A DNA stretch of 46,982 nt from a virus, in IMG/VR virus record IMGVR_UViG_3300031566_000077, positions 1 to 46,982 of that record, one strand, 5' to 3'. The notes under the pieces are model-generated. The model was given only the letters and a program-made list of their open reading frames with translations. It ran no database searches and had not been told where the DNA came from. The stretch's first letter is position 1. Every line of letters begins with the position of its first letter. A program made the translations under genes and the position numbers. Of this stretch, positions 1 to 46,982 are shown piece after piece.

Positions 1-190
1 ATCCTTTTTTATTCATATACTTAGTATTCTTATAACTAGCGACCGGATCGCCGATCACATCAAGAGCAGCATAGTAGTCAATGACGTCCTGGTATTTTTT
101 AATAAACCGGATGTATTCGTCTATCTCGATGACCGCTCCCTGCGAAAAGACTGAATATGCCCCAGAGTCTAAAAATATTGAATACTGCAT
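1..190 (-). CDS. dpdA: DpdA / TGT-like 7-deazaguanine transglycosylase, N-terminal part (cut by window edge)
   Basis: Only the first 63 codons are inside the window. The protein opens with a first strand followed by FLDSGAYSVFSQG, then IDEYIRFIKKY, then ALDVIGDPVASYKNTKYM. This resembles the start of short tRNA-guanine transglycosylase-like proteins; phage members (DpdA) exchange guanine in DNA for a 7-deazaguanine base. The DSGAY segment corresponds to the TGT substrate-binding DSGGF region. The ATG overlaps the folE stop as TAATG, so translation is probably coupled. The neighbours FolE, QueE and QueD make the precursor base, which supports DpdA over a tRNA-modifying enzyme. The catalytic Asp region lies outside the window, so the call rests on N-terminal similarity and context. 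Confidence 0.6.
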   Translation of the reverse strand, partial: MQYSIFLDSGAYSVFSQGAVIEIDEYIRFIKKYQDVIDYYAALDVIGDPVASYKNTKYMNKKG

Positions 191-747
191 TATAGACCTC
201 CGGTGAAACAGAGTCGCTGAAATTCTTCTTTAACATGCTGGTCCATGAAGGCCCCACGTAAGGCGGAAGTCTTCATAAGCACTTCCTGTCTTTCAACCCC
301 TCGAGCAGTCATACAGAAATGTTGAGCTACTATAACTACTCCACACCCTACCGGATTTAAATGTTCCGCCATGGCATTGGCAATCTCTCCAGTAAGTCGC
401 TCTTGTATTTGTAAACGTCTTGAAAAGCAATCAACCAGTCTAACTAATTTAGAGGCGCCCACTACTTTTTCCTTTGGAATATAGGCGACGTGAGCCTTCC
501 CGAAAAAGGGAAGCATGTGATGCTCGCAAGTGGAATAAAATTCAATATCGGTCATTAAAATCATCTGGTCATAGTTTCCTGTTTCTGAAAACGTGACGCC
601 CAGGATTTTCGCTGGGTCTTGGTTATAACCACCAAATAGTTTATCCCAACTTCTTACTACGCGTTCGGGAGTACTAATTAACCCCTCTCGGTTTGGGTCT
701 TCGCCTATACGCAAAAGTAATTCCCGAACTATTTGTTGACTGGACAT
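190..747 (-). CDS. folE: GTP cyclohydrolase I (type I, zinc-dependent)
   Basis: Converts GTP to 7,8-dihydroneopterin triphosphate, the first step of folate and of 7-deazaguanine synthesis. At 185 residues it is close to the usual length of the catalytic core. The zinc and catalytic residues are visible: CEHHMLPF (C74, H76, H77) and HFCMTARGVE (H143, C145). The ATG follows a TAGGAG ribosome-binding site. queE ends one base upstream and dpdA starts on the stop codon, so the gene is embedded in an operon with queD, queE and dpdA. This points to deazapurine rather than folate synthesis. No truncation or unusual residue was seen. Confidence 0.95.
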   Translation of the reverse strand: MSSQQIVRELLLRIGEDPNREGLISTPERVVRSWDKLFGGYNQDPAKILGVTFSETGNYDQMILMTDIEFYSTCEHHMLPFFGKAHVAYIPKEKVVGASKLVRLVDCFSRRLQIQERLTGEIANAMAEHLNPVGCGVVIVAQHFCMTARGVERQEVLMKTSALRGAFMDQHVKEEFQRLCFTGGL

Positions 748-748
748 A

Positions 749-1312
749 TCATCTGACTCCTAACAATTTGTGAAGTTGAACGCTCAGTCGCCAATCACCG
801 ATATTTTCTTTTACTGCCTTAATTGTCTCCTCAATATTCATCTGCCCGTCTCGTTCAATGGGTTGTAAAAATCTATACTGTACATCGAATGAATTAAAAT
901 ATTTTACTAGGTCCTGACCATGATACAAAACCTTAAGTTCATTTCCCTTGAATAGTTTAGTTTCCCCCTTAGGCGAAATGGTTATCCAATGAAAAGGAAT
1001 TTTCGTTAAAATTGTTCCATTGGTTTCGATTGCGACCCAATAAAAATGGTCCTGTAAAATATTAACTAAAAGATCTAATTCCTGCAGAAGTGGTTCACCG
1101 CCGGTGAGTATTACCCGTCTTTGTTTCGGATAGCTCTCTTGTAATAGTTTTAAGATTTCATTCTCATTAAAATGCTCATTGGTGGAATGATCCGTGTCGC
1201 AAAACTCACAAGCCATATTGCAACCAGAAAATCTAATAAAAATAGCTGGCATTCCAGTATGTAGCCCCTCCCCTTGAATTGAAAAGAATATCTCTGTAAT
1301 TTTATAAATCAC
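749..1312 (-). CDS. queE: 7-carboxy-7-deazaguanine synthase (radical SAM)
   Basis: QueE rearranges 6-carboxy-5,6,7,8-tetrahydropterin to 7-carboxy-7-deazaguanine (CDG) using SAM and a [4Fe-4S] cluster. The cluster motif CNMACEFCDT is at residues 31-40 with CX3CX2C spacing (C31, C35, C38). It is preceded by the typical FFSIQGEGLHTG and followed by ILTGGEPLLQ and ETNGT, both characteristic of QueE. The C-terminus LSVQLHKLLGVR is also family-like. The start appears to be GTG, overlapping the queD stop as TAGTG behind AAAGGGAAG, so it is translationally coupled to queD. Length (187 aa) is normal for compact QueE proteins. Confidence 0.95.
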   Translation of the reverse strand: MIYKITEIFFSIQGEGLHTGMPAIFIRFSGCNMACEFCDTDHSTNEHFNENEILKLLQESYPKQRRVILTGGEPLLQELDLLVNILQDHFYWVAIETNGTILTKIPFHWITISPKGETKLFKGNELKVLYHGQDLVKYFNSFDVQYRFLQPIERDGQMNIEETIKAVKENIGDWRLSVQLHKLLGVR

Positions 1313-1656
1313 TAATCTTCCCTTTCGAATATCGCCACACTCCCGTCATTCTCTTCGACCTCTAGCTTAACGCACTTAGGAATGGCATAGCATAAGAACT
1401 CGGCGATGTTTTCCGCGGTTGTCGGGACTTTATGTCCTACCTCGGCGAAAACATCGTTGATGTTATAGTGATCGAGCCTTTCGCAAAGTCTTTTTATTTC
1501 TGCGAAATCGACCACCATTCCCTGCTCGTCAAGTTCCTTTGACTGGCAGGTAGCAGTTATCCTCCAGTTATGGCCGTGAAGCCTCCTGCACTTCCCTGGG
1601 TATTCTGGAAGATAATGGGCAGAAGAAATCGTAAGCGTTTTCTTTACTGTGAACAT
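1312..1656 (-). CDS. queD: 6-carboxy-5,6,7,8-tetrahydropterin synthase
   Basis: QueD converts dihydroneopterin triphosphate to 6-carboxytetrahydropterin, the step between FolE and QueE. The 114-residue protein shows the zinc histidines SSAHYL (H14) and LHGHNW (H27, H29), the catalytic Cys in KCRRLHGH (C23), the LDHYNIND motif and PTTAEN near the substrate pocket. The ATG lies behind GGAGAAAAGA. It is the first of the four deazaguanine genes in transcription order (queD-queE-folE-dpdA) and overlaps the queE start. QueC, which would convert CDG to preQ0, is not in the window; it could lie to the left, come from the host, or not be needed. Confidence 0.95.
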   Translation of the reverse strand: MFTVKKTLTISSAHYLPEYPGKCRRLHGHNWRITATCQSKELDEQGMVVDFAEIKRLCERLDHYNINDVFAEVGHKVPTTAENIAEFLCYAIPKCVKLEVEENDGSVAIFERED

Positions 1657-1666
1657 TCTTTTCTCC

Positions 1667-1867
1667 TTATAGGTCTAGTCTTTTCATGACTGTGGCGCTC
1701 GCTTCCTTCCAGGATAAGAATTTACTTATTACCGGGCCGTCCATTTCTAACAAATGGACTTCTCTTCCTTCCCATAGAAGTACCAAAGTCTTTCCAGTTT
1801 CGCACTCGAAGCGAACCCCTTTTCCAATTCGCTGACAGAAGACCTTCCTTCCTTTAGACGTCACCAT
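1667..1867 (-). CDS. Hypothetical protein (66 aa)
   Basis: A small protein between the clamp-like gene and queD, ten bases upstream of the queD start. It begins MVTSKGRKVFCQRIGKG and ends in ATVMKRLDL. The sequence alternates strands and charged turns with no membrane segment or metal motif, so a small beta-rich fold is likely but the function is unknown. Its tight position suggests co-transcription with the deazaguanine genes. A 61-base gap separates it from the clamp-like gene. I do not recognise the family. Confidence 0.6.
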   Translation of the reverse strand: MVTSKGRKVFCQRIGKGVRFECETGKTLVLLWEGREVHLLEMDGPVISKFLSWKEASATVMKRLDL

Positions 1868-1928
1868 CTTCTTCTTCCTCAGCGGCCATCTCAGTTATAG
1901 CAGTTTATTTTCTCTCTGCTTAATTCCT

Positions 1929-2672
1929 TTATGTTTCCTCTCTGGTCATTATTAGGTACAGCGAGTTATATTTCGGACCGAAGCGGATCAACATAGGTGG
2001 GTCAGGCTCAACGAATATCTTAACTTCCCCGCTTACTGTACTAAATATCTCCTTTACCCCATGACCAAAACAAGCAATCATCGCCTTCCTTATATCCTGT
2101 TTTTCTGGAGTAACCTTAGTCACGAAAGTATTCCGCCCTTTCTTCACGCGAAGGCGAATTGATTTGTCACGATCGACCTCGATGTAGTAGATATGTTCAT
2201 CCAAGATATCAGCATCGCCGACCAACGACGCCAACTCCTGCGAATCGAGAGTAAAACGGTTAGTTTTATATTTGAGTTTCAAGGTAGGGGTCTTGACGAA
2301 ATCTTTCCCCACCGATATTGCCCCCGCCTTTGAATAACTGTCGATCGCCTTTTTATCCACCGCTTCGAAAGTCCCGATTTTATTTTTTCGCTTTACTCTT
2401 ATCAACTTCTTGTCAGTCGAGATCTCCACGGTCCCATCGAATCGAGAAAGAATCTTTAGAAACACGGCAATATTCCCGAGAACCAACTCGCCAGCCGAGA
2501 TAACCTTTGCTTCCTTGGCGATGTGAAAGTAAATAGACTTTGCGATATCGAGTCCTGTGGCGACTAGCCGGCCTTTTTCTACTGCGATTACGCAGTCAAA
2601 GACCAACCCGTTTAAGTGAACCTTAGATAGAAATTCCTGGAATTCTTTCGCGTCGATTCTAAACTTAGCCAT
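1929..2672 (-). CDS. Probable PCNA/gp45-like DNA sliding clamp
   Basis: The 247-residue length matches PCNA and T4 gp45-type clamps (about 230-260 aa) and not bacterial DnaN (about 370 aa). The N-terminal part has a DCVIAVEKGRLVATGLD segment like the first clamp repeat. The C-terminus VEPDPPMLIRFGPKYNSLYL followed by IMTR resembles the last strands of PCNA, where a P-x-R/K-F element precedes the closing beta strand. The gene lies in a block with the DNA polymerase and overlaps the upstream 173-aa gene by eight bases. Family recognition is by fold-like pattern only, so another beta-rich processivity or repair factor is possible. If correct, it is an unusual partner for a family-C polymerase. 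Confidence 0.5.
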   Translation of the reverse strand: MAKFRIDAKEFQEFLSKVHLNGLVFDCVIAVEKGRLVATGLDIAKSIYFHIAKEAKVISAGELVLGNIAVFLKILSRFDGTVEISTDKKLIRVKRKNKIGTFEAVDKKAIDSYSKAGAISVGKDFVKTPTLKLKYKTNRFTLDSQELASLVGDADILDEHIYYIEVDRDKSIRLRVKKGRNTFVTKVTPEKQDIRKAMIACFGHGVKEIFSTVSGEVKIFVEPDPPMLIRFGPKYNSLYLIMTREET

Positions 2673-3186
2673 TGGTATGCCCCCATTCTGCAGACAAAGA
2701 CTTCGCGGCCGTCTCTAGTGCGTCAAGTAATTTATTGATTCTGTGCATAGCGTTCGTGTAGATTTCCCTTCGCTCCATGGCGGCGGATTCAAGGTGGCGT
2801 TCTTTCCTAACCATTGAATCCGCTTTGGTTGATGCCATAGTATCCGTTATCTTATCGCCGCTTTCCGCAGCCTTTCTTTTTATTTCAACAAATATCTTTG
2901 AACGCTTCCCCTTTCTATTTCCCTCTGTTCTTAAAAAATCACCTTGAGCCTTTCCAGAATGAACTGCTAAGAATACGTTGAGGGCAGCGAGCTGTACGTG
3001 ATCCCTATTAAGTTCGCTTCGTTTATACTTCGATACCATGTCAGCGATTCCAAGCCCGGTATATCTATTTACGATTTTCAGAATACCATGGAGGAATTCG
3101 TACTCGTCAGGCGAGTTCTGGAAAATGCTCCAGTCCACCTTAGTATTCGGCTTCTCGATTAGGCGAGACTTTTTCTTGTCCGACAT
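2665..3186 (-). CDS. Hypothetical protein (173 aa) between polymerase and clamp genes
   Basis: Unrecognised. The N-terminus is basic (MSDKKKSRLIEKPNTKVDW). A middle helical segment ends in HVQLAALNVFLAVHSGKAQG, and the C-terminal third is rich in Arg, Glu and Ala (MVRKERHLESAAMERREIY), predicting helices or a short coiled coil. No metal-binding or nucleotide-binding motif was seen. It overlaps the 3' end of dnaE-C by 28 bases and the clamp-like gene by 8. It therefore sits in the replication operon and may be a replication accessory factor, but that is context only. Confidence 0.65.
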   Translation of the reverse strand: MSDKKKSRLIEKPNTKVDWSIFQNSPDEYEFLHGILKIVNRYTGLGIADMVSKYKRSELNRDHVQLAALNVFLAVHSGKAQGDFLRTEGNRKGKRSKIFVEIKRKAAESGDKITDTMASTKADSMVRKERHLESAAMERREIYTNAMHRINKLLDALETAAKSLSAEWGHTNG

Positions 3187-4193
3187 TTCTCGTTCTCCAC
3201 AAGGGAATCAATCTTCTTAGTAATGTCAATAATCTTATCCTTGCCCCCTTGACATAGGACTCGATTATTACCCATACTCCGCCCACTAACAAAAATAATA
3301 CTATAAGGTTTCAAAGTCGAAGCGTACCGCTTATCCGCTTCGGCATCTAAGAATATGGTGATACCGCCACGATGATCCTGGACCTTTAGGACCTTCGTTG
3401 ACTTGCCTGACATTGGAGTATCTATTTCTATAATAACCCCAGCGACTCCAGCCCGCTCCCACCTATTAAAGTCGGCCAACTGAACTGATGTAATACAATA
3501 CTGTTTCATTAAAAAATCTCTTACCTTATCCTCGAAAAAAGGATGTAGTAAAATAAACCCGAAAGCCTCGACTGCATCCTCTACGAAACTCTGCTCAAGA
3601 TCAAAAACCTGTTCCTTACGCTGACTATTAAATAACCGTTTTATAGAGTGTCTATCTCCCAGCGCATCGAAGGCCCCTGACTGAATAAGCGATACTATTT
3701 TTCCCTTATGAATCTTTCCACTTATCCGGTCAAGGAAATCGGTAAAAGAAGAGAATGGTCGCTTGGATAGGATCTCCTCGGCGCTTGGCCCTTTTATTCC
3801 CTTTATTTTGGAGAGCCCGAAACGAATTGCGTGACCTTTGTTTTCCAAGGTGAAGCCGGAGCCTGACTTATTGATGTCGGGAGGAATGACCCGTAACTGA
3901 TATCGTCTTGCTTCATTAATATAGTTATATATCTTGTTGAGTTCAGACCCACGTTTCTTATCCTTCTTCACTCCAGTAGCAGTATTAGAAAGTAAACTGG
4001 CAAAGAACTGTCCAGGATAATAGTTCTTGAGATATAGAACCTGGAAAAATAAGAAAGCGTAACTGACAGCGTGGCTATTTGATACACAAATATCATTGGC
4101 GTAATAATTATGGAAACCACTATCTATTTCTAAATCTAAAGTCTCTTCTTCTCCAATATATGATATATCTACAATTTCTTCAAACTTGTTCAT
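3159..4193 (-). CDS. dnaE: DNA polymerase III alpha, C-terminal fragment with C-intein at its N-terminus
   Basis: Residues 1-39 are the C-terminal half of a split intein: block F LDLEIDSGFHNYYAND and the terminal ICVSN (Asn39). Residue 40 is Ser, the +1 nucleophile. Residues 40-344 (305 aa) are DnaE C-extein, starting SHAVSYAFLFFQVLYLKNYY. This continues exactly the FNK-SH motif left open at the end of dnaE-N. It then covers the fingers end, helix-hairpin-helix (FGLSKIKGIKGPSAEEIL) and OB-fold region (VAGVIIEIDTPMSGKS). The penultimate intein residue is Ser instead of the usual His. ATG follows a perfect GGAGG. It overlaps the endonuclease stop by 14 bases. Trans-splicing with dnaE-N should give a polymerase of about 1043 aa. 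Confidence 0.9.
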   Translation of the reverse strand: MNKFEEIVDISYIGEEETLDLEIDSGFHNYYANDICVSNSHAVSYAFLFFQVLYLKNYYPGQFFASLLSNTATGVKKDKKRGSELNKIYNYINEARRYQLRVIPPDINKSGSGFTLENKGHAIRFGLSKIKGIKGPSAEEILSKRPFSSFTDFLDRISGKIHKGKIVSLIQSGAFDALGDRHSIKRLFNSQRKEQVFDLEQSFVEDAVEAFGFILLHPFFEDKVRDFLMKQYCITSVQLADFNRWERAGVAGVIIEIDTPMSGKSTKVLKVQDHRGGITIFLDAEADKRYASTLKPYSIIFVSGRSMGNNRVLCQGGKDKIIDITKKIDSLVENEKCRTRKSLA

Positions 4194-5106
4194 CTGTACC
4201 TCCGTATTTTTTTAACAACAAATCCTTAAACTTCTTTTCATATTTATATGCATCTTGATAAGTCTTTTTATGACACCTTAAACATAAGGTTATGCCATTA
4301 TCCAAATCATGCCTATGATTTGGATACTTTGCCTTAGGTTTAATATGATGGGCCTCTACATATTTTTTTTTGCCACAAACAAGACATGTATATAAATCTC
4401 TGAATAAAATTTGGTCTCTCCATCTTATATCATCCCAAACTATTCTTTTTCTATCTTTTATTCTTTTTAAGTCTCCATCGCCACCTTTAGATATGCTGAT
4501 TTTTATTTTTGTTTTATCAGAATGCTTACATCCTGTATGCCCATCAAAATTTCTTTCCTTAGCGCTTTTAGAAAGGTTCTTTTTATGCTCTTCTGTAAGT
4601 CTTTTGCCCTTCTTTTTATCACTTACCTTTTTTACAGAACTATTAGTTTCCTTGGTTAGTCCCTTATTCCAAGGATCTTTATTATACATAGGATTGTTTT
4701 TACCTAATCTATTACTTGCCATTGTTTTTATTATATTGTTATTATGTTTATTTTTACCTTTATTCCAAACATATGATTTACCAAACTTTCCAAATCTAAT
4801 ATACCCACAACAACTATAAGTTAAATATTCACCCGTTATTAAGCATCTTGGAACATCATAGTATTCATCTAAAACTTCAAGTATATTTTTACCATACTTT
4901 TCTTGATAGTAGACGTCTGCAATTTCTGAAATATAAAATACTTTTTTTATAGGACGTTGCATTTTAAGGCGTTTTTTATATCTTTCTGTAGGTATCTTTT
5001 TCCATGTATAATAATCTTTCTCAAAATTGGCATATAAAACTATAGTTTTCTTTCCAGAATATAGTACCTCATGGATTCCATATTTATCTAATTTTAATTT
5101 TTTCAT
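4180..5106 (-). CDS. HNH homing endonuclease with NUMOD3-like repeats, located between split dnaE halves
   Basis: A 308-residue free-standing endonuclease. The C-terminal HNH/zinc domain is clear: CLVCGKKKYVEAHHIKPKAK (C241, C244, H253, H254), Asn270, and LCLRCHK (C275, C278, H279). Upstream are NUMOD3-like DNA-binding repeats: GKNNPMYNKDPWNKGLT, GKRLTEEHKKNLSKSA and HSDKTKIKISISKGG. It starts inside the 3' end of dnaE-N::IntN (23-base overlap) and ends inside the start of IntC::dnaE-C (14-base overlap). The gene is visibly more AT-rich and Lys/Asn-rich than its neighbours, as expected for a mobile endonuclease. The likely role is homing into intein-less or endonuclease-less dnaE alleles; an inactive or domesticated state is not excluded. 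Confidence 0.93.
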   Translation of the reverse strand: MKKLKLDKYGIHEVLYSGKKTIVLYANFEKDYYTWKKIPTERYKKRLKMQRPIKKVFYISEIADVYYQEKYGKNILEVLDEYYDVPRCLITGEYLTYSCCGYIRFGKFGKSYVWNKGKNKHNNNIIKTMASNRLGKNNPMYNKDPWNKGLTKETNSSVKKVSDKKKGKRLTEEHKKNLSKSAKERNFDGHTGCKHSDKTKIKISISKGGDGDLKRIKDRKRIVWDDIRWRDQILFRDLYTCLVCGKKKYVEAHHIKPKAKYPNHRHDLDNGITLCLRCHKKTYQDAYKYEKKFKDLLLKKYGGTDEQV

Positions 5107-7582
5107 GCTTTTCTATTGCTACTCCTAGTGACATCATACCATTTTCAGTTAAAACTTCATGGTCTAAGCTTGCTTCTAAAGTTTTCCCTGATTTAGTTTT
5201 AATCCTATAGACCTTTCTTTTACCATTTTTATGCAAACCTTTCACGCGATTAAACTCGTCTTCTTTTGTTGTTTGATTATAGCATAAAACTTTCTCATCA
5301 TTTCGTACATCCATTATTTTAATTTTTCCCCTTTTTTCTGTTCTAATATAATGATTTTCTGTAATACATTTATTAAACGAATATTTAGTAAATTCTTTGA
5401 TAGTCTTCCAAAGTTGCGAAGCTGATTCGTGATCCATAACTTTATGACTTCGTCTAAAAAATTCATTTTGAAACTTTATTCGTAAACCTTTATCAGTATC
5501 AAATATCTTTTTAGCTGCCATTTTTCTAATATTTTCTGCTTCAACCATTGAATAATTAGCAACTTTATTTAATATCTGTATTACCTGTTCTTGGTAAACC
5601 AATACTCCTCTAGTTTCTTCAAGTATCTCGTTAATATCATCGTTGTCAATCCCCATTCCTTCCTGTGTTATAAACCTTTGAACTGCGCTACTACCAAGCG
5701 GACCTGGACGATTGATAGCATTAAGCGCGGCTATTTCCTGAAAGTTCTTTGGTCCGACCTTTTTTAATAATGAAATAGCAGAATCAGTCTCAAACTGAAA
5801 CATCCCGACCGTATGTCCCAGTCGTGCTTCCTTCATTAGTTTTTTATCAGCAAGGTCGATAGTCCATATCTTCTTAGCAAGGCTTTTACCTGTCGTTTCC
5901 TTTACTAAATCCAAGGTGTCCGAAATAATCGAGCAGGTATTTAATCCCAGTATATCTAATTTAAGCAGCCCTACTTCGCTCAATTCCCTACCCCTTAGTC
6001 CCTCCGAATAGGCCGAGACCACTTGGCCCTTGACTCTTTGAAGTGGACAATATTTGTAAACTGCCTTTGGAGCTATTATCGTTCCGCATGGATGCACTCC
6101 GATATTCCTGATAAGACCGGATATTTTCTTTGCCAGGTTTATAAGGCTCCGATGTTCCTTCCAGAAATCTTTAAGTCGCCCCGACAAGTTTTTATATGCA
6201 TCATCTATTCCGCCGCTCTTGTATATTTCATCTGCCAACTCATTTATCGGACGAGCGGCCAGTTTGAAAACCCGGCCAATATCACGAATCGCCCCTACTG
6301 ATCCGAATGTCCCAAATGTAATAACTCGAGCGACCTTATCATCGCCATATCTTTGTCGAATATAATTAAACACTCGCTCCCTTTTATTTGCATCGAAGTC
6401 AAGATCAATGTCCGGCATATCACATCTGCTCTCATTTAAAAAACGTTCAAAGATCAGTCCATGCTCTATCGGATCAACCTTGGTAATCCCGAGGACTAAT
6501 GAAACCAGGGAACCAGCAACAGAGCCCCTGGCTGGACCAACAAATATATTATTCTTCTTACACCAGCTAACCAAGTCATCAACAATTAGAAAATAGTCAT
6601 GGAATTTTAGACGTTCTATTACATCGAGTTCACGTTTTAACCGGTTAGCATATTTCTTCTTTTTCATAAAGCCGAGAACCTTGGCCTTGTAAATAACTTC
6701 CGATGAAAACTCGAAAGGCTCAAGTCCCATGTCCGGTATGTGAAATTTCCCGGTAGGTATTACCAGTGAACATTTTTCTGCTGCTTCCTCGGCGTTACGA
6801 ATTACCTTCCTAAAAGTCTTTTTATCAAGCGCAGTCTTCCAGTCCTTACTTTGTCGCCATATATCCTGGGCAGTCATAAGAGAAAGACTTCGAGCAGTAT
6901 ACCTTACTTTATCGACCTGGTCAATTGTCAAACGATCACGGACTGCCAGTATAAAATCCTGGATGTAAACGTCGTCTGGACTTACATAGTGCGAGTCGAG
7001 GGTAAGAATAACCTTGACGCCATGCTTTTTTGCCAACTTCAATAACCATCGGTTTACATTGGCTTGTATATCTATTTCGTTAAGTTGAATCTCAACATAA
7101 AAATCATCCTCAAACCGATCCTTCCAACGCATTATTTCCCTTGCTGCTTCTTCTTCTCTGCCGAATAGTTTTCCAAGTATTCCCCCCATGCAAGCAGTTG
7201 AAACAATCAATCCGTCACCGTTTTCAAAAACCATCTTAGTAGTAGTCCTTGGTCGATAATAAAAACCATCGACGTGAGCCTCTGAAACAATCTTAAGTAG
7301 ATTTCTATATCCATGAATATTTTTTGCTAATAAAACAATATGCCTATACTCTCCCTTTCTTTCAGGCGAATCATCCAAGTACATTTCGGTCCCGACTATC
7401 GGGTTCACTCCCTGTTTTTTACACTCTAAATAAAATTCCAATGTTCCCGATAAAGTTCCGTGATCCGTAATAGCCAATGAAGACATGTCCAACGTCTTAG
7501 CCCTGGTGATCAACGCTTCTATATCAGCGCAGCCATCCAAAACACTGTGGGTTGTATGCTGATGCAGGTTCGTGAAAGTCAT
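5084..7582 (-). CDS. dnaE: DNA polymerase III alpha, N-terminal fragment fused to N-intein
   Basis: Family-C replicative polymerase, N-terminal 738 residues plus a 94-residue N-intein. The PHP domain begins NLHQHTTHSVLDG (H7, H9) with ITDHG (D40, H41) and a later LDSHYV, so metal residues look retained, consistent with an active proofreading PHP. Polymerase motifs: GPARGSVAGSLVSL (residues 349-362), PDIDLDFD with catalytic D393 and D395, and LKLDILGL with D543. The extein ends KYSFNK (738). The intein starts CITENHYIRT (Cys739, block A) and includes KTLEASLDHEVLTENG (block B, His of the TxxH position), then stops at KIKIR. The continuing DnaE sequence is in the gene at 3159-4193. Confidence 0.95.
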   Translation of the reverse strand: MTFTNLHQHTTHSVLDGCADIEALITRAKTLDMSSLAITDHGTLSGTLEFYLECKKQGVNPIVGTEMYLDDSPERKGEYRHIVLLAKNIHGYRNLLKIVSEAHVDGFYYRPRTTTKMVFENGDGLIVSTACMGGILGKLFGREEEAAREIMRWKDRFEDDFYVEIQLNEIDIQANVNRWLLKLAKKHGVKVILTLDSHYVSPDDVYIQDFILAVRDRLTIDQVDKVRYTARSLSLMTAQDIWRQSKDWKTALDKKTFRKVIRNAEEAAEKCSLVIPTGKFHIPDMGLEPFEFSSEVIYKAKVLGFMKKKKYANRLKRELDVIERLKFHDYFLIVDDLVSWCKKNNIFVGPARGSVAGSLVSLVLGITKVDPIEHGLIFERFLNESRCDMPDIDLDFDANKRERVFNYIRQRYGDDKVARVITFGTFGSVGAIRDIGRVFKLAARPINELADEIYKSGGIDDAYKNLSGRLKDFWKEHRSLINLAKKISGLIRNIGVHPCGTIIAPKAVYKYCPLQRVKGQVVSAYSEGLRGRELSEVGLLKLDILGLNTCSIISDTLDLVKETTGKSLAKKIWTIDLADKKLMKEARLGHTVGMFQFETDSAISLLKKVGPKNFQEIAALNAINRPGPLGSSAVQRFITQEGMGIDNDDINEILEETRGVLVYQEQVIQILNKVANYSMVEAENIRKMAAKKIFDTDKGLRIKFQNEFFRRSHKVMDHESASQLWKTIKEFTKYSFNKCITENHYIRTEKRGKIKIMDVRNDEKVLCYNQTTKEDEFNRVKGLHKNGKRKVYRIKTKSGKTLEASLDHEVLTENGMMSLGVAIEKHEKIKIR

Positions 7583-7583
7583 A

Positions 7584-7802
7584 TTAGTTCCCCTTATCCG
7601 TCCGTCTAATTTTACTTGCGATAAATTTCACTGCTTCTGCCTCATCCTCAGTCTTGATTACATTGATAATAGCCAGGACGTCCTCCAATAAAATATACAG
7701 CCTGTGTTTCGGTTTTTCCCCTTTGGCTACAATGTCGATCTCGTCAAGGGATATCCGCCTAAATATCTGCGGATACCTTTTCATAAGCGATTCACCCGGC
7801 AT
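7584..7802 (-). CDS. Hypothetical protein (72 aa) between sigma factor and dnaE-N
   Basis: The start is placed at MPGESLMKRYP because AAGGAGACGGGCA lies directly before this ATG. An upstream in-frame alternative would lie inside the sigma-factor gene without its own site. The small protein is mixed charged and helical: ISLDEIDIVAKGEKPKHRLY followed by ILLEDVLAIINVI and EAEAVKFIASKIRR. No motif is recognised. It overlaps the sigma-factor 3' end by 11 bases and stops one base before the dnaE-N start. It is therefore translated with them and could assist either, but no function can be assigned. Confidence 0.6.
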   Translation of the reverse strand: MPGESLMKRYPQIFRRISLDEIDIVAKGEKPKHRLYILLEDVLAIINVIKTEDEAEAVKFIASKIRRTDKGN

Positions 7803-8406
7803 TGCCCGTCTCCTTTTCAATGAGAAGTTTTAGAAAAGAATAAATTGCGCGACAGCGTCGATATAAACTCGCCATTGAAACTCCCATTTCCTTTGACAAC
7901 GTTCTGAACTTCAAATCAGGATCGCGATATATACTCCAATATATTCGCCAATGCTCCTCTGTCAATCGCTCCTTGAATAATCTAAGAAAATCAACTACTA
8001 AGATTTCATCAATGAAATCCTTTGTGTCTGGAAAGTCGGCCAGCGAAACGCCTTTGTTAAATTCATATTCGGTAAAAGTAATTGTAGGTAATCCAGTCGG
8101 CTCGTGTTCTGTCTGTCTTATTTTTTTAAGTAGTTGACGAAAACGATTCCGAACAGAAATAGTAGCAAGTGTCTTAAATGATGCCCGCTCAGCATCATAC
8201 ATAGGAATTACACTTGTCGTTATATGTAAAAATCCCTCCTGCATGAGGTCATCGACAGACATATTAGACATAACGTAGGCATATCGTCTCGATAGATATT
8301 CGACAGTCGGATATATAGCATAATATATTTTTTCAAAAGTGGGCGGTTTGGCGGTCTTCTGGAAACGAAGAACCGCTCGGTCGAGCGCGGTTGTCTTTCG
8401 TTTCAT
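7792..8406 (-). CDS. Sigma-70 family RNA polymerase sigma factor (phage-encoded)
   Basis: Redirects host RNA polymerase to phage promoters. The 204-residue protein shows a region 2 core, VDDLMQEGFLHITTSVIPMY then DAERASFKTLATISVRNRF, corresponding to the core-binding and -10 recognition helices. A region 4-like helix-turn-helix follows near the C-terminus: LTEEHWRIYWSIY, then FRTLSKEMGVSMASLYRRCR. The linker is short, as in ECF or phage late sigma factors. ATG follows AGGAAAGA. The gene sits just upstream of dnaE-N in the same operon. Target promoters are not identifiable here. A sigma-like antitermination factor is a less likely alternative. Confidence 0.8.
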   Translation of the reverse strand: MKRKTTALDRAVLRFQKTAKPPTFEKIYYAIYPTVEYLSRRYAYVMSNMSVDDLMQEGFLHITTSVIPMYDAERASFKTLATISVRNRFRQLLKKIRQTEHEPTGLPTITFTEYEFNKGVSLADFPDTKDFIDEILVVDFLRLFKERLTEEHWRIYWSIYRDPDLKFRTLSKEMGVSMASLYRRCRAIYSFLKLLIEKETGNAG

Positions 8407-8412
8407 TCTTTC

Positions 8413-9036
8413 CTAATCCTCCCAACCAAAAATGTACTTCTCAAAATACTTTACTCCGTAGAAGGCAAAGTAAGTCATTAGTTTCCTTTGTTTCCTTAGT
8501 TTGGCCTTTCTATAATGCCTAACCTGTAGTTCGTGGACAGATGATCGAGCATTCCCCTTTATCTTTTGACATACCCGACATTTCACATAGTGGTGGTTAA
8601 ATTGTTCTATAATCGGCGGCTTCAATTTAGGTGGTCGATTTCCCTTAGTCTTTTTTAGAACGTGTATCCGGTCGGGGTGTTTCCTAATTATTCCGTTTGG
8701 AATAAATACCTTACAAGCGGGCCGATTCAAGAAAGTATTTATACAACCCTTTTTGCCTTCCACTCCGAATCGTTTACATGCCCAGCACCGGTAGTCAGCA
8801 CGATGTTCTTTATGTTCATAGCGGGACCCAGGAATCTTCTTGAGGTCAACCGATGCCGGATGAATCCTTGCGAAGTAAAGACCAATGGCGCTCTCTAATT
8901 TAAGACAATCCCGCCTCAGTTGGTCTGTAAGCTGCTTGAATAACAAAGCGCCAGAAATGCTATCAGTGTCTGCCAGGAATTTCAGAATCCCTATTTTCAG
9001 AACCAGGGTTCTTCCCTGGACAATTAAATGTTTCAT
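8413..9036 (-). CDS. Hypothetical zinc-site protein (207 aa)
   Basis: Unrecognised family. Two clusters of potential zinc ligands are visible: YRCWACKRFG with a later GCINTFLNRPACKVF in the middle, and HHYVKCRVCQKIKGNARSS towards the C-terminus. The C-terminal third is strongly basic (RHYRKAKLRKQRKLM), suggesting nucleic-acid binding. It ends six bases before the sigma-factor start, so the two genes are probably co-expressed. A role in transcription or DNA transactions is plausible from the zinc sites and neighbourhood, but this is inference. Confidence 0.65.
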   Translation of the reverse strand: MKHLIVQGRTLVLKIGILKFLADTDSISGALLFKQLTDQLRRDCLKLESAIGLYFARIHPASVDLKKIPGSRYEHKEHRADYRCWACKRFGVEGKKGCINTFLNRPACKVFIPNGIIRKHPDRIHVLKKTKGNRPPKLKPPIIEQFNHHYVKCRVCQKIKGNARSSVHELQVRHYRKAKLRKQRKLMTYFAFYGVKYFEKYIFGWED

Positions 9037-9070
9037 GCTGTCCCTCCAATATATCGGGGGTAATATCCTT

Positions 9071-9460
9071 TTAATTAGGCTCTTCCGTCAACACAAACTT
9101 ATAGTCAACCCTGACTCCAACTGCCGACACAGGATATCCCTTTACCCATTTCCAAACCTTAAGTTTCTCGATATATATTTCGCCATCCCAGTATATATTT
9201 TTCTTCTTCCTCAGCTTATCAGACTGGAAAAGATTCTTCTTCTTCCTCTTCGCCGGGATAAGAACTGCGTGCGTATATATCCAGTGAGCTTGTTTAAAAT
9301 CCTTGGCCTTTATAATTGCAGGAGTAGTCCCGGCCAAACTCCCGCTTAGGACGAAGAAGGTTGGTAATCCCTGTAGGTCTTTCTTTTTACCCTCCTTGCT
9401 CTTTGGTAAAGGCTCGGCGAATGCGCCACGGCGTACAAGTTTCTTTGGTTTCTTGGTCAT
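9071..9460 (-). CDS. Hypothetical basic protein (129 aa)
   Basis: Lys-rich N-terminus (MTKKPKKLVRRGAF, then KSKEGKKKD) followed by a possible small beta domain (PTFFVLSGSLAGTTPAIIKA, VWKWVKGYPVSAVGVRVDYK). No catalytic or metal motif was seen. The ATG is preceded by TTGAAAGGAATACT, a close variant of the leader used by the small-gene array to the right. This places it as the last member of that set in transcription order, after a 337-base gap. Function unknown. Confidence 0.6.
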   Translation of the reverse strand: MTKKPKKLVRRGAFAEPLPKSKEGKKKDLQGLPTFFVLSGSLAGTTPAIIKAKDFKQAHWIYTHAVLIPAKRKKKNLFQSDKLRKKKNIYWDGEIYIEKLKVWKWVKGYPVSAVGVRVDYKFVLTEEPN

Positions 9461-9797
9461 AGTATTCCTTTCAAATTGAATTATTTCCCAAAGTCAAGGA
9501 TATGGCGAATTCTGCCGCTTTCCTTGTCATATCTCGCCCCGAATCCGCCCCAAAACCGACCAGGGTATGCTTGAAAGGGAAGCCCAGGGGATTGCTGGGG
9601 GATATCCCCTGGAATCTCTCCCTCGACGATCCTGGAGTCCCTGGGCGTCTCGATTCTATCCCCGCTCCCCTGGGTTCCTTTCGATATAGGTTGAAGGCCG
9701 CCCGCCCGGATTCCCTGAAAATCAAGGAAGCCAGGCGGGCGGCCTTCGACCGCTCCGCTTGTCCAGCCCCGCTGACATGAACCAGACTGGCCGACGA
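9461..9797. other. GC-rich intergenic region with two strong stem-loops
   Basis: 337 bases without a supportable gene. It holds a 14-bp perfect stem at 9693-9706/9734-9747 and a second stem CCAGGGGAT/ATCCCCTGG at 9584-9612. The loop of the first stem (about 9711-9729) contains TTCCCTG...ATCAAGGAA, which is also the frame of the hairpin in the repeats at 14379 and 16745. Short open frames exist on both strands but lack a ribosome-binding site and family-like sequence. The first stem lies directly after the acidic/basic protein gene and may act as a terminator or 3'-end stabiliser. No U-tract follows, so classical termination is uncertain. Confidence 0.6.
9693..9747 (-). terminator. Strong GC-rich stem-loop after the 182-aa polyampholyte gene
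   Basis: Arms GAAGGCCGCCCGCC (9693-9706) and GGCGGGCGGCCTTC (9734-9747) are perfectly complementary over 14 bp, with a 27-base loop that itself can pair (TTCC with GGAA). It starts about 50 bases past the stop codon at 9798. There is no run of U on the minus strand after it, so rho-independent termination is not assured. Processing or stabilisation of the mRNA 3' end is an alternative. Confidence 0.5.
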
Positions 9798-10346
9798 TTA
9801 GAAATCGTCGTCGTCGTCTTTCTCTTCCTCCTCGTCGTCGTCGTCTTCCTCCTCGTCGTCGTCGTCTTCCTCTTCCTCCTCGTCGTCGTCGTCTTCCTCG
9901 AATTCCTCGTCGTCGTCGTCCTTGGCCTTCTTTTTCTTCCCTTTTCCCTTGGCCGCAGGTTTTTCCTTCTTTGCTTTCTTTCCCTTTTTCTTCTTGGGCG
10001 CTTCCTCTTCCTCCTCCTCTTCTTCTTCCTCCTCGTCGTCGTCGTCGAATTCCTCGTCGACTTCCTTCTTCTCCTTCTTCCCCTTCCCCTTCTTTTTCTT
10101 GCCCTTCCCCTTGGTCTCGTCGCGCTCAGCCTTGGCTTCCTCCCGGAGTACCTTGACCTTATCGTCAGCGATCCGACGAAGCTCCTGCAGTTTCTTCCGA
10201 AGTTCCGAGAGCACCTTCTTGGCGGTCTGTCCCGCCTTGTAATCGCCCTCGAGCAGGTCGGTGATTTGGTCCCGGACGAAGAGCGCTGCCGTTGCGGCTG
10301 ATCCCGCCATGGTCAGAAGTTTTGGTCCCTTCTTTGCCTTTGCCAT
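9798..10346 (-). CDS. Low-complexity Lys/Asp/Glu (polyampholyte) protein, 182 aa
   Basis: The start is set at MAKAKKGPKLL, which follows GAAAGGAAGAAAGAACG. Residues 1-90 look folded and helical (AGSAATAALFVRDQITDLLE, KKVLSELRKKLQELRRIADD). The rest alternates Lys-rich blocks (KGKGKKKKGKGKKEKK) with Asp/Glu runs, including about ten consecutive Glu, and ends DDDDDF. The tail will be disordered and extremely charged, comparable in style to histone-H1-like or nucleoid proteins but acidic at the end. The codon runs (gtc/gac, cct/agg triplets) make a long antiparallel open frame on the plus strand, which is only its complement. Function unknown; DNA or protein condensation is a guess. Confidence 0.7.
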   Translation of the reverse strand: MAKAKKGPKLLTMAGSAATAALFVRDQITDLLEGDYKAGQTAKKVLSELRKKLQELRRIADDKVKVLREEAKAERDETKGKGKKKKGKGKKEKKEVDEEFDDDDEEEEEEEEEEEAPKKKKGKKAKKEKPAAKGKGKKKKAKDDDDEEFEEDDDDEEEEEDDDDEEEDDDDEEEEKDDDDDF

Positions 10347-10422
10347 CGTTCTTTCTTCCTTTCGCGAAAGTCGGTTGAAAAGAAATGTTGTCAACGATAA
10401 CCCGACCCCATCGGAGATCGGG

Positions 10423-10713
10423 CTACTGGGACTTCTTGGTTTTCTTCTTCTTTTTCTTGGATTCCCCGTCAGTGTCGTTGTTCTTCTTTTTCTTCCCTCC
10501 TTTCTTTTCTGTCTTCCGTTTCTTCGGCGGCACGAGAAGCTCCAGGGATTTCATTACCAACTCGGTCCCCTTCGCCACGGCGCGCAGATGTTTGCGAATC
10601 GACGGCGCCACGATTGTCTCCAGGGAAACGAGCCCCTCGATTGCCCCGACCAGCTTCGCCGAGGACTTGTCCAGCAGTTTAACGAGCTTTCCTTTGATTT
10701 TCTTCCGAGCCAT
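10423..10713 (-). CDS. Lys-rich tail protein (96 aa), related in style to its downstream neighbour
   Basis: The start is placed at MARKKIKGKLVKLL, since GAAGGAGATACTAGAT precedes it. A helical N-terminal two-thirds (KLLDKSSAKLVGAIEGLVSL, SIRKHLRAVAKGTELVMKSL) is followed by a disordered basic tail (PPKKRKTEKKGGKKKK ... KKKKKKTKKSQ). Domain order, helical head plus charged tail, matches the 182-aa protein encoded next, so they may act together. The tail is almost purely basic here. A nucleic-acid-binding role is inferred from charge only. Confidence 0.65.
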   Translation of the reverse strand: MARKKIKGKLVKLLDKSSAKLVGAIEGLVSLETIVAPSIRKHLRAVAKGTELVMKSLELLVPPKKRKTEKKGGKKKKNNDTDGESKKKKKKTKKSQ

Positions 10714-10782
10714 ATCTAGTATCTCCTTCTCGGTAATGGCAACGGAACTGTGATCCATTTGGCAGCTACAAGCGTACCAGGA

Positions 10783-11067
10783 TCATACCCGATCTCCGGG
10801 CGCGAGGTGATCTTCGAACCATGGGATGATCTGTTTGCGAATGACCGACCCAAGCCATTTGATTTCGTGATAGTCCAAGCGCCCGAGCTTGGAAAACTTC
10901 CATTCGGCGTCGTCGTCTTCGCTGTTCCTTCTTTGTCTGGTTATCTGGATTTTCGGCTGCTTCCCATCGTAGGAGTGAGCAGTCAGCCGAAGCCTGGAAA
11001 GACCGAATGTTTTCTGTTTGAACTTCTTTAGTTCGTTGTCTTTTTCTGACTTGAACTCGTACGCCAT
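10783..11067 (-). CDS. Hypothetical small protein (94 aa)
   Basis: The start MAYEFKSEKDNELKKF is chosen because GGGGGAGAACC precedes this ATG. A single compact domain is suggested: beta-like FGLSRLRLTAHSYDGKQPKI then QITRQRRN, an acidic turn SEDDDAEW, and FSKLGRLDYHEIKWLGSVI. The pattern of beta strands, a conserved glycine and a following helix faintly recalls PC4-type ssDNA-binding proteins, but I would not assign that without a profile search. The neighbours are low-complexity protein genes and a small membrane zinc-ribbon protein. Confidence 0.55.
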   Translation of the reverse strand: MAYEFKSEKDNELKKFKQKTFGLSRLRLTAHSYDGKQPKIQITRQRRNSEDDDAEWKFSKLGRLDYHEIKWLGSVIRKQIIPWFEDHLAPGDRV

Positions 11068-11086
11068 GGTTCTCCCCCTTTCATCT

Positions 11087-11311
11087 TCACGCCTGGCAGT
11101 CCCAGCAGATAACAACTGGAACCGCCTCTCCCTGAAATATCTTCTCAGCGTTGGTCACTGCTTCCGGTTTTTCTACCGGAACCAAAACTGATCTCCCACA
11201 GACTCGGCAGGGAAGCATATTGAATCCTGCCCGGTTCATCCTCCTTATAAAATAGAAAATCCAAAGAATAGAAAGTAGCAGAGCCCCTATCGCGATGAGA
11301 ATGATCGCCAT
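11087..11311 (-). CDS. Membrane-anchored zinc-ribbon protein (74 aa)
   Basis: The N-terminus is a transmembrane helix (MAIILIAIGALLLSILWIFY), followed by FIRRMNR and a cytoplasm-facing zinc ribbon with paired cysteines CRVCGRSV and VICWDCQA. The topology would be N-out, zinc domain inside, by the positive-inside rule. It is preceded by AAAGGAGATACC ATG, the array-type leader. No known phage family is recognised. A membrane adaptor or a takeover or exclusion protein is possible; both are inference. Confidence 0.65.
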   Translation of the reverse strand: MAIILIAIGALLLSILWIFYFIRRMNRAGFNMLPCRVCGRSVLVPVEKPEAVTNAEKIFQGEAVPVVICWDCQA

Positions 11312-11359
11312 GGTATCTCCTTTCTATATGGATTGAGATTGTATTATTTATATTTCTAT

Positions 11360-11527
11360 TTAATTGAGTAGAAATCTAATAAGTTTAACTGATCCGGCTA
11401 TTCCTATCCCGGTCGCGCAAACAATCAATGCTAAAATACAGAGACCAATAATCGCATACGGCCAGTTGAACTCATCATCATGTGTTTCTAATATCTTATT
11501 GAAAACCTGTCTATCTTCCTAGTCCAT
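11360..11527 (-). pseudogene. Small membrane-protein gene interrupted by an in-frame amber at codon 3
   Basis: A normal array-type site GAAAGGAAAAGAT precedes ATG GAC TAG at 11527-11519. Reading on in the same frame gives an uninterrupted 52 codons to TAA at 11360-11362: EDRQVFNKILETHDDEFNWP, then a hydrophobic helix YAIIGLCILALIVCATGIGI and AGSVKLIRFLLN. This is a convincing soluble-plus-TM small protein whose start has been cut off by one nonsense codon. Other genes here (for example queD) end in TAG, so general reassignment of TAG is unlikely. A sequencing error, a real pseudogene, host suppression or an alternative start remain possible. Confidence 0.55.
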
Positions 11528-11557
11528 ATCTTTTCCTTTCAATGTTTTATTCCTATA

Positions 11558-11806
11558 TTACCGCCACAGATATTTGAAAATGCGTCGAAGCGTTGACTGC
11601 TTGTGAGGATCTTTTTCTTCGACTGCAACTTTCTTCGCAGATTCATCCGCGATGATGAAACCTGGAAACGCTTCGTACTTTTCTGTTTCCGCCCACAGAG
11701 GTTCCGTCAGAGGCCGGCAAGATTTGCAAAGCTCCTTTCCCTTGTGCTTTGCCCGTCCTAATTCCTTCCCGCAACCCGCACAGGGTGCCCCATAACTCAG
11801 GCCCAT
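11558..11806 (-). CDS. Small zinc-ribbon protein (82 aa)
   Basis: The start MGLSYGAPCAGC is preceded by TGAAAGGAAATAAA. Two CxxC pairs, CAGCGKELGRAKHKGKELC and KSC, form a short zinc ribbon in residues 9-32. The remainder is acidic then basic (EEKDPHKQSTLRRIFKYLWR). Such free zinc ribbons are common as phage host-interaction proteins. Nothing allows a specific function. It belongs to the array of small genes with recurring leaders. Confidence 0.6.
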   Translation of the reverse strand: MGLSYGAPCAGCGKELGRAKHKGKELCKSCRPLTEPLWAETEKYEAFPGFIIADESAKKVAVEEKDPHKQSTLRRIFKYLWR

Positions 11807-11871
11807 TTTATTTCCTTTCAAAAAAGAAGAAAAAGGAATTTCGGTTGGCGGATATAGGATATTAAATATGG

Positions 11872-12210
11872 TTATTCGTCTTCTTCTTCCTCGTCGAAGT
11901 CGAAGGCGGGATCACGGTATCCGTCGGCGTTCTGAAGAAAAAGGAGAACGGCGATAAATTGCTCTGCCCGCTCCATTTCCTTTTTGAATTCCGACTTCTT
12001 TTCAGGCCGCCCTAACCTGTATTTCTTTTTGGCGGCCCACGCCTCGTGCATGAAAGCAGACTCGGCTTTTGCGAGGTCTTTCATATGACGCTCCAGGCCA
12101 AGGCGCAATTCCATCAGGCAGTCTGGCACTCGCGCCATGGAAATGGGTTCGATATCCTTTTTCAGAATCCTCCGTTTCTTGTTTCTTTGTTTTGCTCCTT
12201 TTTGCGCCAT
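11872..12210 (-). CDS. Hypothetical charged helical protein (112 aa)
   Basis: The start MAQKGAKQRNKKRRIL follows TGAAAGGAGATATT; a longer frame would need a TTG start without a site. Basic N-terminus, central helices (CLMELRLGLERHMKDLAKAE; SEFKKEMERAEQFIAVLLFL) and an acidic end FDFDEEEEDE. No motif recognised. It lies 82 bases downstream of the gene at 12293, with a 10-bp stem-loop between them. Confidence 0.6.
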   Translation of the reverse strand: MAQKGAKQRNKKRRILKKDIEPISMARVPDCLMELRLGLERHMKDLAKAESAFMHEAWAAKKKYRLGRPEKKSEFKKEMERAEQFIAVLLFLQNADGYRDPAFDFDEEEEDE

Positions 12211-12257
12211 AATATCTCCTTTCAATATCCTACAATCCGCCAAACCGAAATGCTAAT

Positions 12258-12287
12258 AATCCGGCTGCAATTTCTCACAGCCGGATT
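12258..12287 (-). terminator. Intergenic stem-loop, 10-bp stem
   Basis: AATCCGGCTG and CAGCCGGATT pair perfectly around a 10-base loop containing aatttctc. It directly follows the stop of the gene at 12293. The same loop core (AATTTCTC) occurs in the stem-loop at 12567. No U-tract, so termination versus RNA processing cannot be decided. Confidence 0.5.
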
Positions 12288-12292
12288 GATAA

Positions 12293-12508
12293 TTAATAAC
12301 CTGGAACCCGCATCGCCTTCTGTTCCGTCGCCGAAAATACAAGGCGATATTCACACCAATCCTCGCCAGGATCAAGAAATGAAGAACCGAGCATTTCCAG
12401 GCATTCCGCCCTGTCGATCTCCTCGTCGGAGAAAAAGTCCTTGACAGGCCCCCATAGCGCCTTTTTTATTTTCGCCTTGTCCTTGATGGTTTCGATTAAA
12501 TGTGGCAT
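12293..12508 (-). CDS. Hypothetical protein (71 aa)
   Basis: The start MPHLIETIKDKAKIKK follows TTGGAAGGAATATTC. The short protein is helical at the N-terminus, acidic in the middle (FFSDEEIDRAECLEMLGSSF) and ends with a beta-like YRLVFSATEQKAMRVPGY. No recognised family. It is followed by a stem-loop and preceded by the recurrent leader, as in the rest of the array. Confidence 0.55.
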   Translation of the reverse strand: MPHLIETIKDKAKIKKALWGPVKDFFSDEEIDRAECLEMLGSSFLDPGEDWCEYRLVFSATEQKAMRVPGY

Positions 12509-12566
12509 GAATATTCCTTCCAATATATTTTGATATTACCTTGCAACGCACAAGGCAATTAACTAA

Positions 12567-12598
12567 TAACCCGAGGGCAATTTCTCGCCCTCGGGTTA
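12567..12598 (-). terminator. Intergenic stem-loop, 12-bp stem
   Basis: TAACCCGAGGGC and GCCCTCGGGTTA pair perfectly around the 8-base loop AATTTCTC. It begins six bases after the stop codon at 12604 of the coiled-coil gene. The loop is shared with the stem-loop at 12258 although the stems differ, which suggests functional or copied hairpins rather than chance. Confidence 0.55.
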
Positions 12599-12603
12599 AT
12601 GGG

Positions 12604-13083
12604 TTACTTATTCCCCTTGCCCCCCTTGCCCGCCAGTCGTTTGATGATCCGGATTACGTTCTGGATTCCGTTCCGAACAGCATCCTTCTCCGCGCAAAGG
12701 GCGTGGACGCGACTCTCCAGGCGGGCGATCTCGCTTTCGATTTCCAGGTTCGCCGCCTCCAGTTTTTTCAGGGCGTCCGTCAGGCGATCGGCGGCCCTTC
12801 CGCGCAGGCGCATCGGCAAGGTTGCAGTTTTCGTCTTGCGGGTTTTCTTTTCCTTAGGCGGTTTCTCGTCCCCTCCCGTCCCGGCAATCCTGTCGTGCAG
12901 TTTTTCGGCAACCCGAAGCTTGCCGAACTTGCGGCGATAGTCGCTGTAGAATTCCGAAGCATCTTCCAAGTGTTTTTCCTTGATGAGGCCCAAGATCATT
13001 TTCCGCAGTTTGCGCCTTTCCTTTCTTTCAGCCTTGTTCAGTTCCGCCGTGTTTTTCTTTTCTGTCTTCTTTATGCGTTTCAT
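12604..13083 (-). CDS. Basic coiled-coil protein (159 aa)
   Basis: Unrecognised. A strongly basic N-terminus (MKRIKKTEKKNTAELNKAER) and a Lys-rich linker (EKPPKEKKTRKTKTATLP) flank a helical part. Residues about 95-150 form a clear heptad-like coiled coil (DALKKLEAANLEIESEIARL, ESRVHALCAEKDAVRNGIQN). It ends LAGKGGKGNK. The ATG is preceded by CTGAAAGGGAATACCG. The charge suggests nucleic-acid association; an oligomeric DNA-binding protein is possible. Confidence 0.6.
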   Translation of the reverse strand: MKRIKKTEKKNTAELNKAERKERRKLRKMILGLIKEKHLEDASEFYSDYRRKFGKLRVAEKLHDRIAGTGGDEKPPKEKKTRKTKTATLPMRLRGRAADRLTDALKKLEAANLEIESEIARLESRVHALCAEKDAVRNGIQNVIRIIKRLAGKGGKGNK

Positions 13084-13157
13084 CGGTATTCCCTTTCAGT
13101 ATAGGGTTCCTATATTTCGTTTCCTGCGCAACTCACGCAAGAATTAATCGTTCTCTT

Positions 13158-13379
13158 TCAATGTTTTTGCTTTGTTGGACGATTCGGATTTGCTTGCCCG
13201 CTTGGAAGTCGATGATTTATCGTCTCCCCAATACATTTCTTGCACAAATGCCCCAACCGCCCCATATCTTTTTTAGTAAAATATATATAAGTTTTTAATT
13301 CTCCGCTTATCGGCGACCTACAACGATGGCAGGTTGTATCGTCGCAGACTATAAATGTTTCCTTAAAACGGTTTCTCAT
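13158..13379 (-). CDS. Small CxxC zinc-finger-like protein (73 aa)
   Basis: Potential zinc ligands are CDDTTCHRCRSP (C12, C17, C20) and HLCKKCIGE (C46, C49), spaced like a treble-clef or ribbon. The N-terminus MRNRFKETFIV is basic and the tail ANPNRPTKQKH is basic and disordered. The ribosome site (TTAAGGATATTAAA) departs from the array consensus. No family recognised; nucleic-acid or protein binding is possible. Confidence 0.55.
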   Translation of the reverse strand: MRNRFKETFIVCDDTTCHRCRSPISGELKTYIYFTKKDMGRLGHLCKKCIGETINHRLPSGQANPNRPTKQKH

Positions 13380-13393
13380 TTTAATATCCTTAA

Positions 13394-13576
13394 TTATCCC
13401 ATTTCCTCCGCCTCTTTTTCTCCTGTTTCGTCGTACTCCGCCAATTCCCGCCGATTCCGTTCAAGCATCCTGTTTATACGTTCCTGATACTCTTTCCAGG
13501 TAAAAAGTTTCACTCCCAACCGTTCCCGCTTAGCGTTTGTTTCTCTCCACAGAGATTTATAATATTCTTTATCCAT
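13394..13576 (-). CDS. Small helical protein (60 aa), paralogue of the 15818-16000 product
   Basis: The start MDKEYYKSLWRETNAKR follows TTGAAAGGAAATATC. The protein aligns end to end, without gaps, with the product at 15818-16000: both begin MD(K/E)xYY, share RETN-KR near residue 11, FTW-EY in the middle and end YDETGEKEAEEM plus one residue. Mostly charged helix with a basic middle and acidic end. Function unknown, but retention of two diverged copies within 2.4 kb implies a used gene family in this phage. Confidence 0.65.
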   Translation of the reverse strand: MDKEYYKSLWRETNAKRERLGVKLFTWKEYQERINRMLERNRRELAEYDETGEKEAEEMG

Positions 13577-13623
13577 GATATTTCCTTTCAATTTATTGTT
13601 AATGTCTATTTAAAGGGTTTGGA

Positions 13624-13842
13624 TTATTCGACCACTTCCCTGGAGGAAACCAGGATAACGATTTGATCCAAGAGCGCCAGGGCCTCCCGGTGGTTTTCGG
13701 GCATGTTCCCGTACCATTCATCCTTATAAATGAAATGCCATTTCCTGGTCTCGATCATTTCCCGAAGCCTGGCGATCTGTCTGCGAATGTTCTTGAGCGA
13801 GCGGTTTTTCTTTTCCGTCTTGGTTTCTTTCGGAATCGCCAT
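13624..13842 (-). CDS. Hypothetical protein (72 aa)
   Basis: Begins MAIPKETKTEKKNRSLKNI, followed by a basic helix (RRQIARLREMIETRKWHF) and a C-terminal helix (HREALALLDQIVILVSSREV). The leader is the array type, with AACCCATATTGG before AAAGGAAATATC and ATG. No membrane segment or metal motif. Unknown function. Confidence 0.6.
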   Translation of the reverse strand: MAIPKETKTEKKNRSLKNIRRQIARLREMIETRKWHFIYKDEWYGNMPENHREALALLDQIVILVSSREVVE

Positions 13843-13879
13843 GATATTTCCTTTCCAATATGGGTTTCCTATATTTCCT

Positions 13880-13902
13880 TTTCGATGTGCGTTACACCGA
13901 AA
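13880..13902 (-). other. Imperfect intergenic stem-loop
   Basis: On the minus strand TTTCG-GTG and CAC-(AT)-CGAAA can pair around TAACG, with a two-base bulge. It lies just past the stop of the HTH protein gene (13906). Weaker than the other array hairpins, so a chance structure is possible. Confidence 0.3.
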
Positions 13903-13905
13903 TAG

Positions 13906-14238
13906 TTATTTGTTTAAACCCTCTCTTATCTTCGCAATATCAATTTCTCCCGCCGCCCGCATCTTTGATGCCTTACGTTTCGAAATACCTAATACAGCCG
14001 CTATTTGCGCGTTAGTTATCCCATCCTTTACAGAATTAAATTGTTCTTTTGTTGCTATCTCTGTTAAGATTTTTTCCCTCGTTATATCTAAAGCCCTAAA
14101 TAGATTACATTCATCCTTGCAATTACACCCATCACAGGGATTCCCTTTTGTTACCTCGTAGATATAAGGGAACATTTCAAACGGATCATTAATAGCAAGT
14201 TCGCAGTTCATATCTTTAAACCAGGCTATTGATTTCAT
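13906..14238 (-). CDS. Small DNA-binding protein with helix-turn-helix and Cys cluster (110 aa)
   Basis: The C-terminal half contains a helix-turn-helix of the recombinase or MerR/RpoE-helix type: GITNAQIAAVLGISKRKASK followed by MRAAGEIDIAKI. The N-terminal half has a compact Cys cluster, NPCDGCNCKDECNLF (four Cys in nine residues), which may bind zinc or an Fe-S cluster. Unlike its neighbours it is served by a canonical strong site, AGGAGGAACAA, before ATG. It follows the structured repeat at 14379-14496. It is a good candidate for a transcription regulator of the surrounding array; target sites are not known. Confidence 0.65.
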   Translation of the reverse strand: MKSIAWFKDMNCELAINDPFEMFPYIYEVTKGNPCDGCNCKDECNLFRALDITREKILTEIATKEQFNSVKDGITNAQIAAVLGISKRKASKMRAAGEIDIAKIREGLNK

Positions 14239-14378
14239 TTGTTCCTCCTATTCATATATTTATTTAAAGGGGCTGAACCCTGAACCCCTTTCCAGCAGCG
14301 AGACCTTTCGGGCAAGGATTCGCTAATTGCATGGGTATGCCTCCAGCGATATCATCGCTGGACCCAGAGGCCCTCCGC

Positions 14379-14496
14379 GATTCCCTGCAGGCGGCGGTGA
14401 GTTCCCTGGCGAAAGGATTCGCTATCAAGGAACCCCAAGTTTCCGCGCCCATCCTTCCAACTCCGGTTTCGGAATCCCTAGTGTTTGTCAAAGATC
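14379..14496. repeat. 118-bp structured repeat, copy A
   Basis: Aligned by hand without gaps to copy B (16745-16862): 94 of 118 positions identical. It contains a hairpin with stem GCGAA/TTCGC and loop AGGA (plus strand) enclosed by GTTCC/GGAAC. In copy B the inner stem is GCGGG/CCCGC, so two adjacent base pairs changed on both sides. This compensatory pattern argues for a selected structure in RNA. It is intergenic in both places. No known RNA family is recognised. Confidence 0.65.
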
Positions 14497-14508
14497 AGAA
14501 TCACCTAA

Positions 14509-14544
14509 TAGCCCGGCCGTCAATATTTTCGTCGGGCCGGGCTA
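14509..14544 (-). terminator. Intergenic stem-loop, 10-bp stem
   Basis: TAGCCCGGCC and GGCCGGGCTA pair perfectly around a 16-base loop. It begins nine bases after the stop of the gene at 14553. The stem is GC-rich without a following U-tract on the minus strand. It separates the small gene from repeat copy A. Confidence 0.5.
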
Positions 14545-14552
14545 GATTATTA

Positions 14553-14888
14553 TCAGATTACCTCTTCGTCGGGTTCCATCCTGCCCGGAATCGTCATGCT
14601 CGTGGCGTGAAGGGTTTCGTTGAAGACCGTGGTCGCGATATAGATCATACGATGTTCAAGGTTTCCCCTCACTTCTTCCAGGGTCACGGTCTTTCCCTGC
14701 GCCTCGGCGAGGGAGAGATAGCCGTCGATCACCTGAGCCATTTCTTCCCTCGCCTTCAACCCCTGAGCGTTCAGACAGGACTGCAAGAAGTCGCGCCGTG
14801 CCAGGGCAGCGCGTTCCTTTGCGTGAAACGATTTCGCCTGGAGCTTCTGGGACTTGATACTTGCGTTTTTTCGTTCAGTCTTTGTCAT
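14553..14888 (-). CDS. Helical protein (111 aa), paralogue of the 15007-15285 product
   Basis: Starts MTKTERKNASIKSQKLQAKS behind GGAAAGGAAATACC. It shares the pattern RR-(D/E)xxQxxLNA...KxExx...I in the centre and an A-x-(T/D)xFN-x(T/A)LH end motif with the product at 15007-15285, so the two are diverged duplicates. All-helical and highly charged, no cysteine motif. Function unknown. Confidence 0.65.
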   Translation of the reverse strand: MTKTERKNASIKSQKLQAKSFHAKERAALARRDFLQSCLNAQGLKAREEMAQVIDGYLSLAEAQGKTVTLEEVRGNLEHRMIYIATTVFNETLHATSMTIPGRMEPDEEVI

Positions 14889-14939
14889 GGTATTTCCTTT
14901 CCAATATGAGTTTGAATGTCCGGGTTTGGTTTATTCTGA

Positions 14940-14971
14940 TAGGGCATGGATAATTCCTCACCCATGCCCTA
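14940..14971 (-). terminator. Intergenic stem-loop, 10-bp stem
   Basis: TAGGGCATGG and CCATGCCCTA pair perfectly around a 12-base AT-rich loop. It lies between the genes at 15007-15285 and 14553-14888, 36 bases past the stop of the former. It has the same style as the other hairpins of the array. Confidence 0.5.
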
Positions 14972-15006
14972 ATATCTTATCAATACCAATGCCAATGCCA
15001 CATTAA

Positions 15007-15285
15007 TTATTCGAACGGGCTGAACGTTGCAAGGTTACTAACGTGCAAGGCGGCATTAAAGGTATCTCTCGCAACTTGCTCGGCCAATCTCAAAATATAG
15101 CCAGCGTATTTATTCGCCGCCTGCAAGTCTGTTTTCTGCATCGCTAAAAGTATCTCGTTGAATTCCATTATTGCTTCCAGTTTGCAGGCATTTAGTGCTG
15201 CCTGAAACGCTTCTCGCCTTGAATTATCGGCGGCATCCCTTGCCTTTATGCTCTGGTAACGAAATTTTTCGCTTGCCTTTGCCAT
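15007..15285 (-). CDS. Helical protein (92 aa), paralogue of the 14553-14888 product
   Basis: The start MAKASEKFRYQSIKARDAAD follows TTTGAAAGGAAATACC. Central SRREAFQAALNACKLEAIM and C-terminal DTFNAALHVSNLATF match the corresponding parts of the 14553-14888 product. It is shorter at both ends. Entirely helical by sequence; no motif that suggests a biochemical role. Confidence 0.65.
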   Translation of the reverse strand: MAKASEKFRYQSIKARDAADNSRREAFQAALNACKLEAIMEFNEILLAMQKTDLQAANKYAGYILRLAEQVARDTFNAALHVSNLATFSPFE

Positions 15286-15324
15286 GGTATTTCCTTTCAA
15301 ATGTATGGGTTGATATGAACCGAA

Positions 15325-15507
15325 TTATAGCCCCGCCTGACGAATCCGATTCTTTTTAAGATATCTTGATATATAACCATCCGTTTTTCCCAGCTCCTTC
15401 AAGCTTTCTACCAGCATTTCCCGATTCCATCGCGCGATATAGTGATTCCCCTGATAGCAGGTGCGATATTGTTTTACCTCGTCGGTTATCTCCCTGACTG
15501 ATTTCAT
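15325..15507 (-). CDS. Hypothetical basic protein (60 aa)
   Basis: Starts MKSVREITDEVKQYRTCYQG behind TTGAGAGGAAATACC. Contains a helix-turn-helix-like C-terminal part (MLVESLKELGKTDGYISRYL then KKNRIRQAGL), which could be a minimal DNA-binding unit. Too short to assign. The leader shares the AACCCCAT element with neighbouring genes. Confidence 0.5.
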   Translation of the reverse strand: MKSVREITDEVKQYRTCYQGNHYIARWNREMLVESLKELGKTDGYISRYLKKNRIRQAGL

Positions 15508-15540
15508 GGTATTTCCTCTCAATGGGGTTTATTGGTATAT

Positions 15541-15786
15541 TTAAACTTGGCTAATCCGTACCTGGAACTTGGTCCCGTTTGCAAGGGATATAAATAAACC
15601 CCTTTTATTTTGTTCCACGTTAATAACGGCAGGATACTCACCATGGCAAATTTCCAAGAGGGCGTTTTCTTTTATTTTACTGTGATCCCAAAACGCCGCA
15701 TAACTACCTTCAAAGAACTGCCTAATCCACTCCCTGAAATCTTTTTCAGCTTCATTGCCCGGAATACCTTGAACGCTAATATTCAT
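15541..15786 (-). CDS. Hypothetical protein (81 aa)
   Basis: The start MNISVQGIPGNEAEKDFREW is chosen because TTTGAAAGGAAATAAA precedes it; the frame stays open upstream but without a site. N-terminal helix with aromatic residues (IRQFFEGSYAAFWDHSK), then beta strands (PAVINVEQNKRGLFISLANG, KFQVRISQV). A small alpha/beta fold is likely. No family recognised. Confidence 0.55.
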   Translation of the reverse strand: MNISVQGIPGNEAEKDFREWIRQFFEGSYAAFWDHSKIKENALLEICHGEYPAVINVEQNKRGLFISLANGTKFQVRISQV

Positions 15787-15817
15787 TTTATTTCCTTTCA
15801 AATATGGGGTTAATATA

Positions 15818-16000
15818 TTATTCCATTTCTTCCGCTTCCTTTTCCCCGGTTTCATCATACTCCTGAAAATCCTTCCGCTGCCCTTCAAGAATCGCCTTGA
15901 TCCGAGCGCGATATTCCAGCCAGGTGAATGGTTCCATTCCGGCCGTCTTGCGTTTGCGATTTGTTTCGCGCATCAAGTCCCTATAATAACTTTCGTCCAT
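15818..16000 (-). CDS. Small helical protein (60 aa), paralogue of the 13394-13576 product
   Basis: Starts MDESYYRDLMRETNRKRKTA behind CTGAAAGGAAGTATC. Aligns over its whole length with the 13394-13576 product, with identical RETN, FTW and YDETGEKEAEEM segments and conservative changes elsewhere. It is the first gene of the small-gene array in transcription order after the gene-poor region. Function unknown. Confidence 0.65.
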   Translation of the reverse strand: MDESYYRDLMRETNRKRKTAGMEPFTWLEYRARIKAILEGQRKDFQEYDETGEKEAEEME

Positions 16001-16193
16001 GATACTTCCTTTCAGTATATTTGTGAATGAAAATTATTCCCGCCAATTCTCTGGTCGGAGGATTACAGCGGGCAATTCTTTTTTTTCTAAAGACTATTGT
16101 TGTTCCTGGTACTTTCAATTTTCCCGGCGCTTTGTCGGAAAAGAAGCGTGCTTTACTTTTCAATCCCCTTGGCGATCGTCGCTTTATTCGGCT

Positions 16194-16209
16194 GTTCCAA
16201 ATTTGGAAC
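16194..16209. promoter_or_regulatory. Perfect 16-bp palindrome (operator-like)
   Basis: GTTCCAAATTTGGAAC is a perfect inverted repeat with no spacer, so it is better suited to a dimeric DNA-binding protein than to an RNA hairpin. It lies 194 bases upstream of the first array gene (start at 16000). The nearby HTH protein at 13906 is one possible binder. No promoter elements were recognised next to it. Confidence 0.35.
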
Positions 16210-16744
16210 CTTGCCGATTATTTTTTGAACGGCCAAGGAAAGAAGCGCTTAGGAAAGGTTTGGTGCGAAACGTATAGGCCAGACCTCCCCGAGATCCGTA
16301 ACCCACCTATCGTCCAGACCACCCGATTGCCCGGGCATTGCACCTCCGGGGCCCTTTCGGCCATTCCTTGAAATGGTCTTCCGCTTTTTAGTTCAAACGC
16401 GGGAAGCGACAAACCCTGACGCTCATGGCATAAAGGAAGTCCCCGGTCAATGTATTTTTCATCCTTTCCAACTCCCGACCTTTTCGAGCATGGTAGGAAT
16501 CCATTCACCGGAATCGCCAGGCGATCCGGGAGGATATCCAGCGGGCCGTTCATTGGTAGGCGGCAAATAATCGGAGCCGGAGCCCTACTCAAGCGTCCTT
16601 ATGACCAGGGACAATCTACTCCGGCCGAGCGGGGCTGTACCCTGCCTCGACCTCATCAGCGGAGCCGTTAGCAAGCAAGGGACCGACAATGACGTCGGTT
16701 TGGATAACCGGAAGCGCTGCAACCGGCCCCGAGGGGTCCTCCCC

Positions 16745-16862
16745 GATCCCTTGCAGGCATTGGTGAGTTCCCTGGCGGGTGATCCCGCTATCAAGGAACC
16801 CCCTATTTCCATGCCCACCCTTCCAACTCCGGTTTCGATATCCCTGGTATTTATCAAAGACC
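16745..16862. repeat. 118-bp structured repeat, copy B
   Basis: Second copy of the intergenic repeat described at 14379. The inner hairpin is GCGGG-TGAT-CCCGC enclosed by GTTCC/GGAAC. The sequence to its left (GAGGGGTCCTCCCC) also resembles the sequence left of copy A (GAGGCCCTCCGC), so the homologous region is somewhat longer than 118 bp. Same orientation as copy A. Confidence 0.65.
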
Positions 16863-16964
16863 GATGATTCAGCCAGGGAAGCGGAGCGCCCACAGAGGGG
16901 AGGGGGCCGTGGGGATTCTGGTTCCCCTGGATTCCCTTTCGCTCGGCTCCTGTTTGAATCATGT

Positions 16965-17258
16965 TCATGTCCCCATTATATCCCATAGGGGGAACAAACC
17001 TATCAATATTTTTTGACCAACCAGAGATTTTTGACACAAAATTTCCATAACACCTTGGAGGATAAGGAGTACAAATTTTTTACCAATCCGTCGATTTTCT
17101 TTGGCGATTCCCCTGAACCGCCCCACTAATGACCGGAACTGCCCGGATTCTAACCCAGAAAGCACCGGTTCCTGGCGCTTTTTGAAGTTAGCCAAAGTTG
17201 ATACTTTTTGGTCAGGAATCAGTGCCATTTCAGGCCATTTCCTACTCATCCACGGCAT
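16965..17258 (-). CDS. Hypothetical basic protein (97 aa) overlapping the primase 3' end
   Basis: ATG CCG TGG ATG AGT starts inside the last codons of the primase gene, with AAGGTGGAG seven bases upstream of the first ATG. It continues as a plausible protein: MALIPDQKVSTLANFKKRQE, LVGRFRGIAKENRRIGKKF, then a hydrophobic end KKFVLLILQGVMEILCQKSL ... ILIGLFPLWDIMGT. The Lys/Arg-rich centre and amphipathic C-terminus look protein-like, but no family is recognised. It could be a real coupled gene or chance openness. Confidence 0.4.
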   Translation of the reverse strand: MPWMSRKWPEMALIPDQKVSTLANFKKRQEPVLSGLESGQFRSLVGRFRGIAKENRRIGKKFVLLILQGVMEILCQKSLVGQKILIGLFPLWDIMGT

Positions 17259-18294
17259 CGCAGAACTCCACCTTTTCAGCCCTTGAAAGCGACCGAAAGA
17301 ACTGCTTTTGCGAGCAGTCGCAGGGGTCCTTACCCTCCGGAAGATTCACACGATACAGGGTCGTGGAAGGGAACAGGAAATCGACCAGTCTCTGTTCTCC
17401 CTTATCGCCTCCCTCGTCGGCGTCGAATGCTATATAAACCTCGTCAAAGCAAGTAAGCAAAAGCTCTGCTTGCTCGGACGTTACTGAAGTAGAAAAAGAA
17501 GCGACACAGGGTATGCCCAATGAAGCCACCTTTAAGCAATCCCAAACTCCCTCAACAAGAACAACTCGATCAGTCTTCCCTTTCAGCTTATCCAAACCGA
17601 ATAACAAAAGACCGGTCGGTGCTTTCTTTGGAAAGAGCTTGTCCGAATTATCCCGAGGATTCTGAGCGAAGAAAGAAAACCAATCTCCTTCCTCATTGCA
17701 TATCGGAACTATTATCCTAAGCAGCTCGCGGTAAAAAGCGAGTCCGATCGAGTAATCCTTAATTATCCGACCCACCCTGACTGGATCGAAATTTCTCGAC
17801 TTGTTCCTGACCATATATCGAGCGATGTAAATATCATCCTCAAACATAGAAGGAATAAAGGTTGGCTTAGCCTCTCGTCTCTTTTCAGTTTCGGTCGGTT
17901 CATTCAGTTCTTCTAATTCCTTTTCAAGTAGACCGATGGAATACATGTCGCCGTCGAACGAGAACTGCTTAAGAGTTGAAATCGCCTGGTTGAATGAACA
18001 GGCCTCCATTGCTCGGATGAATTTAATTACATCCCCGCTCCCGCATTTATAACATTTATAAAAGCCGTTCCAGGGAGTCCCGGGTTCATGACGCATGCCG
18101 AAGGATGGCGAATTATCAGGCCCGCCATGGCCTGGCAAGGGGCACGAGCAGTTTAAGTATGTCCCGTTCGGTTTTAGATTCCGAACATTATAGTGGTCAA
18201 GAATTCGCTTAACATCAGCCCGCTTCCGAAGCAAACTAACAAAGCTTATCTGCCCCTCTTTTCTCTTTGCGTTTTCCATTGTCGGTCCCAGCAT
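17242..18294 (-). CDS. dnaG: DnaG-type DNA primase (short phage form)
   Basis: Synthesises RNA primers at the fork. An N-terminal CHC2-type zinc domain is visible: NCSCPLPGHGG (C49, C51, H56) with FYKCYKCGSGDVIKF (C81, C84). The TOPRIM domain has VVLVEGVWD (E248) and YIAFDADEGGDKG (D291, D293). At 350 residues it lacks the C-terminal helicase-interaction domain of bacterial DnaG (about 580 aa), as is usual for phage primases. The start overlaps the UDG stop as TAATG; the 3' end overlaps a small hypothetical gene. It works with the DnaB-like helicase encoded just upstream. Confidence 0.93.
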   Translation of the reverse strand: MLGPTMENAKRKEGQISFVSLLRKRADVKRILDHYNVRNLKPNGTYLNCSCPLPGHGGPDNSPSFGMRHEPGTPWNGFYKCYKCGSGDVIKFIRAMEACSFNQAISTLKQFSFDGDMYSIGLLEKELEELNEPTETEKRREAKPTFIPSMFEDDIYIARYMVRNKSRNFDPVRVGRIIKDYSIGLAFYRELLRIIVPICNEEGDWFSFFAQNPRDNSDKLFPKKAPTGLLLFGLDKLKGKTDRVVLVEGVWDCLKVASLGIPCVASFSTSVTSEQAELLLTCFDEVYIAFDADEGGDKGEQRLVDFLFPSTTLYRVNLPEGKDPCDCSQKQFFRSLSRAEKVEFCDAVDE

Positions 18295-18899
18295 TACTTA
18301 ACCCCTTTCGCTTCTAATTTCCTGATGTGCTTTCCTATTCTTTGCCAATCCTTCTCGGCTCGCTTTTTAAACTCTGGGTTTCTGGCGCAAGCCGAAGGAT
18401 GATATGTTACATAAATACGATACTTCCTTTCGCCTTCGTATGCCCATCCGGGGCCCCTATTCTTTTCGACTCCAACCCTGGCAGTCAATGAATTAAGGGC
18501 TGTTCCGCCCAGGAGTATTATTAACCTTGGTTTTAGAATTGATATAGTCTGCTTCATTCTAACCACGCAGCGAATTATCTGTAGTTCATCCGGTTTATTA
18601 AATCCTCCCGAATCCTTCTTACCTGGATAACACATAGTCGAATTAAAAATAAAGCAATCGTTCCTATCGAATCCAGCTATTTCAAGAAGTTTGTCAAGCA
18701 TTTTTCCGGCTCTTCCTATGAATGGTACCCCTGCTTTATTTTCTTCTGGACCTGGCGCTTCGCCAAGTATCATTACTCCTTTACTACACCATCCCTTTCC
18801 GAAGACAATCTTTGTTCTTAGCAGATATAGATCGCAATTTTTACATTTACTATATTTATGTCTAAGTCTATGCAGTTGTCTTTCTTGTTTTGGTGTCAT
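18294..18899 (-). CDS. Uracil-DNA glycosylase, family 4 (Fe-S)
   Basis: Removes uracil from DNA. The active-site motif GEAPGPEENKAGVPFIGRAG is at residues 46-65, characteristic of family 4. The second motif VTYHPSACARN carries H167. Four cysteines that can hold the [4Fe-4S] cluster are present (C19 and C22 in KCKNCDL, C90 in TMCYPGKK, C111 in IIRCVV). Length 201 aa is normal. It lies between the helicase and primase genes, so it is likely used during phage replication, either to protect from cytosine deamination or to process uracil. DNA-modification and UDG genes in one phage suggest attention to base identity. Confidence 0.9.
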   Translation of the reverse strand: MTPKQERQLHRLRHKYSKCKNCDLYLLRTKIVFGKGWCSKGVMILGEAPGPEENKAGVPFIGRAGKMLDKLLEIAGFDRNDCFIFNSTMCYPGKKDSGGFNKPDELQIIRCVVRMKQTISILKPRLIILLGGTALNSLTARVGVEKNRGPGWAYEGERKYRIYVTYHPSACARNPEFKKRAEKDWQRIGKHIRKLEAKGVK

Positions 18900-18952
18900 A
18901 GTGTTCTCCTAAGATTAGATAAAGACAAAGAAAGAAAGAAAGATGGAAACTA

Positions 18953-18997
18953 AGTCTTAGCCTTAGTCTTAGCCTTAGTCTATAGACTTAGACTAAG
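18953..18997. repeat. 12-bp direct repeats and palindrome between UDG and helicase genes
   Basis: AGTCTTAGCCTT occurs twice in tandem (18953-18964, 18965-18976). It is followed by AGTC and the perfect palindrome AGTCTATAGACT (18977-18988), then TAGACTAAG. The last part is an inverted copy of the repeat core, so the block can form an extended hairpin or bind several protein copies. It sits in the 139-bp gap between the helicase stop and the UDG start, next to long A/T and purine-pyrimidine runs. An iteron-like origin or operator is possible. Confidence 0.55.
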
Positions 18998-19038
18998 ATT
19001 TCATATTTAATCTTTTATTTTCTTTTCATTTCTTATTC

Positions 19039-20409
19039 TTATTTTCTTTTCTTATTCTTTCTTTTCATTATATTTCTTTTTATTCGAGAATCATTTATAC
19101 GAATAATTCCAAAGTTAGGAAGTATTTCTATATACTCTCGGTCTTTACCTTCGCGTATTTTCAAGAATTGAATACGGGCACGAGGCGGAACTCGGAGTCT
19201 CATGGCACGAGTTTGAACTATGGCGACCAGGACGTCGGCATTGTGAAGAAGGGCCTGTTTATTAATAGCGATATCAGATGCGGTTATTTCTTCTTTGTCA
19301 TAGGCCTCCGGCTTCAACTGGCCGGCCGTAATGACTGGGATTTTCCTTTTCAGTCCAATGTTTTTACATTCAACTAGAATTTGTCCCTGTGGCTGCCAAT
19401 CCAAAGAAAGAGTCTGCCGACCACTAAGAGAATTAGGAACCATATTATTTACATAGTCGATAAAAATAATGTCAGGCTCAAACCCTTTCTCCTGGAGTTT
19501 CTGGTCAATAGCAGCAGCTGAGCAATTACCTCCGGTCATGCCGATAACAATGAGTTGGTTTTTAGATAATTGTTTTATAGAGACTTTCCATTTCTCAAGA
19601 TCAATAGAACGCATAAGGGTAGGTTTTTTGAATTTCTTGTGACGGACTTCCGATATACGGGAGTCCATTCGGAAGGCTACCTGACGGGGCGTCATTTCAT
19701 TAGTAATATAGGCCACTTTCTTTCCTTGCTCAACTGCGATGTAAACTGCCTGGTCCTGCATAGTAATTGATTTCCCACCCGAGGTTTGAGAAACGAATAT
19801 AATTAAGTCCCCTGGATTATAACCAGAGGTTTCATCATCAAATCTATCATCTATACCGGATTCAATCCCGCGGTGAGCCTCCCCCGATTTTATCTGTGCT
19901 TTTATTTGTTTTAACCGCTCCCTGAAGTCTCTTCTTACATCAACAAATTCAACTTCTTTTCCGATCTTTATTTGATGTTGGGTAATCGCATCAAATAGAT
20001 AATCCTTTACCATAAAAGGATTTCCGTTCTGTTTGAAAATATCCTTAGCAGTCAATAGCATTTTTTGGATATCCCGCGAGGCTTCATGTACTAATAGTTC
20101 TTCTACCAGATATTGTATAGCCTTGGGTTCTATTTTCAGTCGCGTAATTGATTTGACGAGATTCCCGATCTTACGTTTATGCGGACTATCGGATTCATCA
20201 GCCAGGGTCTTTGCTATCTGTGGATTTATAGGCGCAAAATATCGCGTGTTATAATCCCGAATAAGCCTAAACAGCTCTTGCGTAGCAGGAGTAGTAAAGG
20301 TCGAGACGTTAAGGCTCGAAATGGTTTCATCGCGGTTAAACTTCTTTGTCTTAAGCATGATCCCCAGTAACTCTTTTTCCTTGTCGATGTCCCGGTAACG
20401 AATTGGCAT
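19039..20409 (-). CDS. dnaB: DnaB-like replicative helicase
   Basis: 456 residues, the normal size for DnaB. The N-terminal helical domain begins IDKEKELLGIMLKTKKF and contains the TPATQELFRLI segment. The RecA-like C-terminal domain has Walker A VSQTSGGKS (207-214, with the DnaB-type absence of the first Gly), ITNEMTPRQVAFRM (the DnaB LEMS region) and Walker B DIIFIDYVNNM (D318). The AGQLKPEA segment matches the DnaB motif with a Gln after Ala-Gly. ATG is preceded by AAAGGAGAACCGT. It is the first gene after a strong terminator, so it opens the replication operon with UDG and primase. Confidence 0.92.
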   Translation of the reverse strand: MPIRYRDIDKEKELLGIMLKTKKFNRDETISSLNVSTFTTPATQELFRLIRDYNTRYFAPINPQIAKTLADESDSPHKRKIGNLVKSITRLKIEPKAIQYLVEELLVHEASRDIQKMLLTAKDIFKQNGNPFMVKDYLFDAITQHQIKIGKEVEFVDVRRDFRERLKQIKAQIKSGEAHRGIESGIDDRFDDETSGYNPGDLIIFVSQTSGGKSITMQDQAVYIAVEQGKKVAYITNEMTPRQVAFRMDSRISEVRHKKFKKPTLMRSIDLEKWKVSIKQLSKNQLIVIGMTGGNCSAAAIDQKLQEKGFEPDIIFIDYVNNMVPNSLSGRQTLSLDWQPQGQILVECKNIGLKRKIPVITAGQLKPEAYDKEEITASDIAINKQALLHNADVLVAIVQTRAMRLRVPPRARIQFLKIREGKDREYIEILPNFGIIRINDSRIKRNIMKRKNKKRK

Positions 20410-20483
20410 ACGGTTCTCCTTTACTTCGGTTTTGAATTCCTATAGTAAATATATCCTTATTATTTAATTCTTGTTTATATTTT

Positions 20484-20525
20484 TTACAAAAAAGAAGACC
20501 CATAACCCGAAGGGGATTATGGGTC
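20484..20525 (-). terminator. Rho-independent terminator between lysis block and replication block
   Basis: On the minus strand GACCCATAA, then CCCC-TTCG-GGG, then TTATGGGTC form a stem with a UUCG-type tetraloop, directly followed by TTCTTTTTTG. This is the clearest intrinsic terminator in the window. It lies between the stop at 20591 and the helicase start at 20409, so late transcription probably ends here and replication genes need their own promoter in the AT-rich 75 bases downstream. Confidence 0.85.
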
Positions 20526-20590
20526 TATGGACCACGGGGCCGATTTGTTTCCGGCAGGCTCCAGAAATCATAACCGTCGAATTACCAACC

Positions 20591-20887
20591 CTACTGGTTA
20601 CGGTCGAACTTCTTCAGATACTCATCCAGCACCGGTTGGATTTTCGCTCCTCCGGCTTTTATTTCGATGAGCTCAGTAAGTCCTTTCGATGCCGGTTTGT
20701 TCTCCGTCTTGAACGTTTCCACCGAATCAGTCAGAACCCGGATGACGTTCTCTGCATCCTGGGCGACTGCCTTGGAGACCATTCCTTTTCTGACCAAGAT
20801 AGTGAGAACAATGAGCGCGATGGGCGCCAGTAGAACTATGACATCCCGTATAGTGGAAATGGTTTCTCCCATGTCTGCCAGTACCAT
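20591..20887 (-). CDS. Small membrane protein (98 aa), lysis-region
   Basis: One transmembrane helix near the N-terminus (VIVLLAPIALIVLTILV, residues about 16-32) preceded by an acidic MVLADMGETISTIRD, and a long soluble, charged helical tail ending LDEYLKKFDRNQ. GAGAAGGAGGAATC precedes ATG. Position at the end of the lysis/membrane block fits a holin-class or anti-holin protein, but one helix with a large cytoplasmic tail is also typical of many unrelated membrane proteins. Confidence 0.6.
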   Translation of the reverse strand: MVLADMGETISTIRDVIVLLAPIALIVLTILVRKGMVSKAVAQDAENVIRVLTDSVETFKTENKPASKGLTELIEIKAGGAKIQPVLDEYLKKFDRNQ

Positions 20888-20940
20888 GATTCCTCCTTCT
20901 CAGGATTTCCCGAATTTCTAAAGTTCGAGCCAACCCTCCC

Positions 20941-20989
20941 AAAAACAGGGGAAATCACTAGGCTTTTCTTAGCGAAACCCCCTGTTTTT
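20941..20989 (-). terminator. Long stem-loop between two lysis-block genes
   Basis: AAAAACAGGGG (20941-20951) pairs with CCCCTGTTTTT (20979-20989) over 11 bp. The interior can also pair through CTAAG and CTAG elements. On the minus strand the 3' arm ends in CTGTTTTTGGG, giving a short U-run inside the stem end, so it may terminate in either direction. It lies in a 180-base gap between the genes at 21068 and 20887. Confidence 0.5.
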
Positions 20990-21067
20990 TGACTTCCCGT
21001 TCCGTGTTCTTGAAAGGGGCTAGGGTAATCGACACAGATTACGGGATTGCTGAAAAGTTGGCGAAAA

Positions 21068-21289
21068 CTACGCCAGAATCTTGAATAAACCCCACGCTTG
21101 GTTGACCACATCCTTGATAGTCTTTTCCGTCAATCTTGCCTCCTTGAGATCAGCCGCTGCCTTCTCCAGGATCGCCACTGCGTCTCTTATTGAGAAGGAG
21201 TTTTTCGCCACTCCAGGATTAAGCCCTTTGCCGGCGAAATAGTCCTTGGCGGAAGTGAATTTCAGTCCTACCTTTTCTTTCTCGGACAT
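21068..21289 (-). CDS. Hypothetical soluble helical protein (73 aa)
   Basis: Begins MSEKEKVGLKFTSAKDYFAG and continues with two helices (IRDAVAILEKAAADLKEARL, IKDVVNQAWGLFKILA). No signal peptide, membrane segment or metal motif. It overlaps the lipoprotein stop by one base (shared A of TAATG-type junction), so it is translated with it. Function unknown; association with the envelope/lysis block is by position only. Confidence 0.6.
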   Translation of the reverse strand: MSEKEKVGLKFTSAKDYFAGKGLNPGVAKNSFSIRDAVAILEKAAADLKEARLTEKTIKDVVNQAWGLFKILA

Positions 21290-21708
21290 TAATTCCCTCC
21301 TTTCAATTTATCGTAAAACTCAAGGATTTCCGGCGTTGCTTTGTTGATCGTTTGGATGGTCGCCAGAACCTCCTCGATTGAAAGCCCTTCGGCATGAGCC
21401 TGGTCATGGGCAAGGGCCACGAATTCCTTGTTGATAAGTGATTGTTCTTTCATGGCAGCCAATTGATCTTTGACTTGCGCGAGCACTTCAGTTCTGGCTG
21501 TTTCCTCCATTTCCCCTACTACTACCAGTCGCTTGGTATCTTCTGAAATGAACCGGTAGTAATTGAGTCCGAGGGTTTCCACGTTATTGTCGAGGTTGAT
21601 CGAGTTTTCAAGGCCAAGTTCGGTGGCCTTGATATAGCTCGCTGGAGTGGGGCATCCGACCATTCCGAATGCCAGGAAAAGGAGCACCAGAATAGCGAGG
21701 CATCTCAT
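21289..21708 (-). CDS. Phage lipoprotein (139 aa), possible spanin-like or envelope protein
   Basis: A lipoprotein signal is clear: MRCLAILVLLFLAFGMVGC, with the lipobox ending at Cys19. The mature protein is helical and acidic (TKRLVVVGEMEETARTEVLA, QVKDQLAAMKEQSLINKEF) and ends YDKLKGGN. An outer-membrane lipoprotein next to small TM proteins suggests an o-spanin-like role or superinfection exclusion. The size (about 120 mature residues) and lack of a Pro-rich region make spanin uncertain. A lipobox usable by SPaseII implies a bacterial host. It overlaps the upstream gene by four bases (ATGA). Confidence 0.7.
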   Translation of the reverse strand: MRCLAILVLLFLAFGMVGCPTPASYIKATELGLENSINLDNNVETLGLNYYRFISEDTKRLVVVGEMEETARTEVLAQVKDQLAAMKEQSLINKEFVALAHDQAHAEGLSIEEVLATIQTINKATPEILEFYDKLKGGN

Positions 21709-22133
21709 GTCTTTCCTCCTTCAAAAACGGGCCGTTTTATCGAACCAGTATCCCTCATTGTTTTTGCTTTGACTGCGACTTCTATGCTTTCAACCAAGCC
21801 CGATGATCCCTGACAATCCTGTTCGCACTGAACGAGGTCAAAGGCTGATGTGCGTAGGAATATCTCCCTCGGTAAATCTTTACCATGCATATCAAGTAGT
21901 ATTACATTGATGTCTTCGAAGTTCTTATTTATTTCGTATGGAAACGATAGACAATCTATTCCTTTGAAATTCAATGAACAGACCACTACGGCAACCCGTC
22001 CTGCCTCCAGAATATTCAACGCCTTTTCAACAGTTGCTACAAAGGTCAATTCCCAGTCATCGCAACCGTTGAGGATTTTCTTTATTTCCGCGAAACGTTT
22101 CTTCTCTTCTATTATTAGTACTTTCGGTTTCAT
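21705..22133 (-). CDS. Degenerate receiver-domain (pseudo-response-regulator) protein
   Basis: The 142-residue sequence follows the CheY-like alternation: strand KVLIIEE, helix, strand VAVVVCSLNFKGIDCLSF, strand INVILLD, strand FDLVQCE. All residues of the phosphorylation site are changed: the acidic pair is Glu9-Glu10 instead of Asp-Asp, the acceptor Asp position holds Cys52/Ser53, the conserved Thr is Asp81, and the Lys is around Cys103. It should not be phosphorylated. It overlaps the lipoprotein start by four bases and lies next to an XhlA-like gene. It could bind a host histidine kinase or partner as a decoy, or be a structural relic. Confidence 0.6.
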   Translation of the reverse strand: MKPKVLIIEEKKRFAEIKKILNGCDDWELTFVATVEKALNILEAGRVAVVVCSLNFKGIDCLSFPYEINKNFEDINVILLDMHGKDLPREIFLRTSAFDLVQCEQDCQGSSGLVESIEVAVKAKTMRDTGSIKRPVFEGGKT

Positions 22134-22139
22134 TATAGC

Positions 22140-22382
22140 TCAACCTTTCAACAGAGCCGAAAGAATTGCTGCTACAATAGATATAATGGTCGCTATCCCT
22201 CCAGCATATATAGCGACCTTGGTTTTAAGCACTGCTATTTCGGTACACTGATTATTCACCTTTTTGGTCAGACTGATTATTGCATCAGTAAGCTTATTTA
22301 TATCAACGCGGAGGTATTTAACATCCGACTTGACCTCCGCTTTGAATTCGATAAGCTTGTCATGTTCGGCACCATTTGACAT
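22140..22382 (-). CDS. XhlA-like membrane protein of the lysis cassette (80 aa)
   Basis: The start MSNGAEHDKLIEFKAEVKSD is chosen because GTGAAAGGAAATCAC precedes it. An amphipathic coiled-coil N-terminal part (DVKYLRVDINKLTDAIISLT, KKVNNQCTEIAVLKTKV) is followed by one C-terminal transmembrane helix (AIYAGGIATIISIVAAILSA LLKG). This is the layout of PBSX XhlA/hemolysin-XhlA proteins, which act with holins. It follows the tail-fibre gene, the usual place for lysis genes. No endolysin is present in this window. Confidence 0.65.
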   Translation of the reverse strand: MSNGAEHDKLIEFKAEVKSDVKYLRVDINKLTDAIISLTKKVNNQCTEIAVLKTKVAIYAGGIATIISIVAAILSALLKG

Positions 22383-22405
22383 GTGATTTCCTTTCACTTC
22401 ACTAA

Positions 22406-24625
22406 TTACCAAGTCAAAGCAGTTGATTCAAAGTCGGTCCATTCTTCGTATCCCAACACATCGACATATGCATTATGATCCGTTCCTGCCCCGATATGAC
22501 GTAGCCCTATTTCTTGAAGGTCGTTAAGATCAACCCAACCTACGACGTTATTCCAAAAGTCAAGACCGGGGGATATTGTAAAGGATGCAGTATGAAGTTG
22601 ATAGTCCATTGATAGCCCGGTGGCCGGCCATGAAGGAATCTCGTGCAACCCAGGAATCCCTCCTGACGGAGGGGTTGGATTTGGAGGTCGAAGAAAAAGC
22701 TGTTGCGTTCCATCTTTCCCGATTACGAATGCAGAAACATTTACTCTCATCGAAGTCGTAGGAACCCGGCTAGCAAGCGAAAGTGTAAGCCAACCGGTAT
22801 CTGCAAATGACCCTTCCGCTATTGCTCGCTGCCCCAATTCATAAGAGACGTGGTTGCCGATTTTCCGAAGTTGGGCCAACTCCCACGAACCGAGAGAAAG
22901 ATTTAAAACTGCTGCGACAAACTTCCAGTAAATCCATCCAGCGGCAGGGAAATCAAATAAAGAATTATCAAGAAGTGGGCCAGAAGCCCATGGCGGTCTT
23001 GCTGCAGTAGAATAAACAAGATCAAGCGATCCGTCTGCTTTCCCAATAAGATATACGTAATACCATGCCGCCTGTGGACCAGCAGCATGTCCCGGATCAT
23101 TATCTTTTGCGCCTGGGCCATAAGCACCGGCAAATGCTACGTCAAGAGCATAGGCTCCGAAATCTCTTCCGTAGTCATGATATGGGCCATAGTTTACCCC
23201 TCCAACGGTTTTTCTAAACGTACCTCTCATTTGATGCAGCCGGTAAGTATCATACGGGCTCGAGTTCTTCGGATAAAATACCATTGCTTGTTCGGCAGCC
23301 AGTTTTGGAATTCCAGGGAATACAGAAACTGGCTTCAGGGTTCCATCTTCATTTAATGAAACGTCAAGCCTATCGTCAAGATCGGTCTTACTTCCCTTTG
23401 CATCATCCAGAATTGTTTCGGCAGCAGCCAAATCAGTATCAAGAGTTTCTACATCCCTGGTAGGTGGGGTTTCCCATCCAACAGTTCCCTTAGTGATTTT
23501 TATTTCAGTACGAAGCCGGTTAAGATCATCTTCAAGATCACTAGGAACTCCGACATAAGTATCGTCGTACACTCCAGAGTTCGCGATTTTTGTTTGGTCG
23601 ATATCAGCAGTCGGAGCTATGTTTGCATCGAAGATAATGACCGACTTAAGAGAACCATCTTCGTTAAGTGAAACATCCAGCCTATCATCGAGTGTCGCCT
23701 CGGTTCCTCTGGCAGTTTTAATTTCGTCTCGGATCGCCTGGACCGGATATATGTCTCGGTTTACTTCGTCAGCAATTTCGGCGGTAAGGATAGTATTATT
23801 CGCGTCACGAGTTAGGGTCGCCAACTTGATATAATAATGAAGGTTTTGGTCTGGGTCTTGGAATCCATTGGTAGGGATACCGGTCGAGTTCTCCCTGACG
23901 TGAAGAACATGTTTCAGTTTATATCGAAGAGCCGATACGAACGACGAACCACCGGAAAGAGGATGTTCAAGATTCGGATCTTCTAGTTCGTCGATTTCAT
24001 CAAGGTATACATCGAGATATATCACGTCTGGTCTTGGAGCGCCTGGAGTCGATGGAGCAACCCTGAAAGGATCATCCATTGCGGCCACAGTCGTCATATC
24101 TCCGCCCGAGATATTTATCTCTGTTTGAGTATTTGAAATGATCGCGAAGCCAGTCGCCACCCTTGTATTCGGATAGATGGTCCTACCTGCGAATTCATTC
24201 ACAGTCCAATTCGCCCCGGTATTTGTAAGCTTTGTTGCCGTAAGAGCGGTCGAACGATCGTGAAGAGTTTCGGCGTCGACGTTAATTGAATCGAACTCGA
24301 TAGATGTGTACCAGAGTCTTCCAAGATGTCCAGCAGCCACGATCCTTCCTGCATCATCGACCGCCATGCTTCCGCCGCCGCCTTTGATTGCGAAGTTATT
24401 TACGTTATTGATAGTCGACTGAGCAATCAAGAAAGCATTGGCGTCAGGAGAGCCATCCCCGAAAAGTTCCAGGGTTCGGCGGATCTGACGATAGATGGAC
24501 TTCAATACATCGTTGATATCTGCATCAACGAGTGGCTTATTCGGACCCTGCTGAAAGACTGCTATGAAATATTCAAGCAGTTCGTTATATATATCCCTGG
24601 AAACGTTCGCGTGTGCCTGACCCAT
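22406..24625 (-). CDS. Large tail fibre / baseplate-attached protein
   Basis: 739 residues. The N-terminus (VSRDIYNELLEYFIAVFQQG then NKPLVDADINDVLKSI) resembles the start of phage and CIS fibre-attachment proteins of the DUF6519 type, in which a short QQG...DAD-N motif follows SRD. The module LDDRLDVSLNEDGSLK occurs twice, about residues 313-328 and 419-434 (second copy with Thr), as in repeated fibre linkers. The C-terminal 250 residues are aromatic- and Gly-rich, likely the receptor-facing part. It is the last structural gene before the lysis block, as expected for a fibre. No chaperone gene is recognised next to it. Confidence 0.7.
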   Translation of the reverse strand: MGQAHANVSRDIYNELLEYFIAVFQQGPNKPLVDADINDVLKSIYRQIRRTLELFGDGSPDANAFLIAQSTINNVNNFAIKGGGGSMAVDDAGRIVAAGHLGRLWYTSIEFDSINVDAETLHDRSTALTATKLTNTGANWTVNEFAGRTIYPNTRVATGFAIISNTQTEINISGGDMTTVAAMDDPFRVAPSTPGAPRPDVIYLDVYLDEIDELEDPNLEHPLSGGSSFVSALRYKLKHVLHVRENSTGIPTNGFQDPDQNLHYYIKLATLTRDANNTILTAEIADEVNRDIYPVQAIRDEIKTARGTEATLDDRLDVSLNEDGSLKSVIIFDANIAPTADIDQTKIANSGVYDDTYVGVPSDLEDDLNRLRTEIKITKGTVGWETPPTRDVETLDTDLAAAETILDDAKGSKTDLDDRLDVSLNEDGTLKPVSVFPGIPKLAAEQAMVFYPKNSSPYDTYRLHQMRGTFRKTVGGVNYGPYHDYGRDFGAYALDVAFAGAYGPGAKDNDPGHAAGPQAAWYYVYLIGKADGSLDLVYSTAARPPWASGPLLDNSLFDFPAAGWIYWKFVAAVLNLSLGSWELAQLRKIGNHVSYELGQRAIAEGSFADTGWLTLSLASRVPTTSMRVNVSAFVIGKDGTQQLFLRPPNPTPPSGGIPGLHEIPSWPATGLSMDYQLHTASFTISPGLDFWNNVVGWVDLNDLQEIGLRHIGAGTDHNAYVDVLGYEEWTDFESTALTW

Positions 24626-24638
24626 CGTTTTTCTCCTT

Positions 24639-26186
24639 CTATGGGAACGTTACCTTGAAATCGACTATGTAACGAACCCGATCGTCTATGAAACGAAGAG
24701 GAAAGCGTTTCACCCAGAGAAGCGTTCCAGTGTCGGGCGCTGATGTCGAATCACTCGCAAATTGCCCTGCCTCCCTGGATTCAAGATTAGTAAACGTATT
24801 AAGATCAATGAAACACCGAATAAGAACCTTCTTAGTTGGGGTCAAGGTTGGATTGTCGGACCCGTCTAAATAAACCCAATTCCTCGGAAACTCTCTGTAT
24901 AGCTCTTTTACTAATATCGTTGCTCCTACCGGCGGGGTGGGAGTTCCTGATATGTCCCAAACTGATAGCCCACTCCCAAGTGCAAAACGTCCGAATCCTT
25001 GAGATAAGTTGGGGTTCGGCAAAGGGAAGTATGATGTTAAGAAAGCTGCGCCTGCGGTGGTAAAGTCTGTTGGATAATTTAGGTTAAATGTTTCATGCAT
25101 AATGAAATATATATCATCCAGAATATTGAAAAAGTCATCAATAATATTCTCAACTTTCCTGACCTGCGATCCCTTTATTCGTTTTGTCGCATTAGGAATA
25201 ACGACAATCGCTACCTTATTAAATCCAATGCTCGAACCATCGGTTAGATCAGCTATGACATAGAAAATGTTATTTTCAGTTAGGAAATCTATTTCCCCTT
25301 GTAAGTCAAGGGTATTAAGGAAACCATTCGGATATCCGTTCATATCTATAACCTCATCCATCGGGACGATCGTTACGGTATGACCAGTAAAGATATTATC
25401 AATAAGGGAGGTTGTTACGTCTTTCCTTCCTTTCTTTTTATATAAGTCTGGCAGACCAAGAACTTCGGCCCTTGCGGCATCAACTGGGAGATCCCAGTTA
25501 TATGCCCATCCATAAAGAGCAGAAATAAGACTCAGAAATTGAGGCGACGTTCTTGTTGCATCATGGATTACCCCAAGTCCATCCCTGGTTGCTATTGCTC
25601 TAGTCAAGGCAAGCGGTTCATTGAAGAATATATTGAAGAGCTTAAGAAAACGCTGGAGTTCCCCTTGGTCAGTTAATCCATCTTCCGACAACATTATTTT
25701 CTCATATGCGTCTAACATTGTTGGACTAAGGACACGCTGTCCAGACCCGAACCTTGCCTTGTCATAAGTCCTATGAATCTCGGCTAATTCCAAAAAGAAC
25801 TTGTCCTTCTTTTCCGACTTGGTGTCATGGGCTAGTTCGTAAGCTTCTGCGCCTATTCCAGAATACCAGGCGCTGGAATATTCAGTAAATATTTTATAAT
25901 AAAAGAACTCCGGTGCCAAACTAGGAAAATCGGTAAACCGTTCTACTGTCGAATCGGAAGTCTCGAATATATTAAGCCCATCATTCTCATCTTCTGGAAA
26001 CGATCCGAGTTTCTGAACTATTCTGAGCTTGGTTACATTGGTATAGTCAACCGGTTTAGTCCAACGTAGAATTATCTGCGGGCCTTCAATCGCTCTGGTG
26101 GCGGATAGACCAATAACGATACGATCGTCTATAGGTGAAGTCCCATAGACGAAAGTACCGTATAAAGGGGTTCCATATAAAGACAT
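24639..26186 (-). CDS. Tail protein I-like baseplate wedge protein
   Basis: 515 residues with a short YGT-rich N-terminus (MSLYGTPLYGTFVYG), a fibronectin-like beta domain (IILRWTKPVDYTNVTKLRIV), and a central region with SPQFLSLISALYGWAYNWDL and LPDLYKKKGRKDVTTSLI. The central part is like phage tail protein I/TIGR02242 (P2 gpI-type) proteins, which join the baseplate wedge to fibres. A beta-rich C-terminus (ILVKELYREFPRNWVYLDGS) ends the protein. It starts where the J gene stops (overlap of one base), reproducing the P2 order V-W-J-I then fibre. The C-terminal extension is longer than P2 gpI (176 aa). Confidence 0.75.
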   Translation of the reverse strand: MSLYGTPLYGTFVYGTSPIDDRIVIGLSATRAIEGPQIILRWTKPVDYTNVTKLRIVQKLGSFPEDENDGLNIFETSDSTVERFTDFPSLAPEFFYYKIFTEYSSAWYSGIGAEAYELAHDTKSEKKDKFFLELAEIHRTYDKARFGSGQRVLSPTMLDAYEKIMLSEDGLTDQGELQRFLKLFNIFFNEPLALTRAIATRDGLGVIHDATRTSPQFLSLISALYGWAYNWDLPVDAARAEVLGLPDLYKKKGRKDVTTSLIDNIFTGHTVTIVPMDEVIDMNGYPNGFLNTLDLQGEIDFLTENNIFYVIADLTDGSSIGFNKVAIVVIPNATKRIKGSQVRKVENIIDDFFNILDDIYFIMHETFNLNYPTDFTTAGAAFLTSYFPLPNPNLSQGFGRFALGSGLSVWDISGTPTPPVGATILVKELYREFPRNWVYLDGSDNPTLTPTKKVLIRCFIDLNTFTNLESREAGQFASDSTSAPDTGTLLWVKRFPLRFIDDRVRYIVDFKVTFP

Positions 26187-28096
26187 TAGCCGCCTCCCGT
26201 ATAGGAGAGGGTGTTACGCTCAAGAACGCCAATTTCATTTTCTAATACGTCAACATTCCCCCTATAGTCAGCGGTTCGGAATGATGCCCTATCTCCCCCT
26301 AACATCGGAGTCAAGCCCGAAGCAATGGTAAAGACTATCTGTCCGTTATCAGCGGTATAAGATGAATCAAGTACCCCAATATTTGTTTGTAATCCAGAAA
26401 GCGAACCTCTCACGTTGAATGTATTGGATGTAATAAGAGTAATCGTCCAAGTTTCTTTTACTACATTTCCACTAACTGCAATGTCACCAAAAGTAGCATT
26501 TCCGGTCCAACGATCCAGGGAGACATCACTTCCCTTAACAAGCAATGTAAGTTTGGTGATATCAACATAGTCAACACCGACAACCTCATCAATCACCCTG
26601 GTTATATCCGATTCGCGGATAGCCTTCCCGAATTCCTGGTTCGTCGCTTGAAAGAATTCTGCCAGAGCGACGTCGACGTCTTGTGTAACTGATGCCTGAA
26701 CATAATTAGCGAATATGTGAATTGTTCCACCTATATCAATCCGTGCCAATCCTGGGTCGAATACTTCAGGGGCCACCCGTATGCTTCCCTTGGCCAGTAG
26801 CTCGACTTTTACGGCGGCCTTGAGAGTAGATGATGGAAGACCACCCCCAGTTGGAATAATATATACTGCCACATTGTAGGTAGCCCCTGGAGCCGTGACC
26901 CTAACGGCATTCGCATTGCCCACACCAGATATCGACTTCGCACCAGTAATATAGTCGGCTTTGCTAATATACCGGTCATTTGTTTTGAGTATTTCTGACC
27001 CTCTTATCTTTGCTTCGATAAGGGACATACAATCCGCACCGCCTGTAGCAGCTGCTAGATTTATCACTGCCAAGTTTGCCGGAGCACCACCAACTAATAT
27101 TTGAGAGTTTACCTGTTTAATAGTCGTGGCCCCTACATTCCCGGTTGCTCCTCCGCCTTCTCTAAAAGCAGCCTGGATGGTTGCTCCAGCCACCGGGACT
27201 TTTCCTTGAGCACCATTGCCAAGGATCATAACAACGGTATCATCCCACTTTCTCTTCCAGATGAAAACCTCATCAGTAGATACTTGCTGATAAAAGGTAA
27301 CCACTGATGCCCAAATTACATCCCCACCTCCCTCATTTATAAGAAGGTATAATGTGTTATCTATTATTTTTGTTGAAACAGTTCGCATTTGTTGGAACTG
27401 TGATCCATCCGAATTGTCCATCTGTTCCGTGGTAGACTTTCCTTCAGTCGCAGCAACCAGAATATCCAAAGCCGATACATATGCACCCAACGAAACCAAA
27501 TATCCTGACGGAACGTTTGAGTTAAGCTGAAGTTGGGTAGAAGTAGGCTTACTTATAATGGTCCGTTGAATAGGGGCAGTCACGTTATCCCCTATTTCAA
27601 CTACTTGGCCAACCACGAATCCAGTCGAACTACAATTGATTAGATCGGTCCCTCCAGTATCTGCGGTCAATAATTCATGTTTCATTACCGCGGTAATATC
27701 GGTCTCGAAATATATTGGTGATAGATCGGAAAGGGTCTGACATTGTGTCAACGCTGGGATGGAGATATCCTGTTTCAGTGACGCAATGATAGAAAACTTC
27801 AAAGTGGCAGTCGCCGGGTTAGCAGCTGGAATATTCCAGAAGAAGAAGATTTTTTCCAGGCTCTCCCGTTTTATACAGCCAGTCCTTTCATCTCCGACGA
27901 ACCCTTCCATGGCCGCCCGATCCACGTAATAGTGAAGCACGGAGATCGCTGCTGCGACTTCATCCAAGAAAGCGTTGCCCAAGTCAGACGGATTGTCATC
28001 GGTCCACTCCGGCGTAGTATAGGGTTTCCGTCGGATCATTTCATCCTTCAGGGCGTCCTCTTCCCTGCTTGTATAATCGGTAGATGGCGCTCCCAT
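26186..28096 (-). CDS. Baseplate J-like wedge protein
   Basis: 636 residues. The N-terminus has YTSREEDALKDEMI and LGNAFLDEVAAAISVLHYYV followed by DRAAMEGFV, characteristic of baseplate J/gp6-like proteins. The centre has ILGNGAQGKVPVAGATIQAA FREGGG-type, the conserved J motif GDGxxGxxPxxG...YRxGGGxxGN. The C-terminal domain includes RVIDEVVGVDYVDITKLTLL, also family-like. It forms the wedge ring around the hub in contractile tails. Neighbours gp25-like and I-like genes confirm it. Confidence 0.93.
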   Translation of the reverse strand: MGAPSTDYTSREEDALKDEMIRRKPYTTPEWTDDNPSDLGNAFLDEVAAAISVLHYYVDRAAMEGFVGDERTGCIKRESLEKIFFFWNIPAANPATATLKFSIIASLKQDISIPALTQCQTLSDLSPIYFETDITAVMKHELLTADTGGTDLINCSSTGFVVGQVVEIGDNVTAPIQRTIISKPTSTQLQLNSNVPSGYLVSLGAYVSALDILVAATEGKSTTEQMDNSDGSQFQQMRTVSTKIIDNTLYLLINEGGGDVIWASVVTFYQQVSTDEVFIWKRKWDDTVVMILGNGAQGKVPVAGATIQAAFREGGGATGNVGATTIKQVNSQILVGGAPANLAVINLAAATGGADCMSLIEAKIRGSEILKTNDRYISKADYITGAKSISGVGNANAVRVTAPGATYNVAVYIIPTGGGLPSSTLKAAVKVELLAKGSIRVAPEVFDPGLARIDIGGTIHIFANYVQASVTQDVDVALAEFFQATNQEFGKAIRESDITRVIDEVVGVDYVDITKLTLLVKGSDVSLDRWTGNATFGDIAVSGNVVKETWTITLITSNTFNVRGSLSGLQTNIGVLDSSYTADNGQIVFTIASGLTPMLGGDRASFRTADYRGNVDVLENEIGVLERNTLSYTGGG

Positions 28097-28104
28097 CTTT
28101 CACC

Positions 28105-28545
28105 TCAAAGAAGCGTAACTCTGACTTCCGCCAGCGTTGGTCTGCCAGTATCCCCTTTATAGAAAGGAAAAACCAAGTTCGCCTTGGTCATTGTATTTAC
28201 AAAGTCAATAGTCATTTCTACGTAGAGCATTGATTTATCCTCAGCTACCCTGGTCTGAACGCTCGACAGAATTAACCGAGGCTCTTGCTCTATAGAATCC
28301 GTCAAAAATCTGACCGCTAATCCGGGCGCCTTTGTCAACTGTTCAAAAGAAAGTTCGAAAAGTCTTGAACCAAAACCCCGATTATATCTACGACTTTTAA
28401 GAGAAGTCATCACTAAGTGCTGGAGACATTCAATTACATGCATCTCGAACTTAGATGCTTCAGGACCATCATGAGAAATCGAGTTCCCTCCTATTCGAAA
28501 GGGAAACTTCCAACCACGACCAAGTATTTCACGATTTAATGCCAT
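28105..28545 (-). CDS. Baseplate W / gp25-like wedge protein (lysozyme-like fold family)
   Basis: 146 residues starting MALNREILGRGWKFPFRIGG, the typical opening of GPW/gp25 proteins (xGRGWxFPF). Middle CLQHLVMTSLKSRRYNRGFG SRLFEL matches the I-x-I-LxTxxGxRxxxPxFG segment of the family. A longer frame starts with TTG two codons upstream; ATG with AAGGAATTTGGCG is preferred. The family forms part of the baseplate wedge and initiates sheath polymerisation; no lysozyme activity is expected. It overlaps the upstream coiled-coil gene by 17 bases. Confidence 0.9.
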   Translation of the reverse strand: MALNREILGRGWKFPFRIGGNSISHDGPEASKFEMHVIECLQHLVMTSLKSRRYNRGFGSRLFELSFEQLTKAPGLAVRFLTDSIEQEPRLILSSVQTRVAEDKSMLYVEMTIDFVNTMTKANLVFPFYKGDTGRPTLAEVRVTLL

Positions 28546-28945
28546 CGCCAAATTCCTTCATTAGTTTGAAGATAAATGGGGTACGTTTCTGTATCTTGTT
28601 TAAGATACTAGAAAGTCCTACCCTTTGTTCTTCCACTTCCTTGCAGTTTACTTTATCGAGCATTCCCAGGAGTTCATCCCTCCAGTCTTCGAGTAGCCGT
28701 ATCTCTTCTTGATTTACGCTATGCCTTTTCGATTCCCCTATGGCCTCGATTACCGAAGAGAGTTTATCTTTTAATGCGGCTTCCCTGCTTCTAATATGTT
28801 GAAGCCTCGTTTTCAATTTCCTTAACCGATCATCTAGTTGCTTCTGCAACTTGGGCGATGACTCTTGATTCATGTCTCGAAATATCGCTACGATTTTCTC
28901 CCTTGACTCTTCGGGGAGTGATCGGAGCATTTCTTCTATTTGCAT
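28529..28945 (-). CDS. Coiled-coil protein in baseplate operon (138 aa)
   Basis: Almost entirely helical and charged (MQIEEMLRSLPEESREKIVA, LQKQLDDRLRKLKTRLQHIR, AALKDKLSSVIEAIGESKRH). It sits between the spike (V) and gp25-like (W) genes and overlaps both. No family recognised. A baseplate assembly factor or a minor structural coil is likely from position. Confidence 0.65.
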   Translation of the reverse strand: MQIEEMLRSLPEESREKIVAIFRDMNQESSPKLQKQLDDRLRKLKTRLQHIRSREAALKDKLSSVIEAIGESKRHSVNQEEIRLLEDWRDELLGMLDKVNCKEVEEQRVGLSSILNKIQKRTPFIFKLMKEFGDGIKS

Positions 28946-29493
28946 TATTCACCCTTCACTTTCTGTGTTTCATCTGTTGCCGGAACAAATATAGCAGGGG
29001 CAAGCGGTGGACCGCTCGGACTTCCCACAGTTATCGGATGAGTATGAAAATTATATTTGTTCAATCCAAATGATCCGAGTATCAATCCTTGAACAGCGGT
29101 TCTTCCAAGTTTAATCGTTGCGGCTTCGATTATCCGAAGGAGCGCTTGCTCCTCCCAGTTGTTGCCCGCCTTTATATATATATTAGCCAATATTTCAGCA
29201 ACGATATCACCAGGTGACCCGGAGTCGGCCGGCGCTTCCGAGGCACCACCGGGAGCCCCTAAAAATGCACCGGACCAAATAGGCGAATCAGGATCGCCGG
29301 CTTCAAACTCGATCCATACCTTAGCCCCAACTTTTGGGGTATACCATATCCCTGGAAATGGAAAACTCGGCAATGCCCAGTCAGTAGGAAATTCAACAAA
29401 GCCGGCCTTGGGCACATATGCTTTAATTCGTCCAAGGATCTTTGAGTCATTGTTATCGAACACTGTACCGGCATATTTACCGAATAAACTCAC
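28945..29493 (-). CDS. Baseplate assembly protein V / gp5-like OB-fold spike
   Basis: 182 residues. The N-terminal gp5-OB domain is clear: MSLFGKYAGTVFDNNDSKIL then GRIKAYVP, with WALPSFPFPGIWYTPKVGAK followed by VWIEFEAGDPDSPIWSGAF. This is the hallmark pattern of V/VgrG-type OB domains. The C-terminal part ends LNKYNFHTHPITVGSPSGPP, a conserved His-x-His-Pro element of these proteins. It trimerises below the hub at the centre of the baseplate. It overlaps the hub gene by four bases. Confidence 0.9.
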   Translation of the reverse strand: MSLFGKYAGTVFDNNDSKILGRIKAYVPKAGFVEFPTDWALPSFPFPGIWYTPKVGAKVWIEFEAGDPDSPIWSGAFLGAPGGASEAPADSGSPGDIVAEILANIYIKAGNNWEEQALLRIIEAATIKLGRTAVQGLILGSFGLNKYNFHTHPITVGSPSGPPLAPAIFVPATDETQKVKGE

Positions 29494-30650
29494 AACGACA
29501 CCTCTGCAATTACATCAGGCTGAACCGATTGCCCAGGATTCCGGTTGCTTGGGGTCTGACTTCCCGCTATACTTGGAGGTAAACGTTTCTGTAGACCCAT
29601 TCTGGTTTTTACAGCAAAGAACCTGGTTATATATCCTTCTGAATCATCCCGGTAATGCATCACGCTCTTCACATAATAATATCCCGACAGATGCCCAATA
29701 CCCGATATACGAACCGCTCTTCTCGCCTTTATCTTTGGGTTACCGTTAGTCTTCCCCCATCCAGAAAGTACATACAAATCCTTCTGAGCTTTCCGGTTTG
29801 CCAGGTCCTGAAGGGTCATAACATTGGTAGCCCCATCCACTGGAGAAATATACCTTGTCGGAGACGGTATGATTACTGAACTTGGGGCTCGATAGGTCGG
29901 AGAACTTCTTGTTTCCTGTTGTGTGAATGCATCGGGAACCACAATAGATCGAGCAGTCAAAACTGTACCGAGGTCTTTGTCAAGGATAGATGTTATAAAT
30001 GTGTTGGCAGTACTCAGAAGAGTTTTAGTAGGCCAAAAATCAATTAGTTCATTTTCTCCCTCTCCATAGTTCAATTCAAGCCTGGTATCATCAAACTTAA
30101 CTTGATGAAAATGCAGAGTCTTATCCTCAATGTATAAAATATATCCGTTTCTTTTGGCCAACTTCGCAAGAAATGTAAGGTCCGACATATCGAGTTGGTT
30201 TACTTGTGAACGTCTTTCTTGTGTGGTTTCGACTTCCGAAAGCAAAGAATATTCAGCAGCTATTTGTGTCGTTATTTCGGAGTCCGTTATATTCCTGAAC
30301 GTCCTTCTGCGTTCTCCTTTTTCTTTCAATTTAATTGACTCATCAAATCCGATCAGCCGAATAGTCGGGGCATCTCTTTCTGGAAAACCATATGTAGGAC
30401 GCTGAATTATAAAACGTCCCATATATTCAAACGTTCCTCCTATCCCGATCCACACGTCAAGATTTCCTCGCTCTCTAAATATATCGGTATCAGTTATTGC
30501 ACTGCCTTTATTCCATAGCTCCACAATCGCCATGTCGGCCATGCAATCATCCTGTCGAATCTCGACGGAGAAGAGATGATCCTTCAAACCAAGAGCCTCA
30601 AGCTCCTGGCCATCGAGGTAAACCTTCGGCTGAAAAGTTCGCAGAGTCAT
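29490..30650 (-). CDS. Baseplate hub protein, gpD/gp27-like (late control D family)
   Basis: 386 residues. N-terminal beta domain with FQPKVYLDGQELEALGLKDH, and LFSVEIRQDDCMADMAIVEL; then GFDESIKLKEKGERRRTFRN and ITDSEITTQIAAEYSLLSEV, the region of D/gp27-type proteins where ExR-x-F-x-x-x-TDxEI is usual. A later stretch DMSDLTFLAKLAKRNGYILY matches the typical ...FLxRLAxExGY motif. It attaches the tube to the spike. Neighbours V (downstream) and a LysM/gp53-like protein (upstream) fit. Confidence 0.9.
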   Translation of the reverse strand: MTLRTFQPKVYLDGQELEALGLKDHLFSVEIRQDDCMADMAIVELWNKGSAITDTDIFRERGNLDVWIGIGGTFEYMGRFIIQRPTYGFPERDAPTIRLIGFDESIKLKEKGERRRTFRNITDSEITTQIAAEYSLLSEVETTQERRSQVNQLDMSDLTFLAKLAKRNGYILYIEDKTLHFHQVKFDDTRLELNYGEGENELIDFWPTKTLLSTANTFITSILDKDLGTVLTARSIVVPDAFTQQETRSSPTYRAPSSVIIPSPTRYISPVDGATNVMTLQDLANRKAQKDLYVLSGWGKTNGNPKIKARRAVRISGIGHLSGYYYVKSVMHYRDDSEGYITRFFAVKTRMGLQKRLPPSIAGSQTPSNRNPGQSVQPDVIAEVSL

Positions 30651-30967
30651 ACGGAACCGAAGTCAGTAAAACTTGGTATTAGAAGAATTCGTCCCTTGTC
30701 AATTTCGTCATCTGGGTAGAACATTCCGTTTATATCCGCTATGAGAAACCACCTTGTTGATATTCCACAAGAGTTATGAGAAAGAAGATCAAGAAGATCG
30801 CTTTGGTTTGTTTCGTGAATACTAACAGTCTCCTTCATATCCTTCTGAATAAACATTCTTCTATCATGTAGAAACGTAATAGTCTTTCCATCTTTGGTAA
30901 CCTTGCTCGCAGTAATCTTTTTTCCATTCTCTCCACGGATGTATCTCGATCCTTCAAATATAGACAT
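30647..30967 (-). CDS. Small baseplate protein, gp53/LysM-like (106 aa)
   Basis: Contains a segment RWFLIADINGMFYPDDEIDK followed by GRILLIPS. This matches the LysM-type ending (W-x-x-I-x-x-x-N...P...G..L.IP) shared by T4 gp53-like wedge proteins and P2 tail protein X. The N-terminal half (FEGSRYIRGENGKKITASKV) is not recognised. It overlaps the hub gene by four bases, the place of tail protein X in P2-like operons. gpX versus gp53 cannot be decided by eye. Confidence 0.7.
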   Translation of the reverse strand: MSIFEGSRYIRGENGKKITASKVTKDGKTITFLHDRRMFIQKDMKETVSIHETNQSDLLDLLSHNSCGISTRWFLIADINGMFYPDDEIDKGRILLIPSFTDFGSV

Positions 30968-31563
30968 CAGAAATTCCTCCGATCCTGCCCCTTCTGTCGA
31001 GGACGAATTACCTTCCTAAAAGTCACGGACACCCTTGCCCGAATCGGACTAAACTGTGAATCTTGAATTTCCTCGACCCCCGATATCTTAGTGATTACTA
31101 CTCGCTGCGCTTCGATTCCCTTTTCGATAAATATTACATTAGGAGTCCGAACAAACCTATCATCTATCAAGAACAATCCAGGATTAGAATGAGAATCAAG
31201 CCAGTTTAGTTTCCCGACGACCGAATCCTTATACCCCTGTTTCGACCCATGAAAGCCAAAGTCGGTGAAAAGAAGTTCAAGAGAAAACTCTGACTTTTTT
31301 ATTCCCTTAAACTCAATTGCATCATCTCCACCAATAATATGCTTATCATTAAACTCAATGGTCTTTTCAAAGGGCCAAGTCGTAGGATTGTAGTCTAACT
31401 CAATAAAATCATCCAGATTTTGCTCATCACGAAAAACAACTTTATTGCCAATTTTATTTCTGGCATTTGTTTTTACATTACGGGGCTTCTTTTCAATCAC
31501 TCCACGTTGCGAACCCACGATATCGCTTCGCAGCCCCTCAAGATCGAGTTCGTTACCAGGCAT
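30967..31563 (-). CDS. CIS-tube/LysM-adaptor-like tail protein (198 aa)
   Basis: The sequence FIELDYNPTTWPFEKTIEFN, SEFSLELLFTDFGFHGSKQG and DSQFSPIRARVSVTFRKVI follows the pattern of contractile-injection-system tube-end (CIS_tube) proteins: a strand with NP, then L-x-LLFD, then F-P-x-R-A-x-V-x-V-x-F. These proteins join the tube to the baseplate hub. Length and position, between tape measure and gp53/X-like protein, agree. The C-terminus is basic (RPRQKGQDRRNF). Confidence 0.7.
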   Translation of the reverse strand: MPGNELDLEGLRSDIVGSQRGVIEKKPRNVKTNARNKIGNKVVFRDEQNLDDFIELDYNPTTWPFEKTIEFNDKHIIGGDDAIEFKGIKKSEFSLELLFTDFGFHGSKQGYKDSVVGKLNWLDSHSNPGLFLIDDRFVRTPNVIFIEKGIEAQRVVITKISGVEEIQDSQFSPIRARVSVTFRKVIRPRQKGQDRRNF

Positions 31564-31571
31564 AGTTCACC

Positions 31572-34322
31572 TTAGTAGAAGCTTCTCAAATTCTGAAGGT
31601 CGGTAAGTTCTTTGGTTTGTCTTTGAATTTCTCTACCATCCAGGAAAATTCGATTTTCAATTACTATTGTCGTGGGCGCCCCGGCTCCGGCTCCGGCCAT
31701 TGCCGGAGCACGTCCCTGGGTAATTGCCCTAAATACTTGTGCTATATCCTTAGGTGTGAGCCCGGTTGGCAGAGGTAATACCATCTCGGGTTTTCCTTCT
31801 TCTGCCAATGCCGCGACAGTAGGCTTAGTTACAATTCCTCCATGCTGGAGTCCAACTACTGAGCCGATCGCCCCAAGCAGCCAACCGGTTGGGGTTCCCT
31901 TCATGAATATATCTTTTACCAGTTTCGCGACCCGTTGAAGCGGATCGACAAGATTCGTTACCCAGCGGGTAAGGGTGGTGAATACGCCAACTAACCAACC
32001 AACTATCTTAGCCATCGGGACGAGAGTCCCCCTTACTATCGCTCTGGTAATTACTCCGAAAGTTTTCCAGAAGGATATATTTCTTCCTCCTCTACCAAAT
32101 AAGGCCACTCCAAGCGCATCGAATGCTGACGATAGTTCATCAATGACAGGAACCAAAGGCGCAAATGCCGCTTCCATTTCCTGTACAATAATTTCAATTA
32201 CAGCCCCATTAACAGCTGCAAAGAATGCCATGACCTCAAACATTTTAGCGAATGGAAGCATAACTACTGTCATTATTGATTTGAATAATTTACCCAGTGG
32301 TCCTATCCCTCCCATAGCCGAAAACAATCTGCCCAGCGGTGCGAATATGGAACCAATTGCTTTCTTCATTGTAAAGAATGCTTCTCGTACTCCTCCGAGG
32401 TTCTGTTTCCATGCGACGGCAAACATCTTAGCAGTAATAATAAGAGTTCCGAGTATAGGCGATATAGCGAATAAAATAAAAGCCCAAAAAGCCTGTGCCG
32501 ATCCCTTTGCCTCCCAAAAGGCCCTTGCTACCTTACTTACGATTACGATAGCCAATAGGACTGCTGCGATAAGCGCTAATATCGGATTGGCGATTATTAC
32601 TGCCCAAAGCCCCCTTAATGCTCCGGTCAATAGTCCAGCCCCGGCTGCTCCGGCTCGCATCGCCGTACTGCTCATTACAGTTGTTTTAGCCTGAAATAAA
32701 GTAGCCCTTATATTTCCCCATCGAAGCCCAGTACTAAGCCTTTGAAGGGCATTATTTATTGTAAGGGCAATACTATTACCGACTGTAGCTATTCGATCGG
32801 CCGTGGAAGCTGATACTGCGGCCCAAGTAACAGATGTTCTGGATGATATTCCAATGCCAAGAAGCGACTCAAGTAAAAGCCGAATCTTCATCTTGGCATT
32901 CATCAATGTAGTCTGTGTAATCCTAAATTGTTCTGCTATAATTAGTCCGAGCAATTGCAACCTGGTATATCCTTCTACTCCAAGAATCAACCTGCTAATT
33001 ATCAAATACGCAGCCTTTGCCTTAGCGAGCAATCCATATTTCATATTTAAGGCAATTATAGCGCTTCCCAGCAAGAGCATGGTCCCGATCAATACCGAAA
33101 GAACGGCCCCGAGTCCTATCACCAACATAATTAATTTGGTTGTTCGTGGGAACCACGTCGTAAGAGTTATAATTAAGTTAACGAATTTCGTAAATATAGT
33201 TACGAGGGTTTTTATTGGACCAAGCAACGGAGTCCCAAATTGAGTGGCAAGGGTAGAAAGCGACCCACCCAGAAGAATCAATCTGCCTGTTAATGGTTCA
33301 AGAGTCTTCTTTCTAAATTCGGCGGCGGTTCCATTAGCTGTTTTCAACTCGAGTTCCATATGGGCGAATTTATCGGCGCCCATACCAACGACTGCGTTAT
33401 AAGTATTCAAACCTCTGGCGCCGAATATCGACATTAATGCAGCCTGTCTTTCCTGCTCTGTCACACCCGCTAAACGCTTTTCAAGATCGAAAATAACCGG
33501 GGCTAAATCCCTGAAGTTTCCCCTTACATCAAAGAGGGAAACGCCAAGTTGCGCCATGGTCCGCGATGCCTGTTCCTGGGTAATCGCCCGAAGCGCTGAT
33601 CGTAAAGTAGTAGCAGATACCGATGCCTCAGCACCAGTATTCCGCAAGGCGCCCAGGACGGTCACCGTATGTTCGAACTCCTGTCCGGCAGCCCTGGCAT
33701 TACCCGAAACCCTGGAAAGCATGACAGTAAGGTCACGCGCCTGGATATTAGAAAGCTGTGTAGCTCGCAAGAGTTTATCAGTTACACTTGTTGCCTCCTT
33801 TACATCAAACCCAAATCCCCGAAGGGCTGCTGAAGCCGCCATTGCTGCTTCAGCCACACCAAGCTGACCTAGCGATCCTGTAGCCAGGTCAAGGACGGGA
33901 AGCAGGGCCTTAGTTGCTTCTTCCGCAGTAAAGCCAGCTGTAGCAAGTTCTTTTAATCCTTCCGTCGCCTGACGAGGAGTCCACTGAGTGCTAATCCCTG
34001 CTTCAATCGCCGCAGAAGTTAAGGTCCTTAGTTGAGAAGTAGTTGGATCAAGTATGGCGCCAACCCTCGCCATGCCCTCCTCAAACCGGGCGGCTGATTT
34101 TACGACCCCCACCAAAGCAAGGCTTACTCCTGCGCCGCCAATCAGTGCTACGGCTCCTATCCTTGTAGCAACCCCGAACCGCAACTGTGCAAGCCTTGCT
34201 TTCTCGGTCTGGATTGTAAGCGCTTGCATAGACGCTGAGGCGGCCATAGCAGGACCGCTTAAGCGGTTCGCCATGGTTAAGACCACGCCAAGTCCAAGCG
34301 CTGTACCAACTCCGAGTGCCAT
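31572..34322 (-). CDS. Tail tape measure protein (TP901 family)
   Basis: 916 residues with the TP901-type core: VKSAARFEEGMARVGAILDP, AGISTQWTPRQATEGLKELA then TAGFTAEEATKALLPVLDLA, and MLSRVSGNARAAGQEFEHTV. Several long hydrophobic segments follow (LIMLVIGLGAVLSVLIGTML, LWAVIIANPILALIAAVLLA), as in tape measures that enter the membrane. The C-terminus ends in a hub-facing part with QHGGIVTKPTVAALAEEGKP and a short helix. It is in frame with the frameshifted extension of the chaperone gene, with TAA-TAA-ATG between them. By the usual rule the tail would be roughly 130 nm long. Confidence 0.95.
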   Translation of the reverse strand: MALGVGTALGLGVVLTMANRLSGPAMAASASMQALTIQTEKARLAQLRFGVATRIGAVALIGGAGVSLALVGVVKSAARFEEGMARVGAILDPTTSQLRTLTSAAIEAGISTQWTPRQATEGLKELATAGFTAEEATKALLPVLDLATGSLGQLGVAEAAMAASAALRGFGFDVKEATSVTDKLLRATQLSNIQARDLTVMLSRVSGNARAAGQEFEHTVTVLGALRNTGAEASVSATTLRSALRAITQEQASRTMAQLGVSLFDVRGNFRDLAPVIFDLEKRLAGVTEQERQAALMSIFGARGLNTYNAVVGMGADKFAHMELELKTANGTAAEFRKKTLEPLTGRLILLGGSLSTLATQFGTPLLGPIKTLVTIFTKFVNLIITLTTWFPRTTKLIMLVIGLGAVLSVLIGTMLLLGSAIIALNMKYGLLAKAKAAYLIISRLILGVEGYTRLQLLGLIIAEQFRITQTTLMNAKMKIRLLLESLLGIGISSRTSVTWAAVSASTADRIATVGNSIALTINNALQRLSTGLRWGNIRATLFQAKTTVMSSTAMRAGAAGAGLLTGALRGLWAVIIANPILALIAAVLLAIVIVSKVARAFWEAKGSAQAFWAFILFAISPILGTLIITAKMFAVAWKQNLGGVREAFFTMKKAIGSIFAPLGRLFSAMGGIGPLGKLFKSIMTVVMLPFAKMFEVMAFFAAVNGAVIEIIVQEMEAAFAPLVPVIDELSSAFDALGVALFGRGGRNISFWKTFGVITRAIVRGTLVPMAKIVGWLVGVFTTLTRWVTNLVDPLQRVAKLVKDIFMKGTPTGWLLGAIGSVVGLQHGGIVTKPTVAALAEEGKPEMVLPLPTGLTPKDIAQVFRAITQGRAPAMAGAGAGAPTTIVIENRIFLDGREIQRQTKELTDLQNLRSFY

Positions 34323-34325
34323 TTA

Positions 34326-35317
34326 TTATCCCTTCGATTGTCTGGCGACTTCCTCGTGCCACCGAGTAGCGTATTCAATCCAGAATCGTCGCTCTTCGTC
34401 GGTCATTTCCCATATCTCCTTATACCCCCAACCTTTGAAAAGCATTCCTATTGCCCCGACCTCCTCCCACGTCTGCCAAATCGCCGCAGGCCTGCAGTCG
34501 GCAATAAAAAATCCGACGGATCTACTGCGAACTCGAATGTCCGACTACAAGTGGAACAAGCAAGAGAATTAGTGGTATCTGGTCCAGGCTGATTTTCAAT
34601 GAATCGACCCAGGAACTCATCGAAAATCCCTATGTCGAGATGCTCGAAGAAATCCGCATCTACTGGCTGACCATCGAAGTCCTTACAGGCAGCGGTCACG
34701 ATTGCATAGGCAGATTCGTTGATGTTTTGGATTTGCTCCCTGGAAAGTCCTTCTTCCTCGAATCCTCTTGCCAAACGAAATCGGGCGGTATGTCCTTCCG
34801 CCGAAACAGTCAGCAGCCACTCTCCTTCCTCGAACTTATAGTCCGTTTCCTCTACCGGGATAGTTTCGATTTCCGCCGGCGAAGTATGGACCTGAAGAGG
34901 AGCGCTGCAGTGTGGACAGTCGAGATTCTGGATGATCGGCGTCTGCTTTTTAGTTAACTCTCTGATCCGTAGTACACAGGCCGCCCGATCACCCGAGTAC
35001 ATCGAACGGATCATTAGCTTGTTCTCAGCTTTCTTGTCGTTAAACTTGAAATGACTAAACTCCAGCAATTCGACAAGAGCCGTGGTCACCACCCTTCCTG
35101 GGTTCGCGAGGATATCCGGCCTACCGATTTTCTTCCTAACCGTGCCATCTAACGGTCCCAGCAGAACCGTCCTGTAAAGTTCATTCGAGAGATCGACTGA
35201 ACCTATAGGAAGTTTGAACTCCATTTTCTCATCTCTGCTGGTCATTTCCGGGACGGGAGACCCCATGCTCGGAACAATTGGATCTCTCCCGTTTTCCATG
35301 CCATTCTCCTCGGTCAT
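34326..35317 (-). CDS. Tail assembly chaperone, -1 frameshift fusion product (330 aa)
   Basis: If ribosomes shift back one base on T TTT TTA (34511-34505), 271 residues of the zero frame are joined to 59 codons of the -1 frame that end at TAA 34328-34326. The extension reads IADCRPAAIWQTWEEVGAIG, then MLFKGWGYKEIWEMTDEERR and FWIEYATRWHEEVARQSKG. This is a sensible helical domain like the second half of phage tail-assembly chaperone pairs (short helix, then ...IW-x-x-T-x-x-E-R-x-F-W). It ends directly before the tape measure start, as the G/GT pair does in lambda. The -1 frame may also be translated alone from ATG at 34445. Confidence 0.75.
34448..35317 (-). CDS. Tail assembly chaperone, unshifted product (289 aa)
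   Basis: Zero-frame product. After an acidic N-terminus comes MEFKLPIGSVDLSNELYRTV and a segment ILANPGRVVTTALVELLEFS like the tail/baseplate chaperones that bind the tape measure. Two CxxC pairs (DCPHCSAPLQ; ACSTCSRTF) make a zinc site split between the middle and C-terminus. It ends DFLLPTAGLRRFGRRGRRSG and Gln. ATG is followed by a second in-frame ATG (MENGRD) and either may be used. The gene lies between tube and tape measure. Confidence 0.75.
   Translation of the reverse strand: MTEENGMENGRDPIVPSMGSPVPEMTSRDEKMEFKLPIGSVDLSNELYRTVLLGPLDGTVRKKIGRPDILANPGRVVTTALVELLEFSHFKFNDKKAENKLMIRSMYSGDRAACVLRIRELTKKQTPIIQNLDCPHCSAPLQVHTSPAEIETIPVEETDYKFEEGEWLLTVSAEGHTARFRLARGFEEEGLSREQIQNINESAYAIVTAACKDFDGQPVDADFFEHLDIGIFDEFLGRFIENQPGPDTTNSLACSTCSRTFEFAVDPSDFLLPTAGLRRFGRRGRRSGQ
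34505..34511 (-). promoter_or_regulatory. Canonical -1 ribosomal frameshift heptamer
   Basis: TTTTTTA reads in the zero frame as xxT TTT TTA (GAT TTT TTA), the X XXY YYZ arrangement. Codon phase was checked from the gene start at 35317. Six bases further on, GCAGGCCTGC and GCCG...CGGC can pair, giving a possible stimulatory structure. It lies 19 codons before the zero-frame stop, in a tail gene just before the tape measure, where this regulation is common. Confidence 0.8.
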
Positions 35318-35367
35318 CTTTCTTTCTCCTTATCAACGGTCTACCAATCTTGGTAAGTTCGTCCGAC

Positions 35368-35883
35368 CTACAGCGGTCGGAGATCGAGAGGGTCGGGCAA
35401 TCCGCCCTCATTCTGGATGACTGCCGACTCCATCCAGACGTCGGATGTTCCGGCTTCCAGGGAAGCATGCCCGAGTTTGCTCGGCCAGCACTCAAAGTAG
35501 CTCCATCCTTTCAACCGATTGTTGAAGTCGTCCATCAACTGGATTTTCAGCATCCTTCTAAACATCGCCGAAGGGTACTGACCCCGCTTCTGGACTAGCT
35601 CCACTTGAGCCCGCCACACCTGAAGATCGTTCGACCTGCTCTTGCCCCGATTCAAGGTCAGTTCGCCCGACTTCAAGATTCCAGGCAGCTTCTTGGTCAT
35701 CCGGTCGGTCCCCTCCCGATATTCGACGACCTCGCTTTCCTCCTCGATTCCCTCTACCGACCGGAACCCTGCACGCCAAGATCGAATCCCAACCGCCATC
35801 ACGCGAAAGCGGAAGCCAACGTAGGGGTCCAGCCTCTGACCGGCTTTCTGCCCGCTCGAAGGCAATGAAAGAACGTGTGGCAT
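35368..35883 (-). CDS. Tail tube protein (gp19 family)
   Basis: 171 residues with DPYVGFRFRVMAVGIRSWRA, GFRSVEGIEEESEVVEYREG and KLPGILKSGELTLNRGKS. This is the F-R-V-x-...-F-x-E-V-x-G-(L/I)-...-Y-R-E-G...K-L-P-G-...-x-L-x-R-G pattern of T4 gp19 and TIGR02241 tube proteins. It polymerises inside the sheath. The gene follows the sheath gene directly, the standard order in contractile tails. Start ATG is preceded by AAGGAGTAAAATT. Confidence 0.92.
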   Translation of the reverse strand: MPHVLSLPSSGQKAGQRLDPYVGFRFRVMAVGIRSWRAGFRSVEGIEEESEVVEYREGTDRMTKKLPGILKSGELTLNRGKSRSNDLQVWRAQVELVQKRGQYPSAMFRRMLKIQLMDDFNNRLKGWSYFECWPSKLGHASLEAGTSDVWMESAVIQNEGGLPDPLDLRPL

Positions 35884-35923
35884 AATTTTACTCCTTATAA
35901 AACGAACCGAACTTCGCCGACTT

Positions 35924-38227
35924 CTACTGCTCTTCGATGGAGCGCTGCCCCCTGGAATTGGTCACCAGGAAAACCACCTTCTCGGCCGTACCTACCACGT
36001 TGAAGCCGAATTTGGTTTTGAAGATTCCGGCATCTCTCTGCGCTTGCGGATTGATTCCTTCCCCGTTATAGACGTAGTATGCCTCGTCGGGATTTCCCTC
36101 CGGAACGAAGACCCCATCCTTCCAGAGGTCATACAGGAAGGAACCGATTTGATCGAACACGTCAGAAGATAAATCCTCATTGTTCGGCTCAAAGGCAGTC
36201 CATAACGAATCCCCGATGACACTCTGCTCCACGAAAATCGTGGTTCGCATGACATGAACGAACTGTTGAGGTCTTCCTTCCTTGAGCAGAGTCCTGTCCC
36301 CGAATACCCGAATACCGTACCCAGGGAATTCGCGGATAATGTTGATTCCCCGCGGATTGAGAAGAAGCGAAGCATCATCCCAGTCGATGACCTTGTCATC
36401 CGTGGTCAACCCGACAATGCCTTTAATCCGCTCGTTCGCAGGAGCCTTGTGGGTTCCGCGATCCGCTGCCACCCTCGACCAGATTCCCATAACCCATCCT
36501 TCCGCCGAGTGATCCTGCAGTAGAATATAGCCGGTTTCCGGGTCGTAGATGGTCAACCATGGGAAATAGATCACCCCACGCATCGAGGAAAGGCTCAACG
36601 TGTAGTCCCTCCACTCGATCGCTTCCGAAACCGAATCAATCGACTGGGGCATAGCGCCCACATACATGGCATGGAGTTCGGCATCACACCAGTTGATTCC
36701 ATTCTCCACTATCAATTTCGATGTCTGCCCAGGTGTGGCGATCATCGAAACCGCTTTGATGCCCTTGAACCGATGGATACCGGTCTCCGCTCCGGGTGTG
36801 GAAACTCCCATGTAGTCGGCATCGGTCGGAGTTTCCCCATCGAGTCCGTACACCATTGCCACAGCCGAAACTGGGAATGGCAAGTCGAGATAGGCTGGAG
36901 TACTGGAAGGGTTGAGGTCGACTGCCTCTATAAGTTCGCTCTTATTTCCCCTTCCCGAAAGCACGATGTTGATGTACTTGAGCGCGTTAGTGGGTTGCAT
37001 CGAAAGCTGTTCGTGGTTCTCGAAATTCCCGAGTTCGTCCTCCACTTCAAGATCGAACTCAAAGGAAGTCGCCGGAGAGTTGGCAGCAATCGGAGCACCC
37101 AAGGTGATCGGAAGGAAGAAAATCGTATTCCCCGACACTGCTGTGACGAGGACCGTAATCTCGGTGGTCCCATCATTGATATAGACCAAGCTTCCGACTC
37201 TTGCCCCGATTGCATTGTTAAGAGTTATCTGGTTTGCCCCGCTGACCAGTGGAGTTGTGATCGTGGATGACAGGGCGTGGGTCGTTGCGGTCTTGACTAC
37301 TGCTCCCGCAGTGTATCCATTCAAGACCTTTGACTTGAACTTGAGTTTCTTGTTGACCGTATCCACCTGCCAGACCACGAAATAGTCCGTGTTGACTCCA
37401 TCATCCAGAATCACGAGATCTCCGACCTCAAAGTCTCTGACCGATGTTATCTCGACTTCCGTGGTGGCGCCTGCCGTAATCACCGCTGAAGTGATGGTGG
37501 AGATTTTCATGGTCGTGTATTTCAGGAAGTTTCCCCACCCACCCGGATTTGCTGCCGATACCTTGAACGAATGTGCGTTCTGGTCCGAGTCATCCGCCCA
37601 GGAATCCGCTACCGCTGGCCCGGAACCATTCGCCAAAGGCGTAAGTGCCAGGACGGCGACTACTCCCGTGCCATCCGATGCGGGTGCCAAGGAAACCACC
37701 ACCAACTGGAGTGCCTCCAGATGCGCGTTGATGGCGGCCAGAACTTGGTTAGCGGTAGATATCACTGCTGGAACTGCATCCGTTTCCAAGGATACGTCGA
37801 TATCGTACCCGTTCACAGTCTTTGTCACGGTGATCGCAAGGGGCAAGGGCCCCGACCCTGGATCGGTCAGCTTGATCTGAAGGTTATTTCCCTGGGCCCC
37901 AGGATGGATGGCAGTCCAGAGCAAGGCTGAATTGGCAGTCCCGGTGACGAGACTGGCGAAGACCTCCGGCGTCAGAACCCGAGAAATCCAAGCCGATCGT
38001 CCCTCATTCACGAAGAAACCACGAATGTGCTTCGGCCCGGCGTATCCACCGTAATAGCTTCCACACTTCCGTTCGAACTCTTCCCACGAGGTCACGAACT
38101 CAGCCTTATCGGTCCTGCCTTTTTTTGACCGAATGATAAACCCCGCGATGCTGACTGGAACTCCTTCGATGGTAGGAGGGTTATCGAACTGCTCCCGAAG
38201 ATTGAGCCCAACGTGGTACTCAGGCAT
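35924..38227 (-). CDS. Contractile tail sheath protein
   Basis: 767 residues. The N-terminus MPEYHVGLNLREQFDNPPTI then GVPVSIAGFIIRSKKGRTD and FERKCGSYYGGYAG is the typical sheath opening. The C-terminal protease-resistant domain reads WSRVAADRGTHKAPANERIK, LLLNPRGINIIREFPGYGIR then VFGDRTLL, and closes with FKTKFGFNVVGTAEKVVFLV. The internal variable domains (residues about 85-420) are larger than in P2 FI (396 aa) and closer to T4 gp18 (659 aa). ATG has no strong site; AAAATCTTCTTAG lies just before it on the plus strand. Confidence 0.95.
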   Translation of the reverse strand: MPEYHVGLNLREQFDNPPTIEGVPVSIAGFIIRSKKGRTDKAEFVTSWEEFERKCGSYYGGYAGPKHIRGFFVNEGRSAWISRVLTPEVFASLVTGTANSALLWTAIHPGAQGNNLQIKLTDPGSGPLPLAITVTKTVNGYDIDVSLETDAVPAVISTANQVLAAINAHLEALQLVVVSLAPASDGTGVVAVLALTPLANGSGPAVADSWADDSDQNAHSFKVSAANPGGWGNFLKYTTMKISTITSAVITAGATTEVEITSVRDFEVGDLVILDDGVNTDYFVVWQVDTVNKKLKFKSKVLNGYTAGAVVKTATTHALSSTITTPLVSGANQITLNNAIGARVGSLVYINDGTTEITVLVTAVSGNTIFFLPITLGAPIAANSPATSFEFDLEVEDELGNFENHEQLSMQPTNALKYINIVLSGRGNKSELIEAVDLNPSSTPAYLDLPFPVSAVAMVYGLDGETPTDADYMGVSTPGAETGIHRFKGIKAVSMIATPGQTSKLIVENGINWCDAELHAMYVGAMPQSIDSVSEAIEWRDYTLSLSSMRGVIYFPWLTIYDPETGYILLQDHSAEGWVMGIWSRVAADRGTHKAPANERIKGIVGLTTDDKVIDWDDASLLLNPRGINIIREFPGYGIRVFGDRTLLKEGRPQQFVHVMRTTIFVEQSVIGDSLWTAFEPNNEDLSSDVFDQIGSFLYDLWKDGVFVPEGNPDEAYYVYNGEGINPQAQRDAGIFKTKFGFNVVGTAEKVVFLVTNSRGQRSIEEQ

Positions 38228-38254
38228 GATTATAACTCCAAATGAAAAATCTTC

Positions 38255-38332
38255 TTAGTTCAGCATTTCGGGCAGTCTCTTAATCAATGCCCACTCAGTA
38301 TCCGTGAATCCGCCAGTCGTCTTCTCTTGGCG
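38255..38332 (-). pseudogene. In-frame continuation of the 38333 gene after its stop codon
   Basis: Directly after TAA (38335-38333) the same frame stays open for 25 codons to TAA at 38257-38255: RQEKTTGGFTDTEWALIKRL then PEMLN. The segment FTDTEWALIKRLPEMLN looks like a genuine C-terminal helix of a structural protein. This suggests that the ancestral gene was longer and has gained a stop, or that there is limited readthrough. No ribosome site precedes it, so independent translation is unlikely. Confidence 0.35.
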
Positions 38333-38623
38333 TTATTCGTCGTCTGTCTTTTTTCCTTTCTTCATGACGATCGTTTTCTTGTCCGTCTTTGAAGCGGGCG
38401 CTCGCTTCGGCGCCTCCTTTGTTTTCTCCTTGGACGAAACTTCGATCACAGAGGCGGCGGAGTAAACGACCACTCTTCTCTGTTTGCGATCCTTGGCAAA
38501 GAGTGGATCGCACTTTTCTGTCTCCGTCAACTCCCTGCTTATCTCTCCACGGCTGAGAGGAATTGAATGTCCATCGGTGAATACGATCGAGAAATCACCG
38601 TTGGTGTTGTTACGAACTTTCAT
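38333..38623 (-). CDS. Small virion-region protein with Lys-rich tail (96 aa)
   Basis: The N-terminal half is a beta-like domain (MKVRNNTNGDFSIVFTDGHS, IPLSRGEISRELTETEKCDP) and the second half is basic and disordered (KEKTKEAPKRAPASKTDKKT, VMKKGKKTDDE). ATG follows GATAGAGGAGGAAGGAGCT, one of the best sites in the window. It overlaps the upstream gene by 14 bases. Position before the sheath suggests a tail completion or neck component; not recognised. A protein-like sequence continues after its stop codon (see 38255). Confidence 0.6.
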   Translation of the reverse strand: MKVRNNTNGDFSIVFTDGHSIPLSRGEISRELTETEKCDPLFAKDRKQRRVVVYSAASVIEVSSKEKTKEAPKRAPASKTDKKTIVMKKGKKTDDE

Positions 38624-39899
38624 AGCTCCTTCCTCCTCTATCTACAACTGTCGAAAAGGTCTCCACCAATGGAACTTCTTGATATTCGTTATCGGTCCAG
38701 TCTCGATAAACGACTGAAAAAGTATAACGTTTTACTGATAGGTTTTCCCGTGGAACGTTAGCGGAACCAAACTCCGCTTCGTCCACTATCGGGAGCCTCT
38801 CCCCAGTTCCGATGGAGACCAACACTTTGTTAGTCAAAGCTCGAATTAGTGCCCTGTTCATTTCGATAGAGAAAAGTTCCTCCGGTGTATATGAAAGAAC
38901 TCGTATTGGCATCCGGTATGTAGTGGGGAATTTTCTAATTCTTGCTTTTTTCTTGGCCTTATTTTTTTCTACTTTATATCCATCATTACGAAAGTCCATA
39001 TCCTCCGCGTGATCGCCAAGTTCAATGATATACTTCGGAACATCCGAAAAGCTATAGTCTGCGTCAGGAGCAATGTAAGGATATATCCTCACCCTAAGCA
39101 CGACCCGGATTTCAGAGTTAATGGCCTGACTCGCAGTAAGGATTATAGTCTGTGAATATTCTTTCTCCCCGGTTTCCTTAGTTTCTACCAATGTCTTAGT
39201 GAAACTAGCGAATATATTGGTCTGTCGTCCAGGATCGGTAGTGGCGTTCCAGGCACCGACCACGCTCATTATCTCCGACTTTATATTCGGAGGGAACGTC
39301 GTCGCAGCAGCCCCGAGCACTACTCCTATTTCGGTCTGTATCTCTATTCCATTCTCTAGCCTCTCAAAAAGTGACTGGAGAACATCGACTTCTGGAATGA
39401 AGTCGAGTTCATAATGAATCGACATGCCAATGAGAAATGGTGATGCTATTCCGGATGAGTCTGGACTAAGTTGAACCTTTATTTTTACTTGCTTATAACC
39501 ACCAGTTACAAATGGGAAAGAAGCAATATTGTCTTGTATGTCGAATTCTGACGACCAGTCGTTGAGGCCAGCAACCATCCAACCAGCATTCCAGTAATAC
39601 CAGGTCGTACCTCCATCGTTTGATATTTGAAAATCAAGAGACCCGAGAATATTTCCTTCCGAGTCAGTTTCAAAGGCTACGTCTGCTTCAATCGACCAAA
39701 GGAAAGTAAGAGAACGTATTTCCGCATTCGGGAACTCCAGGGTTGCCGGACTCCTGAACTTACCTTCAGATCCAAAGGAGACTTCTCCAGCCTCATCGGT
39801 TGGAAGCAGTTGAGCATACCTGCCCAGTTCCAGTTTAGTCGAATCCCAGGCAAACTCAACTTTCTGGATTTCCGAAATACTTTGGTAAAGCGTAGGCAT
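38610..39899 (-). CDS. Probable virion protein between neck and sheath genes (429 aa)
   Basis: Not recognised. The N-terminal 170 residues are beta-rich (DEAGEVSFGSEGKFRSPATL, FLWSIEADVAFETDSEGNIL, DFQISNDGGTTWYYWNAGWM), like a jelly-roll/fibre-type domain. A central helix (LQSLFERLENGIEIQTEIGV) and a C-terminal part (TPEELFSIEMNRALIRALTN, ...FSVVYRDWTDNEYQEVPL) resembling tail-terminator beta-sandwich proteins follow. It lies between a gpS/gp10-like gene and the sheath, where a tail terminator is expected. A terminator fused to a decoration domain is my best guess. Confidence 0.6.
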   Translation of the reverse strand: MPTLYQSISEIQKVEFAWDSTKLELGRYAQLLPTDEAGEVSFGSEGKFRSPATLEFPNAEIRSLTFLWSIEADVAFETDSEGNILGSLDFQISNDGGTTWYYWNAGWMVAGLNDWSSEFDIQDNIASFPFVTGGYKQVKIKVQLSPDSSGIASPFLIGMSIHYELDFIPEVDVLQSLFERLENGIEIQTEIGVVLGAAATTFPPNIKSEIMSVVGAWNATTDPGRQTNIFASFTKTLVETKETGEKEYSQTIILTASQAINSEIRVVLRVRIYPYIAPDADYSFSDVPKYIIELGDHAEDMDFRNDGYKVEKNKAKKKARIRKFPTTYRMPIRVLSYTPEELFSIEMNRALIRALTNKVLVSIGTGERLPIVDEAEFGSANVPRENLSVKRYTFSVVYRDWTDNEYQEVPLVETFSTVVDRGGRSYESS

Positions 39900-39903
39900 T
39901 GCT

Positions 39904-40500
39904 CTATTTCAAGAAGGAGTTAAACGCCGCAGCAACTGCTTGCTGATAGATAAGCGCCACTTCTTTCTTGCTTTCCTTTACAGCAGGACCTATAAACGGC
40001 CTTGGCCTTATCCTTACAACTTTCGCAAGTATGAAATCCTCTCCAAAGACCAAGTTAGGTTCGCCCGGTTTTACATCCCTACGAAGCGGAATAAATAGCG
40101 CCTTTGCTGATCTTGGAATAATAATTGTGTCTTTCGGTGGAGCGCCTATTTCCCCTCCTTCAAGAACCCTGGCAATAAGGGCCAAGGATGTTCCGCTTTC
40201 GCGATTAGTTTTTCCTGCCGGAACTCCCACCCATCCCATCATCGGAGCAAGTGGAATAAAAGTAACCGATTGCCAAAGGTCACCCCTATCCTGCAATGGT
40301 TTAGAACTCCCCTTCCGCCTTATAGTTATAGGAGAGTTCGGTGGACTCGTCACTTCACGAATCTTTTTTCTAATATTTCTAACTACCAATAACCCAGCGC
40401 GCTTAGTAGCAATAGTCCCAGCGACAACCAGCCTTTTGTTGAGGGCAGGAACCGTCAACAATCGGTTTAGTTTATCCCAGTCACCAACGCGCTGAATCAT
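39904..40500 (-). CDS. Head-tail completion protein (gpS / HK97 gp10-like)
   Basis: 198 residues. The segment ITIRRKGSSKPLQDRGDLWQ then SVTFIP matches virion morphogenesis proteins, where K-P-L-x-D-T/R-G-x-L-x-x-S-I precedes a beta strand. The N-terminal helix (LVVAGTIATKRAGLLVVRNI) and the C-terminal ...RPRPFIGPAVKESKKEVALI (PRPF segment) are typical of gpS/gp10 tail completion. It acts at the head-tail joint. It overlaps the upstream gene by four bases. Confidence 0.8.
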   Translation of the reverse strand: MIQRVGDWDKLNRLLTVPALNKRLVVAGTIATKRAGLLVVRNIRKKIREVTSPPNSPITIRRKGSSKPLQDRGDLWQSVTFIPLAPMMGWVGVPAGKTNRESGTSLALIARVLEGGEIGAPPKDTIIIPRSAKALFIPLRRDVKPGEPNLVFGEDFILAKVVRIRPRPFIGPAVKESKKEVALIYQQAVAAAFNSFLK

Positions 40501-40928
40501 GGGTTGCTCAACAATTCCCTGGACCTGCGAAAATATATCATCATTAAGTTTGCTTTTTTCCGTAAATATCCTGCATGTTTTATTTCCGTGATTTCATACT
40601 CTACGACATCGCCCGCAACCTTAGTAAGCAAGTCACCAATTCCTGGCTTCGTAACAAGTGCATCGAATGTTGTTTTTCTTATTGTCAAACGCCCGGTAGT
40701 TATAGGAGTATTTCCGGTTTCCGTTGGGAGTTTTTCCTCTTGAATATCATAATATATTTGTGCCTTAAAATTCAAGACATCTCCGGTATCGGGACCAGAC
40801 CAGGTCTTCTGTCCCCTGGGCCTTCTTGAAACTCTATCAACCGCTGGGCGATTCTCCCCTGGAACTCTGCCAGTTTTGGTCAAGAGTTTTATCTCGATGT
40901 CGACAAGATTCATTCGTAAAGGAATCAT
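40497..40928 (-). CDS. Putative head-tail connector / stopper (143 aa)
   Basis: Beta-rich protein with a basic N-terminal half (LLTKTGRVPGENRPAVDRVS, RRPRGQKTW) and a strand-rich C-terminal half (TTFDALVTKPGIGDLLTKVA, VVEYEITEIKHAGYLRKKAN). It overlaps the adaptor gene upstream and the gpS-like gene downstream by four bases each. The location between adaptor and completion protein is that of the stopper in siphovirus and myovirus modules. Assigned mainly by position. Confidence 0.55.
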   Translation of the reverse strand: MIPLRMNLVDIEIKLLTKTGRVPGENRPAVDRVSRRPRGQKTWSGPDTGDVLNFKAQIYYDIQEEKLPTETGNTPITTGRLTIRKTTFDALVTKPGIGDLLTKVAGDVVEYEITEIKHAGYLRKKANLMMIYFRRSRELLSNP

Positions 40929-41872
40929 GCGAAATCCACGTGAATCTGCGGTTCGGCATAGTAGGACAATTGCCGATCAACAAAATAATCTCCGGTCAAT
41001 CCCACACCCCCTCCATCTGCGTCGCCAAAGAGAGTATAAGAATACCGATCTGTTTTCTCCGACTTAATTTTCCCGGCCATGACTGCGTCGTCATAATCGT
41101 CTGTATTTATTCTTATGTTGAGTCGTTTCACTAAAAGAAGCGTCGCTCGTTCGATGAGTCTTGGTATCGCTCCAAAAGTAAGAACCCTTGTTCCTACCGG
41201 CAATTGCTGGGCATCCTTAGTTTCGATAGCATCAAATACCAACTTTTTATTTCCGACGTCGATACTGTTGACTATTACCTGTCCCAAAACTTCCCTACCC
41301 GAATCGTTCTTCTCGAATAAAACAACATCCCTTGCCTGAAAGCCGGATATACTGGTCAGGATTGCATCAATACCCCCGTTTGAAATTAACGTCGTAGTAT
41401 CGGTAAGTATCCGTCTCGTCGTCCCGCTTCTAGCAGAGAAAGTATCCATCCATCCGGAGTAACAATCAAAGAGGACGTTTCCCCTTCCTCCGAAGAATTC
41501 CGAATAAAGTAATTCAAGATATCGACCATAGACTTGATAATCACTCGAATCAAAGACAGCCATGTCATTCGGACCAGATGCAAGTAGAATATCCACTTTG
41601 TCTGGAACTAAGAACGGCCTACTGGCTGAAGCGGTCGAGATTTGCGCCAAACTAAGTACCTCCAGAATCGGGACCCGATTCGGAAGATAAAGCAAGGCTG
41701 ATCCCATGCCATCAAGTATTTTCTGGCTCCGCACAGGAGTGAACCATTGACCCAGAGCATCAGAGAGGTAACCAGATGCCTCAGCGATCAACAGAAGGGC
41801 ATCGGGAGCAGGCAGTTCCGTTTCGGTGAACCCTTCCTGGCGGAGCCGAGTAATTGTTGTGTATCGGAACAT
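40925..41872 (-). CDS. Head-tail adaptor (gp6/gp15-like) protein
   Basis: 315 residues, starting MFRYTTITRLRQEGFTETEL and ALLLIAEASGYLSDALGQWF followed by TPV. This is the usual opening of head-tail adaptors (Y-x-T-x-x-x-x-R...L...I..AS..ID...G..F.PR). The central part has a beta domain (NKKLVFDAIETKDAQQLPVG), and the end AVMAGKIKSEKTDRYSYTLF has the typical ...E-x-x-D-x-x-S-Y segment. It is longer than usual adaptors (about 100-200 aa), with an insert near residues 90-230. It probably binds the portal ring. Confidence 0.75.
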   Translation of the reverse strand: MFRYTTITRLRQEGFTETELPAPDALLLIAEASGYLSDALGQWFTPVRSQKILDGMGSALLYLPNRVPILEVLSLAQISTASASRPFLVPDKVDILLASGPNDMAVFDSSDYQVYGRYLELLYSEFFGGRGNVLFDCYSGWMDTFSARSGTTRRILTDTTTLISNGGIDAILTSISGFQARDVVLFEKNDSGREVLGQVIVNSIDVGNKKLVFDAIETKDAQQLPVGTRVLTFGAIPRLIERATLLLVKRLNIRINTDDYDDAVMAGKIKSEKTDRYSYTLFGDADGGGVGLTGDYFVDRQLSYYAEPQIHVDFA

Positions 41873-41887
41873 CGCTCCCTCCTATCC

Positions 41888-42427
41888 TTAGTAGTCTTCG
41901 TCTTCTTCGTCGTCTTCGGTCCAGCCCTCGTTGTCTTCCTCGGGCTCTTCCTCGACTACTTTCTTCTTCTTTTTCTTGCCCGACTTTTCCCCTTTCTTCT
42001 TTTTCTTCTTGGGTCTTTCTTCCTCCTCGCCGTCGTCGTCGGGTTCCGTCAGTTCCTCCTCTTCTTCTACTTCTTCTTCCACTGCCTTTTTCTTTTTCTT
42101 TTTCTTGTCCCCGGTGAGAACTTCGGTCGATCCCGGGAAAGACGTAGGAAGAGGAGTAGGCGGTTCGGTGCCGGAATAGCTCAGTGGCGTAACCCCGGTC
42201 GACTTCGCCCCACCCAGGGGAGTCCCGCTCGCATCAGTTTCTTCGATATCGTTTTTCATCCTGAACATCTCGATATCGCAAGCCAGAGTGACCCGGGCAG
42301 GCTCCTTTTTTGAAAAGGAGTAATGGTGTCCGACCCGCCCGAAGCAAGCATAAGACGAAGCAGACTTCGGAATGAAAAAAGCCACTTGCTCTTCCTTCCC
42401 CCGCATTTCGCGATCCTGGTTCGCCAT
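41888..42427 (-). CDS. Low-complexity acidic/basic head-region protein (179 aa)
   Basis: The start MANQDREMRGKEEQVAFFIP follows GAAGGGGAAGGAA. Residues 1-100 look folded (VAFFIPKSASSYACFGRVGH, EPARVTLACDIEMFRMKNDI). The tail alternates KKKKKKK and Glu/Asp blocks and ends WTEDDEEDEDY. This resembles the 182-aa protein at 9798 in style, although the heads differ. It lies between the repeat protein and the adaptor gene, so it may be packaged or be a head-assembly factor. Function unknown. Confidence 0.65.
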   Translation of the reverse strand: MANQDREMRGKEEQVAFFIPKSASSYACFGRVGHHYSFSKKEPARVTLACDIEMFRMKNDIEETDASGTPLGGAKSTGVTPLSYSGTEPPTPLPTSFPGSTEVLTGDKKKKKKKAVEEEVEEEEELTEPDDDGEEEERPKKKKKKGEKSGKKKKKKVVEEEPEEDNEGWTEDDEEDEDY

Positions 42428-42457
42428 TTCCTTCCCCTTCAAATAGAAGATTCTTGC

Positions 42458-43570
42458 TTACCCCTTCACGAGTCCGATGGTCACTTCAGCGCCCGTACCG
42501 AGAACCGCGACCTCGCCGGCGGTTCCAAGCACAGACCCTGCATTGCCAGCATCGGCCGCCAAGTGAGTGGCGGATTTCGCAGCATGCGTCTCGTAGGCGG
42601 CTTTCCACTCTGCGACCACGGCAATGATATCCTCGTACTCGGTCGCGGTGCCTGCGACGGCGGTGGTGTCCGCATCAAGGTGATCGTCAGTGCTTGTCCC
42701 GTGCGTGTTGATCGTCGCTTTCAGGCCGTTGATAAGAGCCACGACAGTCGCCTCGGTTGTCGCCGCAGCCGTAACGTTTGCCACGCCCGCAGTCGGGTGA
42801 ACTCCCAGGTGAGCGATATGGGCGTTCAAGTCCGTTTGAAATTCGTTGGTTTCCAAATACAGCGCTGTAATTTGGATACCAGCGTTTGGACTCGTGATAG
42901 TATTTGTCCCATCGGCCAGACCATGAACGGGACCCGTGGTCAGGATGATGTGCGCGTTGAACCCGGTGGTGTTCTTGATCTCGTTGATGAGCGTGACGAC
43001 ACTATCCCAGTCCGTGGCGTTCGCCGCAACGATTGTGTTGGTAGTGTCGGCATTGGCGTGCTCGCCTCCGGCCGTCAGAATCCGATGCGCCTCGTACATC
43101 GCCTTCAAATCATTGACGAGCAGTACAGCCTCCGCTTCCGTTGTAGCCGGGCTGGTAGCTGTGATAACGTTCGTTGCATCCGCGGCCCCGTGAACGCCAC
43201 CCGCCGTAAGGATTCGATGAGCCTCGTAATCCAGCACGGCCTCGTTCAGGATTGTGAGGATGTCGGCGACGGGGTCCGTTGCCACCGGAGATCCGATAGG
43301 ATTGTCCACGTCCGCCGCCATGTGAACGCCCCCGGCTCCCCGGTGGGCGTTGTACTGACCAAGCCCGGCGTCCATGGCGGCCTGGATCGCTTTCTGTCTC
43401 ACGTTGATGAGATCCAAGTTCGCTTGGATCGCTTTCTGCCTCACGTTGATCGCGGTGAAGTCGTCGGCGATCTGACGCAAGGCCTCGGTGAGGGTCGGAG
43501 ACGGATGGTTATCTCTCGGGGCTAAACCGGCCCCACCATCGAGGAACAACTCCTCTATGATCGTGGTCAT
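42458..43570 (-). CDS. Head-region protein made of about seven 40-residue His-containing repeats
   Basis: 370 residues. After a helical N-terminal part with a tandem INVRQKAIQA (residues 41-50 and 55-64), about seven repeats run from residue 73 to 350 with the pattern (Y/F/L/I)-x-A/T-H...H-x-x-A-D-x-x-N. Examples are YEAHRILTAGGVHGAADATN and FNAHIILTTGPVHGLADGTN, each followed by Thr-rich sequence and a helix such as LLVNDLKAM. Two His and one Asp recur at fixed positions, which could bind metal. Encoded directly after the major capsid gene, so a decoration protein or head fibre is likely. No known family recognised. Confidence 0.65.
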   Translation of the reverse strand: MTTIIEELFLDGGAGLAPRDNHPSPTLTEALRQIADDFTAINVRQKAIQANLDLINVRQKAIQAAMDAGLGQYNAHRGAGGVHMAADVDNPIGSPVATDPVADILTILNEAVLDYEAHRILTAGGVHGAADATNVITATSPATTEAEAVLLVNDLKAMYEAHRILTAGGEHANADTTNTIVAANATDWDSVVTLINEIKNTTGFNAHIILTTGPVHGLADGTNTITSPNAGIQITALYLETNEFQTDLNAHIAHLGVHPTAGVANVTAAATTEATVVALINGLKATINTHGTSTDDHLDADTTAVAGTATEYEDIIAVVAEWKAAYETHAAKSATHLAADAGNAGSVLGTAGEVAVLGTGAEVTIGLVKG

Positions 43571-43608
43571 CTTAGTCTCTCCTATTTTAAGTTCCTGTTG
43601 ACTTCCTG

Positions 43609-43634
43609 CTACTAGCCGGATTTACGACTAGTAG
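43609..43634 (-). other. Stem-loop overlapping the capsid gene stop codon
   Basis: CTACTAG (43609-43615) and CTAGTAG (43628-43634) are perfectly complementary around a 12-base loop. The 5' arm on the minus strand contains the TAG stop of the capsid gene. There is no U-tract after it. It could protect the highly expressed capsid mRNA end or reduce downstream expression. Confidence 0.35.
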
Positions 43635-44914
43635 GGCTGGCGCCGGACGTTGATACCCTTGACCACCTTGTCCAGCGATTCGACCTGGGTGTCGGTCTCG
43701 TTAATCACGACGGTTTCCCACCGAGCATAGTCCTTCTCGAACTCGGTGTAGATCTCCGTCTTGTCCAGGTTGCCCCACAGGAAGTTGAGGGGATTGGCGA
43801 GCCAGACGATGGCTCCGTCGTTCAACGATCCTGCCGAACCGGCATCGGTTCCGACATAGGCCGCGACGGCGATCCCCACGGTGGCCCAGCCATTGCCCGC
43901 GCCGATCGTCAGGATCGCGCCCGAGCCCTTGGTCGGATGCTCGATGTAGAGATGGCCGAAGCCATCATCCTGGACGACAGTCGTTTCCAGTCCGACAGTT
44001 GCCCTGATGAAAGCCGCCACTTCGTGAGCCGACCAGACTCCCTGTGGAACGGTGACCGTCTTGGCGCCCGCCCCGAGATTGATAACCAGGGTGTCGTTCG
44101 TTCCGGTCACGAAATTCCAGGGACCCTGCGTGGTACCCATGATATGGCCGGCCACCGCAACCGTCACTGCCACCGGTTTCCTGGAAGGCATGAGTGGAAT
44201 GGTGATGATCGGAATGCCGAAAGGCGCTTCGATATTCCCCTTGAAGGCGCGCTCTCCAATCTGGTCGATGCGCTGGGAGTTCAATTCCACCCAATCCACC
44301 TGGATACTTCTCGGCATGAAAAACCGCAGACCCGGATCGTCCTGGTAGGAATCGGGCATACGTCGGATCATATTGGCGAAGAGCTGCTTGCTCACGAATC
44401 CGCCGTTTAGATCCACGATGTGCGATCCGTTGGTGAGTTTGTCGAGCCCGTCGTTGACCCGAAGCAGGTCGTTGATGGGCGTTCCTGCGCCGAGGAGCGT
44501 ATCGCCGTTGATATGGAGATTCTCCAGGTCGGTTGCGATCTGCGCCAGCATCGCCTCGCTGACCTGCTGAACGATCCGTTCCTTCGAAACGTTCCTCCGA
44601 ATGGCGCGTCTCGTAATGTGGAACCGGGAAGCGAGTTCCGCGGTATCCAGGGTGATCTGGTTGAAGAGCGGGGACCCGGTTTCGTTGATGATGGCGTTGT
44701 CCGCCAAACCGACCGTGATCGGTTCGCCGATATGGAGCTTGGGCACCTCGAGCCTGGGGTTTTCCATGATTTCCGTCCGGCAGAGCGGAATGAGTTTGGT
44801 GAACTTGCGGACGTACATCAGGAAGACATCACGCTGTTGCGCGTTGAGAAGTCCGCCGTTGAGGAACGAACTTCCCGTAACCGCCTTGTGGATGAAAGCG
44901 TCATTCCCGTTCAT
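43628..44914 (-). CDS. Major capsid protein (HK97-like) with an inserted beta domain
   Basis: The start MNGNDAFIHKAVTGSSFLNG is placed after AGAAGGAGAAATGAA. Conserved HK97-type parts: LLNAQQRDVFLMYVRKFTKL, ETGSPLFNQITLDTAELASR (E-loop/spine region), QVSEAMLAQIATDLENLHIN GD, and the C-terminal FLWGNLDKTEIYTEFEKDYA with INETDTQVES. Residues about 255-365 (GPWNFVTGTNDTLVINLGAG to VGIAVAAYVGTDAGS) look like a separate beta domain inserted in the A-domain end. The total of 428 aa is longer than P2 gpN-like shells. Neighbouring scaffold and protease genes confirm. Confidence 0.9.
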   Translation of the reverse strand: MNGNDAFIHKAVTGSSFLNGGLLNAQQRDVFLMYVRKFTKLIPLCRTEIMENPRLEVPKLHIGEPITVGLADNAIINETGSPLFNQITLDTAELASRFHITRRAIRRNVSKERIVQQVSEAMLAQIATDLENLHINGDTLLGAGTPINDLLRVNDGLDKLTNGSHIVDLNGGFVSKQLFANMIRRMPDSYQDDPGLRFFMPRSIQVDWVELNSQRIDQIGERAFKGNIEAPFGIPIITIPLMPSRKPVAVTVAVAGHIMGTTQGPWNFVTGTNDTLVINLGAGAKTVTVPQGVWSAHEVAAFIRATVGLETTVVQDDGFGHLYIEHPTKGSGAILTIGAGNGWATVGIAVAAYVGTDAGSAGSLNDGAIVWLANPLNFLWGNLDKTEIYTEFEKDYARWETVVINETDTQVESLDKVVKGINVRRQPY

Positions 44915-44988
44915 TTCATTTCTCCTTCTCATTGAAAAACCGTTGAAGAAATACTACCTACTACTAGTATGGATTGATCCTTCCTTGA

Positions 44989-45894
44989 CTAGAAATCCTT
45001 GACGGATTCGAACATCGAGACGAAGGGATTCGATTCCTCCGTCACCTTGGAATCCACGTCCTCCGAACCATAGGTCCGTTTGTAGTCCTCCTTCTTTCCG
45101 GTGGGAGGTTTGCCGGTGTCATCGCCCGTAAGCGCCTTTTCGATAGCCTCGACGCGGCTGACGACCTTTCCGAATTCTTCCTTGGCGGCATCCTGGAACA
45201 TCTTGGTCAGCTCGACTCCCCTGGTATCGAGCATTTTCTTGACCTCTTCCTTGGTTTCTCCCAGGGATTTGGTCAGTTCCGCCCTGGTCTCCTTGCTGGC
45301 GTCACTCTCGGCGTCCTTCTTGACGGGAGCGACATCGGAATCCGAGACCGGTGGGGGCGGAGGCGTAGCCGCCTTCTTCTCGAGTTCCTCGATTTTCACG
45401 CTCAACGCCTTCAGGTTGACGGTGAGATCCTCGATGGATTTCACGAGTTCTGCGTTCTCCAAGTCACGATCTCCTTTTCCGTCCGGGTCAAGGTCATTGT
45501 TCTTCTGCGCCGCCGATGGGTATTTCTGGAGGACGGATTCCAGTATCCCCATGATGGCACGAAACTCCGTGGCGATTTCCTTCGAAAGTTGGCTCCCCTC
45601 CTGTTTGTCGGTAGTCGGGTCGCCTTCTTCCCCTACACCCTGCATCTCTTCCATTTCAGAGGCAAGAGAAACAAGGCGCTCGATGGCCGGCTTAGCCATC
45701 TGGATAACGGCCTTCAGGACGGAAGAAGAAACCACAGTCTTTCCATCTGGTCCCTCCATGCCCGGTCCCTGGCCCTGACCACCCATGGCTCCCTCCTTTC
45801 GTTTAACAAGAAGAAAGGTTCTCTTTATGGCGGCACGATCCACCAGAGAGACTTCCTTCGTCTTTACGTCCTTCAAATCGAATTCATAGGACAT
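44989..45894 (-). CDS. Capsid scaffolding protein
   Basis: 301 residues, highly charged and helical, Pro-rich in the middle (AATPPPPPVSDSD). Helical parts include VLKAVIQMAKPAIERLVSLA and AELVKSIEDLTVNLKALSVK. The N-terminal TKEVSLVDRAAIKRTFLLVK is like the start of phage proteins in the protease/scaffold block (EVSLVDxPANxxxF). It lies between the XkdF-like protease and capsid genes, the scaffold position. A charged, low-complexity C-terminus (GKKEDYKRTYGSEDVDSKVT) probably contacts the capsid protein. Confidence 0.75.
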   Translation of the reverse strand: MSYEFDLKDVKTKEVSLVDRAAIKRTFLLVKRKEGAMGGQGQGPGMEGPDGKTVVSSSVLKAVIQMAKPAIERLVSLASEMEEMQGVGEEGDPTTDKQEGSQLSKEIATEFRAIMGILESVLQKYPSAAQKNNDLDPDGKGDRDLENAELVKSIEDLTVNLKALSVKIEELEKKAATPPPPPVSDSDVAPVKKDAESDASKETRAELTKSLGETKEEVKKMLDTRGVELTKMFQDAAKEEFGKVVSRVEAIEKALTGDDTGKPPTGKKEDYKRTYGSEDVDSKVTEESNPFVSMFESVKDF

Positions 45895-45902
45895 GATTTA
45901 CC

Positions 45903-46835
45903 TCACGATCTTCTGACTCTTGTTCCTACGCCCCCGATAGAAAACCCAGTTATTTCCCCCTTCTTTACTTCTTTCCAGACGCCGTCGTCAACAACTCTCA
46001 CAGACAACAACCAGGTTCCCTTCCTGACCTCTTGTCCACAAAAGTTAAAGGCAACTGGTGCAATATAAGATTCCATAATGTTAAACTTCTTTTTAAAGTC
46101 TTTATGTTGGTAGCCAATAGTTTGTGCCTTTTCCATAAAGTAATGCGCTGCTTTAGCAATTTCTTCTTCTGAAATCATATCCCCTTGTGTATCTACTACG
46201 TTTGGCTCAAGAACTATGCCGTAAACTATTCTTTCGCCCTCATCCACTTTAATAATTGGAGTAGTGATACTTAATAACCCTTCGTCTATTGCACCGTCCT
46301 CTTGAATAGGTACCAAGTCTTCGGTTGCCTCATCAAGAATATGCTCCTGCATATCCTTTAATTCGTCTTCGTCCTCCTTTTCAATTTTGCTAATGGGCAT
46401 AATAGAAGCGTGTGCGATCCCACTATCATCCATGGCAGAAATGATCTCCGAATGATAGTGATAAATTGAATCACGCGAAAGCCCGAAAAGCTGTATCGAA
46501 ATATCATCCAGCTCACATATAGAATGTAAAGCCTTATGAACGCCAAGAATTTCCTTTTTTGTTTTCTTGACCGCCGGTTCAAACGTCATCGGGGTTATTT
46601 TATTATCCTTTAGCCATTTCTTAGCATCAGCTTCTTTCCAGTCTTTCGTTGGAAAACGAAGCGCCTGAACCGCCCACGCGTTGGGAGGGCCTTCTTTTAT
46701 ATGCCCCCATATAATGCCAATCGTCTTCGGGACCTCCAACTTGCCCCCGAAGATTTTACCGCCAGAAATCCTTCTAAAACGGTCAAACCGCTTTGGGTCC
46801 TGAAGCCTGGCAGCGTGTTCGTTTGGGAAAGGCAT
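45903..46835 (-). CDS. XkdF-like prohead protease / capsid morphogenesis protein
   Basis: 310 residues. The C-terminal half is typical of PBSX XkdF: ERIVYGIVLEPNVVDTQGDM, SEEEIAKAAHYFMEKAQTIG YQHKDF, and VRKGTWLLSVRVVDDGVWKE VKKGEITGFSIGG. This family is related to serine-type prohead proteases. The N-terminal half (RFRRISGGKIFGGKLEVPKT; HIKEGPPNAWAVQALRFPTK) is not characteristic and may be a second domain. It ends eight bases before the scaffold start. The catalytic triad was not assigned. Confidence 0.8.
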   Translation of the reverse strand: MPFPNEHAARLQDPKRFDRFRRISGGKIFGGKLEVPKTIGIIWGHIKEGPPNAWAVQALRFPTKDWKEADAKKWLKDNKITPMTFEPAVKKTKKEILGVHKALHSICELDDISIQLFGLSRDSIYHYHSEIISAMDDSGIAHASIMPISKIEKEDEDELKDMQEHILDEATEDLVPIQEDGAIDEGLLSITTPIIKVDEGERIVYGIVLEPNVVDTQGDMISEEEIAKAAHYFMEKAQTIGYQHKDFKKKFNIMESYIAPVAFNFCGQEVRKGTWLLSVRVVDDGVWKEVKKGEITGFSIGGVGTRVRRS

Positions 46836-46880
46836 TACTTTATCCCTCCTCGTTATTCAAGCATTCTTTCCTGATGTTTG

Positions 46881-46982
46881 CTATTTTCCCTGTTTGGCGT
46901 TCTTTGCAGCGAGCTTAAGTTCTTTGTCAGTGAAGTTCAAGCGATGTTTGTGCTGGTCCTGAACGTCGGTGAATCCGAGCAC
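46881..46982 (-). CDS. C-terminal end of an upstream gene (cut by window edge)
   Basis: The last 33 codons of a minus-strand gene ending in TAG at 46883-46881: VLGFTDVQDQHKHRLNFTDK then ELKLAAKNAKQGK. A charged helical tail. The gene before XkdF in this kind of head module is usually portal, so portal is plausible, but nothing in the visible sequence identifies it. Confidence 0.45.
   Translation of the reverse strand: MLGFTDVQDQHKHRLNFTDKELKLAAKNAKQGK

What the first reader, a model, noticed from the sequence alone, without database searches (positions are those of the whole stretch)
3159..7582. Replicative polymerase gene fractured by a split intein with an HNH endonuclease gene between the halves
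Seen: dnaE-N ends with FNK followed by a 94-aa N-intein (Cys start, block A and B), then an HNH endonuclease gene, then a gene that begins with a 39-aa C-intein (block F, terminal Asn) and continues SHAV of DnaE. Frames overlap by 23 and 14 bases. Known: split inteins with an inserted endonuclease gene ('fractured genes') were described from metagenomic phage genes, mostly with Vsr-like endonucleases, and Aeh1 phage nrdA is split by an HNH gene without intein. An HNH/NUMOD3 endonuclease inside a split family-C polymerase intein would be an uncommon combination. It implies that polymerase activity depends on trans-splicing.
Basis: partly seen in the sequence, partly recalled or inferred. Interest (0 to 1): 0.88.

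Follow-up and report, generated by a model that had tools for sequence, protein, structure and literature searches.

The report
Phage DNA polymerase split by intein
In this virus the gene for the DNA-copying enzyme is cut in two by a mobile parasite whose two flanking protein scraps should glue the enzyme back together, and the parasite's DNA-cutting tool looks like an old targeting part fitted with a new kind of blade.

Summary
On the minus strand a phage family-C polymerase (DnaE) gene is broken after FNK738. The first gene ends in a 94-aa N-intein, an HNH endonuclease gene follows, and the last gene opens with a 39-aa C-intein and resumes at SHAV. Joined, the intein halves match solved inteins end to end. 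About 30 DnaE relatives have an intein at this same FNK|SH site, a recurrent 'fracture' hotspot: contiguous mini-inteins, split inteins without a nuclease, 17 loci with a free-standing EDxHD/Vsr-like endonuclease, one with HNH fused in frame to IntN, and the window.

(1) The window's endonuclease shares its N-terminal ~170 aa (47% identity, E 6e-47) with the EDxHD endonucleases of the nearest relatives, but its catalytic domain is HNH: a nuclease-domain swap. (2) Its intein is 50-60% identical to inteins whose DnaE exteins are only 29-35% identical, pointing to horizontal spread. Trans-splicing, cleavage and homing are inferred, not shown. Fractured genes are known, and HNH inside a split PolB intein was reported in phage MIJ3, so this is a new variant of a known kind. 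Related phages break DnaE into three to five pieces.

The parts
5369..7582 (-). N-extein: DnaE residues 1-738 (PHP, polymerase, finger domains), ends YSFNK
5087..5368 (-). N-intein (IntN), 94 aa, Cys1, block B ..SLDHEV..; stop at 5084-5086
   Evidence: (TIGR01445)
4180..5106 (-). free-standing endonuclease gene, 308 aa, overlaps IntN gene by 23 nt and IntC gene by 14 nt
4498..5028 (-). putative targeting module of the endonuclease (residues 27-203), homologous to EDxHD endonucleases of related fractured DnaE loci (L025, L023, L024)
4261..4386 (-). HNH catalytic domain (residues 241-282; CxxC..AHHI..NGITLC..CH)
   Evidence: searches (PF01844 4.8e-9; several PHROG HNH families), no match to EDxHD profile
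4198..4203 (-). Shine-Dalgarno GGAGGT, 4 nt before the IntC ATG
4077..4193 (-). C-intein (IntC), 39 aa, blocks F and G, ends VSN; +1 residue Ser
3159..4076 (-). C-extein: DnaE from SHAV.. to the stop (305 aa; HHH_6, OB-fold)
5369..5648 (.). AT-rich stretch of the N-extein next to the insert (GC 0.286, lower than 99.7% of other 280-nt windows); possible co-conversion tract, donor not identified
   Evidence: no matching protein donor

Best explanation
This is a 'fractured gene': a mobile element made of a split intein plus a free-standing homing endonuclease gene, inserted in phage dnaE at the highly conserved FNK|SH codons. The two polymerase halves are made as separate proteins, each carrying half of an intein. 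The halves pair, fold into one HINT domain and splice the exteins into one ~1043-residue DnaE (inferred from complete splicing motifs and family conservation; not shown). The HNH protein most likely cuts intein-free dnaE alleles at the junction so that repair copies the element across (inferred). Sequence comparison shows that the endonuclease is a chimera: its N-terminal ~200 residues belong to the family of EDxHD/Vsr-like endonucleases found at this same site in related elements, while its nuclease domain has been replaced by HNH. It also indicates that the intein reached this DnaE lineage horizontally from phages whose polymerases are only ~30% identical.
For: Anatomy and profiles. About 30 DnaE inteins at the same site in IMG/VR and in Rhodococcus phages. 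Split point conserved: IntN is exactly 94 aa in the window, L023, L024, L025 and L031; IntC is 37-41 aa in most; L022 and L029 carry the same intein as one 133-aa piece (94+39) with no nuclease. AlphaFold model of contiguous L022: pLDDT 95.8; Foldseek finds gp41-1, Ssp DnaB and Npu DnaE inteins (TM 0.85-0.90); residue 94 lies in the loop before the last strands, the usual endonuclease site (PMC12707363). Domain swap: P0002 1-203 vs L025 47% E 5.7e-47, 204-308 no similarity; L023-25 C-termini match the EDxHD profile (hhalign 6e-27; hmm 1e-18 to 1e-28), which hits Vsr and 3r3p. Transfer: intein 50-60% vs extein 29-35% identity to L022-L031, while non-window pairs with extein 25-40% have intein 36.9 +/- 7.6%; the window intein groups with that set at 87/99, whose exteins form a 100/100 clade without it. 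Insert GC 0.29, neighbouring dnaE ~0.42. Only one DnaE and no PolA in the record.
Against: No splicing, cleavage or homing was shown. The window has Ser where the block-B Thr usually stands (SLDH vs TLDH). AU tests do not reject a tree with window and L022-L031 exteins together (p 0.25), so the horizontal-transfer claim rests on the identity contrast rather than on topology; a few other pairs also show 55-61% intein at 34-40% extein identity. The endonuclease start codon has only a moderate Shine-Dalgarno. The record is a fragment of unknown completeness, so another polymerase elsewhere is possible. DNA around the site is not more alike between window and L025 than to other loci.
Confidence: 0.82

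Rival explanations
1. The halves no longer splice; like the Aeh1 NrdA halves they associate non-covalently, and the intein pieces are remnants.
For: Ser replaces the block-B Thr; penultimate residue is Ser, not His; no experiment exists.
Against: Cys1, block-B His, block-F Asp/His, terminal Asn and Ser+1 are all kept and are invariant in the aligned set; Ser-Asn at the end is a family trait; reading frames and start signals are intact.
Confidence: 0.07
2. A contiguous intein with an in-frame endonuclease domain, broken by sequencing or assembly errors.
For: Three frames in tight overlap; IMG/VR contig, no reads available.
Against: Two separate frameshifts would be needed. The IntC gene has its own ATG with a -10.8 kcal/mol Shine-Dalgarno; the same split, with separate ATGs at the same residue, recurs in unrelated contigs; exteins run on without loss or duplication.
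Confidence: 0.03
3. The arrangement is a split intein with an HNH gene that is not its homing enzyme (a passenger or a relic).
For: The HNH domain differs from the EDxHD domain of the relatives; loci L031, L039, L044 and L051 show that splits persist without a nuclease.
Against: The N-terminal ~170 residues are of the family found at this site, the gene overlaps both halves, and the HNH catalytic residues are intact.
Confidence: 0.1
4. Vertical descent: the intein was inherited with this DnaE, and only evolves more slowly than the extein.
For: AU test does not reject a joint extein clade (p 0.25); some other pairs show a similar contrast.
Against: Within the L022-L031 set intein and extein diverge at about the same rate (54-72% vs 52-72%), whereas window pairs have 50-60% vs 29-35%; capsid, helicase and sheath-like protein searches show no kinship with those contigs beyond weak matches.
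Confidence: 0.15

Closest known systems
Fractured genes (Dassa et al. 2009, NAR 37:2560; not held here, known from citing papers and general knowledge)
   Same: Enzyme of DNA metabolism broken by a split intein with a free-standing endonuclease gene between the halves; EDxHD/Vsr-like endonucleases, which 17 relatives here carry.
   Different: Window: HNH in place of EDxHD on a shared N-terminal module. Whether family-C DnaE was among the 2009 host genes could not be checked.
Pseudomonas phage MIJ3 split PolB intein with HNH gene orf154 (PMC6892783)
   Same: HNH gene between the halves of a split intein in a phage replicative polymerase.
   Different: Family B polymerase and another intein; no domain swap was described in the passages read.
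Rhodococcus phages NiceHouse and Francesca DnaE (MT521992, PP978770)
   Same: Intein at the same FNK|S residue of phage DnaE.
   Different: Contiguous, 150-156 aa, no endonuclease.
Cyanobacterial split DnaE inteins (Npu, Ssp)
   Same: Split intein of DnaE, similar IntN/IntC proportions, detectable by profile.
   Different: Junction AEY|CFNKSH, i.e. four residues upstream (from general knowledge), no endonuclease, cellular host gene, parts far apart.
Aes123 PolB1 and related phage PolB split inteins (PMC12707363; PDB 9hth)
   Same: Split inteins of phage replicative polymerases, similar fold.
   Different: Cysteine-less, family B polymerase.
Aeh1 nrdA split by an HNH gene (general knowledge; nrd split cited in PMC10448857)
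   Same: HNH gene between two halves of an essential phage gene.
   Different: No intein, so no ligation.

Membership tests
Fractured gene (split intein + free-standing endonuclease) | conserved enzyme gene broken in two, coding halves adjacent and collinear | tested here: met
Fractured gene (split intein + free-standing endonuclease) | each half fused to one part of a split intein with the splicing motifs | tested here: met
Fractured gene (split intein + free-standing endonuclease) | own-start endonuclease gene between the halves | tested here: met
Fractured gene (split intein + free-standing endonuclease) | trans-splicing activity | not testable with these tools
   needs protein
HINT-fold intein | Cys/Ser1, block-B His, blocks F/G, terminal Asn, Cys/Ser/Thr +1 | tested here: met
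   C1, H70, D114, H122, N133 invariant in A4, +1 Ser; block-B Thr is Ser in the window
HINT-fold intein | HINT fold | tested here: met
   by the homologue L022 (contiguous, same 133 positions): pLDDT 95.8, TM 0.85-0.90 to known inteins; the window halves joined, in a profile, hit the same kind of chains by sequence. The window halves themselves were not modelled.
EDxHD/Vsr-like homing endonuclease of fractured genes | N-terminal module shared with endonucleases at this DnaE site | tested here: met
   47% over residues 34-200 to L025
EDxHD/Vsr-like homing endonuclease of fractured genes | EDxHD catalytic domain | tested here: not met
   no match to the EDxHD profile; HNH instead
HNH endonuclease | HNH/zinc-ribbon catalytic motif | tested here: met
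   PF01844 36.7 bits vs cut-off 21.4; PHROG HNH families
Homing endonuclease | cuts the intein-free allele and drives its own transfer | not testable with these tools
   only indirect signs: mismatch of intein and extein similarity, AT-rich insert
Cyanobacterial split DnaE intein | insertion at AEY|CFN of DnaE | not tested
   window site is FNK|SH; the cyanobacterial junction is quoted from general knowledge

The most novel reading that the evidence does not exclude
Family-C polymerase genes of uncultured phages are a hotspot of repeated intein fracture, in which one targeting module is re-armed with different nuclease classes (EDxHD or HNH) while the split intein spreads between unrelated phages; the extreme members make their polymerase from up to five separately coded pieces joined by up to four different trans-splicing reactions.
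Probability: 0.5. Interest if true: 0.78.

Novelty: new variant of a known kind. Interest (0 to 1): 0.64.

Why it matters
If the chimera works as inferred, it is a natural experiment in which a homing enzyme kept its address but exchanged its blade, at one codon pair of one gene, with both versions available for direct comparison. The same set of loci (contiguous intein, split intein, split plus EDxHD, split plus HNH, HNH fused to IntN) gives the steps by which a gene becomes fractured. The inteins are also a source of new split-intein pairs, and the multiply fractured relatives ask how a replicative polymerase is assembled from several pieces in time for phage replication.

Tried and rejected
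Relatives of the virus record cannot be drawn by kinship. The IntN alignment was too variable to search with. The single-protein search with P0001 found only one distant DnaE. Dassa 2009 is not held, so the list of its host enzymes was not checked. Co-conversion: the N-flank is unusually AT-rich but not more similar in protein to L022-L031 than the rest, so no donor can be named; inserts are also AT-richer than their surroundings in most of the relatives, so low GC is partly a property of the element. AU tests did not settle horizontal versus vertical descent. A tree of the NUMOD3 region alone was unresolved. Identity of the DNA around the junction did not separate window-like targets from others. 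The AlphaFold model of the window endonuclease is poor (pLDDT 52.5), probably because its alignment rows have another catalytic domain, and was not used. L025's endonuclease has no match among deposited phages, so this form of the endonuclease is known here only from metagenomic contigs. Genome contigs gave one match, L102, on a Nocardiaceae MAG: IntC-like stretch with uncertain context, not followed. L053 and L060 were left out of the tables because their junctions were not resolved automatically; L059 was left out because its IntC match does not lie in DnaE.
Full report
What is there. On the minus strand three overlapping ORFs lie at 5084-7582, 4180-5106 and 3159-4193. The first encodes DnaE residues 1-738 (PHP, polymerase and finger domains) followed without a break by 94 residues that begin with Cys and carry intein blocks A and B. 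The second is a 308-aa HNH protein. The third opens with 39 residues of C-intein ending ..HNYYANDICVSN and continues with SHAV.. of DnaE. TIGR00594 aligns to positions 1-750 in the first gene and 746-885 in the third, so no DnaE residue is missing at the break. The record holds no other DnaE and no PolA; it is a virus contig of 46,982 bases of unknown completeness.

It is an intein. TIGR01445 passes its cut-off. A profile of eight joined DnaE inteins headed by the window matches solved inteins over both halves: Spl DnaX 1.9e-15, gp41-1 2.1e-15, Npu DnaE 5e-12, NrdJ-1 5e-10. In the aligned set Cys1, block-B His, block-F Asp and His, and terminal Ser-Asn are invariant; the +1 residue is Ser and the next is His in every aligned C-extein. 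The window differs in having Ser for the block-B Thr. The contiguous homologue L022, whose intein has the same 133 positions (94 + 39) in one piece, folds with pLDDT 95.8 and superposes on gp41-1, Ssp DnaB and Npu DnaE inteins with TM 0.85-0.90. The window's split point falls in the loop before the last strands, the usual place of an endonuclease.

The site is a hotspot. A DNA pattern for the C-intein junction and an alignment-based search found many IMG/VR contigs with an intein at the same FNK|SH residues of DnaE. Of 31 loci tabulated including the window: 8 are contiguous mini-inteins (including Rhodococcus phages NiceHouse and Francesca); 4 are split with no nuclease; 17 are split with a free-standing EDxHD/Vsr-like endonuclease (13 by profile at E below 1e-5; L033, L041, L048 and L058 by motif or weak Pfam only); one (L018 = L042) has a NUMOD4-HNH fused in frame to IntN; and the window has a free-standing HNH. 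IntN is exactly 94 aa in the window and in L023, L024, L025 and L031. The arrangement cannot be an assembly accident.

The endonuclease is a chimera (new here). Residues 34-200 of the window protein are 47% identical to the N-terminal part of the L025 endonuclease (E 5.7e-47), 42% to L023 and 35% to L024, whereas residues 204-308 match none of the endonucleases from the relatives. The C-terminal domains of L023-L025 match the EDxHD profile of the other loci (hhalign E 6e-27; hmm 1e-18 to 1e-28), and that profile finds Vsr and the mobile-intron protein 3r3p in the PDB, weakly for Vsr. The window has no EDxHD signal and a clear HNH domain (PF01844, 36.7 bits vs cut-off 21.4). A search with the shared N-terminal module found the L023-L025 family and, more weakly, further EDxHD loci, so the HNH form is the exception. 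The simplest reading is that an EDxHD enzyme kept its N-terminal (presumably targeting) half and received a new nuclease; the opposite direction is less parsimonious but not excluded. That the N-terminal half sets the target is an inference from NUMOD-bearing homing enzymes.

The intein looks horizontally acquired. The window intein is 50-60% identical to those of L022-L025, L029 and L031, although the DnaE exteins are 29-35% identical, as distant as to any other phage in the set. Among other pairs with extein identity 25-40% the mean intein identity is 36.9% (s.d. 7.6), and within L022-L031 both diverge at the same rate. The window intein groups with that set (87/99), while the exteins of that set form a 100/100 clade without the window; the AU test does not by itself reject a joint extein clade (p 0.25). 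The insert has GC 0.29 against about 0.42 in the neighbouring dnaE; 280 nt of the adjacent N-extein share the low GC (lower than 99.7% of other windows), which would fit co-conversion, but no donor is visible in protein identity.

How it most likely works. Shown by sequence: the split, complete motifs, conserved split point, chimeric endonuclease, own ribosome site for the IntC gene (-10.8 kcal/mol). Inferred: association and trans-splicing of the halves into a ~1043-residue polymerase; cleavage of intein-free dnaE at the junction by the HNH protein and repair by copying the element.

Known and new. Fractured genes with split inteins and Vsr-like enzymes are known (Dassa 2009, not held; cited in PMC6892783 and PMC12350094). 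An HNH gene inside a split PolB intein is reported for phage MIJ3 (PMC6892783). A homing endonuclease splitting a ribonucleotide reductase gene without an intein is known (cited in PMC10448857). I found no report of a fractured phage DnaE at FNK|SH nor of an EDxHD-to-HNH exchange on a common module; the literature at hand is open-access only. I therefore file it as a new variant of a known kind.

A wider observation. In several relatives DnaE is broken at more sites, each with its own split intein. The TIGR00594 profile is covered by separate ORFs in L025 and L024 (3 pieces), L031 (4; one piece holds only ~35 DnaE residues between a C-intein and an N-intein), L032 and L040 (3), L045 (5) and L039 (4, the first ~16 kb away). 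The window is the simplest type of a family that goes to five pieces.

Noticed in passing
L031, L045, L039, L025, L024, L032, L040: DnaE genes broken at several conserved motifs (about TIGR00594 positions 362, 397, 505, 678, 750), by split inteins and often with their own EDxHD gene; 3 to 5 polypeptides per polymerase, one of them with only ~35 extein residues (L031 2688-3182), and in L039 the first piece lies ~16 kb away.
   Followed up: partly
L010 6728-7336, L011 3574-4131, L013 1455-2012 (reverse-complemented), L017 4836-5393: Terminase large subunit genes with an intein whose reading frame stays open through an HNH endonuclease gene nested in another frame (+2). Synonymous shuffles of the HNH gene leave the TerL frame open in only 1.3%, 0.9% and 0.02% of cases, so two overlapping frames seem to be under selection.
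   Followed up: partly
L042 3665-5986 (= L018 144-2465): NUMOD4-HNH_3 endonuclease fused in frame to the end of IntN of DnaE, with IntC in a separate overlapping gene; present in two contigs from different metagenomes.
   Followed up: partly
L031 5488-5937 and L030 5208-5971: Unrelated small ORFs (74, 76 and 162 aa) occupy the gap between intein halves, in L031 in place of the endonuclease.
   Followed up: no
window 190-1656: FolE-, QueE- and QueD-like genes in a row: probable 7-deazaguanine (preQ0-type) synthesis for DNA modification, next to dnaE (from the translations; not searched).
   Followed up: no
window 18900-19040: AT-rich intergenic stretch before the DnaB-like helicase gene with CTTAGTCTTAGC repeats and an inverted repeat; possible origin or regulatory site.
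   Followed up: no
window 9798-10394 and 41888-42442: Two proteins with long runs of Asp/Glu and Lys (highly charged, low complexity).
   Followed up: no
window 42458-43570: Predicted structural protein with repeated AHRILTAGGVHGAAD-like units.
   Followed up: no
L032 2492-3463: LAGLIDADG-like ORF at an upstream split of DnaE, so a third nuclease class may occur in fractured DnaE genes (by eye).
   Followed up: no
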